A stretch of 62,759 bases of DNA from contig NZ_LSJS01000051.1 in the NCBI RefSeq assembly GCF_001557325.1, forward strand, positions 1 through 62,759, given 5' to 3'. Numbering within the stretch: the first letter of the stretch is position 1; each line of letters opens with the position of its first letter. A program made the position numbers and the translations under genes. Shown here piece by piece: positions 1 to 62,759 of this stretch. Origin of the DNA: Erythrobacter donghaensis (GTDB lineage: Bacteria; Pseudomonadota; Alphaproteobacteria; Sphingomonadales; Sphingomonadaceae). The notes below the pieces were generated by a model. The model saw only the letters and a list, made by a program, of their open reading frames with translations, searched no databases and had not been told where the DNA came from.

Positions 1-1202
1 TCCCCAACCCCTTCCCCCCGGGGAAGGGGCTTGCCATCCACAATCGCCTGCGCGTCCTCATAGGCTATGTTGTGCGCGATGCGGACGAGGGCGCGGGTGA
101 AGCGGAAACTGCTCACCTTGCCGTCTGCGTTGATGTGCAGATGGCAGGCCATCGCCGCGCGGTCCTCGCCCTCCTTGAGCGAGCACACGTCGGCCGAGAG
201 AACCTCGGGCAGCATCGGTACAACCCGGTCGGGAAAATAGACCGAATTGCCACGCTTCCTCGCCTCGCGGTCGAGGGCGGAGCCCGGGCGCACGTAGAAG
301 CTGACGTCGGCGATGGCGACCACAGCGTTGAACCCGCCCTGCCCGTCGGGTTCGGCCCAGATCGCGTCGTCATGGTCGCGCGCGTCGGCCGGGTCGATAG
401 CGACGATCGGCAGGTGCCGCAGGTCTTCGCGCGCCTTGTCGGAAAGCTTGAGCTTGGCGGCGCGCGGGGCTTCCTCGAGTACCTCATCGGGGAAGATGTG
501 CGGGATGCCGTGCTTGGCGATGGCGATCAGGCTGAAGCTCTTCGGCGCGAGCGGATCGCCCACCACCTCGATCACCTTCACGCCCGCACGCTCCGAGCGC
601 CCCACGCGCTCGGCAATCACCAGCTGGCCTTCCTCGGCCTCGCCGCGATCGGCGATGGGGGTGGATTGGCGCACCCGCTTGTCGACGGGGGCGAGCCAGG
701 CCTTGCCGGTCTTGTCGATCTCGACGATACCCATCAGGCCCTCGGTGCGCGCGGGGAGTTTTTTCATGGGATGCGCGATCCACGCGCCGCTTGTGGTCTC
801 CTCGGTGCGGGCGAGGATGCGGTCGCCGCGCTTGAGGGCAGGCGGTCGCTTGGCCCCGCGCATCTTGGGTTCCCGCACCACGAGGCGCGGCGGCTTGCCG
901 GGGGCCTCGGGGTCCCAATTGTCGGGCTCGGCGATCAGCTCGCCGTCATCCACATCGACGATCCTGAGTGTGGTGACCTTGGGCACCCCGCCCATGCGGT
1001 GGAAGGCGCTTTTGCTGCCGTCGATCAGTCCCTCTTCAGCCATGTCCTTGAGCAGGGCCTTCAGCTTGATCTTCTCCTGCCCCTTCAGCCCGAAGGCCTT
1101 GGCGATCTCGCGCTTGCCCGCGGGAATGTCGGAGGACTGGATGAAGTCGAGCACCTGCTGGCGGCTCGGCATTCCCTGGGGGAGCTTGGGAGGTTTGGGC
1201 AT
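1..1202 (-). CDS. rnr: Ribonuclease R, 5' part (cut by the window edge)
   Basis: 3'-to-5' hydrolytic exoribonuclease that degrades structured RNA in the cytoplasm. About 400 N-terminal residues are visible from the ATG at 1202; the rest of the RNB domain and the S1 domain lie outside. The start is followed by a winged-helix-like region (residues 10-65) and cold-shock-type beta segments. The RNB metal-binding motif IDPADARDHDDA falls at about residues 269-280 and makes the family assignment secure. Near the edge the frame crosses a perfect 22-bp palindrome (8-29), coding for LPRGEGVG, which looks like an inserted element. It is the last visible gene of the leftward series, 141 bp after the M28 peptidase gene. 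Confidence 0.93.
   Translation of the reverse strand, partial: MPKPPKLPQGMPSRQQVLDFIQSSDIPAGKREIAKAFGLKGQEKIKLKALLKDMAEEGLIDGSKSAFHRMGGVPKVTTLRIVDVDDGELIAEPDNWDPEAPGKPPRLVVREPKMRGAKRPPALKRGDRILARTEETTSGAWIAHPMKKLPARTEGLMGIVEIDKTGKAWLAPVDKRVRQSTPIADRGEAEEGQLVIAERVGRSERAGVKVIEVVGDPLAPKSFSLIAIAKHGIPHIFPDEVLEEAPRAAKLKLSDKAREDLRHLPIVAIDPADARDHDDAIWAEPDGQGGFNAVVAIADVSFYVRPGSALDREARKRGNSVYFPDRVVPMLPEVLSADVCSLKEGEDRAAMACHLHINADGKVSSFRFTRALVRIAHNIAYEDAQAIVDGKPLPRGEGVG
8..29. repeat. 22-bp perfect palindrome inside rnr
   Basis: Two 10-bp arms (CCCCTTCCCC and GGGGAAGGGG) are separated by CC. The element lies in the open frame of rnr and is read through. Its G/C homopolymer-rich palindromic form resembles short interspersed repeats common in sphingomonad genomes. 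The left side is cut by the window edge, so its full extent is unknown. Confidence 0.6.
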
Positions 1203-1226
1203 GGGAAGGCTCCTAACCCATCAATC

Positions 1227-1340
1227 TCGTCATTGCGACCCCGGCCTTGAGCCGGGGAAGCAATCCATGGAGAGGCTTTGGCCGCAGCTGCGAGGCCGGA
1301 TCATGGATTGCCGCGGCCCTGACGGGCCTCGCAATGACGA
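1227..1340. repeat. 114-bp interspersed palindromic (REP/BIME-like) element
   Basis: This fills most of the gap between rnr and the M28 peptidase gene. The outer arms TCGTCATTGCGA (1227-1238) and TCGCAATGACGA (1329-1340) pair perfectly. Inner arms CAATCCATG (1261-1269) and CATGGATTG (1302-1310) also pair perfectly, and a GC-rich hairpin sits at 1239-1257. The right end lies 4 bp from the peptidase stop codon. The CGTCATTGCGA...GCAATGACG pattern is a known class of interspersed repeat in proteobacteria. It may act as an mRNA 3'-end stabiliser or a partial terminator for the peptidase transcript. Confidence 0.75.
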
Positions 1341-1343
1341 AGG

Positions 1344-2708
1344 TTACTCCTTCGCCACCGGCTCGAAGGCCCCGCCGGGAACCGCGCTGGAGACGGGAGA
1401 GCAATAGAAGTCGGAATCGCGGATAGCGCAGGCCGCAGCGCCGAACAGCCAATCGTCCCCACGCTCGGGCATCACGAGCTTGACCGCCTCCTGATCGGAT
1501 ACCAACGGGATGAGGGCGGCAAATGATTCCGGTCCGCGCACTGGCCACCGGGGTTCGTCAGTCGGGCGTCTCACAATGTCTATCGCCTCGCTGCCGGGCG
1601 AAGGTCGCACCGTGATTTCCGTATCCACCCGCACCGCCGCGTCCACCGTCACCTTCGGCGGCATCGGTGCCCGGGCGAGCGCATCGAGCGCCCGCACGTT
1701 CAGCTTCGTCACCCCGGCGAGATAGGCGAAGTCCATCTCGTCGATGGTGTCGCCGTAGAACACGCCGTTCTCGGTGCGCAGGTCCTGGTGCTGGTGGTCG
1801 TAATCCTCCACGCCGACGGAGAAGCGGATCGCGGGGTAGCCCTTCTGGAGGAACGGCACCTGATCCCCGCCCCGCCCCATGCGGTCCGTGCGCCAGATCT
1901 GGCGGACTTGCAGCCCGTCGGGGTGCTTCTCCGCCAGCCCCGCCACCCAGCGTGAGAGGTTGCGAGAGGGCGTGTCGTTCTCGCCGCCGAACCGCGTCTG
2001 CGCTGCCCGAAGCCGGTCGGTGAGATCGGCGCGCGGGCCTTCGGAGAAGACGCGCACCACCTTCGGCTCGCAATAGCCGTCCGAGCCGCAGGAATTGCCG
2101 ACGATGTCGTTGTTGAGCACCGCCTTGACCGTGAAGCCCTGCGCCTCGGCCCAGTTCGCCAGAATCTGCCCGCCGTGGAGCCCCTGCTCCTCGCCCGAAA
2201 GCAGCGCGTAGATGATGGTGGTGGGGTATTTGGTGCCGCTCAGCACCCGCGCCGCCTCGATCACCAGTGCGGTGCCGGAGCCGTCGTCATTGGCGCCGGG
2301 GGCGTCGGAGGTCGCATCCATCACGTCGGTGACGCGGCTGTCGATATGGCCCTGCACGATCACGACCTCGTTCGGGCGCTCGCTGCCGCGCTGGATGGCG
2401 ACCGCGTTGCGCACCAGCGTGGGCGTGGGGATGCGCGGGCCGGTGACCGTCTCGCCGACGGGCAGCACTTCGAGGCACCCGCCGCATTGCGCACCGATGC
2501 GGCGGAACTCTTCCAGCCCCCAATCGACCGCCGCACCGATCCCGCGCTTGGGATCGGTCTGCGAGGACAGGGTGTGGCGCGTGCCGAAGCTGACGAGCTT
2601 CGCGACGTCCTTCTCCAGCCTTTCGGCGGAGACGTTGTCGGCGGGGTGGGTCTGGGCGGTGAGCGGGGCGGCTACGAGGGCGGCGAGCAGGAGGGCACGT
2701 TTCAACAT
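1344..2708 (-). CDS. Exported M28-family zinc metallopeptidase
   Basis: 454-residue aminopeptidase-type protein of the M28 family. Residues 1-19 form a signal peptide (charged start, LLLAALVAAP core, then LTAQ), so it is exported to the periplasm or outside. Metal-ligand candidates fit the two-zinc M28 site: H121 in GHIDSR, D141 in GANDDGSG, the E173/E174 pair in LLSGEEQG, D201 in NNDIVG, and a late histidine in YDHQHQD. The ordered motifs GHxDS, NDDGSG and SGEEQGLxGS-like are diagnostic. It lies 37 bp after proS on the same strand and may be cotranscribed. The substrate cannot be told from sequence. Confidence 0.88.
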   Translation of the reverse strand: MLKRALLLAALVAAPLTAQTHPADNVSAERLEKDVAKLVSFGTRHTLSSQTDPKRGIGAAVDWGLEEFRRIGAQCGGCLEVLPVGETVTGPRIPTPTLVRNAVAIQRGSERPNEVVIVQGHIDSRVTDVMDATSDAPGANDDGSGTALVIEAARVLSGTKYPTTIIYALLSGEEQGLHGGQILANWAEAQGFTVKAVLNNDIVGNSCGSDGYCEPKVVRVFSEGPRADLTDRLRAAQTRFGGENDTPSRNLSRWVAGLAEKHPDGLQVRQIWRTDRMGRGGDQVPFLQKGYPAIRFSVGVEDYDHQHQDLRTENGVFYGDTIDEMDFAYLAGVTKLNVRALDALARAPMPPKVTVDAAVRVDTEITVRPSPGSEAIDIVRRPTDEPRWPVRGPESFAALIPLVSDQEAVKLVMPERGDDWLFGAAACAIRDSDFYCSPVSSAVPGGAFEPVAKE

Positions 2709-2745
2709 GCCCCCTGTCTGCCCGCCCCTGCCGGGCGGTGCAAGC

Positions 2746-4290
2746 CTAGTAAGCGCGCGCCACCAGAATGCGCTCGACGGCCGGTTCGCCGGTGAAGATG
2801 CAGGAACCGCCCGCAGGCTCCGCCCCGCGCGGTACGTTGCGGATGGTGAGCTTTTGCGCCTTCAGCCTTTCGACCACGGCATCGAGCGCCGCGCCGGTGG
2901 GCTTGGCCCACTCGACCTCGACCCAGCCGGGATACTTCCCGCCCTTCTCGAAGTGATCGACCACCGCCTGCCACTCGGTGACGCCGCGGGTGATGTTGGC
3001 ATCCCGCCGCTTGCGGGCTTCTTCGTAGAGGCCCTGCTGGATCGCTTCGAGCACCGAGCCCGCCTCGGCGACGAACGCGGCGTGCGCGGGATAGGTGAAG
3101 GCGGGCTTGCCGTTGGCCTCGTTCCAGAGCTGGTCGCGGCGCAGGACGGCGATCTTGCCCTCGGCCATGTCGCGCGGGCCGACCTCGATGATGACGGGCG
3201 CGCCCTTTCTCACCCAGTCCCAGCGCTTGGCCGCGGCCTTGCCGGGCTTCACGTCGAGCAGCACCCGCACCCGCTCGCCGAGCGCCACCTGCGCGGCGAG
3301 CGCGGCGCGGACGGTTTCGCAATAGGCGATCAGCTCGGCGTCCTCCGGGGCCTCGCGCAGCATCGGGATGATGACGATCTGCTGCGGCGCGATCGCAGGC
3401 GGCACGCGCAGCCCGTCATCGTCGCCGTGGGTCATGATCACCCCGCCGATGAGGCGCGTCGACACGCCCCAGCTGGTGGTGTGGCAGAACTGCTGCGTGC
3501 CCTCGCGATCCTGAAACTGGATACCCGCGGCATGGGCGAAGTTGGTGCCGAGATAGTGCGAGGTGCCCGCTTGCAGAGCCTTGCCGTCCTGCATCATCGC
3601 CTCGATCGACCAGGTCTCGACCGCGCCGGGGAAACGCTCGTTCTCGGGCTTCTCGCCCGCGATGACGGGGAGCGCGAGATCGTCCTCGGCGCAGGCGCGA
3701 TACATTTCCAGCGCGCGGTGCGTCTCGGCGAGCGCATCTTCGCGCGTTTCGTGCGCGGTGTGGCCCTCCTGCCAGAGGAATTCGCTGGTGCGCAGGAACA
3801 TCCGCGTGCGCATCTCCCAGCGCACCACATTGGCCCACTGGTTGGTGAGCAGCGGCAGATCGCGCCACGACTGCACCCAGCGCGCCATCGCATCGCCGAT
3901 GATCGTTTCCGAGGTCGGGCGCACCACCAGCGGCTCTTCGAGCTTCGCCTCGGGATCGGGGATCAGCCCGCCCTTCCCGTCCGCAATCAGGCGGTGGTGG
4001 GTGACCACCGCCATCTCCTTGGCAAAGCCCTCGACGTGCTCGGCCTCGCGGGTGAAATTGGCGAGCGGGATGAACAGCGGGAAGTAGCAGTTCTGCACCC
4101 CCGCCGCCTTGATCCGGTCGTCCATCAGGCGCTGGATGCGCTCCCAGATGCCGTAGCCCCAGGGCTTGATCACCATGCAGCCGCGCACCCCCGATTCCTC
4201 GGCGAGGTCGGCGGCGGAGATGACCTCCTGGTACCACTTGGCAAAGTCGTCTGCGCGCGTGACGGTGAGCGCGTGGCGGATCTGGGACAC
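2746..4290 (-). CDS. proS: Prolyl-tRNA synthetase, archaeal/eukaryote-like type
   Basis: Class II aminoacyl-tRNA synthetase, 514 residues, charging tRNA-Pro in the cytosol. The sequence is of the archaeal/eukaryotic type (ProS type 3). It has KPWGYGIWERIQ near residue 43, VRPTSETIIG, LPLLTNQWANVVRWE, FLRTSEFLWQEGHTAH, and the C-terminal anticodon-binding domain with the extra zinc-like extension ending in AY. There is no inserted YbaK-like editing domain between motifs 2 and 3, unlike the E. coli enzyme. It is preceded by phaR (60-bp gap) and followed by the M28 peptidase gene on the same strand. Confidence 0.95.
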   Translation of the reverse strand: MSQIRHALTVTRADDFAKWYQEVISAADLAEESGVRGCMVIKPWGYGIWERIQRLMDDRIKAAGVQNCYFPLFIPLANFTREAEHVEGFAKEMAVVTHHRLIADGKGGLIPDPEAKLEEPLVVRPTSETIIGDAMARWVQSWRDLPLLTNQWANVVRWEMRTRMFLRTSEFLWQEGHTAHETREDALAETHRALEMYRACAEDDLALPVIAGEKPENERFPGAVETWSIEAMMQDGKALQAGTSHYLGTNFAHAAGIQFQDREGTQQFCHTTSWGVSTRLIGGVIMTHGDDDGLRVPPAIAPQQIVIIPMLREAPEDAELIAYCETVRAALAAQVALGERVRVLLDVKPGKAAAKRWDWVRKGAPVIIEVGPRDMAEGKIAVLRRDQLWNEANGKPAFTYPAHAAFVAEAGSVLEAIQQGLYEEARKRRDANITRGVTEWQAVVDHFEKGGKYPGWVEVEWAKPTGAALDAVVERLKAQKLTIRNVPRGAEPAGGSCIFTGEPAVERILVARAY

Positions 4291-4350
4291 GGGGAATTCT
4301 TCCTGCTTGAACGGATGCGGCTGTTACCGCTGGCGCCGGGGCGCTAGGCG

Positions 4351-4932
4351 CTATTTGCCGAGTTCGTCCAGCTTCTTTTGCATCGCTGCCATCTGTTCGC
4401 GCAGCACGGCGATCTCGCTCTGGGTGTCGGCGGCGGGCTTGGCGGCAGGCTTGTCCTTGCCCTTGCCGAGCCCCGGCATGAAGGCATCGGCCGCGGCGCG
4501 CATCATCGCCATGTTGGTCTCGTGGATCGCGGCGAAGGGCGTCGCGCTGATGCCCTTCTCGAAGGCCTCGCGGATCTTCGACTGGTTCTCGCGGAAATTG
4601 GCCATGCTGGCCTCGAGATAGGACGGCATCAGCGCCTGCATCGAATTGCCGTACATGCCGATCAGCTGCCTGAGGAAGCTCACCGGGAGCATCTGCTGCC
4701 CGCCGCTGGCCTCTTCATCCATGATGATCTGCGTCAGGATCGAGTGGGTGATGTCATCCCCGGTCTTGGCGTCGAGCACCTGGAACTCGACATTCTCGCG
4801 CACCATCCGGGCGAGGTCTTCCAGCGTGATGTAGCTCGAGGACGCCGTATTGTAGAGCCGCCGGTTGGCGTATTTCTTGATGATGATGGCATCGCCGGCC
4901 TCGCCGGATGCTGCCGCTTTCGTCCTGACCAT
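4351..4932 (-). CDS. phaR: Polyhydroxyalkanoate synthesis repressor PhaR
   Basis: 193-residue DNA-binding regulator of PHA/phasin genes. The N-terminal PHB/PHA accumulation regulator domain (about residues 17-78) has the hallmark IIKKYANRRLYNTASSSYITLEDLA, quoted here in parts as IIKKYANRRLYNT and SYITLEDLA. A second repeat (LPVSFLRQLIGMYGNSMQ) follows, and the C-terminus is a coiled coil (LREQMAAMQKKLDEL). In this family the protein senses PHA granules and also represses its own gene. The 87-bp upstream gap holds small inverted repeats that could be its operators. No PHA synthase or phasin gene is in the window. Confidence 0.93.
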   Translation of the reverse strand: MVRTKAAASGEAGDAIIIKKYANRRLYNTASSSYITLEDLARMVRENVEFQVLDAKTGDDITHSILTQIIMDEEASGGQQMLPVSFLRQLIGMYGNSMQALMPSYLEASMANFRENQSKIREAFEKGISATPFAAIHETNMAMMRAAADAFMPGLGKGKDKPAAKPAADTQSEIAVLREQMAAMQKKLDELGK

Positions 4933-4953
4933 TGCTGAGAGACCCCGCGTTAT

Positions 4954-4969
4954 CCTATCTTTCGATAGG
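4954..4969. promoter_or_regulatory. Inverted repeat upstream of phaR
   Basis: CCTATC-TTTC-GATAGG forms a perfect 6-bp dyad 21 bp before the phaR start codon. A second imperfect dyad (TGCAC...GTGCA, about 4986-5000) lies further up. PhaR proteins are known to autoregulate, so an operator role is plausible, but the match to any PhaR box is not established here. It could equally be a weak hairpin at the end of the alr transcript. Confidence 0.3.
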
Positions 4970-5019
4970 GCACCTTAGCACCTGCACTAGCTGCGGTGCA
5001 ACAACAACGCGGCGCAGCC

Positions 5020-6072
5020 TCATCGCGGCCTGAGGCGCGGGCCGATGGTGGTGAGGAGTTCATATGCCGAAAGAGCGCTTTGCTGCGCAGCATCGGCGAT
5101 GTTCCATGGCACATCGAGCCAGTCTCCGGCGGCAAGATCGGGCGCGGCGGCGAGATCGACCACCACCATGTCCATCGAGACCTTGCCGAGGATTGGCAGC
5201 GCCCGGCCCTGATGGTGCAGCGCATTGCCCGGCCCGCGCGCGCGCAGGAAGCCGTCGGCATAGCCGATCGAGACAGTGCCCACCCGCATGTGGGTGGGCG
5301 CGATGAAGGTCGCGTTGTAGCCCACGCCCTCGCCCGGCGCGAGGTTGCGGGTCTGGAGCAGCTGTGCCTGAACCTGTGCGACGGGTCGAATGTGCCCGGC
5401 GAGCTCCTCACGCGGCACCCCGCCATAGAGCGCCAGGCCGGGGCGCGTGAGATCGAAGGCGAAGGCCTCGCCCAGCGCGATCCCGGCGCTGTTGGCCAGG
5501 CTCAGGCGCTGGTGCGCGATCGCCTCGGCCGCCTCGCCGAGCAGCTCGGCCTGCATCCGGTTCATCGCGGTGCGCTCGTCCGCGCTGGCGAGATGGCTCA
5601 TCAGGATGTCGACATCGAGTGCACCGAGCGCCGGATCGCCCGCTTCGGCGAGCGCGATCCCGAGACGGTTGATCCCGGTGTCGATCATCAGGTGGCAGCG
5701 CCCGCCCCCGGTTGCGGTCCACAGCTGCGCCTGTTCGAGCGAGTTGATCACCGGCACCGCGCCGGTGGCCCGGGCGTAGGCGCAGTCTGCCTCGGTGAGC
5801 ACGCCGTGGAGCACCGCGACCTGATCGCCGGGGACATGCCTGATGACGCCCGCGACCTCGCTCCAGTGCGCGACGAAAAAGGTGCGGCACCCCGTATCGC
5901 GCAAGGTCGGCACGCAGGTGTCCACGCCGAGCCCGTAAGCATCGGCCTTCACCGCCGCGCCCGCACTCGCCGCACCCGAGAGCGCATCGAGCGCGCGCCA
6001 GTTGGCGGCGAGCGCCTCGGTATCGACCGTCAGCCGCAAGGTCGGCGGTGGCGGGGCGACAGGCTCAGTCAT
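5020..6072 (-). CDS. alr: Alanine racemase
   Basis: PLP-dependent enzyme that interconverts L- and D-alanine for peptidoglycan, 350 residues, cytosolic. The PLP Schiff-base lysine is K42 in AVKADAYGLG, at the N-terminal TIM barrel. The C-terminal beta domain carries the catalytic tyrosine region (GEGVGYNATF) and the SIGYADG and LGKVSMDM motifs. Length is normal for Alr. Its start overlaps the 3' end of the upstream MFS gene by 8 bp, so the two are translationally coupled. It ends the radA-cvpA-IscU-like-MFS-alr operon. Confidence 0.95.
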   Translation of the reverse strand: MTEPVAPPPPTLRLTVDTEALAANWRALDALSGAASAGAAVKADAYGLGVDTCVPTLRDTGCRTFFVAHWSEVAGVIRHVPGDQVAVLHGVLTEADCAYARATGAVPVINSLEQAQLWTATGGGRCHLMIDTGINRLGIALAEAGDPALGALDVDILMSHLASADERTAMNRMQAELLGEAAEAIAHQRLSLANSAGIALGEAFAFDLTRPGLALYGGVPREELAGHIRPVAQVQAQLLQTRNLAPGEGVGYNATFIAPTHMRVGTVSIGYADGFLRARGPGNALHHQGRALPILGKVSMDMVVVDLAAAPDLAAGDWLDVPWNIADAAQQSALSAYELLTTIGPRLRPR

Positions 6073-7678
6073 CGGCGAAATCTCTCGGCGGGCCGTCCGG
6101 GAGGCCCCACCACGCTACCGCCACCCCGAAAGCGACCACGGCCCAGGTGTACCACAGTCCCGCATAGACATCGCCGGTGCTCGCCACGATGTAGGTCGCG
6201 ATCAGCGGCAGGAAGCCGCCGAGATAGCCCGCGCCGATATGGTAGGGGATCGACATCGAGGAATAGCGGATCTGCGGCGGGAACATTTCCGAGAGCAGCG
6301 CCGCCACGGAGCCATAGGTCAGCGCCGACAGCAGCCCCAGTGCCAGCAGCAGCGCCACGATCCCGATGATGTTGACGAAGGGCGGCACCTGCTTGGCAAA
6401 GCTGTAGCCGCGCGCCTCGAGGAAGCTCTGCACCGCGGCGCGCTGGGCTTGCGGGGGCGTCACCGCCAGATCGAGCCGCTCGGTGCCGACCGTGATCGCC
6501 ACGCCCTCGCCCGCCGCGACCGTATAGGGCACGCCGAGCGCGGTCAGATCCTGCAGCAGCCGTCCGCAAGGAGTGGCCTGTTCCTCGGCGAAGGCATCGA
6601 AGTTGCACTGCGTGCCGATCACCGCCACCGGTGCCTCGGCCGCCGCCTGCCGCAAGCCCGGATTGGCGAGCGCGCCCAGGCCCCAGAAGATCGGGAACAG
6701 CAGCACCAGGCTCGCCAGCGCGCCGACGATGATCGGCTTCTTGCGCCCCACCCGGTCCGACCAGCGCCCGACGAAGACGTAGAAGCTCATCGCCACCAGC
6801 CCGGAGAGGAGCAGGACGAGGTTCACCACCTGGTCGTCCATCCGCATCGGGCCCTTGAGGAACGACATTCCCGAGAAGAAGGCGGTGTACCAGATCGTCG
6901 TCAGCACCCCGGTGATCCCGAAAAGCGCGACGAAGATGCGCTTCTTGTTGCCGGGATAGGTGAAGCTCTCGAGGAAGGGATTGCCGGACATCTCGCCCGC
7001 CTCCTTCATCGCCTGGAACACCGGGCTCTCGGACAGCTTGAGCCGCATCCACAGCGAAATGCCGAGCAGGATGAGCGAGAGCAGGAAGGGCACGCGCCAG
7101 CCCCAGGCCTTGAACGCCTCGGGCGGGATCAGCAGCTGGCAGGCGAGCACGACGACGATGCTGAGCACGAAGCCGCCGACCACGCTCGCCTGGATGAAGC
7201 TGGTGTAGAAGCCGCGCTTTTCGGGCGGGGCGTGCTCGGCGACGTAGACCGCCGCACCGCCATATTCGCCGCCGAGCGCGAGCCCCTGCAGGATGCGCAG
7301 GAACAGCACAATCAGCGGCGCGGCAAGGCCGATCGAATCCGCGGTCGGCACGAGGCCGACCCCCGCTGTCGCGACCCCCATCAGGGTCACGGTGACGAGG
7401 AAGGTGTACTTGCGCCCCAGCCGGTCGCCCAGAAAGCCGAACAGGATTGCCCCCAGCGGGCGAAAGCCGAAGCCCACGGCGAACCCGGCCCACACCAGCA
7501 GCACCTCGAGCGTGGCGTTGTCCGAGGGGAAGAAGGCCGCGCCGATCAGGGCGGCGAGCGTGCCGTAGATGAAGAAATCGTACCACTCGAAGATCGTGCC
7601 CGCCGATGATGCCCCGATCACCAGGCGGATTTCGCTCTCGCTCGGCTCGCGTTGGCTGAGCGCCTGCGCCTCTCCCAT
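6065..7678 (-). CDS. MFS transporter of the metabolite:H+ symporter (MHS/ProP-like) type
   Basis: 537-residue inner-membrane transporter with about 12 hydrophobic helices. The N-terminus has the MHS signature IGASSAGTIFEWYDFFIYG, and the loop GFLGDRLGRK is the MFS 2-3 motif. The substrate is unknown; relatives move organic acids, betaine, proline or shikimate. An unusually long hydrophilic insert of about 90 residues (about residues 350-440, two cysteines) sits between C-terminal helices and is probably extracytoplasmic. The start chosen is the ATG at 7678; an in-frame ATG at 7705 would add 9 residues. It overlaps alr by 8 bp and follows the IscU-like gene. Confidence 0.88.
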   Translation of the reverse strand: MGEAQALSQREPSESEIRLVIGASSAGTIFEWYDFFIYGTLAALIGAAFFPSDNATLEVLLVWAGFAVGFGFRPLGAILFGFLGDRLGRKYTFLVTVTLMGVATAGVGLVPTADSIGLAAPLIVLFLRILQGLALGGEYGGAAVYVAEHAPPEKRGFYTSFIQASVVGGFVLSIVVVLACQLLIPPEAFKAWGWRVPFLLSLILLGISLWMRLKLSESPVFQAMKEAGEMSGNPFLESFTYPGNKKRIFVALFGITGVLTTIWYTAFFSGMSFLKGPMRMDDQVVNLVLLLSGLVAMSFYVFVGRWSDRVGRKKPIIVGALASLVLLFPIFWGLGALANPGLRQAAAEAPVAVIGTQCNFDAFAEEQATPCGRLLQDLTALGVPYTVAAGEGVAITVGTERLDLAVTPPQAQRAAVQSFLEARGYSFAKQVPPFVNIIGIVALLLALGLLSALTYGSVAALLSEMFPPQIRYSSMSIPYHIGAGYLGGFLPLIATYIVASTGDVYAGLWYTWAVVAFGVAVAWWGLPDGPPRDFADD

Positions 7679-7734
7679 CTTGTCCCGATCCCCTATAGTC
7701 GCCATGCGGCTGCGATCTCTCTCGGCCTTCGTCC

Positions 7735-8175
7735 CTAGCGAGTGCCTGCCGCTTGCGAAAGCGCCGTGCGGGCTGCCGTCCACGGCAATAGCAGCGCGCC
7801 GTGGCGGCCCGGATGATCGCGCGCGGGGACGAGCGCTTCGATGCCCGGCCAGTCGGGCAGCGCGCCCTGCCCGGCGAGCCATTGCTCCAGAGCCCCGGCG
7901 GCTTGATCGACGGCGCCGGGATCGCGGCCCGCCGCGCCCTGCGCCAGGAGCGCGGCCGAGGCCTGTCCGATGGCGCAGGCGCTGACCTGCATCCCGATCC
8001 GGGCGATGCGCGCGTCCGCGTCCAGCGCAAGGCCGAGCGCGATCACGCTGCCGCAACTGCGCGAGCGTGCCTCGGCCCGCAGGGGCAGGTCATCGGCCAG
8101 GGGAAACTCCGCCAGCCCCGTCGCCAGCCCCAGCAGCGCGGGCGAATAGAGCCTCGCCGCAGCCCGCGCCGTCAC
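7735..8175 (-). CDS. IscU/NifU-N-like iron-sulfur scaffold-family protein
   Basis: 146-residue small protein resembling the N-terminal domain of IscU/NifU, which holds nascent Fe-S clusters. Support comes from the YSPALLGLATGLAEFPL start and the segments RSRSCGSVIAL and VSACAIGQASAAL, which match the IscU positions of the first and second ligand cysteines. Only two cysteines are visible; the third IscU ligand is absent, so scaffold activity is doubtful. Translation starts at a GTG overlapping the cvpA stop by 4 bp (GTGA), showing tight coupling. No isc or suf genes are nearby. Confidence 0.7.
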   Translation of the reverse strand: MTARAAARLYSPALLGLATGLAEFPLADDLPLRAEARSRSCGSVIALGLALDADARIARIGMQVSACAIGQASAALLAQGAAGRDPGAVDQAAGALEQWLAGQGALPDWPGIEALVPARDHPGRHGALLLPWTAARTALSQAAGTR

Positions 8176-8726
8176 CGCTGCCGCTTCTTGAACCGGGCGG
8201 CGGCGGCCGCACGCGCTTCCTCCTCGCCGCGCAGACGCTCACGCCGGATCGCGATCGCGGGGATCAGCTGGCGCGAGAAGGCGTCGGCCGCGGCATAGGT
8301 GCGCGCTGAGGTGATCCATTGCGGCCGACCGGAGAAGCCCCAGCTCTCGTCGAACCCGGTCACCAGCATGGCAAAGGCGAACACCGCAATCAGCGCGCCC
8401 TTGACCGCGCCGAAGCCGAAGCCCAGCACCCGGTCGATGGGGCCGAGGACCGCGCCGTCCGATGCGCCGCTGGCATTGCCGATGATGACCTTCATCGCGG
8501 CATAGGGGATCAGCAGCAGCAGCGTGAAGGCGAACAGCGAGACCGCCGGTTCGGCGCGGTAGAAGTTCTTGAGGCCCTCGGTCAGCGCGGGGTGCATGAA
8601 GTGCAGCGCCATCGCGGCCATGATCCACGCGGCGAGGCTGAGTACTTCCTGCACGAGACCGCGCACGAAGCCGCCGATCGCGGCGATCGTGACGATGATG
8701 GCGATGATGATGTCGAGCACGGCCAT
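8172..8726 (-). CDS. cvpA: CvpA family membrane protein
   Basis: 184-residue inner-membrane protein of the colicin V production family. Four hydrophobic segments are visible: LDIIIAIIVTIAAIGGFVRG, AWIMAAMALHF, VSLFAFTLLLLIPYAAM and VKGALIAVFAFAMLV. The conserved GPIDRVLGFGFGAVKG loop is diagnostic. The C-terminus is charged and helical (RRERLRGEEEARAAAAARF). CvpA affects envelope homeostasis in other bacteria, but its molecular role is not settled. It lies 12 bp after radA and overlaps the IscU-like gene by 4 bp. Confidence 0.9.
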   Translation of the reverse strand: MAVLDIIIAIIVTIAAIGGFVRGLVQEVLSLAAWIMAAMALHFMHPALTEGLKNFYRAEPAVSLFAFTLLLLIPYAAMKVIIGNASGASDGAVLGPIDRVLGFGFGAVKGALIAVFAFAMLVTGFDESWGFSGRPQWITSARTYAAADAFSRQLIPAIAIRRERLRGEEEARAAAAARFKKRQR

Positions 8727-8738
8727 GGCGCGCCACGA

Positions 8739-10106
8739 TTATGCGTTGCCCATCACCTGGTCAACGACGTTCGCAAGTGCGGCAAGACCGCGGTAATCGG
8801 CGCCGCGCTCCGCGCTCGCTGCGCCCGCGGGGCCGTAGCAGCGCGCGAAGCCCAGCTTGGCCGCCTCGCGCAGGCGCAGCGGGGCGTGAGCGACGGGGCG
8901 GATCTCGCCGGCAAGGCTGACCTCGCCGAACCACGCGGTCTTGTCGGGCAGCGCCCGGTCGGCGAGCGCGGAGACCAGCGCCGCGGCAACCGCGAGGTCG
9001 GCAGCAGGATCGGTCAACCGGTAGCCTCCGGCGATGTTGAGATAGACCTCGGCCGATGAGAAATTAAACCCGCAGCGCGATTCCAGCACCGCGAGCAGCA
9101 TGGCGAGCCGCCCACTGTCCCACCCCACAACCGCCCGGCGCGGGGTCGCGCCCGATTGCAGGCGGACGATCAGCGCCTGGATCTCGACCAGCACCGGGCG
9201 CGTGCCCTCGAGCGCCGGGAACACCGCGCTCCCGGCAAGCGGCGTCTCGCGGCCCGAGAGGAACAGGAGCGAGGGATTGGCGACCTCCTCGAGGCCCTCG
9301 CTGGCCATGGCGAAGACCCCGATCTCGTCGACCGCGCCGAAGCGGTTCTTGAGCGCGCGCAGGATGCGATACTGGTGCGAGCGTTCGCCCTCGAAGCTCA
9401 TCACCACATCGACCATGTGTTCGAGCACGCGCGGGCCGGCGATCGTCCCGTCCTTGGTGACATGCCCGACCAGCACCAGCGCGCAGCCGCTCTCCTTGGC
9501 GTAGCGGATCAGTTCCAGCGCGCAGCCGCGCACCTGCGAGACGGTGCCGGGCGCGCCTTCGATGGTGTCGGAATGCATGGTCTGGATCGAATCGATCACC
9601 AGCAGCGCGGGCGGCGGACCCATGCCGAGGGTGGTCAGAATATCGCGCACCGAGGTTTCCGAGGCGAGCCGGATCGGCGCATCGGCCACCCCCATGCGCG
9701 CGGCGCGCAGGCGCACCTGCCCCGCCGCTTCCTCGCCGCTCACGTAAACGACGTCATTGCCCCCGCGCGCAATGGTGGCGGCGCATTGCAGCAGCAGGGT
9801 CGACTTGCCGATGCCAGGATCTCCGCCGAGCAGCACCGCCGAGCCGGGCACCAGCCCGCCGCCGAGCGCGCGGTCGAACTCGGCAAGACCGGTCGATTTC
9901 CTCACCGGCAGCCTGGTGGGCGCATTGAGCGGCTCGAACGCCACCGACCGCCCGCCGCTCGACAGATCGTGCTTCTGCGAGAATACCGTCGCGGGCACAT
10001 CCTCGATCAGCGTGTTCCACTGCCCGCAATCGGCGCATTGCCCCTGCCAGCGGTGCGAGACCGAGCCGCATTCCTGACACACAAAACGGCGCTTCGCTTT
10101 TGCCAT
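8739..10106 (-). CDS. radA: DNA repair protein RadA (Sms)
   Basis: 455-residue RecA-like ATPase/helicase that helps process recombination intermediates. An N-terminal zinc finger has two CxxC pairs (CQECGSVSHRWQGQCADCG, residues 15-33). The Walker A motif GGDPGIGKSTLL lies near residue 94, the RadA-specific KNRFG motif follows, and a Lon-protease-like domain forms the C-terminus. Length is normal. It is the first gene of the leftward operon and is divergent from the patatin-like gene, with 74 bp between the start codons. Confidence 0.96.
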   Translation of the reverse strand: MAKAKRRFVCQECGSVSHRWQGQCADCGQWNTLIEDVPATVFSQKHDLSSGGRSVAFEPLNAPTRLPVRKSTGLAEFDRALGGGLVPGSAVLLGGDPGIGKSTLLLQCAATIARGGNDVVYVSGEEAAGQVRLRAARMGVADAPIRLASETSVRDILTTLGMGPPPALLVIDSIQTMHSDTIEGAPGTVSQVRGCALELIRYAKESGCALVLVGHVTKDGTIAGPRVLEHMVDVVMSFEGERSHQYRILRALKNRFGAVDEIGVFAMASEGLEEVANPSLLFLSGRETPLAGSAVFPALEGTRPVLVEIQALIVRLQSGATPRRAVVGWDSGRLAMLLAVLESRCGFNFSSAEVYLNIAGGYRLTDPAADLAVAAALVSALADRALPDKTAWFGEVSLAGEIRPVAHAPLRLREAAKLGFARCYGPAGAASAERGADYRGLAALANVVDQVMGNA

Positions 10107-10180
10107 AAGTCATGCCCCATAACGAGAACAGATGACGAACGCAATTGCATTGCCGAGGTAATGCACGTTAGGAAGCCGGG

Positions 10181-12496
10181 ATGCGCCAGAAGGAACTGCG
10201 CCTTGCTCTCGTGTGCTACGGCGGGGTCAGCCTTGCTGTCTACATGCACGGCATCACCAAGGAGGTCTGGCACCTCGCCCGCGCGAGCCGAGCCTTCCAT
10301 CATCCGGGGGTGGCCCGGCTCGAGGGCGTGGCGGCGGCCTATCGCGATTTCCTCAAGACGATCGAGCGCGACCACGGCTTGCAGATCCGCGTGCTGCCCG
10401 ACATCCTGACCGGCGCGAGCGCGGGCGGGATCAACGCGGTGTTTCTCGCGCAGGCGATCCACGCCGGGCACAGCCTTGAGCCGCTGACCGACCTGTGGCT
10501 CGCCAATGCCGACGTCAGCGAGCTCACCGACCCCGAGGCCGAGCCGATGTGGCGCTACGCCAAGTTCTGGGCACAGCCGATCGCCGAATGGTTCCTCTCG
10601 CGCCCGGGCAATGCGGTGAGCGCGACCGTCTCGCCCGAAACCCGCGCCGAAGTGCGCGCCAAAGTCTCGAAACTGGTTCGCGGGCGGTGGTTCAGCCCGC
10701 CCTTTTCGGGCGCGAAGTTCTCGGCCATGCTGTTCGAGGCCTTCATGAAGATGGCGGCCGAAGGCGACCGCATCCCGCTGCTGCCGATCGGCTATCCGAT
10801 CGATCTTGCGGTGACCGTCACCGATTTCCGCGGCCACCCCGAAACGCTGCGGCTGAACTCGCCCGCGCAGGTCGAGGAGACCGAGCACCGCCTGCCGATC
10901 AATTTTCGCGCGCGGGTGGGCGACAACGACTGCGCCCCGCTCGCCGATCCGCTCGAGCTGGTGCTCGCCGCGCGCGCGACCGCGAGTTTTCCGGGCGCCT
11001 TTCCGCCGCTCACCATGGCCGAGATCGACGCCCTCGCTGAGGCCGAGGGGCATGCCTGGACAAGCCGTGCGGCCTTCCTCCAGCGCGTGATGCCCAGCCA
11101 TGTCGAACGCGGCACGGTGGGCGAGGTCGCGCTGATCGACGGGGCGGTGCTGGTCAATGCGCCCTTCGGCGCCGCGCTGTCCGCGCTATACGGACGGCCC
11201 GCCCAGCGCGAGGTCGACCGGCGCTTCGTCTATCTCGACCCGCGGCCCGAAGGCGCCGCGCCCACCCCGGCGATGCGCGCGCGCGCGGTCGGCTTCTTCG
11301 GTGCGATCTTCGGCTCGCTCTCGACGATCCCGCGCGAACAGCCGATCCGCGACGATCTCGAACGCATCGAGCACCAGTCACGCGACGCGGCGCGGCTGAA
11401 GCGGATCGTGCTCGAGCTTCAGGGCGACATCGACCGAGCGGTGGAAAAGCTGTTCGGCTACACCTTCCTGCTGGGTCGCCCCACTCCCAAGCGCCTCGCG
11501 GCCTGGCGCGCCAAGGCGCAGCAGGCCGCGGCCGAGCGCGCGGGCTATGCCTTCGGGGCCTATGCGCTGGTGAAGTTCGATGCGATCCTCGACCAGCTCG
11601 CCCGGCTGACGCTGAAGGCCGCCGGGCAGCCGCTGGGTGATCCCATGCCGCTGGTCCATGCCCTGCGTGGCGAGCTCGAGGCGCGCGGACTGGGCACGCT
11701 CACCGACGTGGGCGGCGGCGCGACGCAGGGCGCTATCGCCTTCTTCCGCGCGCACGACACCGGCTTTCGCATCCGCCGCTTGCAGCTCCTCGCCCGCAAG
11801 CTCGCGCGCGATTGGCAGGTCGATGGGGGTTTGGCCGAGGACGCGCTCGACCGGGCGCGTGACCGGATTTACGAGATCCTCGCGATCTACCTGCGCGCCG
11901 ACGAGGATGTGCAGCACGTCGCCCGCTTCCGCGAGCTTGCCGCCACCGCCTTGCAGCATCCCGGCGCGGTGCTCGATTTCCTCGCCACCCAGCGCCTGCT
12001 CCCGGCGACCGACCTTGCCGCCGAAGAGATGCTGATCGATGCGCTCGAGGACATGCCCGGGGAGCTGAAGCGGCGGATGCTGCTGACCTATCTCGGCTTC
12101 CCGTTCTACGATGTCGCCACCCTCCCACTCTCGCGGCGCGAGGGGCTCGACGAGTTCAACCCGGTCAAGATCGACCGTATCTCGCCCGACGATGCGCTCT
12201 CGATCCGCGAGGGCGGGACGGCGGCGACGCTGCGGGGCATCGAGTTCTACAATTTCGGCGCCTTCTTCAGCCGCGATTATCGCGAGAACGATTACCTGTG
12301 GGGGCGGCTGCACGGGGCGGAGCGGATGATCGACCTGCTCGCCTCGACCGTTACGGGGGGCATGTCGCGCGAAGCTTTGCGAGAGGGCAAGCGCGCGGCC
12401 TTCCTCGCGGTGCTCGACGAGGAGGAGATCGCGGGGCGCTGCCAACGCGGGCTGGTCGAGCAGATCAGGGCCGAGGTGCGCGAGCGGCTCGGCTAG
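10181..12496 (+). CDS. Patatin-like lipid acyl hydrolase with DUF3376-type C-terminus
   Basis: 771-residue member of the patatin-related family typical of actinobacteria and sphingomonads. It begins with the oxyanion-type segment LALVCYGGVSLAVYMHG. The nucleophile serine is S80 in GASAGGIN, and the catalytic aspartate is about D320 in IDGAVLVNAPF, giving a Ser-Asp dyad. The remaining 400 residues are mostly helical and of unknown role. There is no signal peptide, so it is probably cytosolic or peripheral to the membrane, acting on phospholipids or other acyl esters. It ends convergently, overlapping the DUF6445 gene by 4 bp. Confidence 0.88.
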   Translation: MRQKELRLALVCYGGVSLAVYMHGITKEVWHLARASRAFHHPGVARLEGVAAAYRDFLKTIERDHGLQIRVLPDILTGASAGGINAVFLAQAIHAGHSLEPLTDLWLANADVSELTDPEAEPMWRYAKFWAQPIAEWFLSRPGNAVSATVSPETRAEVRAKVSKLVRGRWFSPPFSGAKFSAMLFEAFMKMAAEGDRIPLLPIGYPIDLAVTVTDFRGHPETLRLNSPAQVEETEHRLPINFRARVGDNDCAPLADPLELVLAARATASFPGAFPPLTMAEIDALAEAEGHAWTSRAAFLQRVMPSHVERGTVGEVALIDGAVLVNAPFGAALSALYGRPAQREVDRRFVYLDPRPEGAAPTPAMRARAVGFFGAIFGSLSTIPREQPIRDDLERIEHQSRDAARLKRIVLELQGDIDRAVEKLFGYTFLLGRPTPKRLAAWRAKAQQAAAERAGYAFGAYALVKFDAILDQLARLTLKAAGQPLGDPMPLVHALRGELEARGLGTLTDVGGGATQGAIAFFRAHDTGFRIRRLQLLARKLARDWQVDGGLAEDALDRARDRIYEILAIYLRADEDVQHVARFRELAATALQHPGAVLDFLATQRLLPATDLAAEEMLIDALEDMPGELKRRMLLTYLGFPFYDVATLPLSRREGLDEFNPVKIDRISPDDALSIREGGTAATLRGIEFYNFGAFFSRDYRENDYLWGRLHGAERMIDLLASTVTGGMSREALREGKRAAFLAVLDEEEIAGRCQRGLVEQIRAEVRERLG

Positions 12497-13113
12497 GCCA
12501 GCGGCGCGAAGAACAGCAGCATCACCAGACGCGAATCCTCCGGCGTCGTGCCGAAGCCGGGGGCGGCGTTGTGAAACTGCCAGGGCGAGAACAGCAGCAG
12601 CCGGTTGAAGCGCGCGGGAATGCGCAGCGTGCGCTCCCACCTGGCAGGGAGCGTCGTGTCCTTGTTGACCACATCCTCCACCAGCGCGTCGACGTCGCTG
12701 TAACCGCTTGCAGCGATCTTCGCCGGGTCTTGCGGCACGGCTTCGAGCCCCGTGCGCTTGTGGCGGAAGAAATCGGTGCCGCCTGCATCCGGCCTGGCGC
12801 AATCCTCGGGGCGCGAGAGGTAGAGAATGCCCGAATAGGCCGCGGGGTCGATATGCACCCCGCTCCTGCCCTTGGCGCCCTTGCTTGTCAGGCGGCAATG
12901 CCCGTGCTGCGTCCCCGGTGCAGGCCCGAGCTTGACGCCCAGCAGCCGCGAGACCGCTGCATCGATCCCCTCTGTCGCCAGCGGGGCGGAGGAATTGAGG
13001 CCCGGGAAATTCCCGTGCTGCCGCGCCGGATCATAGTCCAGCCCCAGCGCCGCGCGGCGCGCCGCCCACGGGTCCTTGAGGAAATCGTCGACGATCAGGA
13101 GCGAGGGAAGCAT
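12493..13113 (-). CDS. DUF6445 family putative 2-oxoglutarate/Fe(II)-type oxygenase
   Basis: 206-residue protein. The start ATG at 13113 gives MLPSLLIVDDFLKDPWAARR, typical of the family. An HxD pair (GVHIDPAAYSG) and a later histidine (SPWQFHNAAPG) resemble the Fe(II)-binding facial triad of 2OG oxygenases. The substrate is unknown; related proteins occur in tryptophan-halogenase and TonB-receptor neighbourhoods, but neither is seen here. It lies 8 bp after dnaJ on the same strand and so may be co-expressed with the chaperones. The function is inferred from the fold only. Confidence 0.7.
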   Translation of the reverse strand: MLPSLLIVDDFLKDPWAARRAALGLDYDPARQHGNFPGLNSSAPLATEGIDAAVSRLLGVKLGPAPGTQHGHCRLTSKGAKGRSGVHIDPAAYSGILYLSRPEDCARPDAGGTDFFRHKRTGLEAVPQDPAKIAASGYSDVDALVEDVVNKDTTLPARWERTLRIPARFNRLLLFSPWQFHNAAPGFGTTPEDSRLVMLLFFAPLA

Positions 13114-13121
13114 CCGCCCCC

Positions 13122-14276
13122 TCAGCCCCCGAAGGCGTCCTTGAGCTTGGCGAAGAAGCTGCGGCTTTCGGGGCATTCGTCGCCGGTCTCGGTGGCCTTG
13201 AACTCCTCGAGGATTTCCTTCTGGCGGCGCGAGAGCCTCGTGGGGGTCTCGACCACGATCTCGACCACCATGTCGCCCCGCCCACGACCTTGCAGCACCG
13301 GCATCCCGGCGCCGCGAATGCGCAGCTGCTTGCCCGACTGGATGCCGACCGGAATCTCGAGCCGGTTGGTCGAGCCGTCGAGATCGGGAATCTCGACGCA
13401 GCCCCCGAGCGCCGCGGTGGTGAAGCTCACCGGCACGCGGGTCGCAAGCGTCGTCCCCTCGCGCTCGAACACGGGGTGCGGCTTGACGTGGAGGAAGATG
13501 TAGAGATCGCCCGGAGGCGCGCCGCGCTGGCCGGCCTCGCCCTTGCCCGACAGGCGGATGCGGGTGCCGGTGTCGACGCCTGCGGGAATATCGACCTTGA
13601 GGGTCTGCGCCTTGTCGACCCGGCCCTCGCCGCGGCACACGCGGCAGGGGTTCTCGATCACCGTGCCGCGGCCGTTGCAGGTGGGGCACGGGCGCTCGAT
13701 CACGAACAGCCCCTGCTTGGCGCGCACGCTCCCCATGCCGTGGCACAGGTTGCACTGGCGTTCGGAGGTGCCGGGCGTCGCGCCGCTGCCGTCGCAGGTG
13801 TCGCAGCCTTGCGAGACTTCGATCTCGATCTCGGTCGACTTGCCGGTGAAGGCTTCCTCGAGGCTGACCTGCATGTCGTAGCGCAGGTCCGCGCCGCGCC
13901 GGGTCTGCTGGCGCTGCGCGCCGCCGCCGCCGAAGGCGCTGCCGAAGATCGTCTCGAAAATGTCGCCGATATCGGCAAATCCGTCCGCGCCGCGACCGCC
14001 AAAAGGCCCGCCCCCAAAACCACTGGCGCCGCCGTTCATGCCCTGCGTGAAGGCCTCGTGGCCATAACGGTCATAGGCCGCGCGCTTCTGCGGGTCCTTG
14101 AGGCAATCATAGGCCTCGTTGATCGCCTTGAACTTCGCTTCGGCGCTGGCATCGCCCGGATTGCGGTCCGGGTGGAACTTCATCGCGAGCTTGCGGTAGG
14201 CGCTCTTCAGGGTCGCCCCGTCGCAATCGCGGGTGACTTCGAGCGTGGCGTAATAATCGGTCTGGGCGCTGGACAT
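13122..14276 (-). CDS. dnaJ: Chaperone DnaJ (Hsp40)
   Basis: 384-residue co-chaperone that delivers clients to DnaK and stimulates its ATPase. The J domain (residues 1-70) has the essential HPD in MKFHPDRNPGD. A glycine/phenylalanine region with FGGGPFGG follows, then four CxxCxGxG zinc repeats (CDTCDGSG, CNLCHGMG, CPTCNGRG, CRVCRGEG), and the client-binding C-terminal beta domains. This is a full type I DnaJ. It is 92 bp downstream of dnaK on the same strand, with a stable stem-loop in the gap. Confidence 0.97.
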   Translation of the reverse strand: MSSAQTDYYATLEVTRDCDGATLKSAYRKLAMKFHPDRNPGDASAEAKFKAINEAYDCLKDPQKRAAYDRYGHEAFTQGMNGGASGFGGGPFGGRGADGFADIGDIFETIFGSAFGGGGAQRQQTRRGADLRYDMQVSLEEAFTGKSTEIEIEVSQGCDTCDGSGATPGTSERQCNLCHGMGSVRAKQGLFVIERPCPTCNGRGTVIENPCRVCRGEGRVDKAQTLKVDIPAGVDTGTRIRLSGKGEAGQRGAPPGDLYIFLHVKPHPVFEREGTTLATRVPVSFTTAALGGCVEIPDLDGSTNRLEIPVGIQSGKQLRIRGAGMPVLQGRGRGDMVVEIVVETPTRLSRRQKEILEEFKATETGDECPESRSFFAKLKDAFGG

Positions 14277-14312
14277 GTGTCTGACTTAATCCCCGTCACC
14301 ACCGCCCGTGCC

Positions 14313-14338
14313 CGCGCCGGATGCGTGATCCGGGCGCG
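14313..14338 (-). other. Stem-loop between dnaK and dnaJ
   Basis: The arms CGCGCC-GGAT and ATCC-GGCGCG (read on the minus strand) pair over 10 bp, with one bulged base and a CACGC loop. No T-run follows, so it is not a classical terminator. It probably acts as an mRNA processing or stabilising structure that lets dnaK and dnaJ accumulate to different levels. That role is inference. Confidence 0.45.
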
Positions 14339-14368
14339 AGCGGCGGGACAATGGGTTGCATCGGGGCC

Positions 14369-16288
<1,920 letters not shown>

Positions 16289-16381
16289 TGTTTCCCCATC
16301 CATAAGGACAATTGTTGGACACCGCTGCCGTCGGCTTCCCGTCACGCGGCAAAGCACCTTGGCGGCTCGTTTGTGACGGCG

Positions 16382-16409
16382 ATATAGGTGTGCTTTCGCT
16401 TGGCACAAG
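16382..16409 (-). promoter_or_regulatory. Sigma-32 (RpoH) heat-shock promoter of dnaK
   Basis: On the minus strand CTTG is followed, after exactly 17 bases, by CCTATAT. This fits the alphaproteobacterial RpoH consensus CTTG-N17/18-CYTATNT at every defined position. It is about 94 bp before the dnaK start codon, leaving a moderate leader. No CIRCE inverted repeat (TTAGCACTC-N9-GAGTGCTAA) is present in this leader. Confidence 0.75.
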
Positions 16410-16441
16410 AGAGCCGCCCTTCTAGATTTGGGGCCATCCAC

Positions 16442-16951
16442 ATGGGAGACATCTGCGTGAAATCTGTCCTGCGTGCCGCCTCGGCGGTGCTGGCGCTGGC
16501 CGCCCTTCCTGCCCTTGCCGCCTGCGCGCCCGAGGCCGATGCGCCGCCGGTCGAGGCGGCCAGCGGCGTGGCGGGCGCCGGGCTCACCGTAAGCAACGCG
16601 CGCCTCGTCCTGCCTCCGGTCGCGGGCAACCCGGCTGCGGTCTATTTCGACCTTTCCTACAGCGGCGCGCCCGGCGTATCGCTCGAAAGCGTCACCGTCG
16701 AGGGCGCGGGGATGACCATGATCCACGACTATGCCGAAAGCGGCGGCAAGATGCAGATGGTGATGACCGATTCGGTGCCCTTGAGCGCAGCCGCTCCGGT
16801 CAGCTTCGCGCCGGGCGGGCTTCACGTGATGGCAATGGAGCCGGGCGGCGCGTTAACCCCGGGAAGTACCGCCAAGCTCACGCTCGCGCTGTCCGATGGC
16901 ACCAGCATAACCGTCGATGCGCCGGTGCGCGCCGCCGGGGACGAGCGCTGA
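16442..16951 (+). CDS. Periplasmic copper chaperone of the PCu(A)C family
   Basis: 169-residue exported protein. An N-terminal signal peptide ([21 protein letters not shown]) ends in a lipobox-like LAAC, so it may be a lipoprotein. The PCuAC fold and copper site are seen as [15 protein letters not shown] followed by GGLHVMAME, i.e. the H...M...HxM ligand set. The family delivers Cu(I) to cytochrome oxidase CuA centres. The ATG at 16442 was used; a GTG 15 bases later is an equally plausible start. It is divergent from dnaK, so the two share the 153-bp intergenic region. Confidence 0.8.
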
Positions 16952-17049
16952 GCAGCGCGCCGACCGTCAGCGAGGGAGCCCCGCTACCCGCCTGTCCGGT
17001 TGGCGGTGAACGTCCGCTGACGCCGGCCGAAGTTGCGCTCGCCCGTTCG

Positions 17050-17466
17050 GTGTTCGGCGACGCGATCGACTATGGCCCCGTCACGGTGATCCGCCGCAAG
17101 TTCTTCCCGCTGCAACCCAAGGCCGTGACGATGGCGCCGATGGGCAGTCTCCACTTCCACCCCGCCGCGCCGCATTACTGCGACGATTTCGCCGCCGCCT
17201 CGCTCGCGAAGCAGGGCCACTTCATCCACGAGATGACGCATGTGTGGCAGACGCAGACCCTCGGCCGCTGGCACCTCGTGCTGCGCCGCCACCCGTGGTG
17301 CCGCTATGATTACGCGCTGAAGCCGGGCTGGAAGCTCGCGCAATACGGGCTCGAGCAGCAGGCTGAGATCGTGCGCCACGCCTTCCTGCTGGGGCAGGGC
17401 CAGGCGGTCGCGGGCGCGCCGCCGCTGGCGACCTTCGAGACGATCCTGCCCTTCGGCAGCGCCTAG
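17050..17466 (+). CDS. Conserved protein with HEMTH metallopeptidase-like motif
   Basis: 138 residues from a GTG at 17050. The core GHFIHEMTHVWQTQ contains HExxH, the zinc signature of metallopeptidases. Proteins like this in sphingomonads are often labelled Vgr-related, but no function is shown. Coding sequence clearly continues upstream in the same frame to about 16951 (ERPLTPAEVALARSVFGDA) with no ATG, GTG or TTG. The only near-start is a CTG at 16948 overlapping the copper-chaperone stop, behind GGGGA. The real start is therefore uncertain. The 3' end overlaps the glycine-zipper gene by 4 bp. Confidence 0.65.
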   Translation: MFGDAIDYGPVTVIRRKFFPLQPKAVTMAPMGSLHFHPAAPHYCDDFAAASLAKQGHFIHEMTHVWQTQTLGRWHLVLRRHPWCRYDYALKPGWKLAQYGLEQQAEIVRHAFLLGQGQAVAGAPPLATFETILPFGSA

Positions 17467-17735
17467 TTGGGGCAGCGCACCGTGTATTCGCGCCCGTCGC
17501 GGTCGACGCGGTAGCATTCGCCGCTGTCGCGCTTCTTGATCAGCGTGCCGCCGGCGCCGCCAACCGCCGCGCCGACCGCTGCGCCCGTGCCGATGTCGCC
17601 GCCGGTGACAGCGCCGACCGCCGCACCCGCCGCAGCGCCAACGCCCGCGCCTTCGACGGCGTAATTGTCGGCACAGGCACCGAGCGAGAGTGCGGCGGCA
17701 GCGCCGAGAAGGATCGAGGAAAGGCGATAGGTCAT
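17463..17735 (-). CDS. Glycine-zipper envelope lipoprotein
   Basis: 90-residue small protein. Its signal peptide ends in a lipobox-like LSLGAC (Cys near residue 21), so it should be lipidated and envelope-anchored. The middle is a glycine-zipper two-helix segment (GAGVGAAAGAAVGAV and GAAVGAAVGGAGG), as in SlyB/17-kDa antigen type proteins. A short C-terminal tail has two cysteines (GECYRV and RCPN) that could form a disulfide. The specific role is unknown; such proteins often stabilise the outer membrane. Confidence 0.75.
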   Translation of the reverse strand: MTYRLSSILLGAAAALSLGACADNYAVEGAGVGAAAGAAVGAVTGGDIGTGAAVGAAVGGAGGTLIKKRDSGECYRVDRDGREYTVRCPN

Positions 17736-17847
17736 GGGTCTCTCCGGGGCATGGGGATGTTACCGGAGCCTACCGGAGAGACCGCTGCAATGTTCCTCGG
17801 CTCGCCGCGCTGGGAGGGTCATACGACGCTCACGCGGCCGGGAGCGA

Positions 17848-18408
17848 TCAGTCCGGCGCCTTCGCCACCGCGACCATCGCCGCGCGCAGCAGGCGGTCCT
17901 TGATCATCCACCCGGCCTGCATCTCCGAGACGATCGTGCCCGGCTCGTGATCGGCCGAGGGCACTTCGACCATCGCCTGGTGCTGGTTCGGGTCGAGCGG
18001 CAGGCCCACTGCGGCAATGCGGGTGATGCCGTTGCCGGCGAAGACCTTCTCCAGCTCGCGCTGGGTCGCCTCGAGCCCGGTCACGAGACCCTTCATGCTC
18101 TCGTCATCGCGCAGCGACTGCGGGATGGCGTCGATCGCGCGCGCGAGGTTGTCGGCGACCGACAGGATGTCGCGCGCAAAGCCCGTCGCGGCATAGGCGC
18201 GCGCCTCGTCCTTCTCGCGCTCGAGCCGGCGGCGCACGTTCTGGGTCTCGGCCTGGGCGTAGAGCACTTCCTGCCTCGCCGCCGCGAGATCGCGCTTCAG
18301 CGATTCGAGCACCTCGGAGTCCTCATCGCTGCCTTCGCGCAGGTGTTCGGGCACACCCTTCAATTCGTCTTCCGCCGCCTGATCCAGCGGCGTGTCGTTC
18401 TCGGTCAT
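17848..18408 (-). CDS. grpE: Nucleotide exchange factor GrpE
   Basis: 186-residue cochaperone that exchanges ADP for ATP on DnaK. A long N-terminal coiled coil (LESLKRDLAAARQEVLYAQAE) is followed by NVRRRLEREKDEARAYA and the C-terminal beta domain (GLPLDPNQHQAMVEV, GTIVSEMQAGWMIKDRLLRAA). The start ATG at 18408 is preceded at good distance by GGAAAG. It follows hrcA by 17 bp, the usual hrcA-grpE pair, and is probably cotranscribed with it. Confidence 0.95.
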   Translation of the reverse strand: MTENDTPLDQAAEDELKGVPEHLREGSDEDSEVLESLKRDLAAARQEVLYAQAETQNVRRRLEREKDEARAYAATGFARDILSVADNLARAIDAIPQSLRDDESMKGLVTGLEATQRELEKVFAGNGITRIAAVGLPLDPNQHQAMVEVPSADHEPGTIVSEMQAGWMIKDRLLRAAMVAVAKAPD

Positions 18409-18425
18409 GTCGTGTGGCTTTCCAT

Positions 18426-19469
18426 TCAAGCGATCAGCTTGCCCAGCGATCGGGCGGTGAGGTCCACCATGGGGACAACCCGCGCATAATTCAACCGCGT
18501 GGGGCCGATGACACCGAGCACGCCGACCACCCGCCCCTCGCGATCGCGATAGGGCGAGGCGATCACGCTGGAGCCCGAGAGCGCGAAGAGGCGGTTCTCG
18601 CTGCCGATGAAAATCCGTGTCGCATCGGCTTCGCGCGCCGAATCGAGAAGCTGCGCGACCGACTGCTTGTTCTCGAGGTCTTCGAGCAGCATCCGCACCC
18701 GCTCGATATCGCCCAGGGCGGCGTCATCGAGCAGGTTCGCCGCGCCGCGCACGATCAGCACCGGCCGCGCGGCGGCGTCCTGGCTCCAGACGGCAAGCCC
18801 CCGCTCGACCAGATCGCGCGAGGCATCGTCGAGCTGGGACTGGCCGGCGCTGATCTCCGCCCGCATGGCAAGGGCCGCCTCGGCCAGGGTGCGGCCGGCG
18901 AGGCGGGCGGTGATGTAGTTCGATGCGCGGTCGAAGGCCCCGGGGTTCAAGGCGCCGCCGAGGGTCAGCACGCGGTTCTCGACCCCGCCGTCCTCGCCCA
19001 CCAGCACCGCAAGCGCGCGGCCCTGCCCGAGATCGACGAGGCTGAACTGGGCCAGCTTCTGCTCGCGCGGGGCGACCAGCACCATTCCTGCCGCGCCCGA
19101 CAGGTCGGAGAGGATCGCACTCGCCTGCTTCAGCGCCGCTTCCAGAGGCCCCGCCTCAGCCAGCCGCGCCTCGATCGCGGCCTGCTCCTCGCGCGTGGGC
19201 TCGGCAACCCGCATCATCCCGTCAACGAAGATCCTGAGCCCAGCATCGGTCGGCATCCGCCCCGCGCTGGTGTGCGGCGCGGCGAGCAGGCCGGCGGTTT
19301 CAAGGTCCGCTAGCACAGAGCGGATCGAGGCAGGCGACAGGTTCAGCGTGCCGTCTGCCGCCAGCGTCTTGGAGCCGACCGGCTGCCCGCTGGCGATATA
19401 TTCCTCGACCACGCGCTGGAAGATGTCGCGCGCGCGCTGGGTCATCTCGGTGACGGGGAGCGATGTCAT
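18426..19469 (-). CDS. hrcA: Heat-inducible transcription repressor HrcA
   Basis: 347-residue repressor whose family binds CIRCE operators, usually before groESL in alphaproteobacteria. The winged-helix N-terminus ([22 protein letters not shown], residues about 12-33) is followed by the GAF-like regulatory domain and the C-terminal [22 protein letters not shown] signature. The start [15 protein letters not shown] at 19469 fits the family. It heads the hrcA-grpE unit and is divergent from rph with 78 bp between starts. No CIRCE site is visible in this gap or elsewhere in the window. Confidence 0.94.
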
Positions 19470-19476
19470 GGGGGCA

Positions 19477-19505
19477 ATCTTAGTCTTTGCGCTTGCCGCG
19501 ACAAG
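19477..19505 (-). promoter_or_regulatory. Possible sigma-32 promoter of hrcA-grpE
   Basis: On the minus strand CTTG is followed after 18 bases by CTAAGAT, a partial fit to CYTATNT. The -10-like element ends only about 7 bases before the hrcA ATG, so a transcript from here would be almost leaderless. The match is weaker than that of the dnaK promoter. Confidence 0.4.
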
Positions 19506-19547
19506 TGGGCCGAGCCTAAGGGCGCCAAGCCTCAAACGGAGTTTTCC

Positions 19548-20261
19548 ATGCGCCCTTCAGGACGCGCGCCCGACGAAATGCGCGCCATCACGATCGAGAC
19601 CGGCTTCACCAAGCACGCGGAAGGCTCGTGCCTGATCGGCTTCGGCGACACCAAGGTGCTTTGCACCGCCAGCGTCGAGAAGGGCGTGCCGCCGTGGATG
19701 CGGGGCAAGGGCGAAGGCTGGGTGACGGGCGAGTACTCGATGCTCCCGCGCGCCACCCACACCCGCGGCGCGCGCGAGGCAGCCAAGGGCAAGCAGTCGG
19801 GCCGCACGCAGGAAATCCAGCGGCTTATCGGTCGGAGCTTGCGCGCCGTGGTAGACCTCCAGAAGCTCGGCGAGCGGCAGATCACTCTCGATTGCGATGT
19901 CATCCAAGCCGATGGCGGCACCCGCACCGCCTCGATTTCGGGCGCGTGGATCGCGCTGCGTCTGGCCATCAACGGGCTGATGGCCTCGGGCGAGATCAAG
20001 CATGATCCGATCACCGCGCAGGTCGCGGGGATTTCCTGCGGCATCTTCAAGGGCACCCCGGTGCTCGACCTCGATTACGACGAGGACTCCAACGCCGAGG
20101 CCGACGGCAATTTCGTGCTCCTGTCGGGCGGCAAGATCGCCGAGGTTCAGGCCACCGCAGAGGGCGCGACCTATGACGAGGAAGCGCTCCTGCGCCTCCT
20201 GCGCCTCGCCCGCATCGGCTGCGACCGGATCTTTGCGGCGCAATTGGACGCGGTAAAGTGA
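19548..20261 (+). CDS. rph: Ribonuclease PH
   Basis: 237-residue phosphorolytic exonuclease that trims tRNA 3' ends. It starts [17 protein letters not shown], and has [38 protein letters not shown] and [18 protein letters not shown], all diagnostic of RNase PH. The phosphate-binding arginines fall in the [11 protein letters not shown] segment. Length is standard. It is divergent from hrcA and overlaps the start of rdgB by 4 bp (GTGA), a coupled pair. Confidence 0.97.
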
Positions 20262-20899
20262 TCCCCAATTCTTCTCGGCGCCTCGGTTCGGGCAGCCTCG
20301 TGATTGCCACGCATAATGCGGGCAAGCTCAAGGAAATCTCGGCGCTGCTCGATCCCTACGGCGTGCGCTGCATCTCCGCCGGATCGCTCGGCCTGCCCGA
20401 GCCGCCAGAGACCGGCACCACCTTCGCGCAGAACGCCCTCATCAAAGCGCGCTCGGCGGCGGAGGCTTCGGGGCTGGCGGCGCTCGCCGACGACAGCGGC
20501 CTCAGCGTCGCGGCGCTCGATGGCCGCCCCGGCGTCTACACCGCCGACTGGGCCGAGCGGCAGTGGTTCGAGGGCGCTCCCGGGCGCGACTGGTACATGG
20601 CGATGGGCAAGGTCGAGGGGATGCTCGCGGAGAAGGGATCGGACGTGGACCGCTCCGCTGCCTTCCACTGCGTCCTCGCGATCGCCTGGCCCGATGGCGA
20701 ACACGCGATCTATGAGGGGCGCTGCGACGGTGCACTCACCTGGCCGCCACGCGGGCAAATGGGCTTCGGCTATGACCCGGTGTTCGTGCCGACGGGCAGT
20801 GCGCTGACCTTCGCCGAGATCGCCCCCGAGGAAAAGCACGCCGTCAGCCACCGCGCCGACGCTTTTGCCAAACTCGTCGCCGCGCAATTCGGCGCCTAA
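20258..20899 (+). CDS. rdgB: Non-canonical purine NTP pyrophosphatase (RdgB/HAM1)
   Basis: 213-residue enzyme that hydrolyses dITP, ITP and XTP to monophosphates and so keeps deaminated purines out of DNA and RNA. It starts at a GTG coupled to the rph stop. The nucleotide-binding motif is [14 protein letters not shown] (near residue 14). The catalytic acidic motif [14 protein letters not shown] and the C-terminal GYDPVFVP and AVSHRADA motifs are typical. Confidence 0.95.
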
Positions 20900-20900
20900 T

Positions 20901-21455
20901 TCAGCGCCGCGTCAGGTGACGGCCGGGATCGAGCCGGTAGCCCATCACGTTGCCCGCCGGCCAGTATCGGCACACCAGCACCTCGTGCTTGGCATTGAGC
21001 GCGCTGGCGCAGCCGACTTCCTGCGTGTCGGGCCAGATGATCTGGGTGTAGTGGCCGACATCGCTCCACCGTCCGGTGCGCGAGACATCGGGGAAGACGC
21101 CGGGGCGGAAGGCGGCGCGCTCGGCGAGGAAGCCGTCGATCATCTGCCACGGGGCATAGCGCTCGCGCGTGCCCATCCACAGGTTCTCGCCCTGCCCAAC
21201 CCGCAGGAGGTCGGGCGAATGGTGGAAGGCACGGCGCGATGCGAGATCCTCGGCCCAGTTGCGGGCATCGCGCCGCAGGTCATGGTTCCAGCGCAGCGGC
21301 GGCAGGCCGACTGCGGCGCGCGCCTCGTTGTGTTCGGAGAGCCATTCCTGCTCGGCCGGGAACAGCGGGCGCTGGCCATCGCGGGCGTCTTGCGGCAGGG
21401 CGGGCGCGGCTGCCATAAGCAGCACCGCGCCGCAGAGGCGGGTAGCCAGGGTCAT
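20901..21455 (-). CDS. Exported CAP-domain (SCP/PR-1-like) protein
   Basis: 184 residues from the ATG at 21455, chosen because GGAG lies 10 bases upstream; an in-frame ATG at 21473 would add 6 residues. A signal peptide (LCGAVLLMAAAPALP) precedes a single CAP domain with HNEARAAVGLPPLRWN, GENLWMG, VGHYTQIIW and VCRYWPAGNV, which are the CAP1-CAP4 signature regions including two of the cavity histidines. The function of bacterial CAP proteins is mostly unknown. It lies antisense between rdgB and hemW, breaking a usually continuous rightward gene row. Confidence 0.88.
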   Translation of the reverse strand: MTLATRLCGAVLLMAAAPALPQDARDGQRPLFPAEQEWLSEHNEARAAVGLPPLRWNHDLRRDARNWAEDLASRRAFHHSPDLLRVGQGENLWMGTRERYAPWQMIDGFLAERAAFRPGVFPDVSRTGRWSDVGHYTQIIWPDTQEVGCASALNAKHEVLVCRYWPAGNVMGYRLDPGRHLTRR

Positions 21456-21506
21456 GAAACGGGAGCTCCGCATGAATTCAGACTATGCGGCAACGGTTAA
21501 GCGAGG

Positions 21507-22685
21507 CTGAAAATTCCACCCCCAACCTCCCCCGGCCCCCGGGCGCTCTACATTCACTGGCCGTTCTGCGCCAGGAAGTGCCCCTATTGCGACTTCAACT
21601 CGCATGTCCGCGAGGGCGTCGATGTGGCGGCGTGGCAAGCCGCGCTGATCGCCGACATGCGCGCGGAGGCGGCAGTGGCCGGCGGCGAGAGTCTGACCTC
21701 GATCTTCTTCGGTGGCGGCACGCCTTCGCTGATGCCCCCTGCCCTGGTTGCCGCGCTGCTGGCCGAGGCCGAACGCCTGTGGGGCTTCGACGAGGGCATA
21801 GAGATCACGCTCGAGGCCAATCCTTCCTCGGTCGAGGCGGCCAATTTTGCCGCGCTGGCGGGCGCGGGCATAAATCGCGTGTCGCTCGGGGTGCAGTCGC
21901 TCGACGATGCGGAGCTGCGCTTTCTCGGGCGGCTCCACGGAGCCAGCGAAGCCCTGCGCGCGCTGGAGACGGCGCAAGCCCATTTCACACGCGTCAGCTT
22001 CGACATGATCTACGCCCTGCCAGGCCACACGCCCGCGCTGTGGGAGGCGCGCCTCGCCCGCGCGCTGGGGCTCGGGACGGGGCACATGTCGCTCTACCAG
22101 CTGACGATCGAGCCCGGCACGCGCTTTGCGAGCGACGTGCGGCGTGGGCGTCTGGTGCCGCTCGACGATGACGCGGCGGCGGAACTGTTCGACATCACGC
22201 AGGCGCTGACAGACGCGGCGAGGCTGCCCGCCTACGAAACCAGCAACCATGCGCGGCCCGGTGAGGAGAGCCGCCACAACCTCGCCTATTGGCGCTATCA
22301 GGATTACGCCGGGATCGGCCCCGGTGCACATGGGCGGCGCGGCGGCGTGGCGACGGTGCGGCACAAGAAGCCCGAGAATTTCCTCGCCGCGGTCGCGCGG
22401 CAGGGTGACGGAATCGCCGAGGCGCGCACGCTGCCGGTCGCGGATCAGGCGGCCGAGGCGTTGCTGATGGGCCTGCGCCTCGCGGAAGGGGTGGACCTTG
22501 CCGCCCTCTCGGCACGCTTCGCCCTGCCGCGCGAGGGCTTGGTGGACGAGGGGGCCCTCGCCCGCTTGCGCGGGCTCGGGATGATGTGGGTTTCGGGGAG
22601 CCGGGTCGGCGTGGCACCCGAGGGGCGCGGGGTGCTCGACGCGCTGCTCGCCGAGGTGGTTGCCGACACGCTGGTGACGGCATGA
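21507..22685 (+). CDS. hemW: HemW, radical-SAM heme chaperone family
   Basis: About 392 residues if initiated near 21507. The radical-SAM cysteines are in YIHWPFCARKCPYCDF (CxxxCxxC), followed by FFGGGTPSL, ITLEANP and GVQSLDD. HemW relatives of coproporphyrinogen oxidase HemN insert heme into respiratory enzymes. The frame holding the cysteine motif has a stop at 21498 and no ATG/GTG/TTG before the motif; the first such codon (GTG, 21621) would delete it. Candidates are CTG at 21507, ATT at 21513 behind GAGG with 6-base spacing, or a frameshift in the C-runs at 21519-21541 from an ATG at 21485. It overlaps xerC by 4 bp. Confidence 0.85.
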   Translation: MKIPPPTSPGPRALYIHWPFCARKCPYCDFNSHVREGVDVAAWQAALIADMRAEAAVAGGESLTSIFFGGGTPSLMPPALVAALLAEAERLWGFDEGIEITLEANPSSVEAANFAALAGAGINRVSLGVQSLDDAELRFLGRLHGASEALRALETAQAHFTRVSFDMIYALPGHTPALWEARLARALGLGTGHMSLYQLTIEPGTRFASDVRRGRLVPLDDDAAAELFDITQALTDAARLPAYETSNHARPGEESRHNLAYWRYQDYAGIGPGAHGRRGGVATVRHKKPENFLAAVARQGDGIAEARTLPVADQAAEALLMGLRLAEGVDLAALSARFALPREGLVDEGALARLRGLGMMWVSGSRVGVAPEGRGVLDALLAEVVADTLVTA

Positions 22686-23572
22686 GCGCTCCCGACATGC
22701 TCGAGGCGTGGCGCGGCCATCTCGCCGACAATCGCCGCCGCTCGCCCCACACGGTGCGCGCCTATGTCGCGGCGGCCGCACGGCTGCTGGCGGCGCGGGA
22801 GGCCGAGGACTGGGCGGCGGTGGCGGCGACCGAGGCGCACCACCTGCGCGCGCACCTCGCCGCGCGGCGGAGCGAGGGGCTCGGCAATGCCAGCACCGCG
22901 CGCGAGCTTTCCGCGTTGAAGGCCTTCATCGCCTTTGCTCGCGCGCAAGCTGGCGATCCCGATCCAGCGCCCCCGCGCCTGCGCGGCCCGCGCCTCAAGA
23001 AGGGCCTCCCCCGCCCCGTTACCCCCGACGAGGCCGAGAACCTCGCCTCCCATGTCGAGGACTTCGCCGCGACCGGCTGGATCGGCGCGCGCGACCGGGC
23101 GGTGCTGTTGCTCCTCTACGGATCAGGCCTGCGGATTGCCGAGGCGCTGTCGCTCACCGGGCGAGACGCGAGCATGGGCGAGGTGCTGCAAGTCACCGGC
23201 AAGGGCGGCAAGCAGCGGGTGGTGCCGGTGCTGCCGATCACGCGGGCGGCGGTCGCGGACTATGTGCGGGCGTGTCCCTTCGCTCTCGCGGCGTCGGAGC
23301 CCCTGTTCCGCGGAGCCAAGGGCGGCCCGCTCTCGCCCGGCATGGTGCAGCGCGCGATGGCGAACGCGCGCCGGGCGCTCGGCCTGCCCGACACCGCGAC
23401 GCCCCACGCGCTGCGTCACTCCTTCGCGACGCACCTGCTGAGCGCGGGCGCGGATTTGCGCAGCCTGCAGGAGCTCCTCGGCCACGCCTCGTTGGGCTCG
23501 ACCCAGATCTACACCCGCGTCGATTCCGCCGCGCTGCTGGAGAATTACCGGAAGGCCCACCCGCGCGGGTGA
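22682..23572 (+). CDS. xerC: Tyrosine recombinase XerC
   Basis: 296-residue site-specific recombinase that, with XerD, resolves chromosome dimers at dif. The N-terminal SAM-like DNA-binding domain (residues 1-100) is followed by the catalytic domain with Arg in GSGLRIAEAL, Lys in TGKGGKQR, HxxR in HALRHSF, His in LGHASLG, and the nucleophile Tyr in STQIYTRV. The start ATG at 22682 overlaps the hemW stop (ATGA). No phage or integron genes are nearby, which favours the cellular XerC over a mobile integrase. Confidence 0.92.
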   Translation: MSAPDMLEAWRGHLADNRRRSPHTVRAYVAAAARLLAAREAEDWAAVAATEAHHLRAHLAARRSEGLGNASTARELSALKAFIAFARAQAGDPDPAPPRLRGPRLKKGLPRPVTPDEAENLASHVEDFAATGWIGARDRAVLLLLYGSGLRIAEALSLTGRDASMGEVLQVTGKGGKQRVVPVLPITRAAVADYVRACPFALAASEPLFRGAKGGPLSPGMVQRAMANARRALGLPDTATPHALRHSFATHLLSAGADLRSLQELLGHASLGSTQIYTRVDSAALLENYRKAHPRG

Positions 23573-23579
23573 TGCAGGA

Positions 23580-24197
23580 TCATTCGCCCTGCTCGTGCGC
23601 CTTGACCGGCTTCCACGTTACCACGCGGTAGATGTAGAACAGCACGCCCGCGAGCACGAAGGCGACGACGCCGTATCCCGCCAGCTTCTCGAAGCGCTCG
23701 ACCAGCGGGGCAGCCGTCTGGCCGCCGAAGATCAGGATCGCGTTCCACACCCCCGAACCCAGCGCCGTGAACAGGCAGAAGCGCCACAGTTTCATGCCCG
23801 CAAGGCCCGCGGGCAGCGAGACGATCGTGCGCAGGATCGGCGAAAAGCGCAGCAGGAACACGATCCAGTCGCCATATTTGCGGAAGATGTCGCGCGCCTT
23901 GGTGAATTCGTCCCACTCGAAGGTCAGCCACCGGCCCCAGCGGTCGATGATCGCCTTCAATTGCTCCTCGCTCCAGCGCACCCCGATCCAGTACCAGAAC
24001 AGGTTGCCCGCGACCGTGCCCAGCGTGGCGACGATCCACACCGCCCAGAAGGTCATCTCGCCCTTGGCGACCAGCACGCCGGCCCCGCCCATGATGACCT
24101 CGGACGGGATCGGCGGGAAGATGTTCTCGGCCGCCATCAGCAGGAAGATCCCGATGTAGCCGCCCTGGTTGAGCAGTTCGAGGAGGAAGTCGGTCAT
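23580..24197 (-). CDS. DedA family membrane protein
   Basis: 205-residue inner-membrane protein of the DedA/SNARE-associated family. Visible motifs are ENIFPPIPSEVIMGGAG (re-entrant loop), GTVAGNLFWYWIG, and FLLRFSPILRTIVSLPAGLAGM, which matches the conserved F-x-R-x3-R-x4-G-x3-M region. DedA proteins are half-channel-like transporters, several of which recycle undecaprenyl phosphate or phospholipids across the membrane. It is the last gene of the rsmI-yraN-gshB row and converges on xerC with 7 bp between ends. Confidence 0.93.
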   Translation of the reverse strand: MTDFLLELLNQGGYIGIFLLMAAENIFPPIPSEVIMGGAGVLVAKGEMTFWAVWIVATLGTVAGNLFWYWIGVRWSEEQLKAIIDRWGRWLTFEWDEFTKARDIFRKYGDWIVFLLRFSPILRTIVSLPAGLAGMKLWRFCLFTALGSGVWNAILIFGGQTAAPLVERFEKLAGYGVVAFVLAGVLFYIYRVVTWKPVKAHEQGE

Positions 24198-24257
24198 GAG
24201 GTGCGCGATTGTCCCGTGGTCTGGCGTGTCCGACCCCGCACGATACGCGCGCCGCCG

Positions 24258-24647
24258 TCAGGTTGCGGCGGGTGCCAGCTCCGGCCATTGCCGCAGCAGG
24301 GTGCCGAGGTCGAAATATTCGCGCCATACCGCAATTTTGCGCTCGCGGAAGACGAATACGCCGGTCACCGGCAATTCCACCCACCCGCGTTCGATCCGGT
24401 GCCGGTCGAGCCGCTCGGTGAACACCGTAAGGCCCTCGACCGCCGAGCGCAGGACGACAAGATCGTTTTCGATGGTGGGTGCGAAAAACGGCTCGAGCAC
24501 CGCGCGGACACCTTGCGGGCCGGTGACGCTGCCCATCGGCAGGTTGGTGTATTCGCAGTCCTCGGTGAAGAAGGGCAGCGCGCTGTCGTAATCCTTGGCG
24601 GCGATCGCCGAGATCACGCGGTGGACGATGGCGAGCAGGCCGGACAT
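24258..24647 (-). CDS. Limonene-1,2-epoxide hydrolase-family protein
   Basis: 129-residue NTF2-like cone-fold protein. The ATG at 24647 gives MSGLLAIVHRVISAIAAKDY. Residues Y33 and N35 (EYTN), R79 and D81 (ERLD) and D113 (REYFD) sit at almost the same spacing as the catalytic Tyr53, Asn55, Arg99, Asp101 and Asp132 of Rhodococcus limonene epoxide hydrolase. An active epoxide hydrolase is therefore likely, though the substrate is unknown. It lies 40 bp after gshB, so a link to glutathione-based electrophile defence is possible but only inferred. Confidence 0.75.
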   Translation of the reverse strand: MSGLLAIVHRVISAIAAKDYDSALPFFTEDCEYTNLPMGSVTGPQGVRAVLEPFFAPTIENDLVVLRSAVEGLTVFTERLDRHRIERGWVELPVTGVFVFRERKIAVWREYFDLGTLLRQWPELAPAAT

Positions 24648-24687
24648 GGCGAAGCGACTCCCGTAGCATGTGCTACAAAGAGCGCTA

Positions 24688-25653
24688 TCATCCCGCCCCC
24701 AATGCCGCAACCCTCCGCGCGATCGCATCCCAGATCGCACCTGCCGTATCGGTGCCGTTGAAGCGGTCGATGGCGACAATGCCGGTGGGCGAGGTGACGT
24801 TGATTTCGGTCAGCCAATGTCCGCCGATCACGTCGATCCCGACGAAGGTGAGGCCGAGGCGCTTGAGGTCGGGCCCGAGCGCGGCGCAGATTTCCTGCTC
24901 GCGCGCGGTCAGCTCGGTCGGCTGCGCCGAGCCGCCCATTGCGAGGTTCGAGCGGAACTCGCCCTCCCCCGGCACGCGGTTGATCGCGCCCGCGACCTCG
25001 CCGTCGACCAGCACGATGCGCTTGTCGCCCTTGGCGACCTCGGGGAGAAAGGGCTGGACCATGTGCGGTTCGGGCCAGGTCTGGTTGAAGACCTCGAACA
25101 GGGCGGTGAGGTTCTCGGCGTTGTCGCCGATGCGGAAGATCGCCTTGCCGCCGTTGCCGTGGATCGGCTTGACCACGATCGCGCCGTGCTTCGCCATGAA
25201 CCGCCGCACCTCGTCCACGCTGCGCGTCACCAGCGTCGGCGGCATGAATCGGCGGTAATTGAGCACCATCACCTTTTCGGGGCTGTTGCGCACATTCGCC
25301 GGATCATTGACCACCAGCGTCTCGTGCCCGATCCGCTCGAGCAGGTGGGTCGCGGTGATGTAGCCCATGTGGAACGGCGGGTCCTGCCGCATCAGCACGA
25401 CGTCCACATCCCTGCCGAGATCGAGCCGCACCTTCTCGCCCCGCTGGAAATGATTGCCCTCGACCCGCTGCACCGTCACCGGGAAGGCGTGGGCGTGTAG
25501 GCGGTCGTCCTCGTCGAGCGTCAGGCTTTCGACGTGGTATTCGAAAAGCGTGTATCCGCGCGCCTGTGCGGCAAGCATCAGCGCGAAGGAGCTGTCGCCC
25601 GCGATCTTGATCGTGTCGATGGGGTCCATCTGGACCGCGATGCGCAAACTCAT
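24688..25653 (-). CDS. gshB: Glutathione synthetase
   Basis: 321-residue ATP-grasp enzyme joining gamma-glutamylcysteine and glycine. The ATG at 25653 gives MSLRIAVQMDPIDTIKIAGD, the conserved GshB opening. Further signatures are VLMRQDPPFHMGYI, VVNDPANVRNSPEK, IVVKPIHGNGGKAIFRI (ATP-binding) and GIDVIGGHWLTEINVTSPTG (metal and product site). Length is standard. It follows yraN by 16 bp in the common rsmI-yraN-gshB arrangement of alphaproteobacteria. Confidence 0.97.
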   Translation of the reverse strand: MSLRIAVQMDPIDTIKIAGDSSFALMLAAQARGYTLFEYHVESLTLDEDDRLHAHAFPVTVQRVEGNHFQRGEKVRLDLGRDVDVVLMRQDPPFHMGYITATHLLERIGHETLVVNDPANVRNSPEKVMVLNYRRFMPPTLVTRSVDEVRRFMAKHGAIVVKPIHGNGGKAIFRIGDNAENLTALFEVFNQTWPEPHMVQPFLPEVAKGDKRIVLVDGEVAGAINRVPGEGEFRSNLAMGGSAQPTELTAREQEICAALGPDLKRLGLTFVGIDVIGGHWLTEINVTSPTGIVAIDRFNGTDTAGAIWDAIARRVAALGAG

Positions 25654-25669
25654 GGGGAACTCCGAGGTG

Positions 25670-26047
25670 TCAGCCAAAGGGCATCCAGGCGTTTTCGATG
25701 TGGGTGGGCCTGTGGCCGGGTGCAAGCAGGATGACGTCGATGCGGATGTCCTCGCCCCCTGTTGCATAGTCTTGCCACACCATTTCGACTGCCGCCGCGA
25801 CGCGCGCGAGGCGGCGCTCGTCGATCGCGTCGGCAAGCGCGGCGGCGCGGGCGCGCCACTTGACCTCGACGAAGGCGACGAGGCCGGGTCTGCGGGCGAT
25901 CAGATCGATCTCGCCCGCCTTGGTCTTCACCCGCTCGGCGACGATCCGCCAGCCCGCTTGCGCGAGCCACATGGCGGCCTGAGCCTCGCCCTGGCGGCCG
26001 CGCTGGTCGGCCTCGTGGCGCTGTTCGGGGGTGCGGGGCGGCCTCAT
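25670..26047 (-). CDS. YraN/UPF0102 family nuclease-fold protein
   Basis: 125-residue small protein with a restriction-endonuclease-like fold. The core is GRQGEAQAAMWLAQAGWRI followed by KTKAGEIDLIAR and LVAFVEVKWR, i.e. the E...D...ExK catalytic pattern of PD-(D/E)XK nucleases. The role is unproven; relatives may act in DNA uptake or repair. Its start overlaps the rsmI stop by 4 bp (ATGA) and the pair is translationally coupled. Confidence 0.9.
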   Translation of the reverse strand: MRPPRTPEQRHEADQRGRQGEAQAAMWLAQAGWRIVAERVKTKAGEIDLIARRPGLVAFVEVKWRARAAALADAIDERRLARVAAAVEMVWQDYATGGEDIRIDVILLAPGHRPTHIENAWMPFG

Positions 26048-26916
26048 GCGCTCTTCAGTTCCAATGCGCGGGCATAAAGCGTCGCGCGGTCGATCCCGGT
26101 CGTCCTGGCGACGATCCCGGCAGCCTTGCCCGGCCCCGCTTCGGCGAGCGCGGCGCGCAGCAGCGCGTCGGTATCGAGAACCGGAGCCTCGCTCGGGGCA
26201 GGCGGGCCGACGAGGAGCACGATCTCGCCCTTGGGCGGGTGCGCCGCGTAATGCGCGGCCAGCACCGCCGCGGTGCCGGAGCGGCATTCCTCATGGAGCT
26301 TGGTGAGCTCGCGCGCGACCGCAACCTCGCGCTCGGGCCACAGCCGAGCGATCGCGAGCAGCGACTTCTCGAGCCGCGGGGCGGTTTCGTAGAACACCAG
26401 CGTCGCCGCCACGCCCGCCAGCTCCTCGAGCGCCTCGGCCCGTGCCTTGTCCTTGACCGGCAGGAAGCCTGCAAACAGGAAGCGGTCGGACGGCAGACCC
26501 GCCATCGCGAGCGCTGCAATCGCGGCGCAGGGCCCCGGGATGCTCGTCACCATCACCCCCGCGCTGCGCGCCTCGCGCACCAGCCGGTACCCCGGATCGG
26601 AGATCAGCGGCGTGCCCGCATCCGACACCAGCACGACCGGCGCCTGCCTCGCCTCGTCGATCACGCGTGCACGGGTTTCGGGCCCGGCATGATCGTCGAG
26701 GCGCTGGAGCCTTGCCTTGATCCCGTAGTGTTTCAGGAGCTTGCCCGTCACCCGCGTATCCTCGCAGGCGATCAGGCTCGCGCCTTGCAACACGGCGAGC
26801 GCACGCAGGGTAATGTCGCCAAGATTGCCAATCGGGGTTGCAAGGATATACAGCCCGCTTACGGGTTCCCACGCGGGAAAGGATGGCAGCGCCTCGGGTC
26901 TCACCGGTTGATCCAT
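26044..26916 (-). CDS. rsmI: 16S rRNA (cytidine1402-2'-O)-methyltransferase RsmI
   Basis: 290-residue SAM-dependent tetrapyrrole-methylase-fold enzyme that methylates C1402 of 16S rRNA. Motifs are GLYILATPIGNLGDITLRAL, LIACEDTRVTGKLLKHYGI, VVLVSDAGTPLISDPGYRLV and SIPGPCAAIAALAMAGLPSDRF, all typical. The start ATG at 26916 gives a short 25-residue lead. It is divergent from the PBP-activator-like gene with 26 bp between start codons, so the promoters must overlap. Confidence 0.95.
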   Translation of the reverse strand: MDQPVRPEALPSFPAWEPVSGLYILATPIGNLGDITLRALAVLQGASLIACEDTRVTGKLLKHYGIKARLQRLDDHAGPETRARVIDEARQAPVVLVSDAGTPLISDPGYRLVREARSAGVMVTSIPGPCAAIAALAMAGLPSDRFLFAGFLPVKDKARAEALEELAGVAATLVFYETAPRLEKSLLAIARLWPEREVAVARELTKLHEECRSGTAAVLAAHYAAHPPKGEIVLLVGPPAPSEAPVLDTDALLRAALAEAGPGKAAGIVARTTGIDRATLYARALELKSA

Positions 26917-26942
26917 GGCGCACGACTGAGGGGTCGGCAAGA

Positions 26943-28160
26943 ATGAAGCTTTGGCGAGGGCCGAATTGGGCGACGAATTGGGCCCGCCCGTGGGCCGCCG
27001 CAGCGCGGGCCTTGCATGGCCGCAACCTCGCGGTCGCCGGCGCCGCACTGCTGGCGAGCGCCTGCACGGTGGTGCCCAAGACCGAGGTCGTGACCGCTCC
27101 GCCCCCCGCCCCCGCGCCCGAGCCTTCGGCGACCGCGCTCCCGACCGACACCGGCCGCCACCGCATCGCGCTGCTGGTGCCGCTGACGGGCGATACCGCC
27201 CCCGTCGGCCAGGCGATCGCCGATGCGACCACCATGGCGCTGCTCGATACCGGCGCGGACAATCTGCGCATCACCACCTATGACACCTCCGAAGGGGTGA
27301 CCACCGCCGCGCGCAAGGCGATTGCGGACGGCAACAAGCTGATCCTCGGCCCGCTCACCGCCGATGCCGTCCCGCAGGTACAGGCCGCGGCGCGCCCGGC
27401 CGGGGTGCCGGTGATCGCCTTCGCCAATGACGCGAGCGTCGCGGCGGCGGACGTCTTCGTGATCGGCCACCTGCCCGAACAGTCGATCCGCCGCTCGGTC
27501 CAGTTCGCCCGCAGCCGCGGCGCGGCGCGCTTCGCGGTGCTTGCGCCCGAGGGCGATTACGGCACCCGCGCGGTCTTCTCGCTCGAGAACGCGCTGCGCG
27601 ACTACGGCGGTTCGCTGGTGCGCAAGGAGGGCTATGCCCGCGGCAACACCTCGATCGTCAGCGCCGCCGCCCGGCTGCGCGCGGCGGGCGGCTACGATAC
27701 CGTGTTGATCGCGGATTCGGCGCGGCTCGGGGTCGATGCGGCAGGCGAGCTCAACAAGTCCGCGCGCAGCCGCACCCGCATCCTCGGCACCGAGCTGTGG
27801 AGCGGCGAGGCGGCGCTTGCCCGCACGCCGTCCCTCGAAGGCGCACTGTTCTCGGCTGTGTCCGACCAGCGCTTCGGCCGCTTTGCCGACAGCTACGCGC
27901 AGCGCTTCGGCGGCCAGCCCTTCCGTGTGGCGACGCTGGGCTATGACGCGGTGCTGCTGACCTTGCGCGTCGCGCGCGAGTGGAAGGTCGGCGCGCCCTT
28001 TCCGCGCGAGCAGCTCTACGACAAGGGCGGCTTTCTCGGCGTCGACGGGGCCTTCCGCTTCGCCCGCAACGGCGTGGTCGAGCGCGCGCTCGAAGTACGC
28101 GAGGTCAAGGGCGGCGATGTCATCGCGGTCGATCCGGCACCGGCGGGCTTCGGCAAGTAA
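26943..28160 (+). CDS. LppC/LpoA-like lipoprotein, penicillin-binding protein activator family
   Basis: 405-residue protein whose N-terminal signal (about residues 20-40, AVAGAALLASAC) ends in a lipobox Cys, so it is an envelope lipoprotein. A proline/alanine-rich linker (APPPAPAPEPSA) leads to a type I periplasmic-binding fold (RHRIALLVPLTGDTAPVGQA, KLILGPLTADAVP, FAVLAPEGDYGTR). E. coli LpoA with this domain activates PBP1A. The long cationic stretch before the hydrophobic core is unusual, and an internal start is possible. It is divergent from rsmI. Confidence 0.82.
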   Translation: MKLWRGPNWATNWARPWAAAARALHGRNLAVAGAALLASACTVVPKTEVVTAPPPAPAPEPSATALPTDTGRHRIALLVPLTGDTAPVGQAIADATTMALLDTGADNLRITTYDTSEGVTTAARKAIADGNKLILGPLTADAVPQVQAAARPAGVPVIAFANDASVAAADVFVIGHLPEQSIRRSVQFARSRGAARFAVLAPEGDYGTRAVFSLENALRDYGGSLVRKEGYARGNTSIVSAAARLRAAGGYDTVLIADSARLGVDAAGELNKSARSRTRILGTELWSGEAALARTPSLEGALFSAVSDQRFGRFADSYAQRFGGQPFRVATLGYDAVLLTLRVAREWKVGAPFPREQLYDKGGFLGVDGAFRFARNGVVERALEVREVKGGDVIAVDPAPAGFGK

Positions 28161-28250
28161 TCCCAAGCCCGCACGCTGCACGGGCGAGGATGCGTATAAG
28201 CGCGGGGGGTGGCTTGTGAGGTGCGCGCGCGCCGGGGTATAGCCGCGCGC

Positions 28251-30251
28251 ATGGCCGACACCTCTCCCGACGATCTTTTCGCCAACACCCCGACTTCGAG
28301 CGGCGATTACAACGCCAGCGCCATCGAAGTGCTCGAGGGGCTCGAGCCTGTCCGGCGCCGCCCCGGCATGTATATCGGCGGCACCGATGACCGCGCTTAC
28401 CACCACCTCGCCGCCGAAGTGCTCGACAACGCGATGGACGAGGCGGTAGCGGGCCACGCGACCCGGATCGAGGTGCGGCTCGACGAAAGCAACCGCCTGT
28501 CGATCACCGACAACGGCCGCGGCATCCCGGTCGACGAGCACCCCAAGTTCCCGGGCAAGTCGACGCTGGAGGTGATCCTCTCGACGCTGCATTCGGGCGG
28601 CAAGTTCTCTGGGAAAGCCTATGCCACCAGCGGCGGCCTTCACGGTGTCGGCGTGAGCGTGGTCAACGCGCTTTCCGTCCACACCCGCGTCGAGGTCGCG
28701 CGCGAGAAGCAGCTCTATGCGCAGGAATTTTCGCGCGGGGTCACGCAAGGCGCGATCCAGAACCTCGGGCCCACGCCCAACCGGCGCGGCACGACGGTGA
28801 GCTTCGTGCCCGATCCCGAGATCTTCGGTGATCGCAGCTTCAATCCCAAGCGATTGTTCAAGCTGGCGCGCTCCAAGGCCTATCTCTTCGCGGGCGTCGA
28901 AATCCGCTGGAAATGCGCCCCCTCGCTGGCGTCGGAAGACGTCCCCGCCGAGGCCGTGTTCAAATTCCCGGGCGGCCTCGCCGATCACCTCGCGGAGCAG
29001 ATCGGCACGCGCGAATGCGTCACCGCGCAGCCCTTTGCGGGCACACAGGATTTTCCGAGCATCGACGGCATCGGTCAGGGCCGGGTCGAATGGGCACTCG
29101 CCTGGCCGCTCTACTCGGACGGTTCGACGAGCTGGTATTGCAACACCGTGCCCACCCCCGATGGCGGGACGCACGAGCAGGGCCTGCGCACCGCATTGAC
29201 CCGCGGCCTTCGTGCATTCGGCGAGCTGGTGGGCGCGAAGAAAGCCAAGGACATCACCGCCGACGATGTCATGACCGGCTGCGAGGTGATGCTCAGCGTT
29301 TTCATCCGCGATCCCCAGTTCCAGTCGCAGACCAAGGACCGACTCACTTCGCCCGAGGCCGCGCGTCTGGTCGAGAACGCGGTGCGCGACCATTTCGACC
29401 ACTTCCTCACCGACAATATGGAGCGCGGCAAGGCGCTGCTCGGCGAGGTGATGGAGCGCATGGACGAGCGCCTCAAGCGCAAGGCCGAGCGCGAGATCAA
29501 ACGCAAGACCGCGACCAACGCCAAGAAGCTGCGCCTCCCCGGCAAGCTCACCGATTGCAGCGGCGAAGGCGGGCGCGAGACCGAGCTGTTCATCGTCGAG
29601 GGCGATTCTGCGGGCGGCAGCGCCAAGCAGGCGCGCGACCGCAAATCGCAGGCGATCCTGCCGATCCGTGGCAAGATCCTCAACGTCGCCAGCGCCACCG
29701 CCGACAAGATCCGCGCCAACAGCGAAATCGCCGACCTGATCCTCGCGATGGGCTGCGGCACCCGCAAGGATTGCGACGCGGCCAACCTGCGCTACGACCG
29801 CATCATCATCATGACCGACGCCGATGTCGACGGCGCGCATATCGCGACGCTCTTGATGACGTTCTTCTTTCAGGAGATGCCCGACATCGTGCGGCGCGGC
29901 CACCTGTTCCTCGCCCAGCCCCCGCTCTATCGGCTGACGGCGGGCAAGGAGAGCCGCTACGCCCGCGACGATGCGCACCGCGCGGAGCTGGAGGCGACGG
30001 TGTTCAAGGGCAAGAAGGTGGAGGTCGCGCGCTTCAAGGGCCTTGGCGAGATGAACCCGCAGCAACTGCGCGAAACCACGATGGCGCCCGAAAGCCGCAG
30101 CCTGATCCGCATCACCCTGCCGCAGGAATTCGAACAGCGCGCAGGCGTCGCCCGGCTCGTCGACGAGCTGATGGGGCGCAACCCCGAGCACCGTTTCAAC
30201 TTCATCCAGAACCGCGCGAGCGACGTGGACCGCGACCTGATCGATGCGTGA
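28251..30251 (+). CDS. parE: DNA topoisomerase IV subunit B
   Basis: 666-residue ATPase subunit of topoisomerase IV, which decatenates daughter chromosomes. The GHKL ATPase domain shows EVLDNAMDEAVAGHA, ITDNGRGIPVDEHPK and GGLHGVGVSVVNALS. The TOPRIM domain has IVEGDSAGGSAKQARDRKSQ, and DADVDGAHIATLL follows. The motif PGKSTLEVILSTLHSGGKF and the length below 700 residues favour ParE over GyrB. The ATG at 28251 was chosen. Its 3' end overlaps the next small gene by 8 bp. parC is not in the window. Confidence 0.94.
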   Translation: MADTSPDDLFANTPTSSGDYNASAIEVLEGLEPVRRRPGMYIGGTDDRAYHHLAAEVLDNAMDEAVAGHATRIEVRLDESNRLSITDNGRGIPVDEHPKFPGKSTLEVILSTLHSGGKFSGKAYATSGGLHGVGVSVVNALSVHTRVEVAREKQLYAQEFSRGVTQGAIQNLGPTPNRRGTTVSFVPDPEIFGDRSFNPKRLFKLARSKAYLFAGVEIRWKCAPSLASEDVPAEAVFKFPGGLADHLAEQIGTRECVTAQPFAGTQDFPSIDGIGQGRVEWALAWPLYSDGSTSWYCNTVPTPDGGTHEQGLRTALTRGLRAFGELVGAKKAKDITADDVMTGCEVMLSVFIRDPQFQSQTKDRLTSPEAARLVENAVRDHFDHFLTDNMERGKALLGEVMERMDERLKRKAEREIKRKTATNAKKLRLPGKLTDCSGEGGRETELFIVEGDSAGGSAKQARDRKSQAILPIRGKILNVASATADKIRANSEIADLILAMGCGTRKDCDAANLRYDRIIIMTDADVDGAHIATLLMTFFFQEMPDIVRRGHLFLAQPPLYRLTAGKESRYARDDAHRAELEATVFKGKKVEVARFKGLGEMNPQQLRETTMAPESRSLIRITLPQEFEQRAGVARLVDELMGRNPEHRFNFIQNRASDVDRDLIDA

Positions 30252-30600
30252 CGAGGACGACGTGGCCGACATCATGGCCGGCGACCGCCGCATCGCCCGG
30301 CCCGACACCGCGCTGCCCGACTGGCACATGCCCGATGCCGCCTATCGCCCGGTGCCGATCGCCTGGTTCACCGCCGCCTTCCTGCTCCAAATGGTGGTGC
30401 TGACCTTCTTGTTCATCGTTCTGCTCGCCAAGCCAGCGTGGGTCACGATCACGCTCGCCGCTGCGGCCACCGGCGTGCTGGGTGCGTGGACCTGGGATCG
30501 GGGGATGAAGGCGGCGGGAGCCGGATGGCGGATTGCGACCGCGCTGATGCTGGCGCTGCAGCTCGGGCTTGTCTGCCTCGGCGCTGCGGCGCGCGGCTAG
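30244..30600 (+). CDS. Small inner-membrane protein of unknown function
   Basis: 118 residues with an acidic, proline-rich N-terminus (about 38 residues, DTALPDWHMPDAAYRP) and three hydrophobic segments: WFTAAFLLQMVVLTFLFIVL, VTITLAAAATGVLGAWTW and IATALMLALQLGLVCLGAAA. It starts 8 bp inside the end of parE and so is translationally coupled to it. No family is recognised. It converges with the GT87 gene, overlapping it by 4 bp. Confidence 0.6.
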   Translation: MRDEDDVADIMAGDRRIARPDTALPDWHMPDAAYRPVPIAWFTAAFLLQMVVLTFLFIVLLAKPAWVTITLAAAATGVLGAWTWDRGMKAAGAGWRIATALMLALQLGLVCLGAAARG

Positions 30601-31784
30601 GTCGGCTCGCTCCGCACCCGCCGGAACACCAGCACGAACAGCGCGGCCAGCAGCAGCGGCATGATCGGCACGCCGAGATTTATCGCCAGCGGCCGCGCGA
30701 ATGCTGCGCCTGCAAAGACCGCGGCGATGGTGATGCGCTCCCAGTCGGCAAAGCCCGTCTCCCGCGCGCGGGCGAAGAGGAAGGCCAGCGGGAAGGCCGT
30801 CAGCACCATGTCGTAATCGAGCACGAAGGGCGTTGCGAGCGGGGCTCCTGCCAGCACCAGCGCAGCAAGGCCCGGGGTGAAGGCGCGCAGCCAACCCGCC
30901 CTGACCACCGCTCCCGCCAGCGCCAGCGACACCGCCCCCTGCACCGCCATCGCCGCCGCTGCAGGCACGCCGAGGAGGCTGAGCCCGGCGAACACGCTCA
31001 CCATCTTGGCGAACCCGATATTGCCGTCCGCCGTCGCCGTGCTGGCGGTGCGGGTGATCGCGAGCCAATCGGCCCACACTTGCGGCCCGAACGCCGCTGC
31101 CGCCAGCGCCGCGAGCGCCAAAGCTGCCGCGCCCGCGCCCACAATGGTGCGCCACTGCCCGCTCGCGAGGAGTGCGAGCGGCACGAGGAGGCCGAACTGC
31201 GGCTTGATCGTCGCGAGCCCGATCAGCACGCCCGCCAGCCACGGGCGCCGCTCCACCAGCAGTAGCCCGCCCCCGAGCAGCGCCGCCACCAGGAAGGAGG
31301 TCTGCCCGTGGGTTAGCGTCACGAACACCGGCGGGAAGGCCGCGATCAGCACCAGCGCTGGGCCCTTGAGCCCGAGCGCGCGGAACCACGCCCGGATCGC
31401 CGCGAGGAACGCCGCCCCCGTTACCGCCAGCCAGGCGGCGAGCGCGGGGAAATAGGGCAGCAGGCCCAACGGCCAAACGAAGGGGAGAAAATTGGGCGGA
31501 TAGAAGAAGGCGGTGTATTCGCCCGGCATCGCATAGAATTCGCGCTGCGCCTCGACATGCGCGGCGGTGTCGTAGACGTTCGCGCCTGCCAGGAGCATCC
31601 GCCCCGAGGTCCAGAAACTGATGAAATCGGTGCCGATCAGGAAGCCGTTGGCATCCACCCCGCCTTTCTGGGTCAGCAGCAGATAGGCAAGCGCCCCCGC
31701 ATTCACCAGCGCGAGCAGCAGCAGATAGCCGCGCACCCGCCCGGGCTCGAGCCATTCTGCCTTGCGGATCACATCGCGCCCCAT
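30597..31784 (-). CDS. GT87/DUF2029 family polyprenol-sugar-dependent glycosyltransferase
   Basis: 395-residue polytopic membrane protein with about 10 transmembrane segments. An early aspartate in GTDFISFWTSGRMLLAG matches the catalytic-site region of GT-C enzymes such as mycobacterial PimE. YTAFFYPPNFLPFVWPLGLLP and LIGLATIKPQFGLLVPLALL are typical of DUF2029. It probably transfers a mannose-type sugar from a lipid carrier on the periplasmic face; the acceptor is unknown. It follows the hydrolase-OsmC gene by 67 bp on the same strand. Confidence 0.82.
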   Translation of the reverse strand: MGRDVIRKAEWLEPGRVRGYLLLLALVNAGALAYLLLTQKGGVDANGFLIGTDFISFWTSGRMLLAGANVYDTAAHVEAQREFYAMPGEYTAFFYPPNFLPFVWPLGLLPYFPALAAWLAVTGAAFLAAIRAWFRALGLKGPALVLIAAFPPVFVTLTHGQTSFLVAALLGGGLLLVERRPWLAGVLIGLATIKPQFGLLVPLALLASGQWRTIVGAGAAALALAALAAAAFGPQVWADWLAITRTASTATADGNIGFAKMVSVFAGLSLLGVPAAAAMAVQGAVSLALAGAVVRAGWLRAFTPGLAALVLAGAPLATPFVLDYDMVLTAFPLAFLFARARETGFADWERITIAAVFAGAAFARPLAINLGVPIMPLLLAALFVLVFRRVRSEPT

Positions 31785-31851
31785 GGCCTTGCGTCTGCCC
31801 CGCAGGGCCGCGCAAGTCCACCGCGCCCGCGCACAGCCTCGGGGAAAGTCG

Positions 31852-33066
31852 CTATTCGGCGGTCGCGGTATGGATATGCAGATGGCCCTCGAGCGTGCGG
31901 TGCACCGGGCACTTGTCGGCGATCGCGATGATCTTGTCGCGCTGTTCGGCGGTCAGCGCGTCGCCCAGCAGCGTGATCACCCGGTTGAGCGCCTGCACCT
32001 TCGCGCCCTCCTCGAGCATGTGCGCGCAGTCCTCGGCATGGTTGCGCTCGTGAGTGAGGTGGATGCGCGCGCCTTCGAACGCCCAGCCCTTCTGGTCGGC
32101 ATACATCTTCATCGTCATCGCCGTGCAGGTGCCGAGCGCGGCGAGCAACAGGTCGTAGGGCGTCGGCCCGCTTTCGTCCCCGCCATAGGAACGCGGCTCG
32201 TCGGCGATGAAGCGGTGGGCGGTGGTGTGAACCTCGGTACCGAACTTCCCGTGGCCGGTCTGCACCACCACGCCCTCGGCAGGCATCGGCCAGTCGGAAC
32301 GCAGCGGCAGGTAGCGCCCCGCCCAGCCCGCGATCATGGTGGCGGCGAAACTGGCGTCCTCGGCGCGGGTCAGCAAGTGATCGGCGCCCGCGAGGCTGAC
32401 GAAGCTCTTGGGGTGGAAGGCGGCCTCGAACAAGGCGGCGGCGTGCTCGATCCCGACGATGGTGTCGGTGGGCGAATGGAGGCACAGGAACGGGACCCTG
32501 AGCGTGCCGACCACCTCCAGCAGATCGACGTCACCCGCCGCATCGAGGAACGAGGCGCTGAGCGTGAACGACTGCCCCCCGATCCGGACCGGCCCCGCCC
32601 CGTCGCGCCGGATCGCGTCGTGATCGCCCTCGATCACGTGGAGCACATGCGGCACGTCGGAGGGCGCGCCGATGGTCGCGATGGCGGCGACCTTGGCCTC
32701 GCCGAGTAGCGCTGCCGCCGCTAGCACCGCCGCGCCGCCAAGGCTGTGACCCACCAGCAGCAGCGGGCCATCGAAGCGCGCGGCGAGCGCGTCGGCAGCG
32801 GCGACCAGATCGGCCATGTCGGTGGCGAAGCCTGCGCGCCCGAAATCACCCTCGCTCCCGCCGAGCCCGGTGAAGTCGAACCTGAGGCAGGCGATCCCCT
32901 GCCGCGCCAGCGCGCGTGACACGGCGACCGCGGCGCGGCTCTGCTTGGTGCAGGTGAAGCAATGCGCAAACAGCGCGGCCCCGCGCACCAGCCCGGTGGG
33001 CAGTTCGAGCGCGCCTTCGAGGGTGTGGCCCGCAGAGGTCGGGAAGGCGAGCGTTTCGGTCGGCAT
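31852..33066 (-). CDS. Fused alpha/beta-hydrolase and OsmC-family protein
   Basis: 404 residues with two domains. Residues 1-255 are a serine hydrolase with the nucleophile elbow LLVGHSLGGAAVL, a late aspartate in LHSPTDTIVGIE and histidine in GADHLL, forming a full Ser-Asp-His triad. Residues about 265-404 are an OsmC/YhfA-like peroxide-reductase domain (GPTPYDLLLAALGTCTAMTMKMY with the redox cysteine). This fusion is recurrent in alphaproteobacteria. It may hydrolyse an acyl peroxide or ester and reduce the product, but no substrate is known. Confidence 0.9.
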   Translation of the reverse strand: MPTETLAFPTSAGHTLEGALELPTGLVRGAALFAHCFTCTKQSRAAVAVSRALARQGIACLRFDFTGLGGSEGDFGRAGFATDMADLVAAADALAARFDGPLLLVGHSLGGAAVLAAAALLGEAKVAAIATIGAPSDVPHVLHVIEGDHDAIRRDGAGPVRIGGQSFTLSASFLDAAGDVDLLEVVGTLRVPFLCLHSPTDTIVGIEHAAALFEAAFHPKSFVSLAGADHLLTRAEDASFAATMIAGWAGRYLPLRSDWPMPAEGVVVQTGHGKFGTEVHTTAHRFIADEPRSYGGDESGPTPYDLLLAALGTCTAMTMKMYADQKGWAFEGARIHLTHERNHAEDCAHMLEEGAKVQALNRVITLLGDALTAEQRDKIIAIADKCPVHRTLEGHLHIHTATAE

Positions 33067-33162
33067 GATCGGTCTCCAGCGGCCAGGGCTCTGGAATTGT
33101 GGCGTAAGGCGTGCGACGTGTCACCTGCCCGCGTCCCCCCGGCGCGAGCGAGGAGAGAGCCG

Positions 33163-34467
33163 ATGAAGTCCCCTGTCTTTCACGCAATTGCCTTGGCGGT
33201 CGGCGTCATGGCGAGCTGTCCGGCCAGCGCGCAGACAGCGGCAGCGCAAGCGCAGCCCGCCGAACCGACCGCGCTTGAAGCGCGCAGCCTTCAGGTGGTG
33301 GAGCTGCTGAACGGCGAGGTACAGCCCGAGGAAATCTTCACCGCCAGCTTTCGCGCTGCGATTGCCGATGCGCAGATCAAGGCGCTGAGCGCGAACCTCA
33401 CCGGCCAATTCGGCCGCGCGCTTGAGGTCAGTCTTCTGGCCCCGCGCGAGGGTACGCGGGCCGCGCTCGAGATCCGCTTCGAGCGGGGGATTGCCAAGGG
33501 CGGGATCGCGCTCGACCCTGCGGAAAACAACCGCATCAACGAGTTGCGCTTCACCTCGGTGGATTCGCTCGCGGTGGCAGGCGACACGCCCGCGAAGATC
33601 GCCGCCGACCTCGCTGCGCTGCCGGGAAGCGTCAACGCATGGTTCGGCCCGCTCGGCGGCGCGCCATTGATCAGCCGCAATCCCGATACGCCGCTCGCGC
33701 TGGGATCGGCATTCAAGCTTTATGTCCTTGCTGCGCTGGCCGAGGATGTGAAGGCGGGCAAGCGCAAGTGGACCGACGTCGTGCCGCTCACCGAGAAGAG
33801 CTACCCCAGCGGGCAGTTGCAGACCTGGCCCAAGGGCGCGCCGGTGACGCTCCACACGCTTGCCAGCCTGGTGATCTCGATCAGCGACAACACCGCGACC
33901 GACCAGTTGATCAGGGTGTTGGGGAAGGATCGGATCCTCACGCTGATGCGTGATAGCGGGCACAGCGATCCCGCGGCCAACGATCCGTTCCTTAAAACGC
34001 GCGAGCTATTCGTGCTCAAGACCTTCGACCGGGAAACGCTCGACCAATGGCGCAAGGGCGATGCTGCCGAGCGGGCGGTGCTCGAGGTGGTGTTAGCTGC
34101 CGAAGACCCCTCGCTCGATCAGATTAACGCCGCCTTTGCGCATGGCCCCAAGGCGCTCGACATCGAATGGTTCGCCTCACCTACCGATCTTGCCCAGCTT
34201 TTCGTCCGGATGCGCAAGACCGCCGACCCCGAGGCCTTCAGGATCATGGCCATCAACCCTTCCGCGACCGATGCCATCAAGGCCAACTGGCGGTACATCG
34301 GCTTCAAGGGCGGGAGTGAACCGGGCGTGCTCAACCTCACCTGGCTGCTCACCGACAAGGAGGGGCGCGACTGGGTGCTGACCCTTGGGTGGAACAACCC
34401 TGCCGCCGTGGTCGACGAAGGCAAGCTGGAAGCCATCGCCCAGCGCATCCTGCTCCTGCCTCGCTGA
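33163..34467 (+). CDS. Exported serine hydrolase with class A beta-lactamase fold
   Basis: 434 residues. A signal peptide (residues 1-24, ending ASA-Q) is followed by an N-terminal domain of about 120 residues (LEARSLQVVELLNGEVQPEE...). The beta-lactamase fold shows the SxxK motif S182-A-F-K185, the SDN motif S241-D-N and the KGG box K382. The full set suggests an active serine acylase. Resistance function is not implied: proteins with an extra N-terminal domain like this are usually uncharacterised periplasmic hydrolases. The ATG at 33163 was chosen behind GGAGAG. Confidence 0.82.
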   Translation: MKSPVFHAIALAVGVMASCPASAQTAAAQAQPAEPTALEARSLQVVELLNGEVQPEEIFTASFRAAIADAQIKALSANLTGQFGRALEVSLLAPREGTRAALEIRFERGIAKGGIALDPAENNRINELRFTSVDSLAVAGDTPAKIAADLAALPGSVNAWFGPLGGAPLISRNPDTPLALGSAFKLYVLAALAEDVKAGKRKWTDVVPLTEKSYPSGQLQTWPKGAPVTLHTLASLVISISDNTATDQLIRVLGKDRILTLMRDSGHSDPAANDPFLKTRELFVLKTFDRETLDQWRKGDAAERAVLEVVLAAEDPSLDQINAAFAHGPKALDIEWFASPTDLAQLFVRMRKTADPEAFRIMAINPSATDAIKANWRYIGFKGGSEPGVLNLTWLLTDKEGRDWVLTLGWNNPAAVVDEGKLEAIAQRILLLPR

Positions 34468-34548
34468 TTTGCCAGCCCCCACCCCTCTTGCGCGCTGCGA
34501 CGGCCCCGCTTATCGCTTGGCGCAAATTTCAGTCTCACAGGAAAACCC

Positions 34549-35409
34549 ATGGCAGACCAGCAGCAGCGTTTCGAAGGCACCAAGTCCTACATCGCGACCG
34601 AGGACCTCAAGGTCGCGGTCAATGCCGCCGTCACTCTGCGCCGTCCGCTTCTGGTCAAGGGCGAGCCTGGCACCGGCAAGACCGTGCTGGCGCATGAAAT
34701 CTCGAAGGCGCTGGGCGCTCCGCTGATCGAGTGGAACATCAAGTCGACCACCAAGGCGCAGCAGGGTCTGTATGAATACGATGCCGTGGCCCGCCTGCGC
34801 GATGGCCAGCTCGGCGAAGAGCGCGTCCACGACATCCGCAACTACATCAAGAAAGGCAAGCTGTGGGAGGCCTTCACCTCGCCCCAGCTGCCCGTCCTGC
34901 TGATCGACGAGATCGACAAGGCCGATATCGAGTTCCCGAACGACCTCTTGCAGGAGCTCGATCGCATGAGCTTCGACGTCTACGAGACGCAGGAGCGGAT
35001 CACGGCCAAGGAACGCCCGATCGTCGTCATCACCTCGAACAACGAGAAGGAGCTACCCGACGCCTTCCTGCGCCGCTGCTTCTTCCACTACATCAAGTTC
35101 CCCGACCGCGAGACGATGCAGGACATCATCGACGTCCACTTCCCCGGCATCCAGAAGACGCTGGTCAAGAAGGCGATGGACATCTTCTACGACCTGCGCG
35201 AGGTGCCGGGGCTGAAGAAGAAGCCCTCGACCTCCGAGCTGCTCGACTGGCTCAAGCTGCTGCTCAACGAGGACATGCCGCTCGAAGTGCTGCAGGACAA
35301 GAACCCGGCCAGCGCCATCCCGCCGCTGCACGGCGCGCTTCTGAAGAACGAGCAGGATATCATGCTCTTCGAACGCCTCGCCTTCATGGCCCGGCGGAAC
35401 CCGAGCTGA
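34549..35409 (+). CDS. MoxR-family AAA+ ATPase
   Basis: 286-residue ATPase with Walker A GEPGTGKT (residues 38-45), Walker B LLIDEIDKADIEF, sensor 1 IVVITSNNEKELPDAF and arginine finger region FLRRCFFHYI. MoxR ATPases usually act with a VWA-domain partner as a chaperone pair that activates or assembles metal-cofactor enzymes. The likely partner here is the VWA/CoxE-like gene at 37402-38586, now separated by a GFA gene and an antisense chemoreceptor gene. Start ATG at 34549 follows an AGGAAAA ribosome-binding site. Confidence 0.92.
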   Translation: MADQQQRFEGTKSYIATEDLKVAVNAAVTLRRPLLVKGEPGTGKTVLAHEISKALGAPLIEWNIKSTTKAQQGLYEYDAVARLRDGQLGEERVHDIRNYIKKGKLWEAFTSPQLPVLLIDEIDKADIEFPNDLLQELDRMSFDVYETQERITAKERPIVVITSNNEKELPDAFLRRCFFHYIKFPDRETMQDIIDVHFPGIQKTLVKKAMDIFYDLREVPGLKKKPSTSELLDWLKLLLNEDMPLEVLQDKNPASAIPPLHGALLKNEQDIMLFERLAFMARRNPS

Positions 35410-35414
35410 GCAAC

Positions 35415-35864
35415 GTGGCACACGAAGGCGGCTGCTTCTGCGGCGCGGTGCGCTTCACGATCGCTGCCGAACCGCAGGGTGCGCGGATGTGTTGGTGCCG
35501 CGATTGCCAGCGGATCGCCAGCGGTTCGGCGACGGTCAACGTTCTGTTCGACGAGGATGCCGTCACCTACACCGGCGAGATGACCCGCATCACCCGCGTC
35601 GCCGAAAGCGGCAACACGGTCGAGCGGGGGTTCTGCTCGGTGTGCGGCTCGCAGATGTACAGCCGTACCACGCAAGGCCCGAAGCTGCCGATGCGGGTGC
35701 GCGCGGGCACGCTCGACGATCCGGAGATCTGTCCGCCAACCATGATCATCTGGGGCAGGAGCGCGCCAAGCTGGGCGCCTTTCCCTCCCGGCATGCCGGT
35801 GCTTGAGGCGGGGCCCGGTTCGGCGGAACTCGTGCCCCCCCGGTTGCCTCAGTCGAAGCTGTAG
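35415..35864 (+). CDS. GFA-family (glutathione-dependent formaldehyde-activating-like) protein
   Basis: 149 residues from a GTG at 35415, 5 bp after the MoxR gene, so both are probably on one transcript. The zinc-binding cysteine pattern is complete: [18 protein letters not shown] and CSVCGSQ. Members are Mss4-like beta folds; formaldehyde-glutathione condensation was claimed for one member, but most have unknown roles. Its last 16 bases overlap the convergent chemoreceptor gene. Confidence 0.85.
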
Positions 35865-37249
35865 GCGAGCTCGAAATCGCCCCAGCGCCGCCCGCCGAAG
35901 TAGAGCGGGACGTAGACATTGCGCACCACCACGTAGCTGTCGCCGTCGCCTTCCTGGCGATAGACCGCCATCATGTAGGCATCGGAGGAGACCTTGGCCT
36001 TGCGGTCGATCGCCTCGAGCATGATCCGGCCGTTGCGGCAGAACTGGGTGTCGTGGTTGATATCGCCGGTGGGGGTGCGGCTGCGCTCGGTGAGGTGGGT
36101 GGGCAGGAACCCGTTCATGTCGGTGCAGGCCGCAGCCAGCACACGGGCATCGCTCGCCTTGGCGCGGTCGAGGAAGGGACGCCACTCGGCATGCGCCCAG
36201 TCGGTGAGACGCGTGCGGAACAGCGGCGGATTGGTACCGGGGACGCTCTGGTAATCGGTGTCGAACAGCGCCGCGATGGTGATCGCCCCGCGCGCCAGCG
36301 CCGCCTCGGTGTGCGCGGCGACCTCCTGCATCATCGCCTGCGCCTGGGCAACCATCGCGCTGTCCTCGGGGCTGAGCCCGGCGTGGACGATGCGGTCGAA
36401 CATCTCGGAGGCGGTGATCTCCAGCTCCTCCATCTTGCGGTGGGCACCGTGGAGCCGGTCTTCGTTGCTGCGTGCGGCGGCATCGAACCCGGTCAGCACG
36501 CGCTGGACCTTGTCGACATGGCCGCTGATGGTGCCGGTCGAGCGGGCGATGACGTCGTTCTGCTTGTCGACCTCCTCGACCAGCGCGCCGACGTTGGCGA
36601 TGGTGCTCTCGATCCGCGCAACGCTGGCGCGGGCCTCGCCGCTGGCTTTCGAACCGGCCTCGATCCGCCCGATCACGACCTCGGCCTCGCCGCCGAGCGC
36701 ATCGATGGTGTGGGCGATTTCCTCGGTTGCCTTGCGGGTGTCGTTGGCAAGGCTCTTCACCTCGCTCGCGACCACCGCGAAGGTGCGGCCGGCGTCGCCA
36801 GCGCGCATAGCCTCGATGGTGGCGTTCAGCGCGAGGATATTGGTCGTCTCGGCAATCTCGCCAATGTCCTGCGCGGAGCGGCGCACCTGCTCCATCGCGG
36901 CCGAAAAGCTGGTGACGTGCTGGCCCAATGTGTCGACCAGTTCGATCAGCGAGGCGATCTGGCCCAGCGACGACTGGATCAGCGCCGTGCCCTCGGAAAG
37001 GCGCTCGATCGCGCGTTCGGACAACAGCCGCGCCTCGTCGGAGGCTTCGGCGACCTTGCTCTGGTCGGCCTCGAGTGCGCGGACGGTCTCGGCCAGTGCC
37101 TCGTGCTCGGAACGCAGCGTCTTGGACGAGGCGATCACGGCCTCCACGACGCCCGCTACATCTGTGCAGCCGACAGTCACCGCCCCGCAGCTCTCGGGGA
37201 TCATCCCGAGGGCATGGGCGTTGGCGGTATCGATGGCGAGGCTGTTCAT
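35849..37249 (-). CDS. Soluble methyl-accepting chemotaxis protein with C-terminal sensor domain
   Basis: 466 residues with no transmembrane segment, so a cytoplasmic chemoreceptor. The signalling hairpin tip is [20 protein letters not shown] then [20 protein letters not shown] (about residues 127-170). Unusually, the sensory part is C-terminal (about residues 330-466: [39 protein letters not shown]), a small Cache/PAS-like region found after the signalling domain in other soluble receptors. No che or flagellar genes are in the window. It lies antisense between the MoxR/GFA and VWA genes. Confidence 0.85.
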
Positions 37250-37401
37250 ATGCGTGTCGCTGCCCTGTTGCTTGTCTTGCGGAACACTAGGCAGAGGATG
37301 GTAAGCAATGGGTTAAGACTTGCCCGATGCCCCGTCGCACCGCGGCCCTCCTCAAGATTGGGGACTGGTCAGCGGCCCGGACGCGGGTTAAGCGTGCCAG
37401 C

Positions 37402-38586
37402 ATGTTCTTCAATTTCGTCGACGAGCTCAGGGCCGCCGGAATCGGTGCCTCGTTCAAGGAGCACCTCACCCTGCTGGAGGCGCTCGACAAGGACGTGATC
37501 GAGCAGACGCCCGAGGCGTTCTACTACCTCTCGCGCGCCACCTTCGTGAAGGACGAAGGCCTGCTCGACCGCTTCGACCAGGTGTTCCAGAAGGTTTTCA
37601 AGGGGATCATGACCGATTACGGCCAGAACCCGGTCGACATTCCCGAGGACTGGCTGAAGGCGGTGGCCGAGAAGTTCCTGACCCCCGAAGAGATGGAAGC
37701 GATCAAGTCGCTGGGCGACTGGGACGAGATCATGGAGACGCTCAAGAAGCGGCTCGAGGAACAGGAAAAGCGCCACCAGGGCGGCAACAAGTGGATCGGC
37801 ACGGGCGGCACCAGCCCCTTCGGCAATTCGGGCTACAACCCCGAAGGCGTGCGGATCGGCGGCGAGGCCAAGCACGGGCGCGCGATCAAGGTCTGGGAAA
37901 AGCGCGAGTTCAAGAACCTCGACAACACCAAGGAACTCGGCACCCGCAACATCAAGATGGCGCTGCGCCGCCTGCGCCGCTTCGCCCGCGAAGGCGCGGC
38001 GGACGAGCTCGACATTCCCGGCACCATCGAGGGCACCGCCAAGCAGGGCTGGCTCGACATCCGCATGCGGCCCGAGCGGCGCAATGCCGTCAAGCTGCTG
38101 CTGTTCCTCGACGTCGGCGGCTCGATGGACCCCTTCATCAAGCTGGTGGAGGAGCTGTTCAGCGCCGCCACGGCGGAGTTCAAGAACCTCGAATTCTTCT
38201 ACTTCCACAACTGCCTCTACGAAGGCGTGTGGAAGGACAACAAGCGCCGCTGGCAGGAACGCACCAAGACCTGGGACGTGCTCCACAAATACGGGCACGA
38301 CTACAAGATCGTGTTCGTGGGCGATGCGGCGATGAGCCCCTACGAGATCACCCATCCCGGCGGCAGCGTCGAGCACATGAACGAGGAAGCGGGCGCGGTG
38401 TGGCTCCAGCGCGTGACTAACACTTACCCCGCGACCGTGTGGCTCAACCCGGTGCCGGAAAAGCAGTGGGGCTATTCGCAGTCGACCAAGATGATCAAGC
38501 AGCTGGTGGGCGATAGGATGTTTCCGCTGACGCTCGACGGGCTGGATGACGCGATGCGGGAACTGAGCCGGAAGCACGGGGCGTGA
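37402..38586 (+). CDS. VWA-domain (CoxE-like) partner of MoxR ATPase
   Basis: 394 residues. An N-terminal helical region (FVDELRAAGIGASFKEHLTLL) is followed by a charged linker and a von Willebrand A domain from about residue 230. Its MIDAS-like motif is LFLDVGGSMDPF, where the first serine of DxSxS is replaced by glycine, so metal binding may be altered. Family members pair with MoxR ATPases in metalloenzyme activation. The start at 37402 was chosen for the family-like MFFNFVDELRAAG; no good ribosome-binding site is visible, and an ATG at 37327 would add 25 residues. Confidence 0.82.
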   Translation: MFFNFVDELRAAGIGASFKEHLTLLEALDKDVIEQTPEAFYYLSRATFVKDEGLLDRFDQVFQKVFKGIMTDYGQNPVDIPEDWLKAVAEKFLTPEEMEAIKSLGDWDEIMETLKKRLEEQEKRHQGGNKWIGTGGTSPFGNSGYNPEGVRIGGEAKHGRAIKVWEKREFKNLDNTKELGTRNIKMALRRLRRFAREGAADELDIPGTIEGTAKQGWLDIRMRPERRNAVKLLLFLDVGGSMDPFIKLVEELFSAATAEFKNLEFFYFHNCLYEGVWKDNKRRWQERTKTWDVLHKYGHDYKIVFVGDAAMSPYEITHPGGSVEHMNEEAGAVWLQRVTNTYPATVWLNPVPEKQWGYSQSTKMIKQLVGDRMFPLTLDGLDDAMRELSRKHGA

Positions 38587-38642
38587 GCGAAGCCTTTTGA
38601 ATCATGTGATATTGTGGTATCCCTCGGCCCGAGGAGACTACC

Positions 38643-38996
38643 ATGCAACATATCGCATTGCCGCTTGTCATCGCCCTTCTCGAGGCGAGCGAAGTCCCCC
38701 CTGCCCCGCACTCCATCACCATTGCCGCCCCGGAAGCGGCCGGGCGCGAGTTGCGGCCGGACTTTCTGGTTGGCCCCAAATGCCGCGACGCCAAGCTGCC
38801 TACGGCTGACAATCCCGGACAGCAGCCTCGCTTCGAACGCGGGCCCGCCACGGCGGATATGGGGCAATATATCTATGCGGTCGATCGGCGGATCGACGGC
38901 TGCTCGGTGGTTCTGACGATGAGCCCCAGCCTCCAGCCCCGCGTTCCGCTGAAGCCCTCCGCTGAGGAAATGGCCGAGATCCGCCGTCGTCGTTGA
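38643..38996 (+). CDS. Small hypothetical, probably exported protein
   Basis: 117 residues with a weak hydrophobic N-terminus (HIALPLVIALLEA) that could be a signal peptide, then a soluble region with two cysteines (GPKCRDA and DGCSVV) that could form a disulfide, and a basic tail (EIRRRR). No family is recognised. Reality is supported by a strong GAGGAGA ribosome-binding site 5 bases before the ATG and by fit in an otherwise empty gap between the VWA and DUF817 genes. Confidence 0.55.
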   Translation: MQHIALPLVIALLEASEVPPAPHSITIAAPEAAGRELRPDFLVGPKCRDAKLPTADNPGQQPRFERGPATADMGQYIYAVDRRIDGCSVVLTMSPSLQPRVPLKPSAEEMAEIRRRR

Positions 38997-39029
38997 CGGG
39001 CGCTAACGACTTCAGCAATCCAGCGGCGG

Positions 39030-39872
39030 ATGACACCGCCCCGCCATACCCGCTTCAAAGCCGTCCGCCTCCGGCTCGAAGCCTTCGATCCCGGCACCGG
39101 CTGGCGCTTGTGGCTATACGAGTTCCTGCTGTTCGGCTTCAAGCAGGGCTGGGCCTGCCTGTTCGGGGGCCTATTGCTGGCGCTCTTGCTCGGCACGCAC
39201 CTGCTCTATCCCGAGGGCGCGCCGCTCCACCGCTATGACTTTCTGACGCTGGCCGCCATCGCCATTCAGGCAGGCATGCTGGCCTTCCGGTTAGAAACGT
39301 GGCGAGAAGCTCGCGTCATCCTCATCTTTCACGTCGTCGGCACGGTGATGGAACTGTTCAAGACCTCCGCCGGGTCATGGACCTACCCTGAGGAGAGCGT
39401 GCTCCACATCGGCGCGGTGCCGCTGTTCTCGGGGTTCATGTATGCCGCGGTCGGCAGCTACATTGCGCGGGTGTGGCGGATCTTCGATTTTCGCTTCAGC
39501 CACTACCCGCCCGCGTGGACGACATGGGCGCTGGCAGCGGCGATCTACGTCAACTTCTTCACCCACCACTTCACCCTCGACATCCGCTGGGGACTGTTTG
39601 CCGCCACGGCGGTGATCTTCTGGCGCACCCGCGTCCACTTCCGGAACTGGCGCGCGCATCGCTGGATGCCCTTGCTCGTCGGCTTCGGTCTCGTCGCGCT
39701 GTTCATCTGGTTTGCCGAGAACATCGCCACCTTCGCCAATGCCTGGAACTATCCCGGGCAGGAGCAGAAATGGCGCATGGTCAGCATCGCCAAATATGGC
39801 AGCTGGTATCTGCTGATGCTGATCAGCTTCGTGCTGGTGACGCTGGTGCAGCCCGTGCGCGCACCCGACTAG
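39030..39872 (+). CDS. DUF817 family integral membrane protein
   Basis: 280 residues with about eight hydrophobic segments, including LYEFLLFGFKQGWACLFGGL and FLTLAAIAIQAGMLAF. Family-typical motifs are TSAGSWTYPEE, PLFSGFMYAAVGSYIARVWR and NFFTHHFTLDIRW; the HH pair and tryptophans may bind a ligand. The biochemical role of DUF817 is unknown. It ends convergently against the MFS gene with a 4-bp overlap. Confidence 0.88.
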   Translation: MTPPRHTRFKAVRLRLEAFDPGTGWRLWLYEFLLFGFKQGWACLFGGLLLALLLGTHLLYPEGAPLHRYDFLTLAAIAIQAGMLAFRLETWREARVILIFHVVGTVMELFKTSAGSWTYPEESVLHIGAVPLFSGFMYAAVGSYIARVWRIFDFRFSHYPPAWTTWALAAAIYVNFFTHHFTLDIRWGLFAATAVIFWRTRVHFRNWRAHRWMPLLVGFGLVALFIWFAENIATFANAWNYPGQEQKWRMVSIAKYGSWYLLMLISFVLVTLVQPVRAPD

Positions 39873-41212
39873 CCCTTCCGGTCCAGCTCGCGGTCGAGAT
39901 GCAGGCTGCACCGCCAGAAGAAAAACGCCGGCACCAGCCCCAGCACCGCCGCGCCGTAGAGCACGTAGCGCACCGAGTCGGCTCCATAGGCCGGTTGCAG
40001 CCAATCGGACAGCATCCCGAAGAACAGCGGGCCGAGCCCCAGCCCGATCAGGTTCTGGAAGAACAGCAGCACCGCCGCAGCGATCGCCCGCGCGCGCAGC
40101 GGAACGAGGCCCTGCGCAGCCGAATAGGTCGGTCCGTAGTAGAGCGAGTTGAACACGGTCGGCAGGAACAGGAGCGCCAGCGCCAGCGGCCAGCTCGGCG
40201 CATGGTAGGCGGCGATCGCGAGCGGCACTGCCAGCGCCATGCCGATTGCGGGCGCGCTCAGCACATGGCGGCGGTTGGTCGCACCAAACCGGTCGGCGAG
40301 GTAGCCGCCGAGCCACGTGCCGAGAATCCCCGCCGCGCCGCCGAGCAGACCGAACGACAGGCCCACCTCCCCCGGCGACAGGTCATGGGTGCGCTGGAAG
40401 AAGATCGTCGTCCAGGTGGTCTTGCCATAAGATAAGAAGGAGGCTGCCGACCCCGCGCAGACCAGCAGGACGAAGGCGCGCGAGCGCATGACTTCAGCCA
40501 CCGCCTGACCCAGCGGCAGAGCGGCGGGCTGGCTCTTGGCGCGCAGCACCGACGCGGCGTCGGAGCGGCGCGGGTCCCTCAGCATGAACCAAACCACCAG
40601 CGCCAGCGCGACGCCGGGAAGTCCCACCACCACGAAGGCCTCGCGCCATCCGAGGAAATCGGCCAGCAGTCCGCCGATCACCATGCCCAGCAACGAGCCG
40701 ACCGGAATCCCGAGCGAATAGAACGCCAGCGCCGAGGCGCGCTTTTCAGGGGGCACCATGTCGCTGATCAGCGAATGCGCCGGCGGCGTGCACCCGGCCT
40801 CGCCCACCCCCACCCCGATCCGCGCGAGCAGCAATTGCCAGAAGTTCTGCGCCAGCCCGCACAGCGCCGTCATCCCCGACCACAGCGCGAGCGCCACCGC
40901 GATCAGCCGTGGGCGGCTGGTCGTCTCGCGGTCGGCAAAACGGGCAATAGGGATGCCGAGCACGGTGTAGAACAGCGCGAAGGCGAGGCCGGTCATCAGC
41001 CCGATCTGGGTGTCGGACAGCTCCAGGTCGCGCGCGATCGGCTCGGCCAAGATGTTGACGATCTGGCGGTCGATGAAGTTGAAGATGTAGACCGTCAGCA
41101 GGATCCACAAGGTGAGCCTTGCCGATTGCACGCCGGTGCCGCTCGCTGCCGCGGTTGCCATTCCTGTCTCTCTCCCATCGGTGACGGTTGCTCCGCCATC
41201 CGCCTGTGCCAT
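39869..41212 (-). CDS. MFS permease, spinster-like, downstream of namZ-type gene
   Basis: 447-residue inner-membrane transporter with 12 predicted helices. VYIFNFIDRQIVNILAEPI, GIPIARFADRETTSR and RIGVGVGEAGCTPPAHSLISD are characteristic of the spinster-type MFS family abundant in sphingomonads. The substrate is unknown. It starts 25 bp after the muramidase-like gene on the same strand, so the pair is probably one operon. Import of a peptidoglycan-derived sugar or muropeptide would fit this context but is inference. Confidence 0.88.
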   Translation of the reverse strand: MAQADGGATVTDGRETGMATAAASGTGVQSARLTLWILLTVYIFNFIDRQIVNILAEPIARDLELSDTQIGLMTGLAFALFYTVLGIPIARFADRETTSRPRLIAVALALWSGMTALCGLAQNFWQLLLARIGVGVGEAGCTPPAHSLISDMVPPEKRASALAFYSLGIPVGSLLGMVIGGLLADFLGWREAFVVVGLPGVALALVVWFMLRDPRRSDAASVLRAKSQPAALPLGQAVAEVMRSRAFVLLVCAGSAASFLSYGKTTWTTIFFQRTHDLSPGEVGLSFGLLGGAAGILGTWLGGYLADRFGATNRRHVLSAPAIGMALAVPLAIAAYHAPSWPLALALLFLPTVFNSLYYGPTYSAAQGLVPLRARAIAAAVLLFFQNLIGLGLGPLFFGMLSDWLQPAYGADSVRYVLYGAAVLGLVPAFFFWRCSLHLDRELDRKG

Positions 41213-41237
41213 GCGCTAGGGCGACATGGCGTCACAT

Positions 41238-42437
41238 TCAGTAAAGCAGGTGTGCTCGCACCTCGGCAACCCATGCGGCCTCGTCATGTGACGTCATGGC
41301 GTCAAGATCGGCCGGGCGGGCGGCGGGATCATCAACCCATTCGCGCAACCCCGGCCCGCCGTTGATGACGTCAATCGCGAGGCGGGTGAGTTCGTACTCG
41401 TAAGGAAAGTCGCGCCACAGCGGGTAATCGGGATAGAGCATGCGGATTGCCTTGAAGGCGAGCGCCTGCATGCGCCAGGGCTTGAAGCTGTGGTGATCGT
41501 AAAAAGTACCTTCCGCGTGGATCATCAACGCGTTGCAGAGCGTTCCTGCGTGCTTGTGGAAAGTCGGTTCGAACCAGCATTCGCGGATCGCGCAGCCCGC
41601 TAGCCACTCGGGTGCGAGCTTGTTCATCACCTTGAGCACACCGCCCGCGTCGATGTCCGGCGCGCCGAACAGCACCTCAAGGGGCCGCGTGGTGCCGCGC
41701 CCTTCGGACAGCGTCGTGCCCTCCAGCATCACCGTCCCGGCATAGCAGCGTGCCATGTTGAGGTTGGCGGCATTGGGCGAGGGATTGATCCACAGGCGTG
41801 ACGCCGGCCACCCGAAGCCGTCATCCGCATCGGGACGCCAGCCCTCCATCGCCACCACCTTGTAGGCGACGTCGAGGCCGAAATGCTCTATGAACCAGTG
41901 GCCCATTTCGCCCATGGTGAGGCCGTGGCGCATCGGCATCGGGGCGGCGCCGACGAAGCTCTCCTGCCCCGGCACCAGCAGCGTGCCCTCGACCGGGCGG
42001 CCGGCGGGATTGGGCCGGTCGAGCACCCACACCTCCTTGCCCGCCTTGGCCGCTTCCTCGAGCAGATACAGCAGGGTGGTGACGAAGGTGTAGATCCGGC
42101 AGCCGAGGTCCTGCAGATCGAACAGGAAGACGTCCGCGCTCGACATCATCTGCCCCGTCGGGCGGCGCACCTCGCCATAGAGCGAGAAGATCGGGATGCC
42201 GTAGCGCGGATCCATCTCGTCCGCGGTCTCGACCATGTTGTCCTGCTTGTCGCCCTTGAGGCCGTGCTGCGGACCGAAAGCGCTGTTCACGTTGACCCCG
42301 GCCGCAATCAGTGCGTCGAGGCTGTGTGTGAGGTCTGCCGTAACGCTTGCCGGGTGCGCCACCAGCGCCACGCGGCGGCCCTTGAGCTGGCTGAGGAGTT
42401 CGGGGTCGGCGAGCAGCCGGTCGATGCCGTTCTTCAT
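41238..42437 (-). CDS. namZ: DUF1343/NamZ-family exo-beta-N-acetylmuramidase-like protein
   Basis: 399 residues. Family motifs are GRRVALVAHPASV, SAFGPQHGLKGDKQDNM, IPIFSLYGEVRRPTGQMM, DVFLFDLQDLGCRIYTF and VLDRPNPAGRPVEGTLL. NamZ of Bacillus releases MurNAc from the non-reducing end of peptidoglycan fragments. Here the N-terminus (MKNGIDRLLADPELLSQLKG) has no signal peptide, unlike secreted NamZ, so the enzyme should act in the cytosol on imported fragments. It is followed after 25 bp by an MFS permease gene. ATG 42437 was chosen; 12 more residues are possible upstream. Confidence 0.85.
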   Translation of the reverse strand: MKNGIDRLLADPELLSQLKGRRVALVAHPASVTADLTHSLDALIAAGVNVNSAFGPQHGLKGDKQDNMVETADEMDPRYGIPIFSLYGEVRRPTGQMMSSADVFLFDLQDLGCRIYTFVTTLLYLLEEAAKAGKEVWVLDRPNPAGRPVEGTLLVPGQESFVGAAPMPMRHGLTMGEMGHWFIEHFGLDVAYKVVAMEGWRPDADDGFGWPASRLWINPSPNAANLNMARCYAGTVMLEGTTLSEGRGTTRPLEVLFGAPDIDAGGVLKVMNKLAPEWLAGCAIRECWFEPTFHKHAGTLCNALMIHAEGTFYDHHSFKPWRMQALAFKAIRMLYPDYPLWRDFPYEYELTRLAIDVINGGPGLREWVDDPAARPADLDAMTSHDEAAWVAEVRAHLLY

Positions 42438-42525
42438 GTGCCAAGCGATGGAACAGCGCGCGCGCAAAGGCAATGCCGCTGCGAAAGCCTGGGAACATTG
42501 CTCCCACTGTGCCAGTTAATCCGGC

Positions 42526-43041
42526 ATGGACATCGACTGGACAGCCGTAGCCATCGCCGCCGGCTGGGCGATCATCCTCGGCGGCGCAGGCGGCGCGCTG
42601 ACCGAGATCGGCGGGTGGTATCACCACTTGCGCAAGCCTGCGTGGCAGCCGCCCGACTGGCTGTTCGGCCCGGCCTGGACGATCATCCTCGGGCTTGCCG
42701 GGTGGAGCTTCTACATCGGCCTCACCGAAGCCCCCTCGCCCGAGGCGAGGACGGGGGTGTGGGCGCTGTTCATCGCCAATTTCGTGCTCCACTTCGCGTG
42801 GTCGCCGCTGTTCTTCAAGCTGAAGCGCCCCGACTGGGCGCTCGCCGAGAATGTCTTCCTGTGGCTTTCGGTCGTCGGCCTGATGGTCGTGCTGCCGCGC
42901 CTGGTCGACAACCCCTTTGTCGGCTGGCTCAACGTGCCCTATTTCATCTGGGTGAGCTTCGCTTTCGTGCTCAACCTGAAGATCGTGCAGCTCAACCGGC
43001 CTTTCGTCACCGGAGAGCCGGATCCTCGCGCTCGACAATAA
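42526..43041 (+). CDS. tspO: TspO/MBR family membrane protein
   Basis: 171 residues with five transmembrane helices. The signature is LRKPAWQPPDWLFGPAWTI, followed by HFAWSPLFFKLKRPDWALAEN and PYFIWVSFAFVLNLKI, with the conserved tryptophans of the porphyrin-binding site. TspO proteins bind porphyrins or sterol-like ligands and tune tetrapyrrole or stress responses. In phototrophic relatives it represses photopigment genes, but no photosynthesis genes are seen here. The end overlaps the convergent DOMON-like gene by 35 bp. Confidence 0.93.
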   Translation: MDIDWTAVAIAAGWAIILGGAGGALTEIGGWYHHLRKPAWQPPDWLFGPAWTIILGLAGWSFYIGLTEAPSPEARTGVWALFIANFVLHFAWSPLFFKLKRPDWALAENVFLWLSVVGLMVVLPRLVDNPFVGWLNVPYFIWVSFAFVLNLKIVQLNRPFVTGEPDPRARQ

Positions 43042-43540
43042 GCGCGCGGTTGGCTTCCGAGTGGAACTCGGGCTTGCCGGGCGGGAAGGCGAGCGCCCAG
43101 TACTGCTTGCTGCCATCGGCATGTTCGACCACGGCGTTGAGCGCGACCTGCGCGGGCGCGGGCAGATCGGCGGCGATGCTGGCGCGCAGCACCAGACCCG
43201 CCGCATCATGCGAGCAGGCGATGGCGAGCGCGTCCACGGGCGCATCGCGCATCCCGGCGCGGAAGGAATCGAAGTCGTAGGCCGCCCACTGGCCGGAGGG
43301 CGAGAGGTTGAACTCGCGATAGGCCTTCCCGCCGAGCGGCTGCCAGAAGATCTCGAAGCAGGTCGTCTGCCACAGGTTGTCATGTCGTGCAGGGATCGAT
43401 GCCGGGGGGATGACGATCCGTTGCACGTCCCCGTCGAGGACGAATTCCGCCTCGCACCCCTGCGCGGTGGCGGTCACCGAGGCGGTGACGGCGCGGACAG
43501 GGCCGAGGTCGCAGGCGACGTGGAGCATCAGCGGGTGCAT
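43007..43540 (-). CDS. DOMON-like domain protein
   Basis: 177-residue beta-rich protein without a signal peptide. Family-type segments are DNLWQTTCFEIFWQPLGGKAY, given in parts as DNLWQTTCFEIF and YREFNLSPSGQWAAYDFDSFR, and KQYWALAFPPGKPEFHSE, as in proteins annotated DOMON-like in sphingomonads. DOMON folds bind heme or sugar, but no ligand can be named here. The start at 43540 gives MHPLMLHVACDLGP; 15 further residues are open upstream. It overlaps tspO by 35 bp at the 3' ends and is divergent from tyrS. Confidence 0.78.
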   Translation of the reverse strand: MHPLMLHVACDLGPVRAVTASVTATAQGCEAEFVLDGDVQRIVIPPASIPARHDNLWQTTCFEIFWQPLGGKAYREFNLSPSGQWAAYDFDSFRAGMRDAPVDALAIACSHDAAGLVLRASIAADLPAPAQVALNAVVEHADGSKQYWALAFPPGKPEFHSEANRALIVEREDPALR

Positions 43541-43631
43541 CGCGCCTGTGTGCCGACCCGGCGCGCCTCCGGCAAGCCACTTCACGCCGTGCGCCGGGCC
43601 TGATAGGGGCGCCCAAAACTACGGAACCGCC

Positions 43632-44861
43632 ATGAGCACCTACCAGTCCGACCTTCTTCGCCTCCTCGACGAGCGGGGCCATATTCACCAGGTGACCGAT
43701 CCGGTTGCATTGGACAAGCTTGCGCGCACCGAAGTGATCACGGCCTATGTCGGCTTCGATCCCACCGCGTCCTCGCTTCACATCGGCAATCTCGCCTCGA
43801 TCATGCTATTGCGCCGCGTCCAGCAGGCAGGACACCGGCCGATCGTGATCATGGGCGGCGGCACCGCAAAGGTCGGCGACCCTTCGGGCAAGGACGAGAC
43901 CCGCCAGATGCTCACCGACGCGGTGCTGGCGAGCAACATCGCCTCGATCAAGGACAGCTTCCGCAAGATCCTGCGCTTCGACGACAGCAAGACAGGCGCG
44001 CTGCTCATCAACAACGACGACTGGCTCAGCAAACTCGGCTACATCGAACTACTGCGCGAGGTCGGCAGGCATCTCACCGTCAACCGCATGCTGACCTTCG
44101 ATTCGGTCCGCCTGCGGCTCGACCGCGAACAGCCGCTGACCTTCCTCGAATTCAACTACATGATCATGCAGGCGTATGATTTTGTGGTGCTCTCAAGGGA
44201 ACATGGGTGCAGGTTGCAGCTGGGCGGCAGCGATCAATGGGGCAATATCGTCAACGGCATCGAACTCGCCCGACGGATCGACGGAACCGAGGTCTACGGG
44301 GTGACCGCGCCCCTCATCACTCGTGCGGACGGGCAGAAGATGGGCAAGTCGGTCTCGGGCGCGATCTGGCTCAACGAGGACATGCTCCCAGCCTACGACT
44401 TCTGGCAATATTGGCGCAATGTCGACGACCGCGATGTCGGCAGGTTCCTGCGTCTGTTCACCGATGTGCCGCTGGATGAGATCAACCGCCTCGAAGCGAT
44501 CGAAGGGGCCGAGATCAACGCGGCCAAGGTGATCCTCGCCAACGAAGTCACCAAGCTCGTTCGGGGGGAAGACGCCGCGACCCGCGCCGAAGTCACCGCG
44601 CGCGAAACTTTCGCGGGCAGCGGCGCAGGCGAGGATCTACCGAGCATCGCCACCGGCCCCGAAGGCATGCGTCTTGCCGCCCTCCTCACCGCACTCGGCC
44701 TCACCGCCTCGGGCGGCGAGGCCAAGCGCAAGCTTGCCGAGGGTGCGGTGAAGCTCGAGGGCGAGACGGTGAGCGATCCGGCGCAGCTGGTTCTGCCCGC
44801 CGCGGGCCAGACCCTGCGCCTCAGCCTCGGCAAGAAGCGGCACGCGCTCGTGACGCGGTAA
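43632..44861 (+). CDS. tyrS: Tyrosyl-tRNA synthetase
   Basis: 409-residue class I synthetase. The HIGH-type motif is HIGN (residues 50-53) in TASSLHIGNLAS, tyrosine-site residues are in LGGSDQWGNI, and the KMSKS loop is KMGKS (236-240) as in many TyrZ/TyrS proteins. A C-terminal S4 RNA-binding domain (ASGGEAKRKLAEGAVKLEGE) closes the protein. The ATG at 43632 was chosen; the reading frame is open further up but begins in the antisense DOMON gene. Confidence 0.96.
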   Translation: MSTYQSDLLRLLDERGHIHQVTDPVALDKLARTEVITAYVGFDPTASSLHIGNLASIMLLRRVQQAGHRPIVIMGGGTAKVGDPSGKDETRQMLTDAVLASNIASIKDSFRKILRFDDSKTGALLINNDDWLSKLGYIELLREVGRHLTVNRMLTFDSVRLRLDREQPLTFLEFNYMIMQAYDFVVLSREHGCRLQLGGSDQWGNIVNGIELARRIDGTEVYGVTAPLITRADGQKMGKSVSGAIWLNEDMLPAYDFWQYWRNVDDRDVGRFLRLFTDVPLDEINRLEAIEGAEINAAKVILANEVTKLVRGEDAATRAEVTARETFAGSGAGEDLPSIATGPEGMRLAALLTALGLTASGGEAKRKLAEGAVKLEGETVSDPAQLVLPAAGQTLRLSLGKKRHALVTR

Positions 44862-44968
44862 GCCTGTCCCGCAGGGTTTGCGCCCCCCCCCGGGGCCTTT
44901 ACCAATTGTCAGGCTTTCTGCGCCATTTCCCTTTTCTGTGACCCAGACGGAGGGAAGGATCGCACGAC

Positions 44969-45307
44969 GTGGCAGGTGGAGCTAATCTCAGCGTGACCGA
45001 CTTGCGCCGTGCAGCACGGCACCCGGTCGATTTTCCGGCCATCGTCGAGCATTTCGTGCAGGGCGACCTGCACCTTCACGTCTGCAATCTCTCCGCCCAC
45101 GGCTTCATGGTCGACAATGGCGAGCGCCTCCAGCGCGGCGACCGCATCATCATCCGCCTACCGGTCGTCGGCCGGATCGAGGCCTATGTGATCTGGACCC
45201 GCGACAACCGCGCAGGCTTCCAGTTCGAGCGGATCATCCGGCTCGACGATTTCGTCGCGATCATCGACCAGCTCCAGCCCAATCCGCGCCTGCGCCGCCC
45301 GCGCTGA
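44969..45307 (+). CDS. PilZ-domain protein (probable c-di-GMP receptor)
   Basis: 112 residues from a GTG at 44969 preceded by GAAGGA. The PilZ c-di-GMP motifs are RRAARHPV (RxxxR, residues about 13-18) and NLSAHGFMVD (D/NxSxxG, with Asn for Asp), followed by the beta barrel (GDRIIIRLPVVGRIEAYVIW). It is a single-domain PilZ adaptor with no recognisable output domain. No GGDEF/EAL genes are in the window, so its pathway is unknown. Confidence 0.87.
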   Translation: MAGGANLSVTDLRRAARHPVDFPAIVEHFVQGDLHLHVCNLSAHGFMVDNGERLQRGDRIIIRLPVVGRIEAYVIWTRDNRAGFQFERIIRLDDFVAIIDQLQPNPRLRRPR

Positions 45308-45368
45308 GGCAACATAAAGTCGAGGGGGGACAAGTTTCCCCTGCTTGGCAGCATCGCCGCCGCCTGCC

Positions 45369-46661
45369 ATGGCGCGCGGCGTGACCGACGCTGTGACCGA
45401 ACCTGCCTCCCCGCTCCAGATCGGCGATTACCGGCGCTACTGGCTCGCCCGCTTCATGGGCGTGTTTGCGACCATGTCGATGGTGGTGCTGCTCGGCTAT
45501 CAGCTCTACGCCGTGGCGCGCGACGATTACGGGATGAGCGTGGCCGAGGCCTCGTTCCAGCTGGGCTTGCTGGGGCTTGCGCAATTCGTGCCGCTGTTCC
45601 TGCTGACCCCGGTCGCGGGGCTCGCCGCCGACCGCTTCGACCGCCGCCATGTCGCAGCCTTCGCCAACGGGATCGACGGCCTCGTGGCCGTGGTGCTGGC
45701 GTGGGCGACCTGGGCCGATGCCTTGAGCCTGCCGATCCTCTTCACCCTCGCCGCTGCCCACGGCGCGGCGCGGGTCTTTCTCGGCCCCTCGATGAGCGCC
45801 ATCGCGCCCAACATCGTCCCCCCTGCCCTGCTGCCGCGCGCCATCGCGCTGTCCTCGATCGCCTGGCAGACCGCGAGCGTGGCCGGCCCGGCGGTGGGCG
45901 GGTTGATCTTTGCCCAGGCCGAGTGGCTGCCCCACGCGCTTTCCGCCGCGATGCTCGGCTGCTCGATGCTGCTGATTCTCACCGTGCGCCCCGTGCGCGC
46001 CAAGCAGGACGGACCGCGCCTCAAGCCTTTGAAGCAGATTACCGAGGGCATGATCTATGTCTGGCGCGAGCGGTTCCTGCTCGGCTGCATCACGCTCGAT
46101 CTTTTCGCGGTGCTGCTGGCGGGAGCCACGGCGCTGCTGCCGGTCTTCGCGCGCGACATCCTGTTCGTGGGGCCCGAGGGGCTCGGGCTGATGCGCGCCG
46201 CCCCTGCCCTGGGCGCGGCGAGCGTGGCGCTGTGGCTGTCCTTCCGCCCGCTCCAGCGCGAGGTCGGGGTGAAGATGCTGTGGGCGGTCGCGGCCTTCGG
46301 GGCGCTGACCATCGCCTTTGCCTTTTCGCGATACTTCGTCCTGTCGCTGGCGATACTGGCGATGATGGGCGCGGTGGACATGATCTCGGTCTTCATCAGA
46401 AGCTCGCTCGTCCAACTGTTCACCCCCGATGACAAGCGCGGGCGAGTGTCCTCGATCTCGGGACTTGCGATCTCCGCCTCGAACGAATTGGGCGAGATGC
46501 AGTCCGGGCTCGCCGCGGCGCTGCTCGGGGCGCTCGGCGCGGTTGTATTCGGCGGCGCGGGTGCGATAGTCGTGACATTGGTCTGGGCGTGGTACTTCCC
46601 CGAGTTGCGCCGCGCCCGCAGCTTCGAGCCGCAAGAGCTTAAACGAGAGGTATCGACATGA
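45369..46661 (+). CDS. MFS exporter of the EntS/MFS_3 type
   Basis: 430-residue transporter with about 12 helices. [21 protein letters not shown] and [17 protein letters not shown] are typical of the EntS-like MFS_3 group, whose members export siderophores or small metabolites. The substrate is unknown. The start ATG at 45369 was chosen; a TTG 24 bases upstream is possible. The stop overlaps the cysK start by 4 bp (ATGA), so export and cysteine synthesis are co-expressed. A role in handling cysteine or O-acetylserine is only a suggestion from context. Confidence 0.85.
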
Positions 46662-47578
46662 AGGCTGACAGCATCCTCGCCACCATCGGCGGCACCCCGC
46701 ATATCCGCCTTGCGCGGCTGTTTCCCGACCACGAGGTGTGGGTGAAGTCCGAGCGGGCGAACCCCGGCGGCTCGATCAAGGACCGCATCGCGCTCGCGAT
46801 GGTCGAGGATGCCGAGGCGCGCGGCGCATTGAAGCCGGGCGGCACCATCGTCGAGCCCACCAGCGGCAACACCGGTATCGGGCTTGCCATGGTCGCCGCG
46901 GTCAAGGGCTACCGCCTCGTGCTGGTGATGCCCGAATCGATGTCGGTCGAGCGTCGCCGCCTGATGCTCGCCTATGGCGCGAGCTTCGACCTCACCCCGC
47001 GCGAGAAGGGCATGAAGGGCGCGATCGAGCGGGCGATGGAACTGGTGGCGCAGACGCCCGGCGCATGGATGCCGAGCCAGTTCGACAATCCCGCAAACGT
47101 CGCGGTCCACGCCCGCACCACCGCGCAGGAGATCCTCGCCGATTTCGCCGAATCCCCGATCGACGTGCTGATCACCGGGGTCGGCACCGGCGGGCACCTC
47201 ACCGGCTGCGCGGAGGAATTGAAGAAGCACTGGCCGGCGATGAGGGCCTATGGCGTCGAGCCTGCGCTCTCGCCCGTCATCAACGGCGGCCAGCCCGGCC
47301 CGCACCCGATCCAGGGGATCGGCGCGGGGTTCATTCCGGGCAACCTTCACACCAACGCGATCGACGGCGCGATTCCCGTCGATGCCGATGAGGCCAAGGA
47401 GATGGCCCGCCGCGCCGCATGTGAGGAAGGGATGCTGGTCGGCATCTCGAGCGGCGCAACGCTGGCCGCGATCGCCGGCAAGCTCGCCGATCTGCCCGCG
47501 GGCAGCCGCGTGCTCGGCTTCAACTACGACACGGGCGAGCGTTACCTCTCGGTTCCCGACTTCCTGCCGGTCGAGTGA
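46658..47578 (+). CDS. cysK: Cysteine synthase A
   Basis: 306-residue PLP enzyme making cysteine from O-acetylserine and sulfide. The PLP lysine is K41 in [11 protein letters not shown]. The asparagine-loop is [11 protein letters not shown], the phosphate-binding glycine loop [10 protein letters not shown], and the C-terminal serine of SSGATLAA contacts the pyridine nitrogen. The GCAEELK and GIGAGFIP segments are also conserved. It is translationally coupled to the upstream MFS gene and followed after 12 bp by a GNAT gene. Confidence 0.94.
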
Positions 47579-47590
47579 CAATCACCGGCG

Positions 47591-48061
47591 ATGGGCGCGA
47601 TATCGCTGCACGAAACGGACTCGCCGGGCGGCGAGGACTGCGCCGCCGCGCTTGAAATCCTGCGTGAGTTCACCCGCGCCCGCGTCCCAGAGCTCGACAA
47701 TCACGACTATGCCCTGCTCCTCAAGGACGAACATGGCGTTCTAGTCGGCGCATTGATTGGCCTGTCGCGGTGGGGCGGGTTTCTTATCGACATCCTTGCC
47801 CTGTCGGAACCCCTGCGAGGTCAGGGCTGGGGCACTGTTCTGCTCGAAAGGGCCGAGGCTGAAGCTCGGCGGCGCCATTGCCACCACCTGCGGCTCGATA
47901 CCTATGCCTTCCAGGCCAAGGCGTTCTACGAATCGCATGGCTTTTCGGTCATCGGCCAGATCGATGGGCCCGCGCCCTACTATCCGCATTACTTCATGAT
48001 GAAACCGCTACAGACCGACAGTCTTCACCCTGTCCTCGACGTCGCCCCGCGGTCACGATAA
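47591..48061 (+). CDS. GNAT-family N-acetyltransferase
   Basis: 156-residue acetyl-CoA-dependent acyltransferase fold. The acetyl-CoA-binding motif A is RGQGWGTVLLERAEAEARRR (R/Q-x-x-G-x-G), followed by LRLDTYAFQAKAFYESHGF, the motif B helix. The LLLKDEHGVLVGALIGL strand and YYPHYFMMKPL end match the aminoglycoside-like GNAT subgroup, but the substrate is unknown. It follows cysK closely and is probably its cotranscript. Confidence 0.85.
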   Translation: MGAISLHETDSPGGEDCAAALEILREFTRARVPELDNHDYALLLKDEHGVLVGALIGLSRWGGFLIDILALSEPLRGQGWGTVLLERAEAEARRRHCHHLRLDTYAFQAKAFYESHGFSVIGQIDGPAPYYPHYFMMKPLQTDSLHPVLDVAPRSR

Positions 48062-48140
48062 CCCATTTCTTAACCCTGAGCGCGTAACCCTCGGGCGCGA
48101 TTGCCGTTGCAATCAGGTCTTTGCCCGGGATGTGTCGCCC

Positions 48141-48746
48141 ATGAAGTTCATCAAGCTCGAATCGCGCGGCGGCAATTATCTCGTCGTGGCCTCGAACGTG
48201 GCGTGGCTGCGCACCGCCGAGAACGGGCAGACCAATGTCGGCATCGTCGGCGGGCAGCCGCTTCTGGTGGTGGGCACGATTGAAGAGGTGGCCGAGAAGA
48301 TCCTCGCCGGGCTGGCCGAAGCGCACGCGGAGGCGGCGCCGAGCCATGCTGCGCCGGTGGCGGCGCCGGTCGCGCAGGCCCTCACGCCCGCACCCGCGCC
48401 GGAGCCGGAGCCTGCGCCCCAACCCGCAGCCGTCGCACCGCCGCCACCCGCTCCTCTTGCGCTCGAGCCCGAGCCCGAGCCGGAACCCGAGCCGGAACAG
48501 GAGCCCGCCGCGCCCCAGCCCGAGCCGGTTCGCGTAGCTCGTCCTGCCCCCGCACCCGCCCCTGTTGCGGCTCCCGCACCGGCTGCGGCTGCGGCTTCCG
48601 CGCAGCCGGAGGCTGACCCGGCCCCGGCTCGCCCCCGGGTGGTCTCGGCCCGCTCGGCCAGCCAGTGGGAGCGTCCCGCTGCGGCGGCTCGCACGAGCCT
48701 CAAGATGAAGGTCAGCTCGCAGCGCATGATGGGGATGCTCGAGTAG
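48141..48746 (+). CDS. FlbD-like N-terminal domain with Pro/Ala/Glu-rich tail, unknown function
   Basis: 201 residues. The first 55 (MKFIKLESRGGNYLVVASNV, then VGIVGGQPLLVVGTIEEVAEKI) resemble the small FlbD-type beta fold. The rest is low complexity: about 100 residues of Ala/Pro/Glu with EPEPEPEPEPE repeats, then a basic C-terminus (TSLKMKVSSQRMMGMLE) with no hydrophobic segment. This looks like a folded head, a stiff linker and a terminal binding peptide. No family function is known. The ATG at 48141 was used; a GTG three codons earlier is possible. Confidence 0.65.
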   Translation: MKFIKLESRGGNYLVVASNVAWLRTAENGQTNVGIVGGQPLLVVGTIEEVAEKILAGLAEAHAEAAPSHAAPVAAPVAQALTPAPAPEPEPAPQPAAVAPPPPAPLALEPEPEPEPEPEQEPAAPQPEPVRVARPAPAPAPVAAPAPAAAAASAQPEADPAPARPRVVSARSASQWERPAAAARTSLKMKVSSQRMMGMLE

Positions 48747-48771
48747 TTCGCGTCACCCCCGCACGCCGCGA

Positions 48772-48960
48772 TCAATCGCCGTAATAGACCGGACCGAGCG
48801 CGTCGATGACCGCCACGGCGTCAAGCGCATCCGGCTCGCTCGCGGCGTCATCGAGCAGGCGGACCGTCAGTTCGGTCTTGTAGGCGACCAGGGTCCGTTC
48901 GATCGGTGTGCCGCTGATCGAGCGGGTCAGGATCTGTTCGTAGTCCTTCCGGGGGCGCAA
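48772..48960 (-). CDS. Possible small protein, unknown
   Basis: 62 residues from a TTG at 48960; the frame is open only to a stop at 48982. The C-terminal half (ERTLVAYKTELTVRLLDD, ALDAVAVIDALGPVYYGD) has plausible amphipathic composition. There is no good ribosome-binding site and no recognised family. It may be a real short gene on the leftward strand or chance coding. Confidence 0.3.
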   Translation of the reverse strand: MRPRKDYEQILTRSISGTPIERTLVAYKTELTVRLLDDAASEPDALDAVAVIDALGPVYYGD

Positions 48961-48985
48961 CCCCGTTGGTCGGTCGAAGCCTCAC

Positions 48986-49032
48986 AAGCGAAGGCAGCCC
49001 CCATGCACGGGTCGAGGGCGGCTGCCGCGCTT
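48986..49032. terminator. Stem-loop after the acyl-CoA dehydrogenase gene
   Basis: The arms AAGCG and GGCAGCC pair with GGCTGCC and CGCTT around a C/TT bulge, with further GCCC/GGGC pairing inside. It starts 15 bp past the stop codon of the leftward dehydrogenase gene. No U-run follows, so termination may be factor-assisted; it could also simply protect the mRNA 3' end. Confidence 0.4.
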
Positions 49033-49046
49033 GTTCGGACGCAGCG

Positions 49047-50852
49047 TCAGGCTGCGGTCGCGAAGGCCTCGGCAGGGAGCTTCATCATGTATTCGCTGCC
49101 CGCCTCGAGCTTGCGGCGCAGCGCGCCCGCATCGGGGAGGAAGCGTTCGGCGTAGTAGTTGGCCGAGACCAGCTTGGCCTCGTAGAACGCCTTGTCCTCG
49201 GGCGCTTCTGCCAGCTTCGTCAGCGCCACCTTGGCCATCTTCAGCCAGAAGAAGCCGAGCGTCACGATGCCCATGATGTGCATGTAGTGATGCGCGCCGG
49301 CCCCGAGGTGGTTGGGGTTGGTGAAGGCGTTCATCATGAACCACTGCGTCGCCGCCTTCTGCTCGCCCAGCGCCTTTTCGAGGCGCTCGGCGACAGGAGC
49401 GAGTTCTGCCACCTGCTTGGCGGCGGCGATTTCCTCGTCGATCATGGCGAAAAAGGCCTGGATCGCCTTGCCCCCGCCCGCGGCGAGCTTGCGCCCGCAA
49501 AGATCCATCGCCTGAACGCCGTTGGCGCCCTCGTAGATCATCGCAATGCGGCTATCGCGCACGAACTGCTCCATGCCCCACTCGCGCACATAGCCGTGGC
49601 CGCCGTAGACCTGCTGCATGTTGTTGGCGATGTCGTAGCCCTTGTCGGTGCCGTAGCCCTTGATGACCGGGGTCATGAGGCCGATCAGCAGGTCGGCCAT
49701 CTCGCGCTCCTCGGGGGTCTGCGCCTTGTGGGTGAGATCGACCTGGAGCGCACCCCACAGGCACAGCGCCCGCATCGATTCGGTGAAGACCTTGGCGTCC
49801 ATCAGCATCCGGCGCACGTCGGGGTGGACGAAGATCGGATCGGCCTTCGCCTCCGGATCGGCCGGACCGGTCAGCGCACGGCCCTGACGGCGGTCGAGCG
49901 CGTAGGTGACCGCGTTCTGATAGGCGACCTCGGCCTGGGCATAGCCCTGAATGCCGACGCCGAGGCGCGCGGCGTTCATCATGATGAACATCGCGGCAAG
50001 GCCCTTGTTCTCTTCGCCGACGAGGTAGCCAGTCGCCCCGTCGTAGTTGAGGAGGCACGTGGCGTTGCCGTGGATCCCCATCTTCTTCTCGATCGAGCCG
50101 CAGGTCACGCCGTTGCGCGCGCCCGGGTTGCCATTCTCGTCGAGGATGAACTTGGGCACGATGAACAGCGAGATGCCCTTGGTCGAGTCGGGCGCGCCCG
50201 GGGTCTTGGCCAGCACCAGGTGGATGATGTTGCTGGTGAGATCATGCTCGCCCGCCGAAATGAAGATCTTGGTCCCGGTGATCGCATAGGTGCCATCGCC
50301 GTTGGGCACGGCCTTGGTGCGGATCATGCCGAGATCGGTGCCGCAGTGCGGCTCGGTCAGGTTCATGGTGCCCGACCACTCGCCCGAGATCATCTTGGGA
50401 ACGAAGGTCTCCTTCTGCTCCTGCGAGCCCTTGGCGATGATCGCCGCGATCGCGCCGTTGGTGAGGCCGGGATACATCGCGAAGGCCTGGTTGGCAGTGC
50501 CGGTGTATTCCTCGAGCACGAAGCCGAGCACGTGCGGCAGCCCCTGCCCGCCGAATTCCTCGGGCTGGGCGAGCGTGCCCCAACCGCTCTCGACATAGGC
50601 CTGATAAGCCTCCTTGAAGCCCGGAGGCGTGGTGACGCTGCCGTCCTCGTGGCGGGTGCAGCCGTGCTCGTCCCCTGCCTGATTGATCGGCGCGAGCACC
50701 TCGGCGCAGAACTTGCCGGCCTCGTTGATGACGGTCTCGATCATGTCAGGCGTTGCGTTCTCGAAGCCCGGCAGGTTGCCGTAGCTGGCAAGGTCGAGCA
50801 CTTCGTTGACGATGAAACGCGTGTCGCGGGTGGGCGCGGTGTAGGTCGGCAT
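49047..50852 (-). CDS. Acyl-CoA dehydrogenase, DmdC/FadE12-like long form
   Basis: 601-residue FAD enzyme of the long acyl-CoA dehydrogenase group with an extra C-terminal domain. Typical motifs are MNLTEPHCGTDLGMIRTKA, ITGTKIFISAGEHDLT, and VYGGHGYVREWGMEQFVRD with the catalytic glutamate expected in this C-terminal-domain segment. The group includes 3-methylmercaptopropionyl-CoA dehydrogenase (DmdC) and fatty or branched acyl-CoA dehydrogenases, and the substrate cannot be resolved from sequence. It lies 53 bp after a MerR regulator on the same strand, which probably controls it. Confidence 0.9.
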   Translation of the reverse strand: MPTYTAPTRDTRFIVNEVLDLASYGNLPGFENATPDMIETVINEAGKFCAEVLAPINQAGDEHGCTRHEDGSVTTPPGFKEAYQAYVESGWGTLAQPEEFGGQGLPHVLGFVLEEYTGTANQAFAMYPGLTNGAIAAIIAKGSQEQKETFVPKMISGEWSGTMNLTEPHCGTDLGMIRTKAVPNGDGTYAITGTKIFISAGEHDLTSNIIHLVLAKTPGAPDSTKGISLFIVPKFILDENGNPGARNGVTCGSIEKKMGIHGNATCLLNYDGATGYLVGEENKGLAAMFIMMNAARLGVGIQGYAQAEVAYQNAVTYALDRRQGRALTGPADPEAKADPIFVHPDVRRMLMDAKVFTESMRALCLWGALQVDLTHKAQTPEEREMADLLIGLMTPVIKGYGTDKGYDIANNMQQVYGGHGYVREWGMEQFVRDSRIAMIYEGANGVQAMDLCGRKLAAGGGKAIQAFFAMIDEEIAAAKQVAELAPVAERLEKALGEQKAATQWFMMNAFTNPNHLGAGAHHYMHIMGIVTLGFFWLKMAKVALTKLAEAPEDKAFYEAKLVSANYYAERFLPDAGALRRKLEAGSEYMMKLPAEAFATAA

Positions 50853-50905
50853 CGGTTGATCCCTCTGGTAGGCAGACGTGTAGAAGCGGTGTTGGCCCTA
50901 GCGCA

Positions 50906-51367
50906 TCAGCGCAGGTCGAGCTTTTCGATTTCGGCGACGAAGTCGGTCAGTTCCTTGATCGAGCTGTCGATGTCGTCGCGCTGCGCCTTCAGCTTGGCGA
51001 TATGCGTGCGGCATTTCTCGATCGTGACACGGCGCTGTTCAACGCGGCCATCGTCGAGGTCGTAGAGGTCGATCATCTCGCGGATCTCGGTCAGCGAGAA
51101 GCCGACGTTCTTGGCACGCATGATCCAGGCGAGCCGCGCGCGGTCACGCTTGGAATAGACCCGGGTGAGGCCGACGCGCGCCGGGCTGATGAGCCCCTCG
51201 TCCTCGTAGAAGCGCAGCGCGCGGGCGGTGCAGCCGAATTCCGAGGTGAGATCGGAAATGGTGAAATGTTCGCGCTCGTGGACATCCGGCCGGTCGAGAT
51301 GCGCGCCGTTGCGGCGCGGTTCGGCGGCGGAATCTGCGGCGGCGGTGGAAGCGGGAGCGGTAGCCAT
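50906..51367 (-). CDS. MerR-family regulator, LiuR-like
   Basis: 153 residues. After a 35-residue variable N-terminus comes the MerR winged helix FTISDLTSEFGCTARALRFY and EDEGLISPARVGLTRVYSKR, then a coiled dimer helix ending KELTDFVAEIEKLDLR. No metal-binding cysteines are visible in the C-terminus, so a metal sensor is unlikely. LiuR-type MerR proteins control branched-chain amino-acid and fatty-acid degradation genes, which fits the downstream acyl-CoA dehydrogenase gene. A TTACGT-rich operator lies 14 bp upstream. Confidence 0.85.
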   Translation of the reverse strand: MATAPASTAAADSAAEPRRNGAHLDRPDVHEREHFTISDLTSEFGCTARALRFYEDEGLISPARVGLTRVYSKRDRARLAWIMRAKNVGFSLTEIREMIDLYDLDDGRVEQRRVTIEKCRTHIAKLKAQRDDIDSSIKELTDFVAEIEKLDLR

Positions 51368-51380
51368 GCCCGCGCTCTAC

Positions 51381-51403
51381 CTTACGTTTACGTGAGCGTC
51401 AAG
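51381..51403 (-). promoter_or_regulatory. LiuR-like operator of the MerR/acyl-CoA dehydrogenase operon
   Basis: Read on the minus strand the site is TTGACGCTCACGTAAACG with TAAG following, i.e. ACGT-centred half-sites (direct TTACGT-TTACGT on the other strand). It resembles LiuR-type boxes (TTGACG...ACGTAAA) and lies 14 bp before the regulator start, overlapping the end of hisI. Autoregulation together with control of the downstream dehydrogenase is the expected use. Confidence 0.55.
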
Positions 51404-51794
51404 TATCGATGCGCCGCAACACCGGCCCGCCCTCGCCCGCGACGACCTCGCGGTAGAAGCAGGCACGCGCTCCGGTGTGGCAGGTGGGGCCGGCGGGCGT
51501 GGCGCGAATCAGGAGAGCGTCCTGATCGCAGTCGGTGAGCACCGCCTCCACGGCGAGGAAATGCCCCGAAGTCTCGCCCTTCAGCCACAAGGCTCCGCGC
51601 GAGCGCGACCAAAAGTGCACCTTGCCGGTCTCGAGCGTCTTTGCGAGCGCCTCGGCATTCATGTGCGCCACGACCAGCACCGTGCCGTCCGCAGCGTCGA
51701 CCACGACCGCGGTCAAGAGCCCCGCGGCATCGAATTTGGGAGCAAAGACAAGGCCCTTCTCGCGCTCTTCGGAAGTGAGGACGGGATCGGTCAC
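51399..51794 (-). CDS. hisI: Phosphoribosyl-AMP cyclohydrolase
   Basis: 131 residues from a GTG at 51794, chosen because GGAG lies 8 bases upstream; a TTG at 51845 is possible. The enzyme opens the purine ring of PR-AMP in histidine synthesis. Signatures are [26 protein letters not shown] in parts ([27 protein letters not shown]), the metal site [12 protein letters not shown] and [12 protein letters not shown]. No other his genes are in the window, so it stands alone. Confidence 0.92.
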
Positions 51795-51859
51795 AAAGGC
51801 AACTCCAGGATAGTCCGAAGGCGGCTCATGCAAGGATTGTTGCAAGCAGACAACAGCAC

Positions 51860-52157
51860 GTCACAAAAAATTGCCCCGTCCAAGGTTTCATCTTCCGCGT
51901 TAGGCAACTCGGTGGAAGAAAGCTTGCGGAGCCTTCGCAAGGGGTTCTCCACCGAACACATGGCACCGCCCGGTGCCGGGTTCAGGGGGTGACCGGACCG
52001 CGTTACTGGCAGCGGGGTGCCAGCGCGACCGGTTGAACGATAGGGACTGGATCCCGGCAGCGAAGTTAGGGGGTCGCTGCCTTGGCTCGAAAGAGCGGAT
52101 CCGCACCGTTTCGTCACGTGGCGCCCGGGGTCGAAAGACCTCGGGCGTTATGTTTTC
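51860..52157 (+). ncRNA. Candidate structured small RNA with intrinsic terminator
   Basis: This fills the 379-bp gap (51795-52173) between hisI and comF, both leftward; no coding frame was supported. Consecutive pairings on the + strand: SL1 51909-51955 (TCGGTGGA/TCCACCGA with inner TTGCG/CGCAA); SL2 51962-51977 (GGCACC/GGTGCC); SL3 51980-52038 (GTTCA/TGAAC, CCGG/CCGG, CGCG/CGCG, CTGGCA/TGCCAG); SL4 52049-52102, a three-way junction closed by GGATCC/GGATCC holding GGCAGCGA/TCGCTGCC and a GCTC-GAAA-GAGC hairpin. A terminator follows. The 5' end is not defined. RNase P, tmRNA, SRP and 6S hallmark sequences were not found. Confidence 0.55.
52122..52157 (+). terminator. Strong rho-independent terminator of the RNA candidate
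   Basis: An 11-bp stem (CGCCCGGGGTC / GACCTCGGGCG, one G-U pair) is closed by a GAAA tetraloop and followed by TTATGTTTTC. The U-rich tail lies on the + strand only, which fixes the direction; no rightward protein gene precedes it. Confidence 0.8.
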
Positions 52158-52173
52158 TACGCAGCGCGCCGGA

Positions 52174-52869
52174 TTACGGATGCGCGAGCTTGTGGTCCTC
52201 ATCCACCCGCGCAAAGCAGGCCACCGCGATCGAGGACGGCGCCGCCCCGGCCAGCGCGGCAAGGCAGGCGCGGCTTGTCGCGCCGCTGGTGAGCACATCG
52301 TCGACCAGCACCACGTCACGCCCCGTGATCCGTGCCGCCGCATCCGGTGCGAGGCGGATCGCGCCGGTCAGCACCCGCTCGCGCTCCTCGCGGCCCAGAC
52401 CGCCGAGGTTGGGTGTGCGCCGGAACCGCACCAGTGCCGCCACCGCCGCCTCGCCCTTGCCCTGCTTTTGCAGCGACTGTGCGAGCAGCGCCGCCTGGTT
52501 GAACCCCCGGCTCCACAGCCGCCAGCGGTGGAGCGGAACCGGCACCAGCAGCGGCGGCGCGCGGTCCGACTCCGGCTCGGGCATCCGCGCCGCGATCAGC
52601 CGCGCCAACAGCCCCGACAGCGCGATCCGCCCCCCATGCTTATAGGCCAGCACGAGCTTGCGCGACGTCTCGTTGTAATAGGTCGCGGCATAGACCGGCA
52701 CGGCATGGCCTGCGACTTCGGGGTGCTCGGGGACCTCGAGCGTGCTCCAGCAGTCGGTGCACAGCCCCGCCTGCGCCGCGACCGCGACCCCGCACGAGGG
52801 GCAGCGCGGCGGATAGATGAAATCCACCAGCGGGGCGAGATGCCGGGCAAGTTGAGCGACCACTGCCAT
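52174..52869 (-). CDS. ComF-family phosphoribosyltransferase-like protein
   Basis: 231 residues. An N-terminal zinc finger with C23, C26, C37 and C40 (PRCPSCG and GLCTDC) is followed by a phosphoribosyltransferase fold whose PRPP-binding loop is VVLVDDVLTSGATSRAC. LLVPVPLHRWRLWSRGFNQAALLA is the family motif. ComF supports DNA uptake in competent bacteria, but many carriers are not known to be competent. The ATG at 52869 was chosen. It is divergent from the methyltransferase gene with 56 bp between start codons. Confidence 0.92.
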   Translation of the reverse strand: MAVVAQLARHLAPLVDFIYPPRCPSCGVAVAAQAGLCTDCWSTLEVPEHPEVAGHAVPVYAATYYNETSRKLVLAYKHGGRIALSGLLARLIAARMPEPESDRAPPLLVPVPLHRWRLWSRGFNQAALLAQSLQKQGKGEAAVAALVRFRRTPNLGGLGREERERVLTGAIRLAPDAAARITGRDVVLVDDVLTSGATSRACLAALAGAAPSSIAVACFARVDEDHKLAHP

Positions 52870-52925
52870 CGCGCGAGTGTCGCATGGCTTGCGCTTCCGA
52901 AGCAAGCGCGGCAGGGCGGCGCGGC

Positions 52926-53693
52926 ATGAACGTCGCAGTCGTCCCCACCATCTTTGCCGAACCCCGCCGCGTGGCCCGCGCGCTGCGCTCGGCCGCAAGG
53001 CTGCGGTCCGGCGCGGATGCCGCGCGCTTCCTCATCGAGGAGATGGCCGAGGACATGATCGAGCGGCTGAGCTTCGTGCGCCATGCCCCGGCGCGCACGC
53101 TGCTGATCGGCGGGGCACCGGCCATGCTTCAGACCCATCTGCGGGAGGGCGGCGGCGAGGTTGCCGTCGACATCTCTGCCAACCCTGCCGAACCGCTGGC
53201 AGGCGCTCCGTATGACTTCATCGGGGTGATCGGCCAGCTCGATGCCGTCAACGACCTGCCCGGCGCGCTGATCCACCTGCGCAATGCCTTGACCCCCGGC
53301 GGCCTCGTTATCGCGAGCTTCGTCGGCGGCCAGAGCCTGCCCGCCCTGCGCGCCGCGATGCTGGCGGCCGAGCCCGACCGTCCGGCGGCACGGCTGCATC
53401 CGCTGGTCGATGCCCGCGCCGCCCCTGCCCTGCTCCAGCGCGCCGGGTGGAAGGACCCGGTGGTCGACACCCACACCCTTGGCGTTCGCTATTCGAGTCT
53501 CGACCGTCTCGTCAGCGACCTGCGCGACCAGGGCCTCGGCAATGCACTGGCCAAGCCCGCTGCGCCGCTCGGCAAAACCGCCCTCGCCCTCGCCCGCGCC
53601 GCCTTCGCCGCGCGCGCCGAGGCGGACGGTAAGGTCACCGAGAGTTTCGAGATCGTCACCCTCACCGGGCGGCGATCCCTCGCCGGAACCTAG
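52926..53693 (+). CDS. Class I SAM methyltransferase-like protein (NDUFAF5/BioC-related)
   Basis: 255 residues. RARFLIEEMAEDMIERLSFV-like helix (here AARFLIEEMAEDMIERLSF) precedes a Rossmann fold with LLIGGAPAMLQTHL in place of the usual acidic GxGxG loop, YDFIGVIGQLDAVNDLPGAL, and the LTPGGLVIASFVGG strand. Its arrangement matches the NDUFAF5-like proteins of alphaproteobacteria, which modify a complex I subunit in mitochondria. The glycine loop is degenerate, so SAM binding is uncertain. The ends of this gene and ppdK overlap by 4 bp. Confidence 0.75.
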   Translation: MNVAVVPTIFAEPRRVARALRSAARLRSGADAARFLIEEMAEDMIERLSFVRHAPARTLLIGGAPAMLQTHLREGGGEVAVDISANPAEPLAGAPYDFIGVIGQLDAVNDLPGALIHLRNALTPGGLVIASFVGGQSLPALRAAMLAAEPDRPAARLHPLVDARAAPALLQRAGWKDPVVDTHTLGVRYSSLDRLVSDLRDQGLGNALAKPAAPLGKTALALARAAFAARAEADGKVTESFEIVTLTGRRSLAGT

Positions 53694-56362
53694 GCGTTCT
53701 TGAGCGCCGCTTGCGCTGCTGCGAGCCGCGCGATCGGCACGCGGTAAGGCGAGGCGCTGACGTAATCGAGCCCAACGCTCTCGCAGAAGGCGATGCTCGC
53801 CGGGTCGCCGCCATGCTCGCCGCAGATGCCGAGCTTGATGTCGGACCGGGTCTTGCGCCCGCGCTCCGCCGCCAGTTCGACCAGCTGGCCGACGCCTTCG
53901 ATGTCCAAGCTGACGAAGGGATCGCGCGGGAAGATGCCCTTGTCGACATAGACGCTGAGGAACCGCGCCGCATCGTCGCGGCTGACGCCCAGCGTGGTCT
54001 GGGTCAGGTCATTGGTGCCGAAGCTGAAGAACGCGCCCTCCTCGGCGATCTCGCCCGCCATCAGCGCGGCGCGCGGGAGTTCGATCATCGTGCCGACGAG
54101 GTAGTCGACCCGCGTGCCGGTCTCGGCGAACACGGCCTCAGCCTCCTTGTCGACCAGCGCCTTCAGGATCGCAAGCTCGCGCTTGGTCGCCACCAGCGGG
54201 ATCATGATCTCGGGCAGCGGCGCCTCGCCGCTCGCGAGCTTGACCGCGCACACCGCTTCGAAGATCGCGCGTGCCTGCATGGCGTAGATCTCGGGGAAGG
54301 TGATCCCGAGGCGGCAGCCGCGGTGGCCGAGCATCGGGTTGAATTCGTGAAGTTCGCCCGCGCGGCGCTTCAGGTGATCGACACCGAGGCCGGTCGCGTC
54401 GGCCAGCTCGGCGAACTCCTCCTCGGCGTGCGGCAGGAACTCGTGGAGCGGCGGATCGAGCAGGCGGATCGTGCAGGGCAGCCCCGCCATCACCTCGAAG
54501 ATCGCGGTGAAATCGGCGCGCTGCTCGGGCAGCAGCTTCTCCAGCGCGCGGCGACGACCGGCCTCGTCCTCGGCGAGAATCATCTGGCGGACCAGCGAGA
54601 TGCGCGAGGCTTCGAAGAACATGTGTTCGGTGCGGCAGAGCCCGATCCCTTCCGCCCCGAACTGGCGCGCCATGCGGCAGTCGTCGGGCGTCTCGGCATT
54701 GGTGCGCACCTTCATCCGGCGCAGCTTGTCGGCCCAGACCATCAGCGTCCCGAAGTCGCCCGCCAGCTCCGGCTCGACCGTGGGCACGATGCCGAGCATC
54801 ACCTGCCCCGTCGCCCCGTCGAGCGTGATGGCATCGCCCTCCTTCAGCTCGGTCGTTCCGATCCGCAGCGAGCGCGACGCGCGGTCGATCGACACCGCCC
54901 CGGCCCCGGAGACACACGGCCGCCCCATCCCGCGCGCGACCACCGCCGCATGGCTCGTCATCCCGCCGCGCGCGGTGAGGATGCCTTGGGCCGCGTGCAT
55001 CCCGTGAATGTCCTCGGGCGAGGTCTCCACCCGCACCAGGATCACCTTCTCGCCGCGGCCCGCCCATTGCTCGGCGGTGTCGGCATCGAGCACGATCCGC
55101 CCCGCCGCCGCGCCCGGCGACGCGGGCAGGCCTGTGGTCAGCACATGCCGCTCGGCATCGGGATCGAGCGTGGGGTGGAGCAACTGATCGAGCGCCATCG
55201 GATCGACCCGCCGCACCGCCTCGCGCTCCTCGATCAGGCCCTCGGCGACCATGTCGACCGCCATCTTGAGCGCGGCCTTCGCGGTGCGCTTGCCCGAGCG
55301 CGTCTGGAGCATCCACAGCTTGCCGCGTTCCACCGTGAATTCAATGTCCTGCATGTCCTTGTAGTGAAGTTCCAGCAGGTCGAACACGCGGGCGAGCTCG
55401 GCGTAGGCCTCGGGCAGCGCCTCTTCCATCGAGAGCGGCTTGGCCCCCGCCGCCTCGCGCGCGGCCTTGGTGAGGTATTGCGGCGTGCGGATGCCGGCGA
55501 CCACGTCCTCGCCTTGCGCGTTGATCAGGTACTCGCCGTAGTAGGCCCGCTCGCCGGTCGCGGGGTCGCGGGTGAAGGCGACGCCGGTGGCGCTGGTCTC
55601 GCCCATGTTGCCGAACACCATCGCCTGCACGTTCACCGCCGTGCCCCAGTCGGCGGGGATGTCGTTCAAGCGCCGGTAGACCTTGGCGCGGTCGCTGTCC
55701 CAGCTGTCAAACACCGCGCGGATCGCGCCCCACAGCTGCTCGTTCACATCCTGCGGGAAGTCGCGGCCGAGCTCCTCGGCGACGATCCCCTTGTATTCGC
55801 TCACGAGCGCCTGCCAGTCTTCAGCCGCCATCTCGGTGTCGTTATAAAAACCCTTGTCTTCCTTGGCGATTTCCAAGGCCTCTTCGAACAGGCCGTGGTC
55901 GATCCCGAGTACCACGTCCGAGTACATCTGGATGAACCGCCGGTAAGAGTCCCAGGCGAACCGCGCGTCCCCGCTCGACGCCGCCAGCCCCTCCACGGTC
56001 GCGTCGTTCAGCCCGAGGTTGAGCACCGTGTCCATCATCCCCGGCATCGACACCCGCGCGCCCGAACGGACCGAGACCAGCAGCGGATCGCCCGCGTCGC
56101 CAAACCGCTTGCCCACGGCCTGTTCGACATGGGCGAGCGCGGCGGCGACTTCACTTCGCAAGCCTTCCGAGAAATCGGCCCCATCCCGCAGATAGGTAAC
56201 GCATTCCTCGGTGGTGATGGTGAAGCCCGGGGGCACCGGCAGGCCGATGCTCGCCATCTCGGCAAGGTTCGCGCCCTTGCCCCCGGTGACGGTCTTGTCC
56301 TTCTGGCGCGGGTCGGAGTGGTCGGCATTGCCTCCGAAAACATAGACCGTCTTCAATGTCAT
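53690..56362 (-). CDS. ppdK: Pyruvate, phosphate dikinase
   Basis: 890-residue enzyme interconverting pyruvate + ATP + Pi and PEP + AMP + PPi. The order is nucleotide-binding domain (KTVTGGKGANLAEMASIGLP near residue 25), swivelling phosphohistidine domain with the catalytic histidine about residue 468 in GGMTSHAAVVARGMG, and PEP/pyruvate TIM barrel ending in the catalytic cysteine region GICGEHGGDP near residue 845. Length is normal. It lies 120 bp downstream of glyS on the same strand, a neighbourhood common in alphaproteobacteria, and supports gluconeogenic PEP formation. Confidence 0.97.
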   Translation of the reverse strand: MTLKTVYVFGGNADHSDPRQKDKTVTGGKGANLAEMASIGLPVPPGFTITTEECVTYLRDGADFSEGLRSEVAAALAHVEQAVGKRFGDAGDPLLVSVRSGARVSMPGMMDTVLNLGLNDATVEGLAASSGDARFAWDSYRRFIQMYSDVVLGIDHGLFEEALEIAKEDKGFYNDTEMAAEDWQALVSEYKGIVAEELGRDFPQDVNEQLWGAIRAVFDSWDSDRAKVYRRLNDIPADWGTAVNVQAMVFGNMGETSATGVAFTRDPATGERAYYGEYLINAQGEDVVAGIRTPQYLTKAAREAAGAKPLSMEEALPEAYAELARVFDLLELHYKDMQDIEFTVERGKLWMLQTRSGKRTAKAALKMAVDMVAEGLIEEREAVRRVDPMALDQLLHPTLDPDAERHVLTTGLPASPGAAAGRIVLDADTAEQWAGRGEKVILVRVETSPEDIHGMHAAQGILTARGGMTSHAAVVARGMGRPCVSGAGAVSIDRASRSLRIGTTELKEGDAITLDGATGQVMLGIVPTVEPELAGDFGTLMVWADKLRRMKVRTNAETPDDCRMARQFGAEGIGLCRTEHMFFEASRISLVRQMILAEDEAGRRRALEKLLPEQRADFTAIFEVMAGLPCTIRLLDPPLHEFLPHAEEEFAELADATGLGVDHLKRRAGELHEFNPMLGHRGCRLGITFPEIYAMQARAIFEAVCAVKLASGEAPLPEIMIPLVATKRELAILKALVDKEAEAVFAETGTRVDYLVGTMIELPRAALMAGEIAEEGAFFSFGTNDLTQTTLGVSRDDAARFLSVYVDKGIFPRDPFVSLDIEGVGQLVELAAERGRKTRSDIKLGICGEHGGDPASIAFCESVGLDYVSASPYRVPIARLAAAQAALKNA

Positions 56363-56482
56363 GGCTCTTCCCGGGTCAGGCGTTGGGCGGACAAAGCGGA
56401 CAGCGTGTCCGCCTCGAATTACATATCAACCCCCTGACTATCCTGACTTTTGCAAAGCGGACGGACAGGGTATCGGGGGCTT

Positions 56483-58978
56483 TCATCCCTCGATCCGGCT
56501 GAAATCGGCGACGCGGTGGACCGCATCGCGGAACCGCGCGAGCAGGGCGAGGCGCGCGGCGCGCTTGCTCGCGTCGGGGTCGTTGACGGTCACCTCTTCA
56601 AAGAACCGGTCGATGGGAGCGCGCAAGGTGGCGAGCGCAGCCATGGCATCGGCGAACTTCTCGGCCTCGACCGCGGCGGCAGCGCGCGGGGCGGCGGCAT
56701 CGAGCGCGTCGATCAGCGCCTTCTCCGCTTCTTCGGGCGTGTAGGAAAGCGCTGAATTGTCGCGGGCCTCTTCGGCGAGGATATCGCCCACGTCGGGATC
56801 GTCGACCAGCGCCAGCGGGTCTTCCTCGCCGGTGTCGGGGATGCCGTCGTTGTTTTCCTTGAGGCTGGCGAGCACTTGCGGATCGGGCGTGCCGGTCGGG
56901 CCTTCGTACCCCTCCTTCTTGAGGATATTCGCCGCGCGCTTGTAGCCGGCGAGGAGGTTGGTGCCGTCCTCGGTGGTGACGAAGGCTTGCAGCGCATGGA
57001 CGCGGGCGAGCAGGCGGACGAGATCGTCCTCCCCACCGAGCGCAAAGACCGCGTCGATCAGGTCGTGGCGGACGCCGGCCTCGCGCTGCTGGACTTTGAG
57101 GCGGTCGATGATGAAGGGTACAAAATCAGGGCCATTCTCCCCGACATTCGCACCGAAGCGCATCATCAAGCTTATCGTATTTCGACCGGCTTCGTTCATC
57201 CGCAAACGTGTCACCAGACTGTCGAGATAAGCCCCATGATCCTCATGGTCAGGCGGCAGCATGAAGGCCGAAAGGATTTCAACGATATCCTTCTGCGAAG
57301 CCTTCAGTTGATCGACATACTTAGCGACCTCAGGATCGGCGTTGCATGCACTCTCCAGAAAGGTCTCGAGCCAAATCTCAACGCACTTATTGAGAACTGC
57401 GCGCGTCGAGAAACGAAGGGAATTAGAAGTCTGAAGTCTGCTTATTGCTAGCGCGGCACGCCGCTGGGCGAACGGATCTTTCGATCCGGTTGGGCGCTCA
57501 ACACCACAAAAGAATCCTATGAGCGTATCCAGCTTGTCCGCCAGCGACACCGCCACCGTCACCGGAGCCGTGGGCACATCGTCGCCCTGCCCGACCGGCT
57601 TGTAGTGATCGCGGATCGCCTCGGCGACCTCCTGCGGCAGGCCTTCCTTCGCGGCATAGTAGCCGCCCATCAAGCCCTGCAATTCGGGGAACTCGCCGAC
57701 CATCTCGGTGACGAGATCGGCCTTGCACAACCGCGCGGCCTGTTCGGCGAGGTCGGCGAGCGCTGCCACCTCACTGTCATTCCCGCGAACGCGGGAACCC
57801 AGGGTGTCCTGTTGCTCCGCCCCGCTCTGGGTCCCCGCTTTCGCGGGGATGACAATCTGTTCTTCCACCAGCCACCGCGCAAGCTTCGCCACCCGCTCGA
57901 CCTTGTCGGCGAGGGTGCCGAGCTTCTCGTGGAAGGTGATCCGCGACAGCTTCTTGGCGTGCTCGGCGAGCGGGGTCTTCTGGTCCTGCTCCCAGAAGAA
58001 GCGCGCATCCGAAAACCGCGCGGCGAGGACCTTGCGGTTGCCGTCAACCACCACGGCAGGGTCGATGGGATCGATATTGGCGGTGCAGACGAAGGCGTTG
58101 GCGAGCTTGCCCTGCGCGTCCTCGCACACGAAATACTTCTGGTTCACCCGTGCGGTGAGCTGGATGACCTCTGGCGGCACGTCGAGGAAGGCCTCGTCGA
58201 AGCGGCCGAGCAGCGGGACGGGGTATTCGGTGAGGCCCGCGTTCTGGATCACAAGGCCCTCGTCGGCGACCAGATTGAGGCCCGCAGCCGCGGCGACCTC
58301 TTCTGCATCCTTCCGGATCAGCGCCTCGCGCTTGGTGTGCTCAACGATCACGCGGGAGTCGAGCAATTGGCCTGCGTAGGTATGCGCGCTTTCGATCGCG
58401 ATCGGGCCAGAGTGATGGAAGCGGTGCCCCATCGTCTCGCGCCCCGAACGGATGCCGCCCACCTCGACGTCGATCACCGCGCCATCGAGGAGCGCGACGA
58501 TGCCCGAGAGCGGGCGCACCCAGCGCAAGCTGTCGGTGCTGATCGAGGCCGCGCCCCAGCGCATCGACTTGGGCCACGAAAAATCGCGGATGATCGCCGG
58601 GATCGCCGCTGCCTGCACCTCGGCCATCGGGCGGCCGGGCGTGTTGACGACAGCGAACCACGTCATCCGGCCCTTGACGTCACGCAGTTCGAGCTGGTCG
58701 CGGGTCACGCCGTTCTTCTTGCAGAAGCCGTCGATCGCGGCGTCCGGCGCGCCTTCGGGCGGGCCCTTGGCTTCCTCGCTCACCGCCTCGGTGGCGAGCG
58801 GCAGGCCCCGCGCGATCAGCGCGAGGCGGCGCGGCGTGGACCACACCTGAAGCGCGCCCGGCGTGACCCCGGCGGCCTCAAGCTCGCGGCGGAACAGTTT
58901 CTCCAGTTCCGCGCGCGCCCCGGCCTGCATCCGGGCAGGGATTTCCTCGCAGCGCAGTTCGAGCAGGAAGTCGGCCAT
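56483..58978 (-). CDS. glyS: Glycyl-tRNA synthetase beta subunit, enlarged and patchy
   Basis: 831 residues, longer than I expect (roughly 690-750) for this subunit. It starts [17 protein letters not shown] and shows WPKSMRWGA, MGHRFHHSGP and the HD-like ARLCKADLVTEMVGEFPELQG. Three additions stand out: residues about 375-402, encoded by a palindromic repeat; residues about 510-619 in a low-GC patch; and an acidic stretch about 690-742 (EEDPLALVDDPDVGDIL). The frame stays open throughout, so the subunit is probably functional. The beta subunit binds tRNA-Gly and supports glyQ; the start overlaps the glyQ stop by 1 base. Confidence 0.94.
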   Translation of the reverse strand: MADFLLELRCEEIPARMQAGARAELEKLFRRELEAAGVTPGALQVWSTPRRLALIARGLPLATEAVSEEAKGPPEGAPDAAIDGFCKKNGVTRDQLELRDVKGRMTWFAVVNTPGRPMAEVQAAAIPAIIRDFSWPKSMRWGAASISTDSLRWVRPLSGIVALLDGAVIDVEVGGIRSGRETMGHRFHHSGPIAIESAHTYAGQLLDSRVIVEHTKREALIRKDAEEVAAAAGLNLVADEGLVIQNAGLTEYPVPLLGRFDEAFLDVPPEVIQLTARVNQKYFVCEDAQGKLANAFVCTANIDPIDPAVVVDGNRKVLAARFSDARFFWEQDQKTPLAEHAKKLSRITFHEKLGTLADKVERVAKLARWLVEEQIVIPAKAGTQSGAEQQDTLGSRVRGNDSEVAALADLAEQAARLCKADLVTEMVGEFPELQGLMGGYYAAKEGLPQEVAEAIRDHYKPVGQGDDVPTAPVTVAVSLADKLDTLIGFFCGVERPTGSKDPFAQRRAALAISRLQTSNSLRFSTRAVLNKCVEIWLETFLESACNADPEVAKYVDQLKASQKDIVEILSAFMLPPDHEDHGAYLDSLVTRLRMNEAGRNTISLMMRFGANVGENGPDFVPFIIDRLKVQQREAGVRHDLIDAVFALGGEDDLVRLLARVHALQAFVTTEDGTNLLAGYKRAANILKKEGYEGPTGTPDPQVLASLKENNDGIPDTGEEDPLALVDDPDVGDILAEEARDNSALSYTPEEAEKALIDALDAAAPRAAAAVEAEKFADAMAALATLRAPIDRFFEEVTVNDPDASKRAARLALLARFRDAVHRVADFSRIEG
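57121..57450 (-). other. Low-GC patch inside glyS
   Basis: My count gives 167 G+C of 330 bases (51%), against 45 of 60 (75%) for the adjacent block 57541-57600. Codons such as ATA, AGA, CTT and TCT appear that are rare elsewhere in the window. It encodes roughly residues 510-619, between the conserved DPFAQRRAAL and DRLKVQQREAGVRHDLIDAV segments. Foreign origin or relaxed constraint are both possible. Confidence 0.7.
57775..57854. repeat. 80-bp palindromic repeat inserted in-frame in glyS
   Basis: The arms TGTCATTCCCGCGAACGCGG... and its mirror (ending CGCGGGGATGACA) match at 25 of 28 positions, and each arm is itself a short hairpin. This is the widespread proteobacterial element that, when translated, reads VIPAKAGTQ...SRVRGND, exactly as seen in the glyS protein at about residues 375-402. 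Confidence 0.85.
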
Positions 58979-59910
58979 CAGCCGAGACTCCACCCGGGAT
59001 ATTTCGCCTGCCATTCGGGCGTCATCTTCTCCGCATAGGCCTCGCACGAGGAGCGCGCCAAGTCGCGGACGCGGCCCATGTAGCTGGCGCGTTCCTGCAC
59101 CGAGATCACGCCGCGCGCCTGAAGCAGATTGAACACGTGGCTCGCCTCGACCGCCTGCTCGTAGGCGGCGATGGGCACGCCTGCGGAAAGCGCATTGCGG
59201 CACTCCGCCTCGGCCTTGGCGAAGAGGTCGAACAGCGCGTCGGTGTTGGCGACCTCGAAGTTCCACTTGGACATCTGGCGTTCGTTCTCGAGGAACACCT
59301 CGCCGTAGCTCACCCCGGCGGAGTTGAATGCGAGGTCATAGACGTTGTCGACGCCCTGGATGTACATCGCGAGGCGCTCGAGCCCGTAGGTCAGCTCGCC
59401 CGCGACCGGCTTGCAGTCGAAGCCGCCCATCTGCTGGAAATAGGTGAACTGGGTGACCTCCATCCCGTCGCACCACACTTCCCACCCGAGGCCCCATGCG
59501 CCGAGCGTCGGGCTCTCCCAGTCGTCCTCGACGAAGCGGATGTCGTGCGCCAGCGGATCGATGCCGATCGCGGCGAGGCTTTTCAGGTAAAGCTCCTGAA
59601 TGTTGGCCGGCGAGGGCTTCAGGATCACCTGATACTGGTAATAGTGCTGCAGCCGGTTGGGGTTCTCGCCGTAGCGCCCATCGGTCGGCCGGCGGCAGGG
59701 CTGGACGAAGGCGGCGTTCCACGGCTCGGGCCCCAAGGCACGCAAGGTGGTCGCGGTGTGGAAGGTGCCCGCGCCCATGCGCATGTCATAGGGCTGGAGA
59801 ATGACGCAGCCCGCCTCGTGGCTCCAGAAGTCGTGGAGCGTGAGGATCATGTCCTGAAACGAGCGCGCGGGATCGCGCTGCGGGGGCGTGAAAAAGGGCT
59901 GGACGCTCAT
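58978..59910 (-). CDS. glyQ: Glycyl-tRNA synthetase alpha subunit
   Basis: 310-residue catalytic alpha subunit of the tetrameric alpha2beta2 class II enzyme. Conserved segments are [73 protein letters not shown] in parts ([34 protein letters not shown]) and [20 protein letters not shown]. Length is normal. It precedes glyS, with TGATG overlap of stop and start. Confidence 0.97.
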
Positions 59911-60031
59911 GGCGGCTCGCCATGGCCGAACGCCTGCAAAGCGTCAATGCCGCGCCGCAGCATGACGCGGGCGAATGGGCTGCGCGGATCGCGATTTTGC
60001 CCCGGTGCGCCGACGGATGCCAATTCCGGTA

Positions 60032-60129
60032 GTCACGCAGATACGACACAAAGTCAGGTCATCTTGACATGGTCAGCGAATCGCGACATATAGTCAGCAT
60101 TACCTGACACGAAGTCGGGTTGACCTGAC
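60032..60129. promoter_or_regulatory. Array of five phased GTC-N10-GAC operator-like units
   Basis: Five 16-bp units begin at 60032, 60053, 60072, 60093 and 60114: GTCACGCAGATACGAC, GTCAGGTCATCTTGAC, GTCAGCGAATCGCGAC, GTCAGCATTACCTGAC and GTCGGGTTGACCTGAC. Spacing is 21, 19, 21 and 21 bp, i.e. two helical turns, so all lie on one DNA face. The array spans the promoter and ends 11 bp before the first ORF of the XRE operon. Cooperative autoregulation by the XRE protein encoded next is the likely use. Confidence 0.7.
60064..60094 (+). promoter_or_regulatory. Likely sigma-70 promoter of the XRE operon
   Basis: A perfect TTGACA (60064-60069) is followed by CATATAGT, giving a -10 of CATATA (17-bp spacer) or TATAGT (60089-60094, 19-bp spacer). 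It is embedded in the second and third operator-like units, so a bound regulator would block RNA polymerase. Confidence 0.55.
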
Positions 60130-60140
60130 GGAGAATTCGG

Positions 60141-60260
60141 ATGACCAACCTGCAGAAAAGCGTCTGCGTGAAGCAATGGCAGCTGTTCGTCATGCTCGGC
60201 ATGAGCGGTTTTGCCGTGGGCAACATCCTCGCCAAGCTGTCCAGCGCCCTCGGGATCTGA
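60141..60260 (+). CDS. 39-residue hydrophobic small protein
   Basis: ATG at 60141 with GGAG 8 bases before it; the stop is at 60258-60260, just 3 bp before the XRE gene. The sequence has a polar start (MTNLQKSVCVKQW) and one hydrophobic segment (QLFVMLGMSGFAVGNILAKL), so it could insert in the membrane. It is the first ORF behind the operator array. No family is recognised; it may be a leader peptide that couples translation of the regulator or a small membrane protein acting with the downstream ones. Confidence 0.55.
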   Translation: MTNLQKSVCVKQWQLFVMLGMSGFAVGNILAKLSSALGI

Positions 60261-60263
60261 CCA

Positions 60264-60458
60264 GTGAAGAACCGCCTCAAGGTGCTGCGCGCCGAGCGTG
60301 ACTGGAGCCAGGCGGAGCTCGCCGGGCGGCTCGATGTCTCGCGCCAGGCGGTCAACGCCATCGAGACCGGGAAGCACGACCCCTCCCTCCCCCTCGCCTT
60401 CCGCATCGCGCGGCTGTTCGACATGAAGATCGAGGAGATTTTCGATGATGAAATCTGA
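60264..60458 (+). CDS. Small XRE-family HTH regulator
   Basis: 64-residue protein from a GTG at 60264, almost entirely one helix-turn-helix domain: KNRLKVLRAERDWSQAELA, then VSRQAVNAIETGKHDPSLPL. The C-terminus RIARLFDMKIEEIFDDEI is the usual end of this compact YozG-like group. These regulators typically sit beside membrane-protein genes and repress their own operon. The five dyads upstream are candidate operators. The gene overlaps the next one by 14 bp. Confidence 0.9.
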   Translation: MKNRLKVLRAERDWSQAELAGRLDVSRQAVNAIETGKHDPSLPLAFRIARLFDMKIEEIFDDEI

Positions 60459-61077
60459 CGACATCGACACCGGCGAAGGCACCTCGACCACCGGGCGCCA
60501 GATTCTGGCGCAGGCGCTGATCTATGTCGGTGTTGCCTGCCTGGGCGGCGGGACGGCGGCGGGTGTGGGTATCGGGCTCGAGAAAGGTGTCGATCTCAAG
60601 CTGGTGCTGGTGACAGGCGGCTTCGTGCTCGCCGGGATCGCGGCCCTCGCGGGAGGGCTGAAGATCGGCGACTTCGACCCGCCCGGCTTCAAGACCAAGG
60701 CCGGCCGCTCGCAGCTGATCCTGCTCGGCTCGCTCATCATGGGCATATTGCTCGGGATCTATATCGTGATCACCGGAGCGCTTGCCGAGCTTCATGGCGG
60801 CACTTTCACCCCTAGCCTGGGCGAAGCGATCGTCGGCTTCCTGATTCTCGCCGGGATGCTGGTAATCGGCCTGATCTGGCAGCAGCAAATCGACGAGCAC
60901 GAGTTCGCCTCTGCCAAGTCCGCGGCCTATTGGAGCCTGTCGACCTATTTCTACCTCTATCCCGCCTGGTGGTTGGGGGCCGCAAGTGGACTGTTTCCCG
61001 CTGTCCATGACGGCGCGCTGTTCCTGGCCGTGTCGGCAGTCTTCGCCGTCGTGTGGCTCGTGAAGCGCGCGGGCTAG
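60445..61077 (+). CDS. Membrane protein of the XRE operon (unknown function)
   Basis: 210 residues with about six hydrophobic segments, for example ALIYVGVACLGGGTAAGVGI, LVLVTGGFVLAGIAALAGGL, LILLGSLIMGILLGIYIVI and AIVGFLILAGMLVIGLIW. The soluble loops are acidic (QQQIDEHEFASAKSAAYWS). It overlaps the regulator gene by 14 bp and so is translationally coupled. No family with known function is recognised, though DUF2178-like integral proteins accompany such regulators in other bacteria. Confidence 0.75.
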   Translation: MMKSDDIDTGEGTSTTGRQILAQALIYVGVACLGGGTAAGVGIGLEKGVDLKLVLVTGGFVLAGIAALAGGLKIGDFDPPGFKTKAGRSQLILLGSLIMGILLGIYIVITGALAELHGGTFTPSLGEAIVGFLILAGMLVIGLIWQQQIDEHEFASAKSAAYWSLSTYFYLYPAWWLGAASGLFPAVHDGALFLAVSAVFAVVWLVKRAG

Positions 61078-61112
61078 CCATGTTTACCCTTGCACGAAGG
61101 ACGACGGCGACC

Positions 61113-61553
61113 ATGACCGAAACGCAATCCCCAGGCGAAGCCCGCACCCGCCAGCGCCAGCGGCGCCAGATGCTCTACCTCGGCCTTGCCGGCGTGATCA
61201 GCGGCGTGATCGGGCTTGCCACCGGCTTCTTCGATCAGGGCGACGGCAGCCTGTTCGCCGGCGACTGGGCGGGCCTCAAGCTGCCCCCGGTGCTCGCCCT
61301 GTTCCTGGTCGCGCTCCTGATCGGCGGTTTCGTGGCGCTCCCCCTGTGGGGCTTCCGCATGATCGACGACTACAAGCGCGAACAGAATTTCATCGGCTTC
61401 ACCGGCGGTTGCTTGTCGGTTCTGGCCGGCTACCCGATCTGGGCGGTGCTCCATGCCGGCGGCTTCGTGCCCCCGCCCCACGCCTTCGGGATCTTCGCGA
61501 TCGCCTACGTCTCGATGATCCTGTCCTTCCTTTATGCCCGCTGGCGGCTCTGA
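61113..61553 (+). CDS. Second small membrane protein of the XRE operon
   Basis: 146 residues from the ATG at 61113; an ATG at 61080, 2 bp after the upstream stop, would add 11 residues. A basic N-terminus (RTRQRQRRQMLY) is followed by four hydrophobic segments: LGLAGVISGVIGLATGFF, PVLALFLVALLIGGFVALPL, CLSVLAGYPIWAVL and AFGIFAIAYVSMILSFLY. It is probably the last gene of the operon. Function is unknown. Confidence 0.72.
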   Translation: MTETQSPGEARTRQRQRRQMLYLGLAGVISGVIGLATGFFDQGDGSLFAGDWAGLKLPPVLALFLVALLIGGFVALPLWGFRMIDDYKREQNFIGFTGGCLSVLAGYPIWAVLHAGGFVPPPHAFGIFAIAYVSMILSFLYARWRL

Positions 61554-61635
61554 CCCTCCCCGCGTCATGCCAGCATGCTTGTTTGCCTGAAGTAACTTCC
61601 TCACAACCAACACCTGACCGAAAGGAACCACCGAC

Positions 61636-62649
61636 ATGAAGCTTTCTGCCCTGCTTGCCCTGACCGCCGCCCCCTTCGCGCTCTTTGCCGCGAGCCCGGC
61701 GCTGGCCGATCACCACGCCGCCACCGAGACCGCAGCCGCCCCGGCGATGGCCAAGGGCCCGGCGCTGTGGAAGGTCGCCGACGCGGACACCACGATCTAC
61801 CTGTTCGGCACGGTCCACGTCCTGCCCAAGGACATCGAATGGTACGATGCCACCATCGCCAAGGCGCTCGACGGCTCGGACATTCTGGTCACCGAGATCC
61901 CGATGGATCCGGCGAGCGAGACCGCAATGCAGCAGCTCGCCTTCCAGAAGGGCGCGCTTCCCGCCGGCACCACCCTGCGCTCGCTGCTGAACGAGGAGCA
62001 GAAGGTCCAGTACACCGCCGCGCTCAATCAGCTGGGCGGCAAGATCGAGGCCGCGCAACTTGCACAGGTGCCGGCAGAAGCCCGTGCCCAATACGAGGAC
62101 GCCAAGGCCAAGGGCCTGGTGCCCAATCCGGCCGATGCGCTCGCAGGCCAGTTCGACGGCCTGAAGCCCTGGATGGTGGGCCTCACCATGTCGATCCTGC
62201 CGCTCACCTTCGAGGGCTATGACCCCAACAGCGGCGTCGAGAAGGTGCTGCTCTCCAAGGTCCCGGGCAAGAAGACCGGCGCGCTCGAGACCGCCGAGTT
62301 CCAGCTCGGCATCTTCGACGGCATGTCGCAAGATGCGCAGATCGCCTTCCTGATGGAAGCCGCGACCGGCCTCGACAAGACCAAGCCGATGCTCGACCGC
62401 ATGGTCGCCGAGTGGATCGAGGGCGATGCCGAACAGCTCGCTGCGGTGATGAACGAGAGCATGGACGATCCCGCGATCGCCGATGCGCTGCTCTATGCCC
62501 GCAACCGCAACTGGGCCGAGTGGATCGACACCCGTCTCGACCAGCCCGGCACGGTCTTCATCGCGGTTGGCGCAGGCCACCTCGCCGGTGCCAAGAGCGT
62601 GCAGGACTACCTTGCCCAGAAGGGCATCAAGGTGAGCCGCGTCAAGTAA
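61636..62649 (+). CDS. TraB/GumN family exported protein
   Basis: 337 residues. A signal peptide (residues 1-24, ending ALA-D) precedes the TraB/GumN fold with LWKVADADTTIYLFGTVHVL (the GTxH motif) and the C-terminal VAVGAGHLAG-type motif (here FIAVGAGHLAGAKSV). These two histidine motifs belong to the Tiki-like metalloprotease-related clan, but bacterial GumN proteins have no shown activity. A GAAAGGAACC ribosome-binding site precedes the ATG. It is followed by another gene with a 1-base overlap. Confidence 0.88.
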   Translation: MKLSALLALTAAPFALFAASPALADHHAATETAAAPAMAKGPALWKVADADTTIYLFGTVHVLPKDIEWYDATIAKALDGSDILVTEIPMDPASETAMQQLAFQKGALPAGTTLRSLLNEEQKVQYTAALNQLGGKIEAAQLAQVPAEARAQYEDAKAKGLVPNPADALAGQFDGLKPWMVGLTMSILPLTFEGYDPNSGVEKVLLSKVPGKKTGALETAEFQLGIFDGMSQDAQIAFLMEAATGLDKTKPMLDRMVAEWIEGDAEQLAAVMNESMDDPAIADALLYARNRNWAEWIDTRLDQPGTVFIAVGAGHLAGAKSVQDYLAQKGIKVSRVK

Positions 62650-62759
62650 TGACGCAAGGCTTCGGGGCGATGGCTTTGCGGTGCGCCGCGGGGATCATCG
62701 CCCCCCTCCTCATCCTTCTGGCTGCCGGGTGCAGCAATGCCCCCGGCAGCCCCGCAGAG
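62649..62759 (+). CDS. 5' end of a lipoprotein gene, probably a second TraB/GumN paralogue
   Basis: Only 37 codons are visible. The ATG at 62649 shares its A with the upstream TAA stop. The product starts MTQGFGAMALRCAAG and has a hydrophobic core (IIAPLLILLAAG) with lipobox-like LAAGC, so it should be a lipoprotein. Tandem TraB/GumN genes are common in sphingomonads, which is the only reason for the family guess. Confidence 0.5.
   Translation, partial: MTQGFGAMALRCAAGIIAPLLILLAAGCSNAPGSPAE

Follow-up and report, generated by a model that had tools for sequence, protein, structure and literature searches.

The 62,759-nucleotide stretch of Erythrobacter donghaensis DNA analysed here (the window; Table 1) is likely to contain a free-standing, regulated gene whose product is a trans-acting structured noncoding RNA, about 280 nt long and shared by much of the order Sphingomonadales. 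By sequence comparison, the gene shows a paired structure with plus-strand bias, an upstream element, its own terminator, mostly one copy per genome and two genomic neighbourhoods. We infer that the gene is transcribed and that its product acts in trans.

Table 1: Features at and around the candidate RNA gene, in window coordinates.
Feature	Position	Strand	Basis or detail
Structured noncoding RNA, ~280 nt	51876..52158	+	covariation, G-U strand bias, fold z-score, order-wide matches; 5' end inferred
hisI (phosphoribosyl-AMP cyclohydrolase), flanking	51399..51815	-	PF01502, E 2.7e-32; start uncertain, ~51793-51806
comF-like gene (DZR_2 + phosphoribosyltransferase), flanking	52174..52869	-	PF18912 + PF00156
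18-bp palindromic element TGTTGCAAGCAGACAACA	51838..51855		aligned in relatives; probable regulator site of the RNA promoter; no strand assigned
Conserved A-rich box CAAAAAAT (often CAAAATC in relatives), possible -10 region	51864..51871	+	alignment
5' domain: stem CGGUGGA 51910-51916 / UCCACCG 51948-51954, GCAAGGGG inside	51910..51954	+	read from sequence
Hairpin GGCACC / GGUGCC	51962..51977	+	one or more two-sided changes in 3/5 predicted pairs
Conserved motif UUCAGGGGG (GGUUCRGGGA-like in relatives)	51981..51989	+	alignments; missing in some, e.g. L111
Middle hairpin CUGGCA-GCGGGG-UGCCAG	52006..52023	+	three pairs with 3-4 two-sided changes each
Conserved strand GAUAGGGAC (GAUGAGGGAU in many relatives) ahead of junction	52039..52047	+	alignments
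Three-way junction	52049..52102	+	P1 52049-52054/52097-52102 enclosing P2 52056-52062/52075-52081 and P3 52085-52088/52093-52096
AGGGGG in P2 loop	52068..52073	+	GGGG invariant in 21 A2 rows; predicted unpaired probability 0.95 in window
Conserved strand UUCGUCACG directly before terminator	52110..52118	+	alignments A1, A2, A5
Intrinsic terminator: stem 52120-52132/52137-52149, GAAA loop, U-rich tail	52116..52158	+	possible outer pairs 52116-52118/52151-52153

Locus and paired structure

The whole candidate gene, with its upstream element, occupies positions 51838-52158 of the plus strand and lies between leftward hisI and leftward comF. As the initial annotation had stated, no rightward gene is found on either side. 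A cis-regulatory leader or riboswitch precedes the gene it controls and shares its strand, and here both neighbours in the window are on the opposite strand. The annotation had placed the RNA at 51860-52157; the RNA does lie there, but the conserved unit begins further upstream, at the palindrome. Its statement that no other gap exceeds 300 bp could not be confirmed: a crude ORF map gave six more such gaps, although this map was itself poor (it favoured a false plus-strand ORF over comF). A small ORF starting from the AUG at 51960 was dropped, since relatives including L008 and L005 do not have this start codon. A gene for a MerR-family regulator (window 50906-51367, minus strand) lies directly downstream of hisI, and is adjoined by an acyl-CoA dehydrogenase-like gene at 49047-50852, named by eye.

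The plus strand of 51860-52160 folded at -143.8 kcal/mol, compared with a shuffle mean of -119.9 (z -4.25; 0 of 100 shuffles as good), and the minus strand gave a z-score of -3.87, again with 0 of 100 shuffles as good. The region was thus confirmed to be highly structured, and the three-way junction proposed for it is present and backed by compensatory changes. Which strand carries the RNA cannot be read from these z-scores, but it can from the count of G-U against A-C cells: the non-Watson-Crick cells in P1-P3 comprised 27 G-U, 1 A-C and 4 others, which points to the plus strand. The polarity of the terminator and the conserved upstream element point to the right as well, suggesting the same direction of the RNA.

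Covariation was assessed in two clades. From 55 extracted sequences, 41 entered alignment A1, from which 21 3'-domain sequences of Erythrobacteraceae were picked for consistent alignment of P2 and P3 (A2). Across P1, P2, P3 and the terminator, 15 of 33 pairs in A2 showed two-sided changes (P2 7/7, P1 3/6, P3 2/4) and 97.6% of cells were paired. None of 500 shuffles did as well on even one of the five measures, and the most that a slid structure paired was 49.3%. Alignment A5 contains 17 Novosphingobium-type sequences of 31 domains extracted, including L013, L204 and L039, which were kept though apparently misaligned; here 16 of 29 pairs carried two-sided changes and 91.4% of cells were paired, with 0 of 500 shuffles as good on four measures, 2 of 500 on further pair types, and at most 45.2% for slid structures. 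Both structures were written by hand from individual sequences, which favours the proportion of cells paired and, to a lesser degree, the two-sided changes, and relatedness among the sequences can inflate the shuffle control. A joint MAFFT alignment of both clades (41 rows) misplaced P2 and P3, its fold recovering only P1 and the terminator with 9 of 18 pairs two-sided; the clades were therefore aligned separately. RNAalifold on 14 full-length sequences gave 73 pairs, 25 with two-sided changes, with the middle hairpins included and the 5' domain little supported. This domain (51910-51954) is the least supported part of the structure, and predicted folds pair it differently. The covarying pairs whose absence the initial annotation had named as a refutation are accordingly strong in two clades aligned independently of each other.

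The rightward intrinsic terminator claimed earlier was found at 52120-52149, with its GAAA loop and U-rich tail and with compensatory changes in relatives (two-sided in 3 of 16 pairs in A2, where the lower stem is invariant). The GNRA cap holds for the window copy and some relatives, but other relatives have different loops. A terminator pattern scan did not list this terminator, presumably because its tail fails the T-run rule of the scan. When lolE-linked loci (e.g. L175) were compared with hisI-linked loci, compensating changes were seen in the terminator stem (GGCGGCCGG/CCGGCCG versus GGCGCCCGG/CCGGGCG), and the preceding UCGUCACG was fixed.

Upstream element, distribution and neighbourhoods

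The palindrome occurs in relatives as TGTTGC...CACA variants, up to a perfect TGTGGC-N6-GCCACA in L245. In a scan of 71 loci, 4 of which have no UCGUCAC segment, 57 of the other 67 had the palindrome pattern at a distance of 130-340 bp upstream of UCGUCAC, whereas 0.036 per locus was expected from how often the pattern occurs across these loci. Among the 10 misses, L231, L232, L236 and L238 carry near-variants outside the pattern, and for L231 and L232 the scan was anchored on the wrong TCGTCAC. A stricter pattern, TGTTGCA-N5-ACMACA, occurred 0-2 times per genome in eight genomes, seven of them with a match, and its reversed control did not occur.

No sigma-70-type promoter was found by a consensus scan of 51000-53000. 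TTGC-N19-CAAAAT would be an unusually long promoter spacing, and we know of no familiar promoter spacing that the upstream element matches; it was therefore left as an operator-like element, which is probably the site of a DNA-binding regulator. Transcription would start near 51876-51880. Its own control element, a terminator and a conserved structure are what a standalone trans-acting sRNA gene has, and all three are found here, with no sigma-70 consensus promoter.

Second copies of the palindrome were seen elsewhere. One lies inside an apparent glutamate synthase frame (by eye) and is probably a chance occurrence, and one pattern copy, in L165 (G004 C6:981915-981932), is about 135 bp upstream of an apparent TonB-dependent receptor gene (by eye). 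The stricter pattern also occurs exactly for a second time in L168 (1501-1518; G131) and in L167 (G189), in both cases next to a BCCT (betaine/choline-type) transporter gene, assigned by Pfam for L168 and by eye for L167. The BCCT-adjacent copies are possibly sites of the same regulator.

Relatives were collected from a HisI protein scan of genome contigs, the best 80 of 581 loci being taken. A blastn comparison showed the region, at 74-88% identity, upstream of hisI in nine loci of Erythrobacteraceae type (L001-L009); in two others the terminator was shared. The query also included the start of hisI (95-120 bp), which gave no match in L004 and L006 and a weak one in L007, while the RNA part was 79-86% identical in these loci. 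A family-wide DNA search detected the RNA region in 40 of 249 genomes, and a profile search of the collected loci found the region upstream of hisI in further relatives, including Novosphingobium.

Two covariance models were then used at a threshold of E 0.001 per genome, with rough calibration and strict filters: R1, built from A2, and R2, built from 6 lolE-linked sequences. R1 matched 57 of the 68 sources supplied, one weakly (L032), with no match in L012, L015, L018, L020, L021, L022, L025, L029, L036, L037 and L044; in other Sphingomonadales, a number of hisI loci (among them L012, L020, L029 and L036) thus lack the RNA on the upstream side of the gene. Among 396 sampled Sphingomonadales genomes, R1 matched 210 (a single match in 206) and R2 131 (a single match in 127), giving a union of 274 with an overlap of 67. 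R1 matches weaker than E 1e-6 numbered 56, of which 46 were in genomes also matched by R2. Neither model matched the remaining 122 of the 396 genomes, where homologues may have been missed.

In a class-wide sample of 385 genomes, each model gave 7 matches. Among the genomes matched, G007, G052, G025, G113 and G101 had been sampled for the order as well, and all the convincing matches are in genomes shared with that sample. In G741, G922, G620, G647, G719 and G863 there was no hisI, comF or lolE beside the match, and G620, G647, G719 and G863 also had no proS. The matches in G741, G620, G647, G719 and G863 are ordinary hairpins or terminators in sequence, and the match in G922 has neither the flanking genes nor CGTCACG nearby. 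Nothing convincing was therefore found outside Sphingomonadales with R1 or R2 among these 385 class genomes, a sample of unspecified make-up.

Ninety genomes were inspected for neighbouring genes: 70 R1 genomes (the 30 best and 40 lower among the matches listed) and 20 of the 64 R2-only genomes. The arrangement hisI-RNA-comF was present in 64, all of them R1 genomes; in the other 26 the RNA has lolE or proS-lolE as its neighbour and, for the most part, still has the palindrome. The six non-hisI R1 loci, as well as the weak R1 match L211, have a gene for a LolC/E-type permease nearby, with proS between in L182, and lolE was nearby in all 20 R2-only genomes, accompanied by proS in 10. The RNA, its terminator and usually the palindrome thus stay together while the neighbours change, indicating an independent transcription unit. 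In the lolE-linked loci L170, L176 and L188, the other neighbour of the RNA is a gene for a TonB-dependent receptor (PF00593 in L188; by eye in L170 and L176).

Conserved segments and alternative readings

Four segments are strongly conserved, namely UUCAGGGG, GAUGAGGGA, the P2 loop AGGGG(G), and UCGUCACG directly before the terminator. The rows of A1, A2 and A5 were located by CGTCACG, so the invariance of UUCGUCACG in these alignments is partly by construction. In the 90 covariance-model loci, TCGTCACG was present in 84, and TCGTCAC followed by a GC-rich stem was present close to the model match in 86, this pattern giving nothing in L187, L234, L237 and L241. The corresponding segments of the lolE-linked type are GGUUCGGGGA, AAGGGGGCUGACGA (AUGGGGGCUGACGA in L211 and GCUGACGC in two) and UCGUCACG, and in this type UCGUCA can pair with UGACGA, as seen in alignment A6.

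The window copy contains four AGGG motifs. Over 55 sequences including the window, AGGG occurred 3.51 times per RNA compared with 1.75 in base shuffles of the same stretch, and 53 of the 55 were above their own shuffles. A count over slightly different stretches gave 3.55 compared with 1.74. The motif recurs at separate positions, as UUCAGGGG, GAUGAGGGA, AGGGGG and GAGGGA. In the window, the P2 motif is the one predicted clearly free, the other three having unpaired probabilities of 0.26-0.40. Over the 55 sequences, the mean predicted unpaired probability was 0.40 for AGGG motifs, 0.34 for the UCGUCAC segment and 0.34 for all bases; on these predictions the P2 loop is the only conserved segment that is clearly exposed. 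An anti-Shine-Dalgarno mimic was dismissed as an explanation for the family at large, since only close relatives retain the GGUGA part; AGGGGGUGA of the window fits, with one wobble, what we take to be the complement of the 16S 3' end.

The enrichment and the separate positions of the AGGG motifs would also suit a protein-titrating decoy, in which repeated AGGG(A/G) motifs sequester a GGG-recognising protein. Decoy RNAs of the CsrB/RsmZ type are standalone multi-hairpin RNAs with repeated GG-containing motifs and an intrinsic terminator, and the RNA described here is like them in all of these respects. It is unlike them in that most of its AGGG(A/G) motifs are not predicted to stand free in a hairpin loop, its core is a three-way junction and it has no Rfam match. 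CsrA (PF02599), the protein that the motif would fit, was detected in none of 15 genomes by a search that matched 3 of 14 control genomes, and a CsrB-type decoy acting with CsrA was therefore rejected. A decoy for some other protein, for which we know of no candidate, is possible but rather unlikely.

A cis-acting element of hisI or comF, whether a leader, an antisense or a 3' UTR structure, might account for the two genes flanking the RNA in 64 of the 70 inspected R1 genomes, and the palindrome, being just upstream of hisI, could serve both divergent units. However, the RNA is kept, mostly with its palindrome, in the 26 genomes that have no hisI or comF nearby, and the existence of two different genomic neighbourhoods makes it less likely that the RNA acts in cis on a gene next to it. 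In addition, the G-U bias assigns the RNA to the strand opposite to both genes, and it ends in its own terminator. We regard this explanation as very improbable.

The size, mostly single copy and order-wide conservation of the RNA would likewise fit a housekeeping RNA (6S RNA, tmRNA, RNase P RNA or SRP RNA) so divergent that Rfam missed it. When Rfam 15 (4227 families) was searched, there were no matches over the gathering cut-off in the whole window, and at up to E 5 the region 51600-52400 gave only a chance snoRNA match inside comF. Eleven homologous loci had no match at the gathering cut-off; in eight further loci only a neighbouring tRNA (L182) was over the cut-off, with two sub-threshold chance matches. 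The Rfam match that the initial annotation had named as a possible refutation was thus found neither for the RNA in the window nor for the 19 homologous loci. 6S RNA (RF00013) was located elsewhere in 7 of 8 genomes, 4 of them over the cut-off, and alpha_tmRNA (RF01849) and RNase P RNA (RF00010) elsewhere in 3 of 3 genomes each. None of the three models matched at the RNA locus, where there was no ARAGORN call either, in agreement with the earlier view that the RNA is none of these; for SRP RNA, also excluded there, the sole basis is that no Rfam SRP model matched in the window region. The RNA resembles 6S RNA in being widely conserved, structured and usually found as one match per genome. The shape of 6S RNA is one long bulged rod, whereas a three-way junction and hairpins are found here. 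A divergent housekeeping RNA is accordingly hardly credible. An intergenic palindrome repeat or other DNA-level element would explain the dense inverted repeats, but it is just as implausible in view of the mostly single match per genome with either model, the compensatory changes, whose G-U cells favour one strand, the conserved unpaired strands and the polarised terminator.

Zymomonas mobilis belongs to Sphingomonadales. Zms sRNAs have been described in this species (PMC7064620, PMC6970203); hisI and lolE are absent from the available parts of both texts, and in the available part of PMC6970203 the single word starting with "pros" stands in a reference and not as a gene neighbour. The RNA may be identical with a Zms sRNA, as the two were compared by description and not by sequence. 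SuhB of Sphingopyxis granuli TFA is, according to the available text, a trans-encoded sRNA that acts with Hfq (PMC6563040). The RNA described here would likewise be a sphingomonad trans-encoded sRNA, but SuhB is 61 nt long compared with about 280 nt, and the Rfam suhB family had no match in the window or the 19 homologous loci. No description of an RNA at hisI-comF or lolE-proS was found in the available text of the literature searched, including PMC11109978, PMC2864571, PMC8632094, PMC7064620, PMC6970203, PMC6563040 and PMC7471390; supplements, subscription journals and the motif collection 10.1093/nar/gkx699 were outside the search. The reading of an unassigned structured RNA that runs into a terminator is therefore supported by covariation and by the lack of an Rfam match, and the RNA is probably an undescribed new family within a known kind, the standalone structured bacterial RNAs.

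Possible mode of action and significance

A regulated, trans-acting RNA of this kind could work as follows. A DNA-binding regulator would act at the palindrome, and the RNA would work through its conserved segments, that is, the AGGG motifs, the P2 loop AGGGGG and UUCGUCACG. These segments could pair with C-rich sites in mRNAs or in sRNAs with C-rich loops, probably together with Hfq. The mechanism that we tentatively favour, ahead of a protein decoy, is one in which the G-rich segments and UCGUCAC pair with RNA partners that are rich in C. The conserved segments and the palindrome make the target, the partner protein and the regulator directly testable.

A more speculative reading, which we think improbable, is that the RNA is an order-wide sponge of a new class, single-copy and operator-controlled, whose several conserved AGGG(G) sites are held apart by covarying helices. 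It would titrate a regulatory protein that binds GGG or, alternatively, alphaproteobacterial sRNAs through their C-rich anti-Shine-Dalgarno loops. If this were true, sphingomonads, taken to lack CsrA, would possess a global post-transcriptional switch in place of the Csr system.

Among the sphingomonads are oligotrophs, phototrophs and well-known degraders of pollutants, and to our knowledge few sRNAs have been characterised in them. The size of the RNA, its presence in about seven of ten sampled genomes of the order, usually once per genome, the control site that moves along with it and the lack of any Rfam match make an important regulatory role likely.
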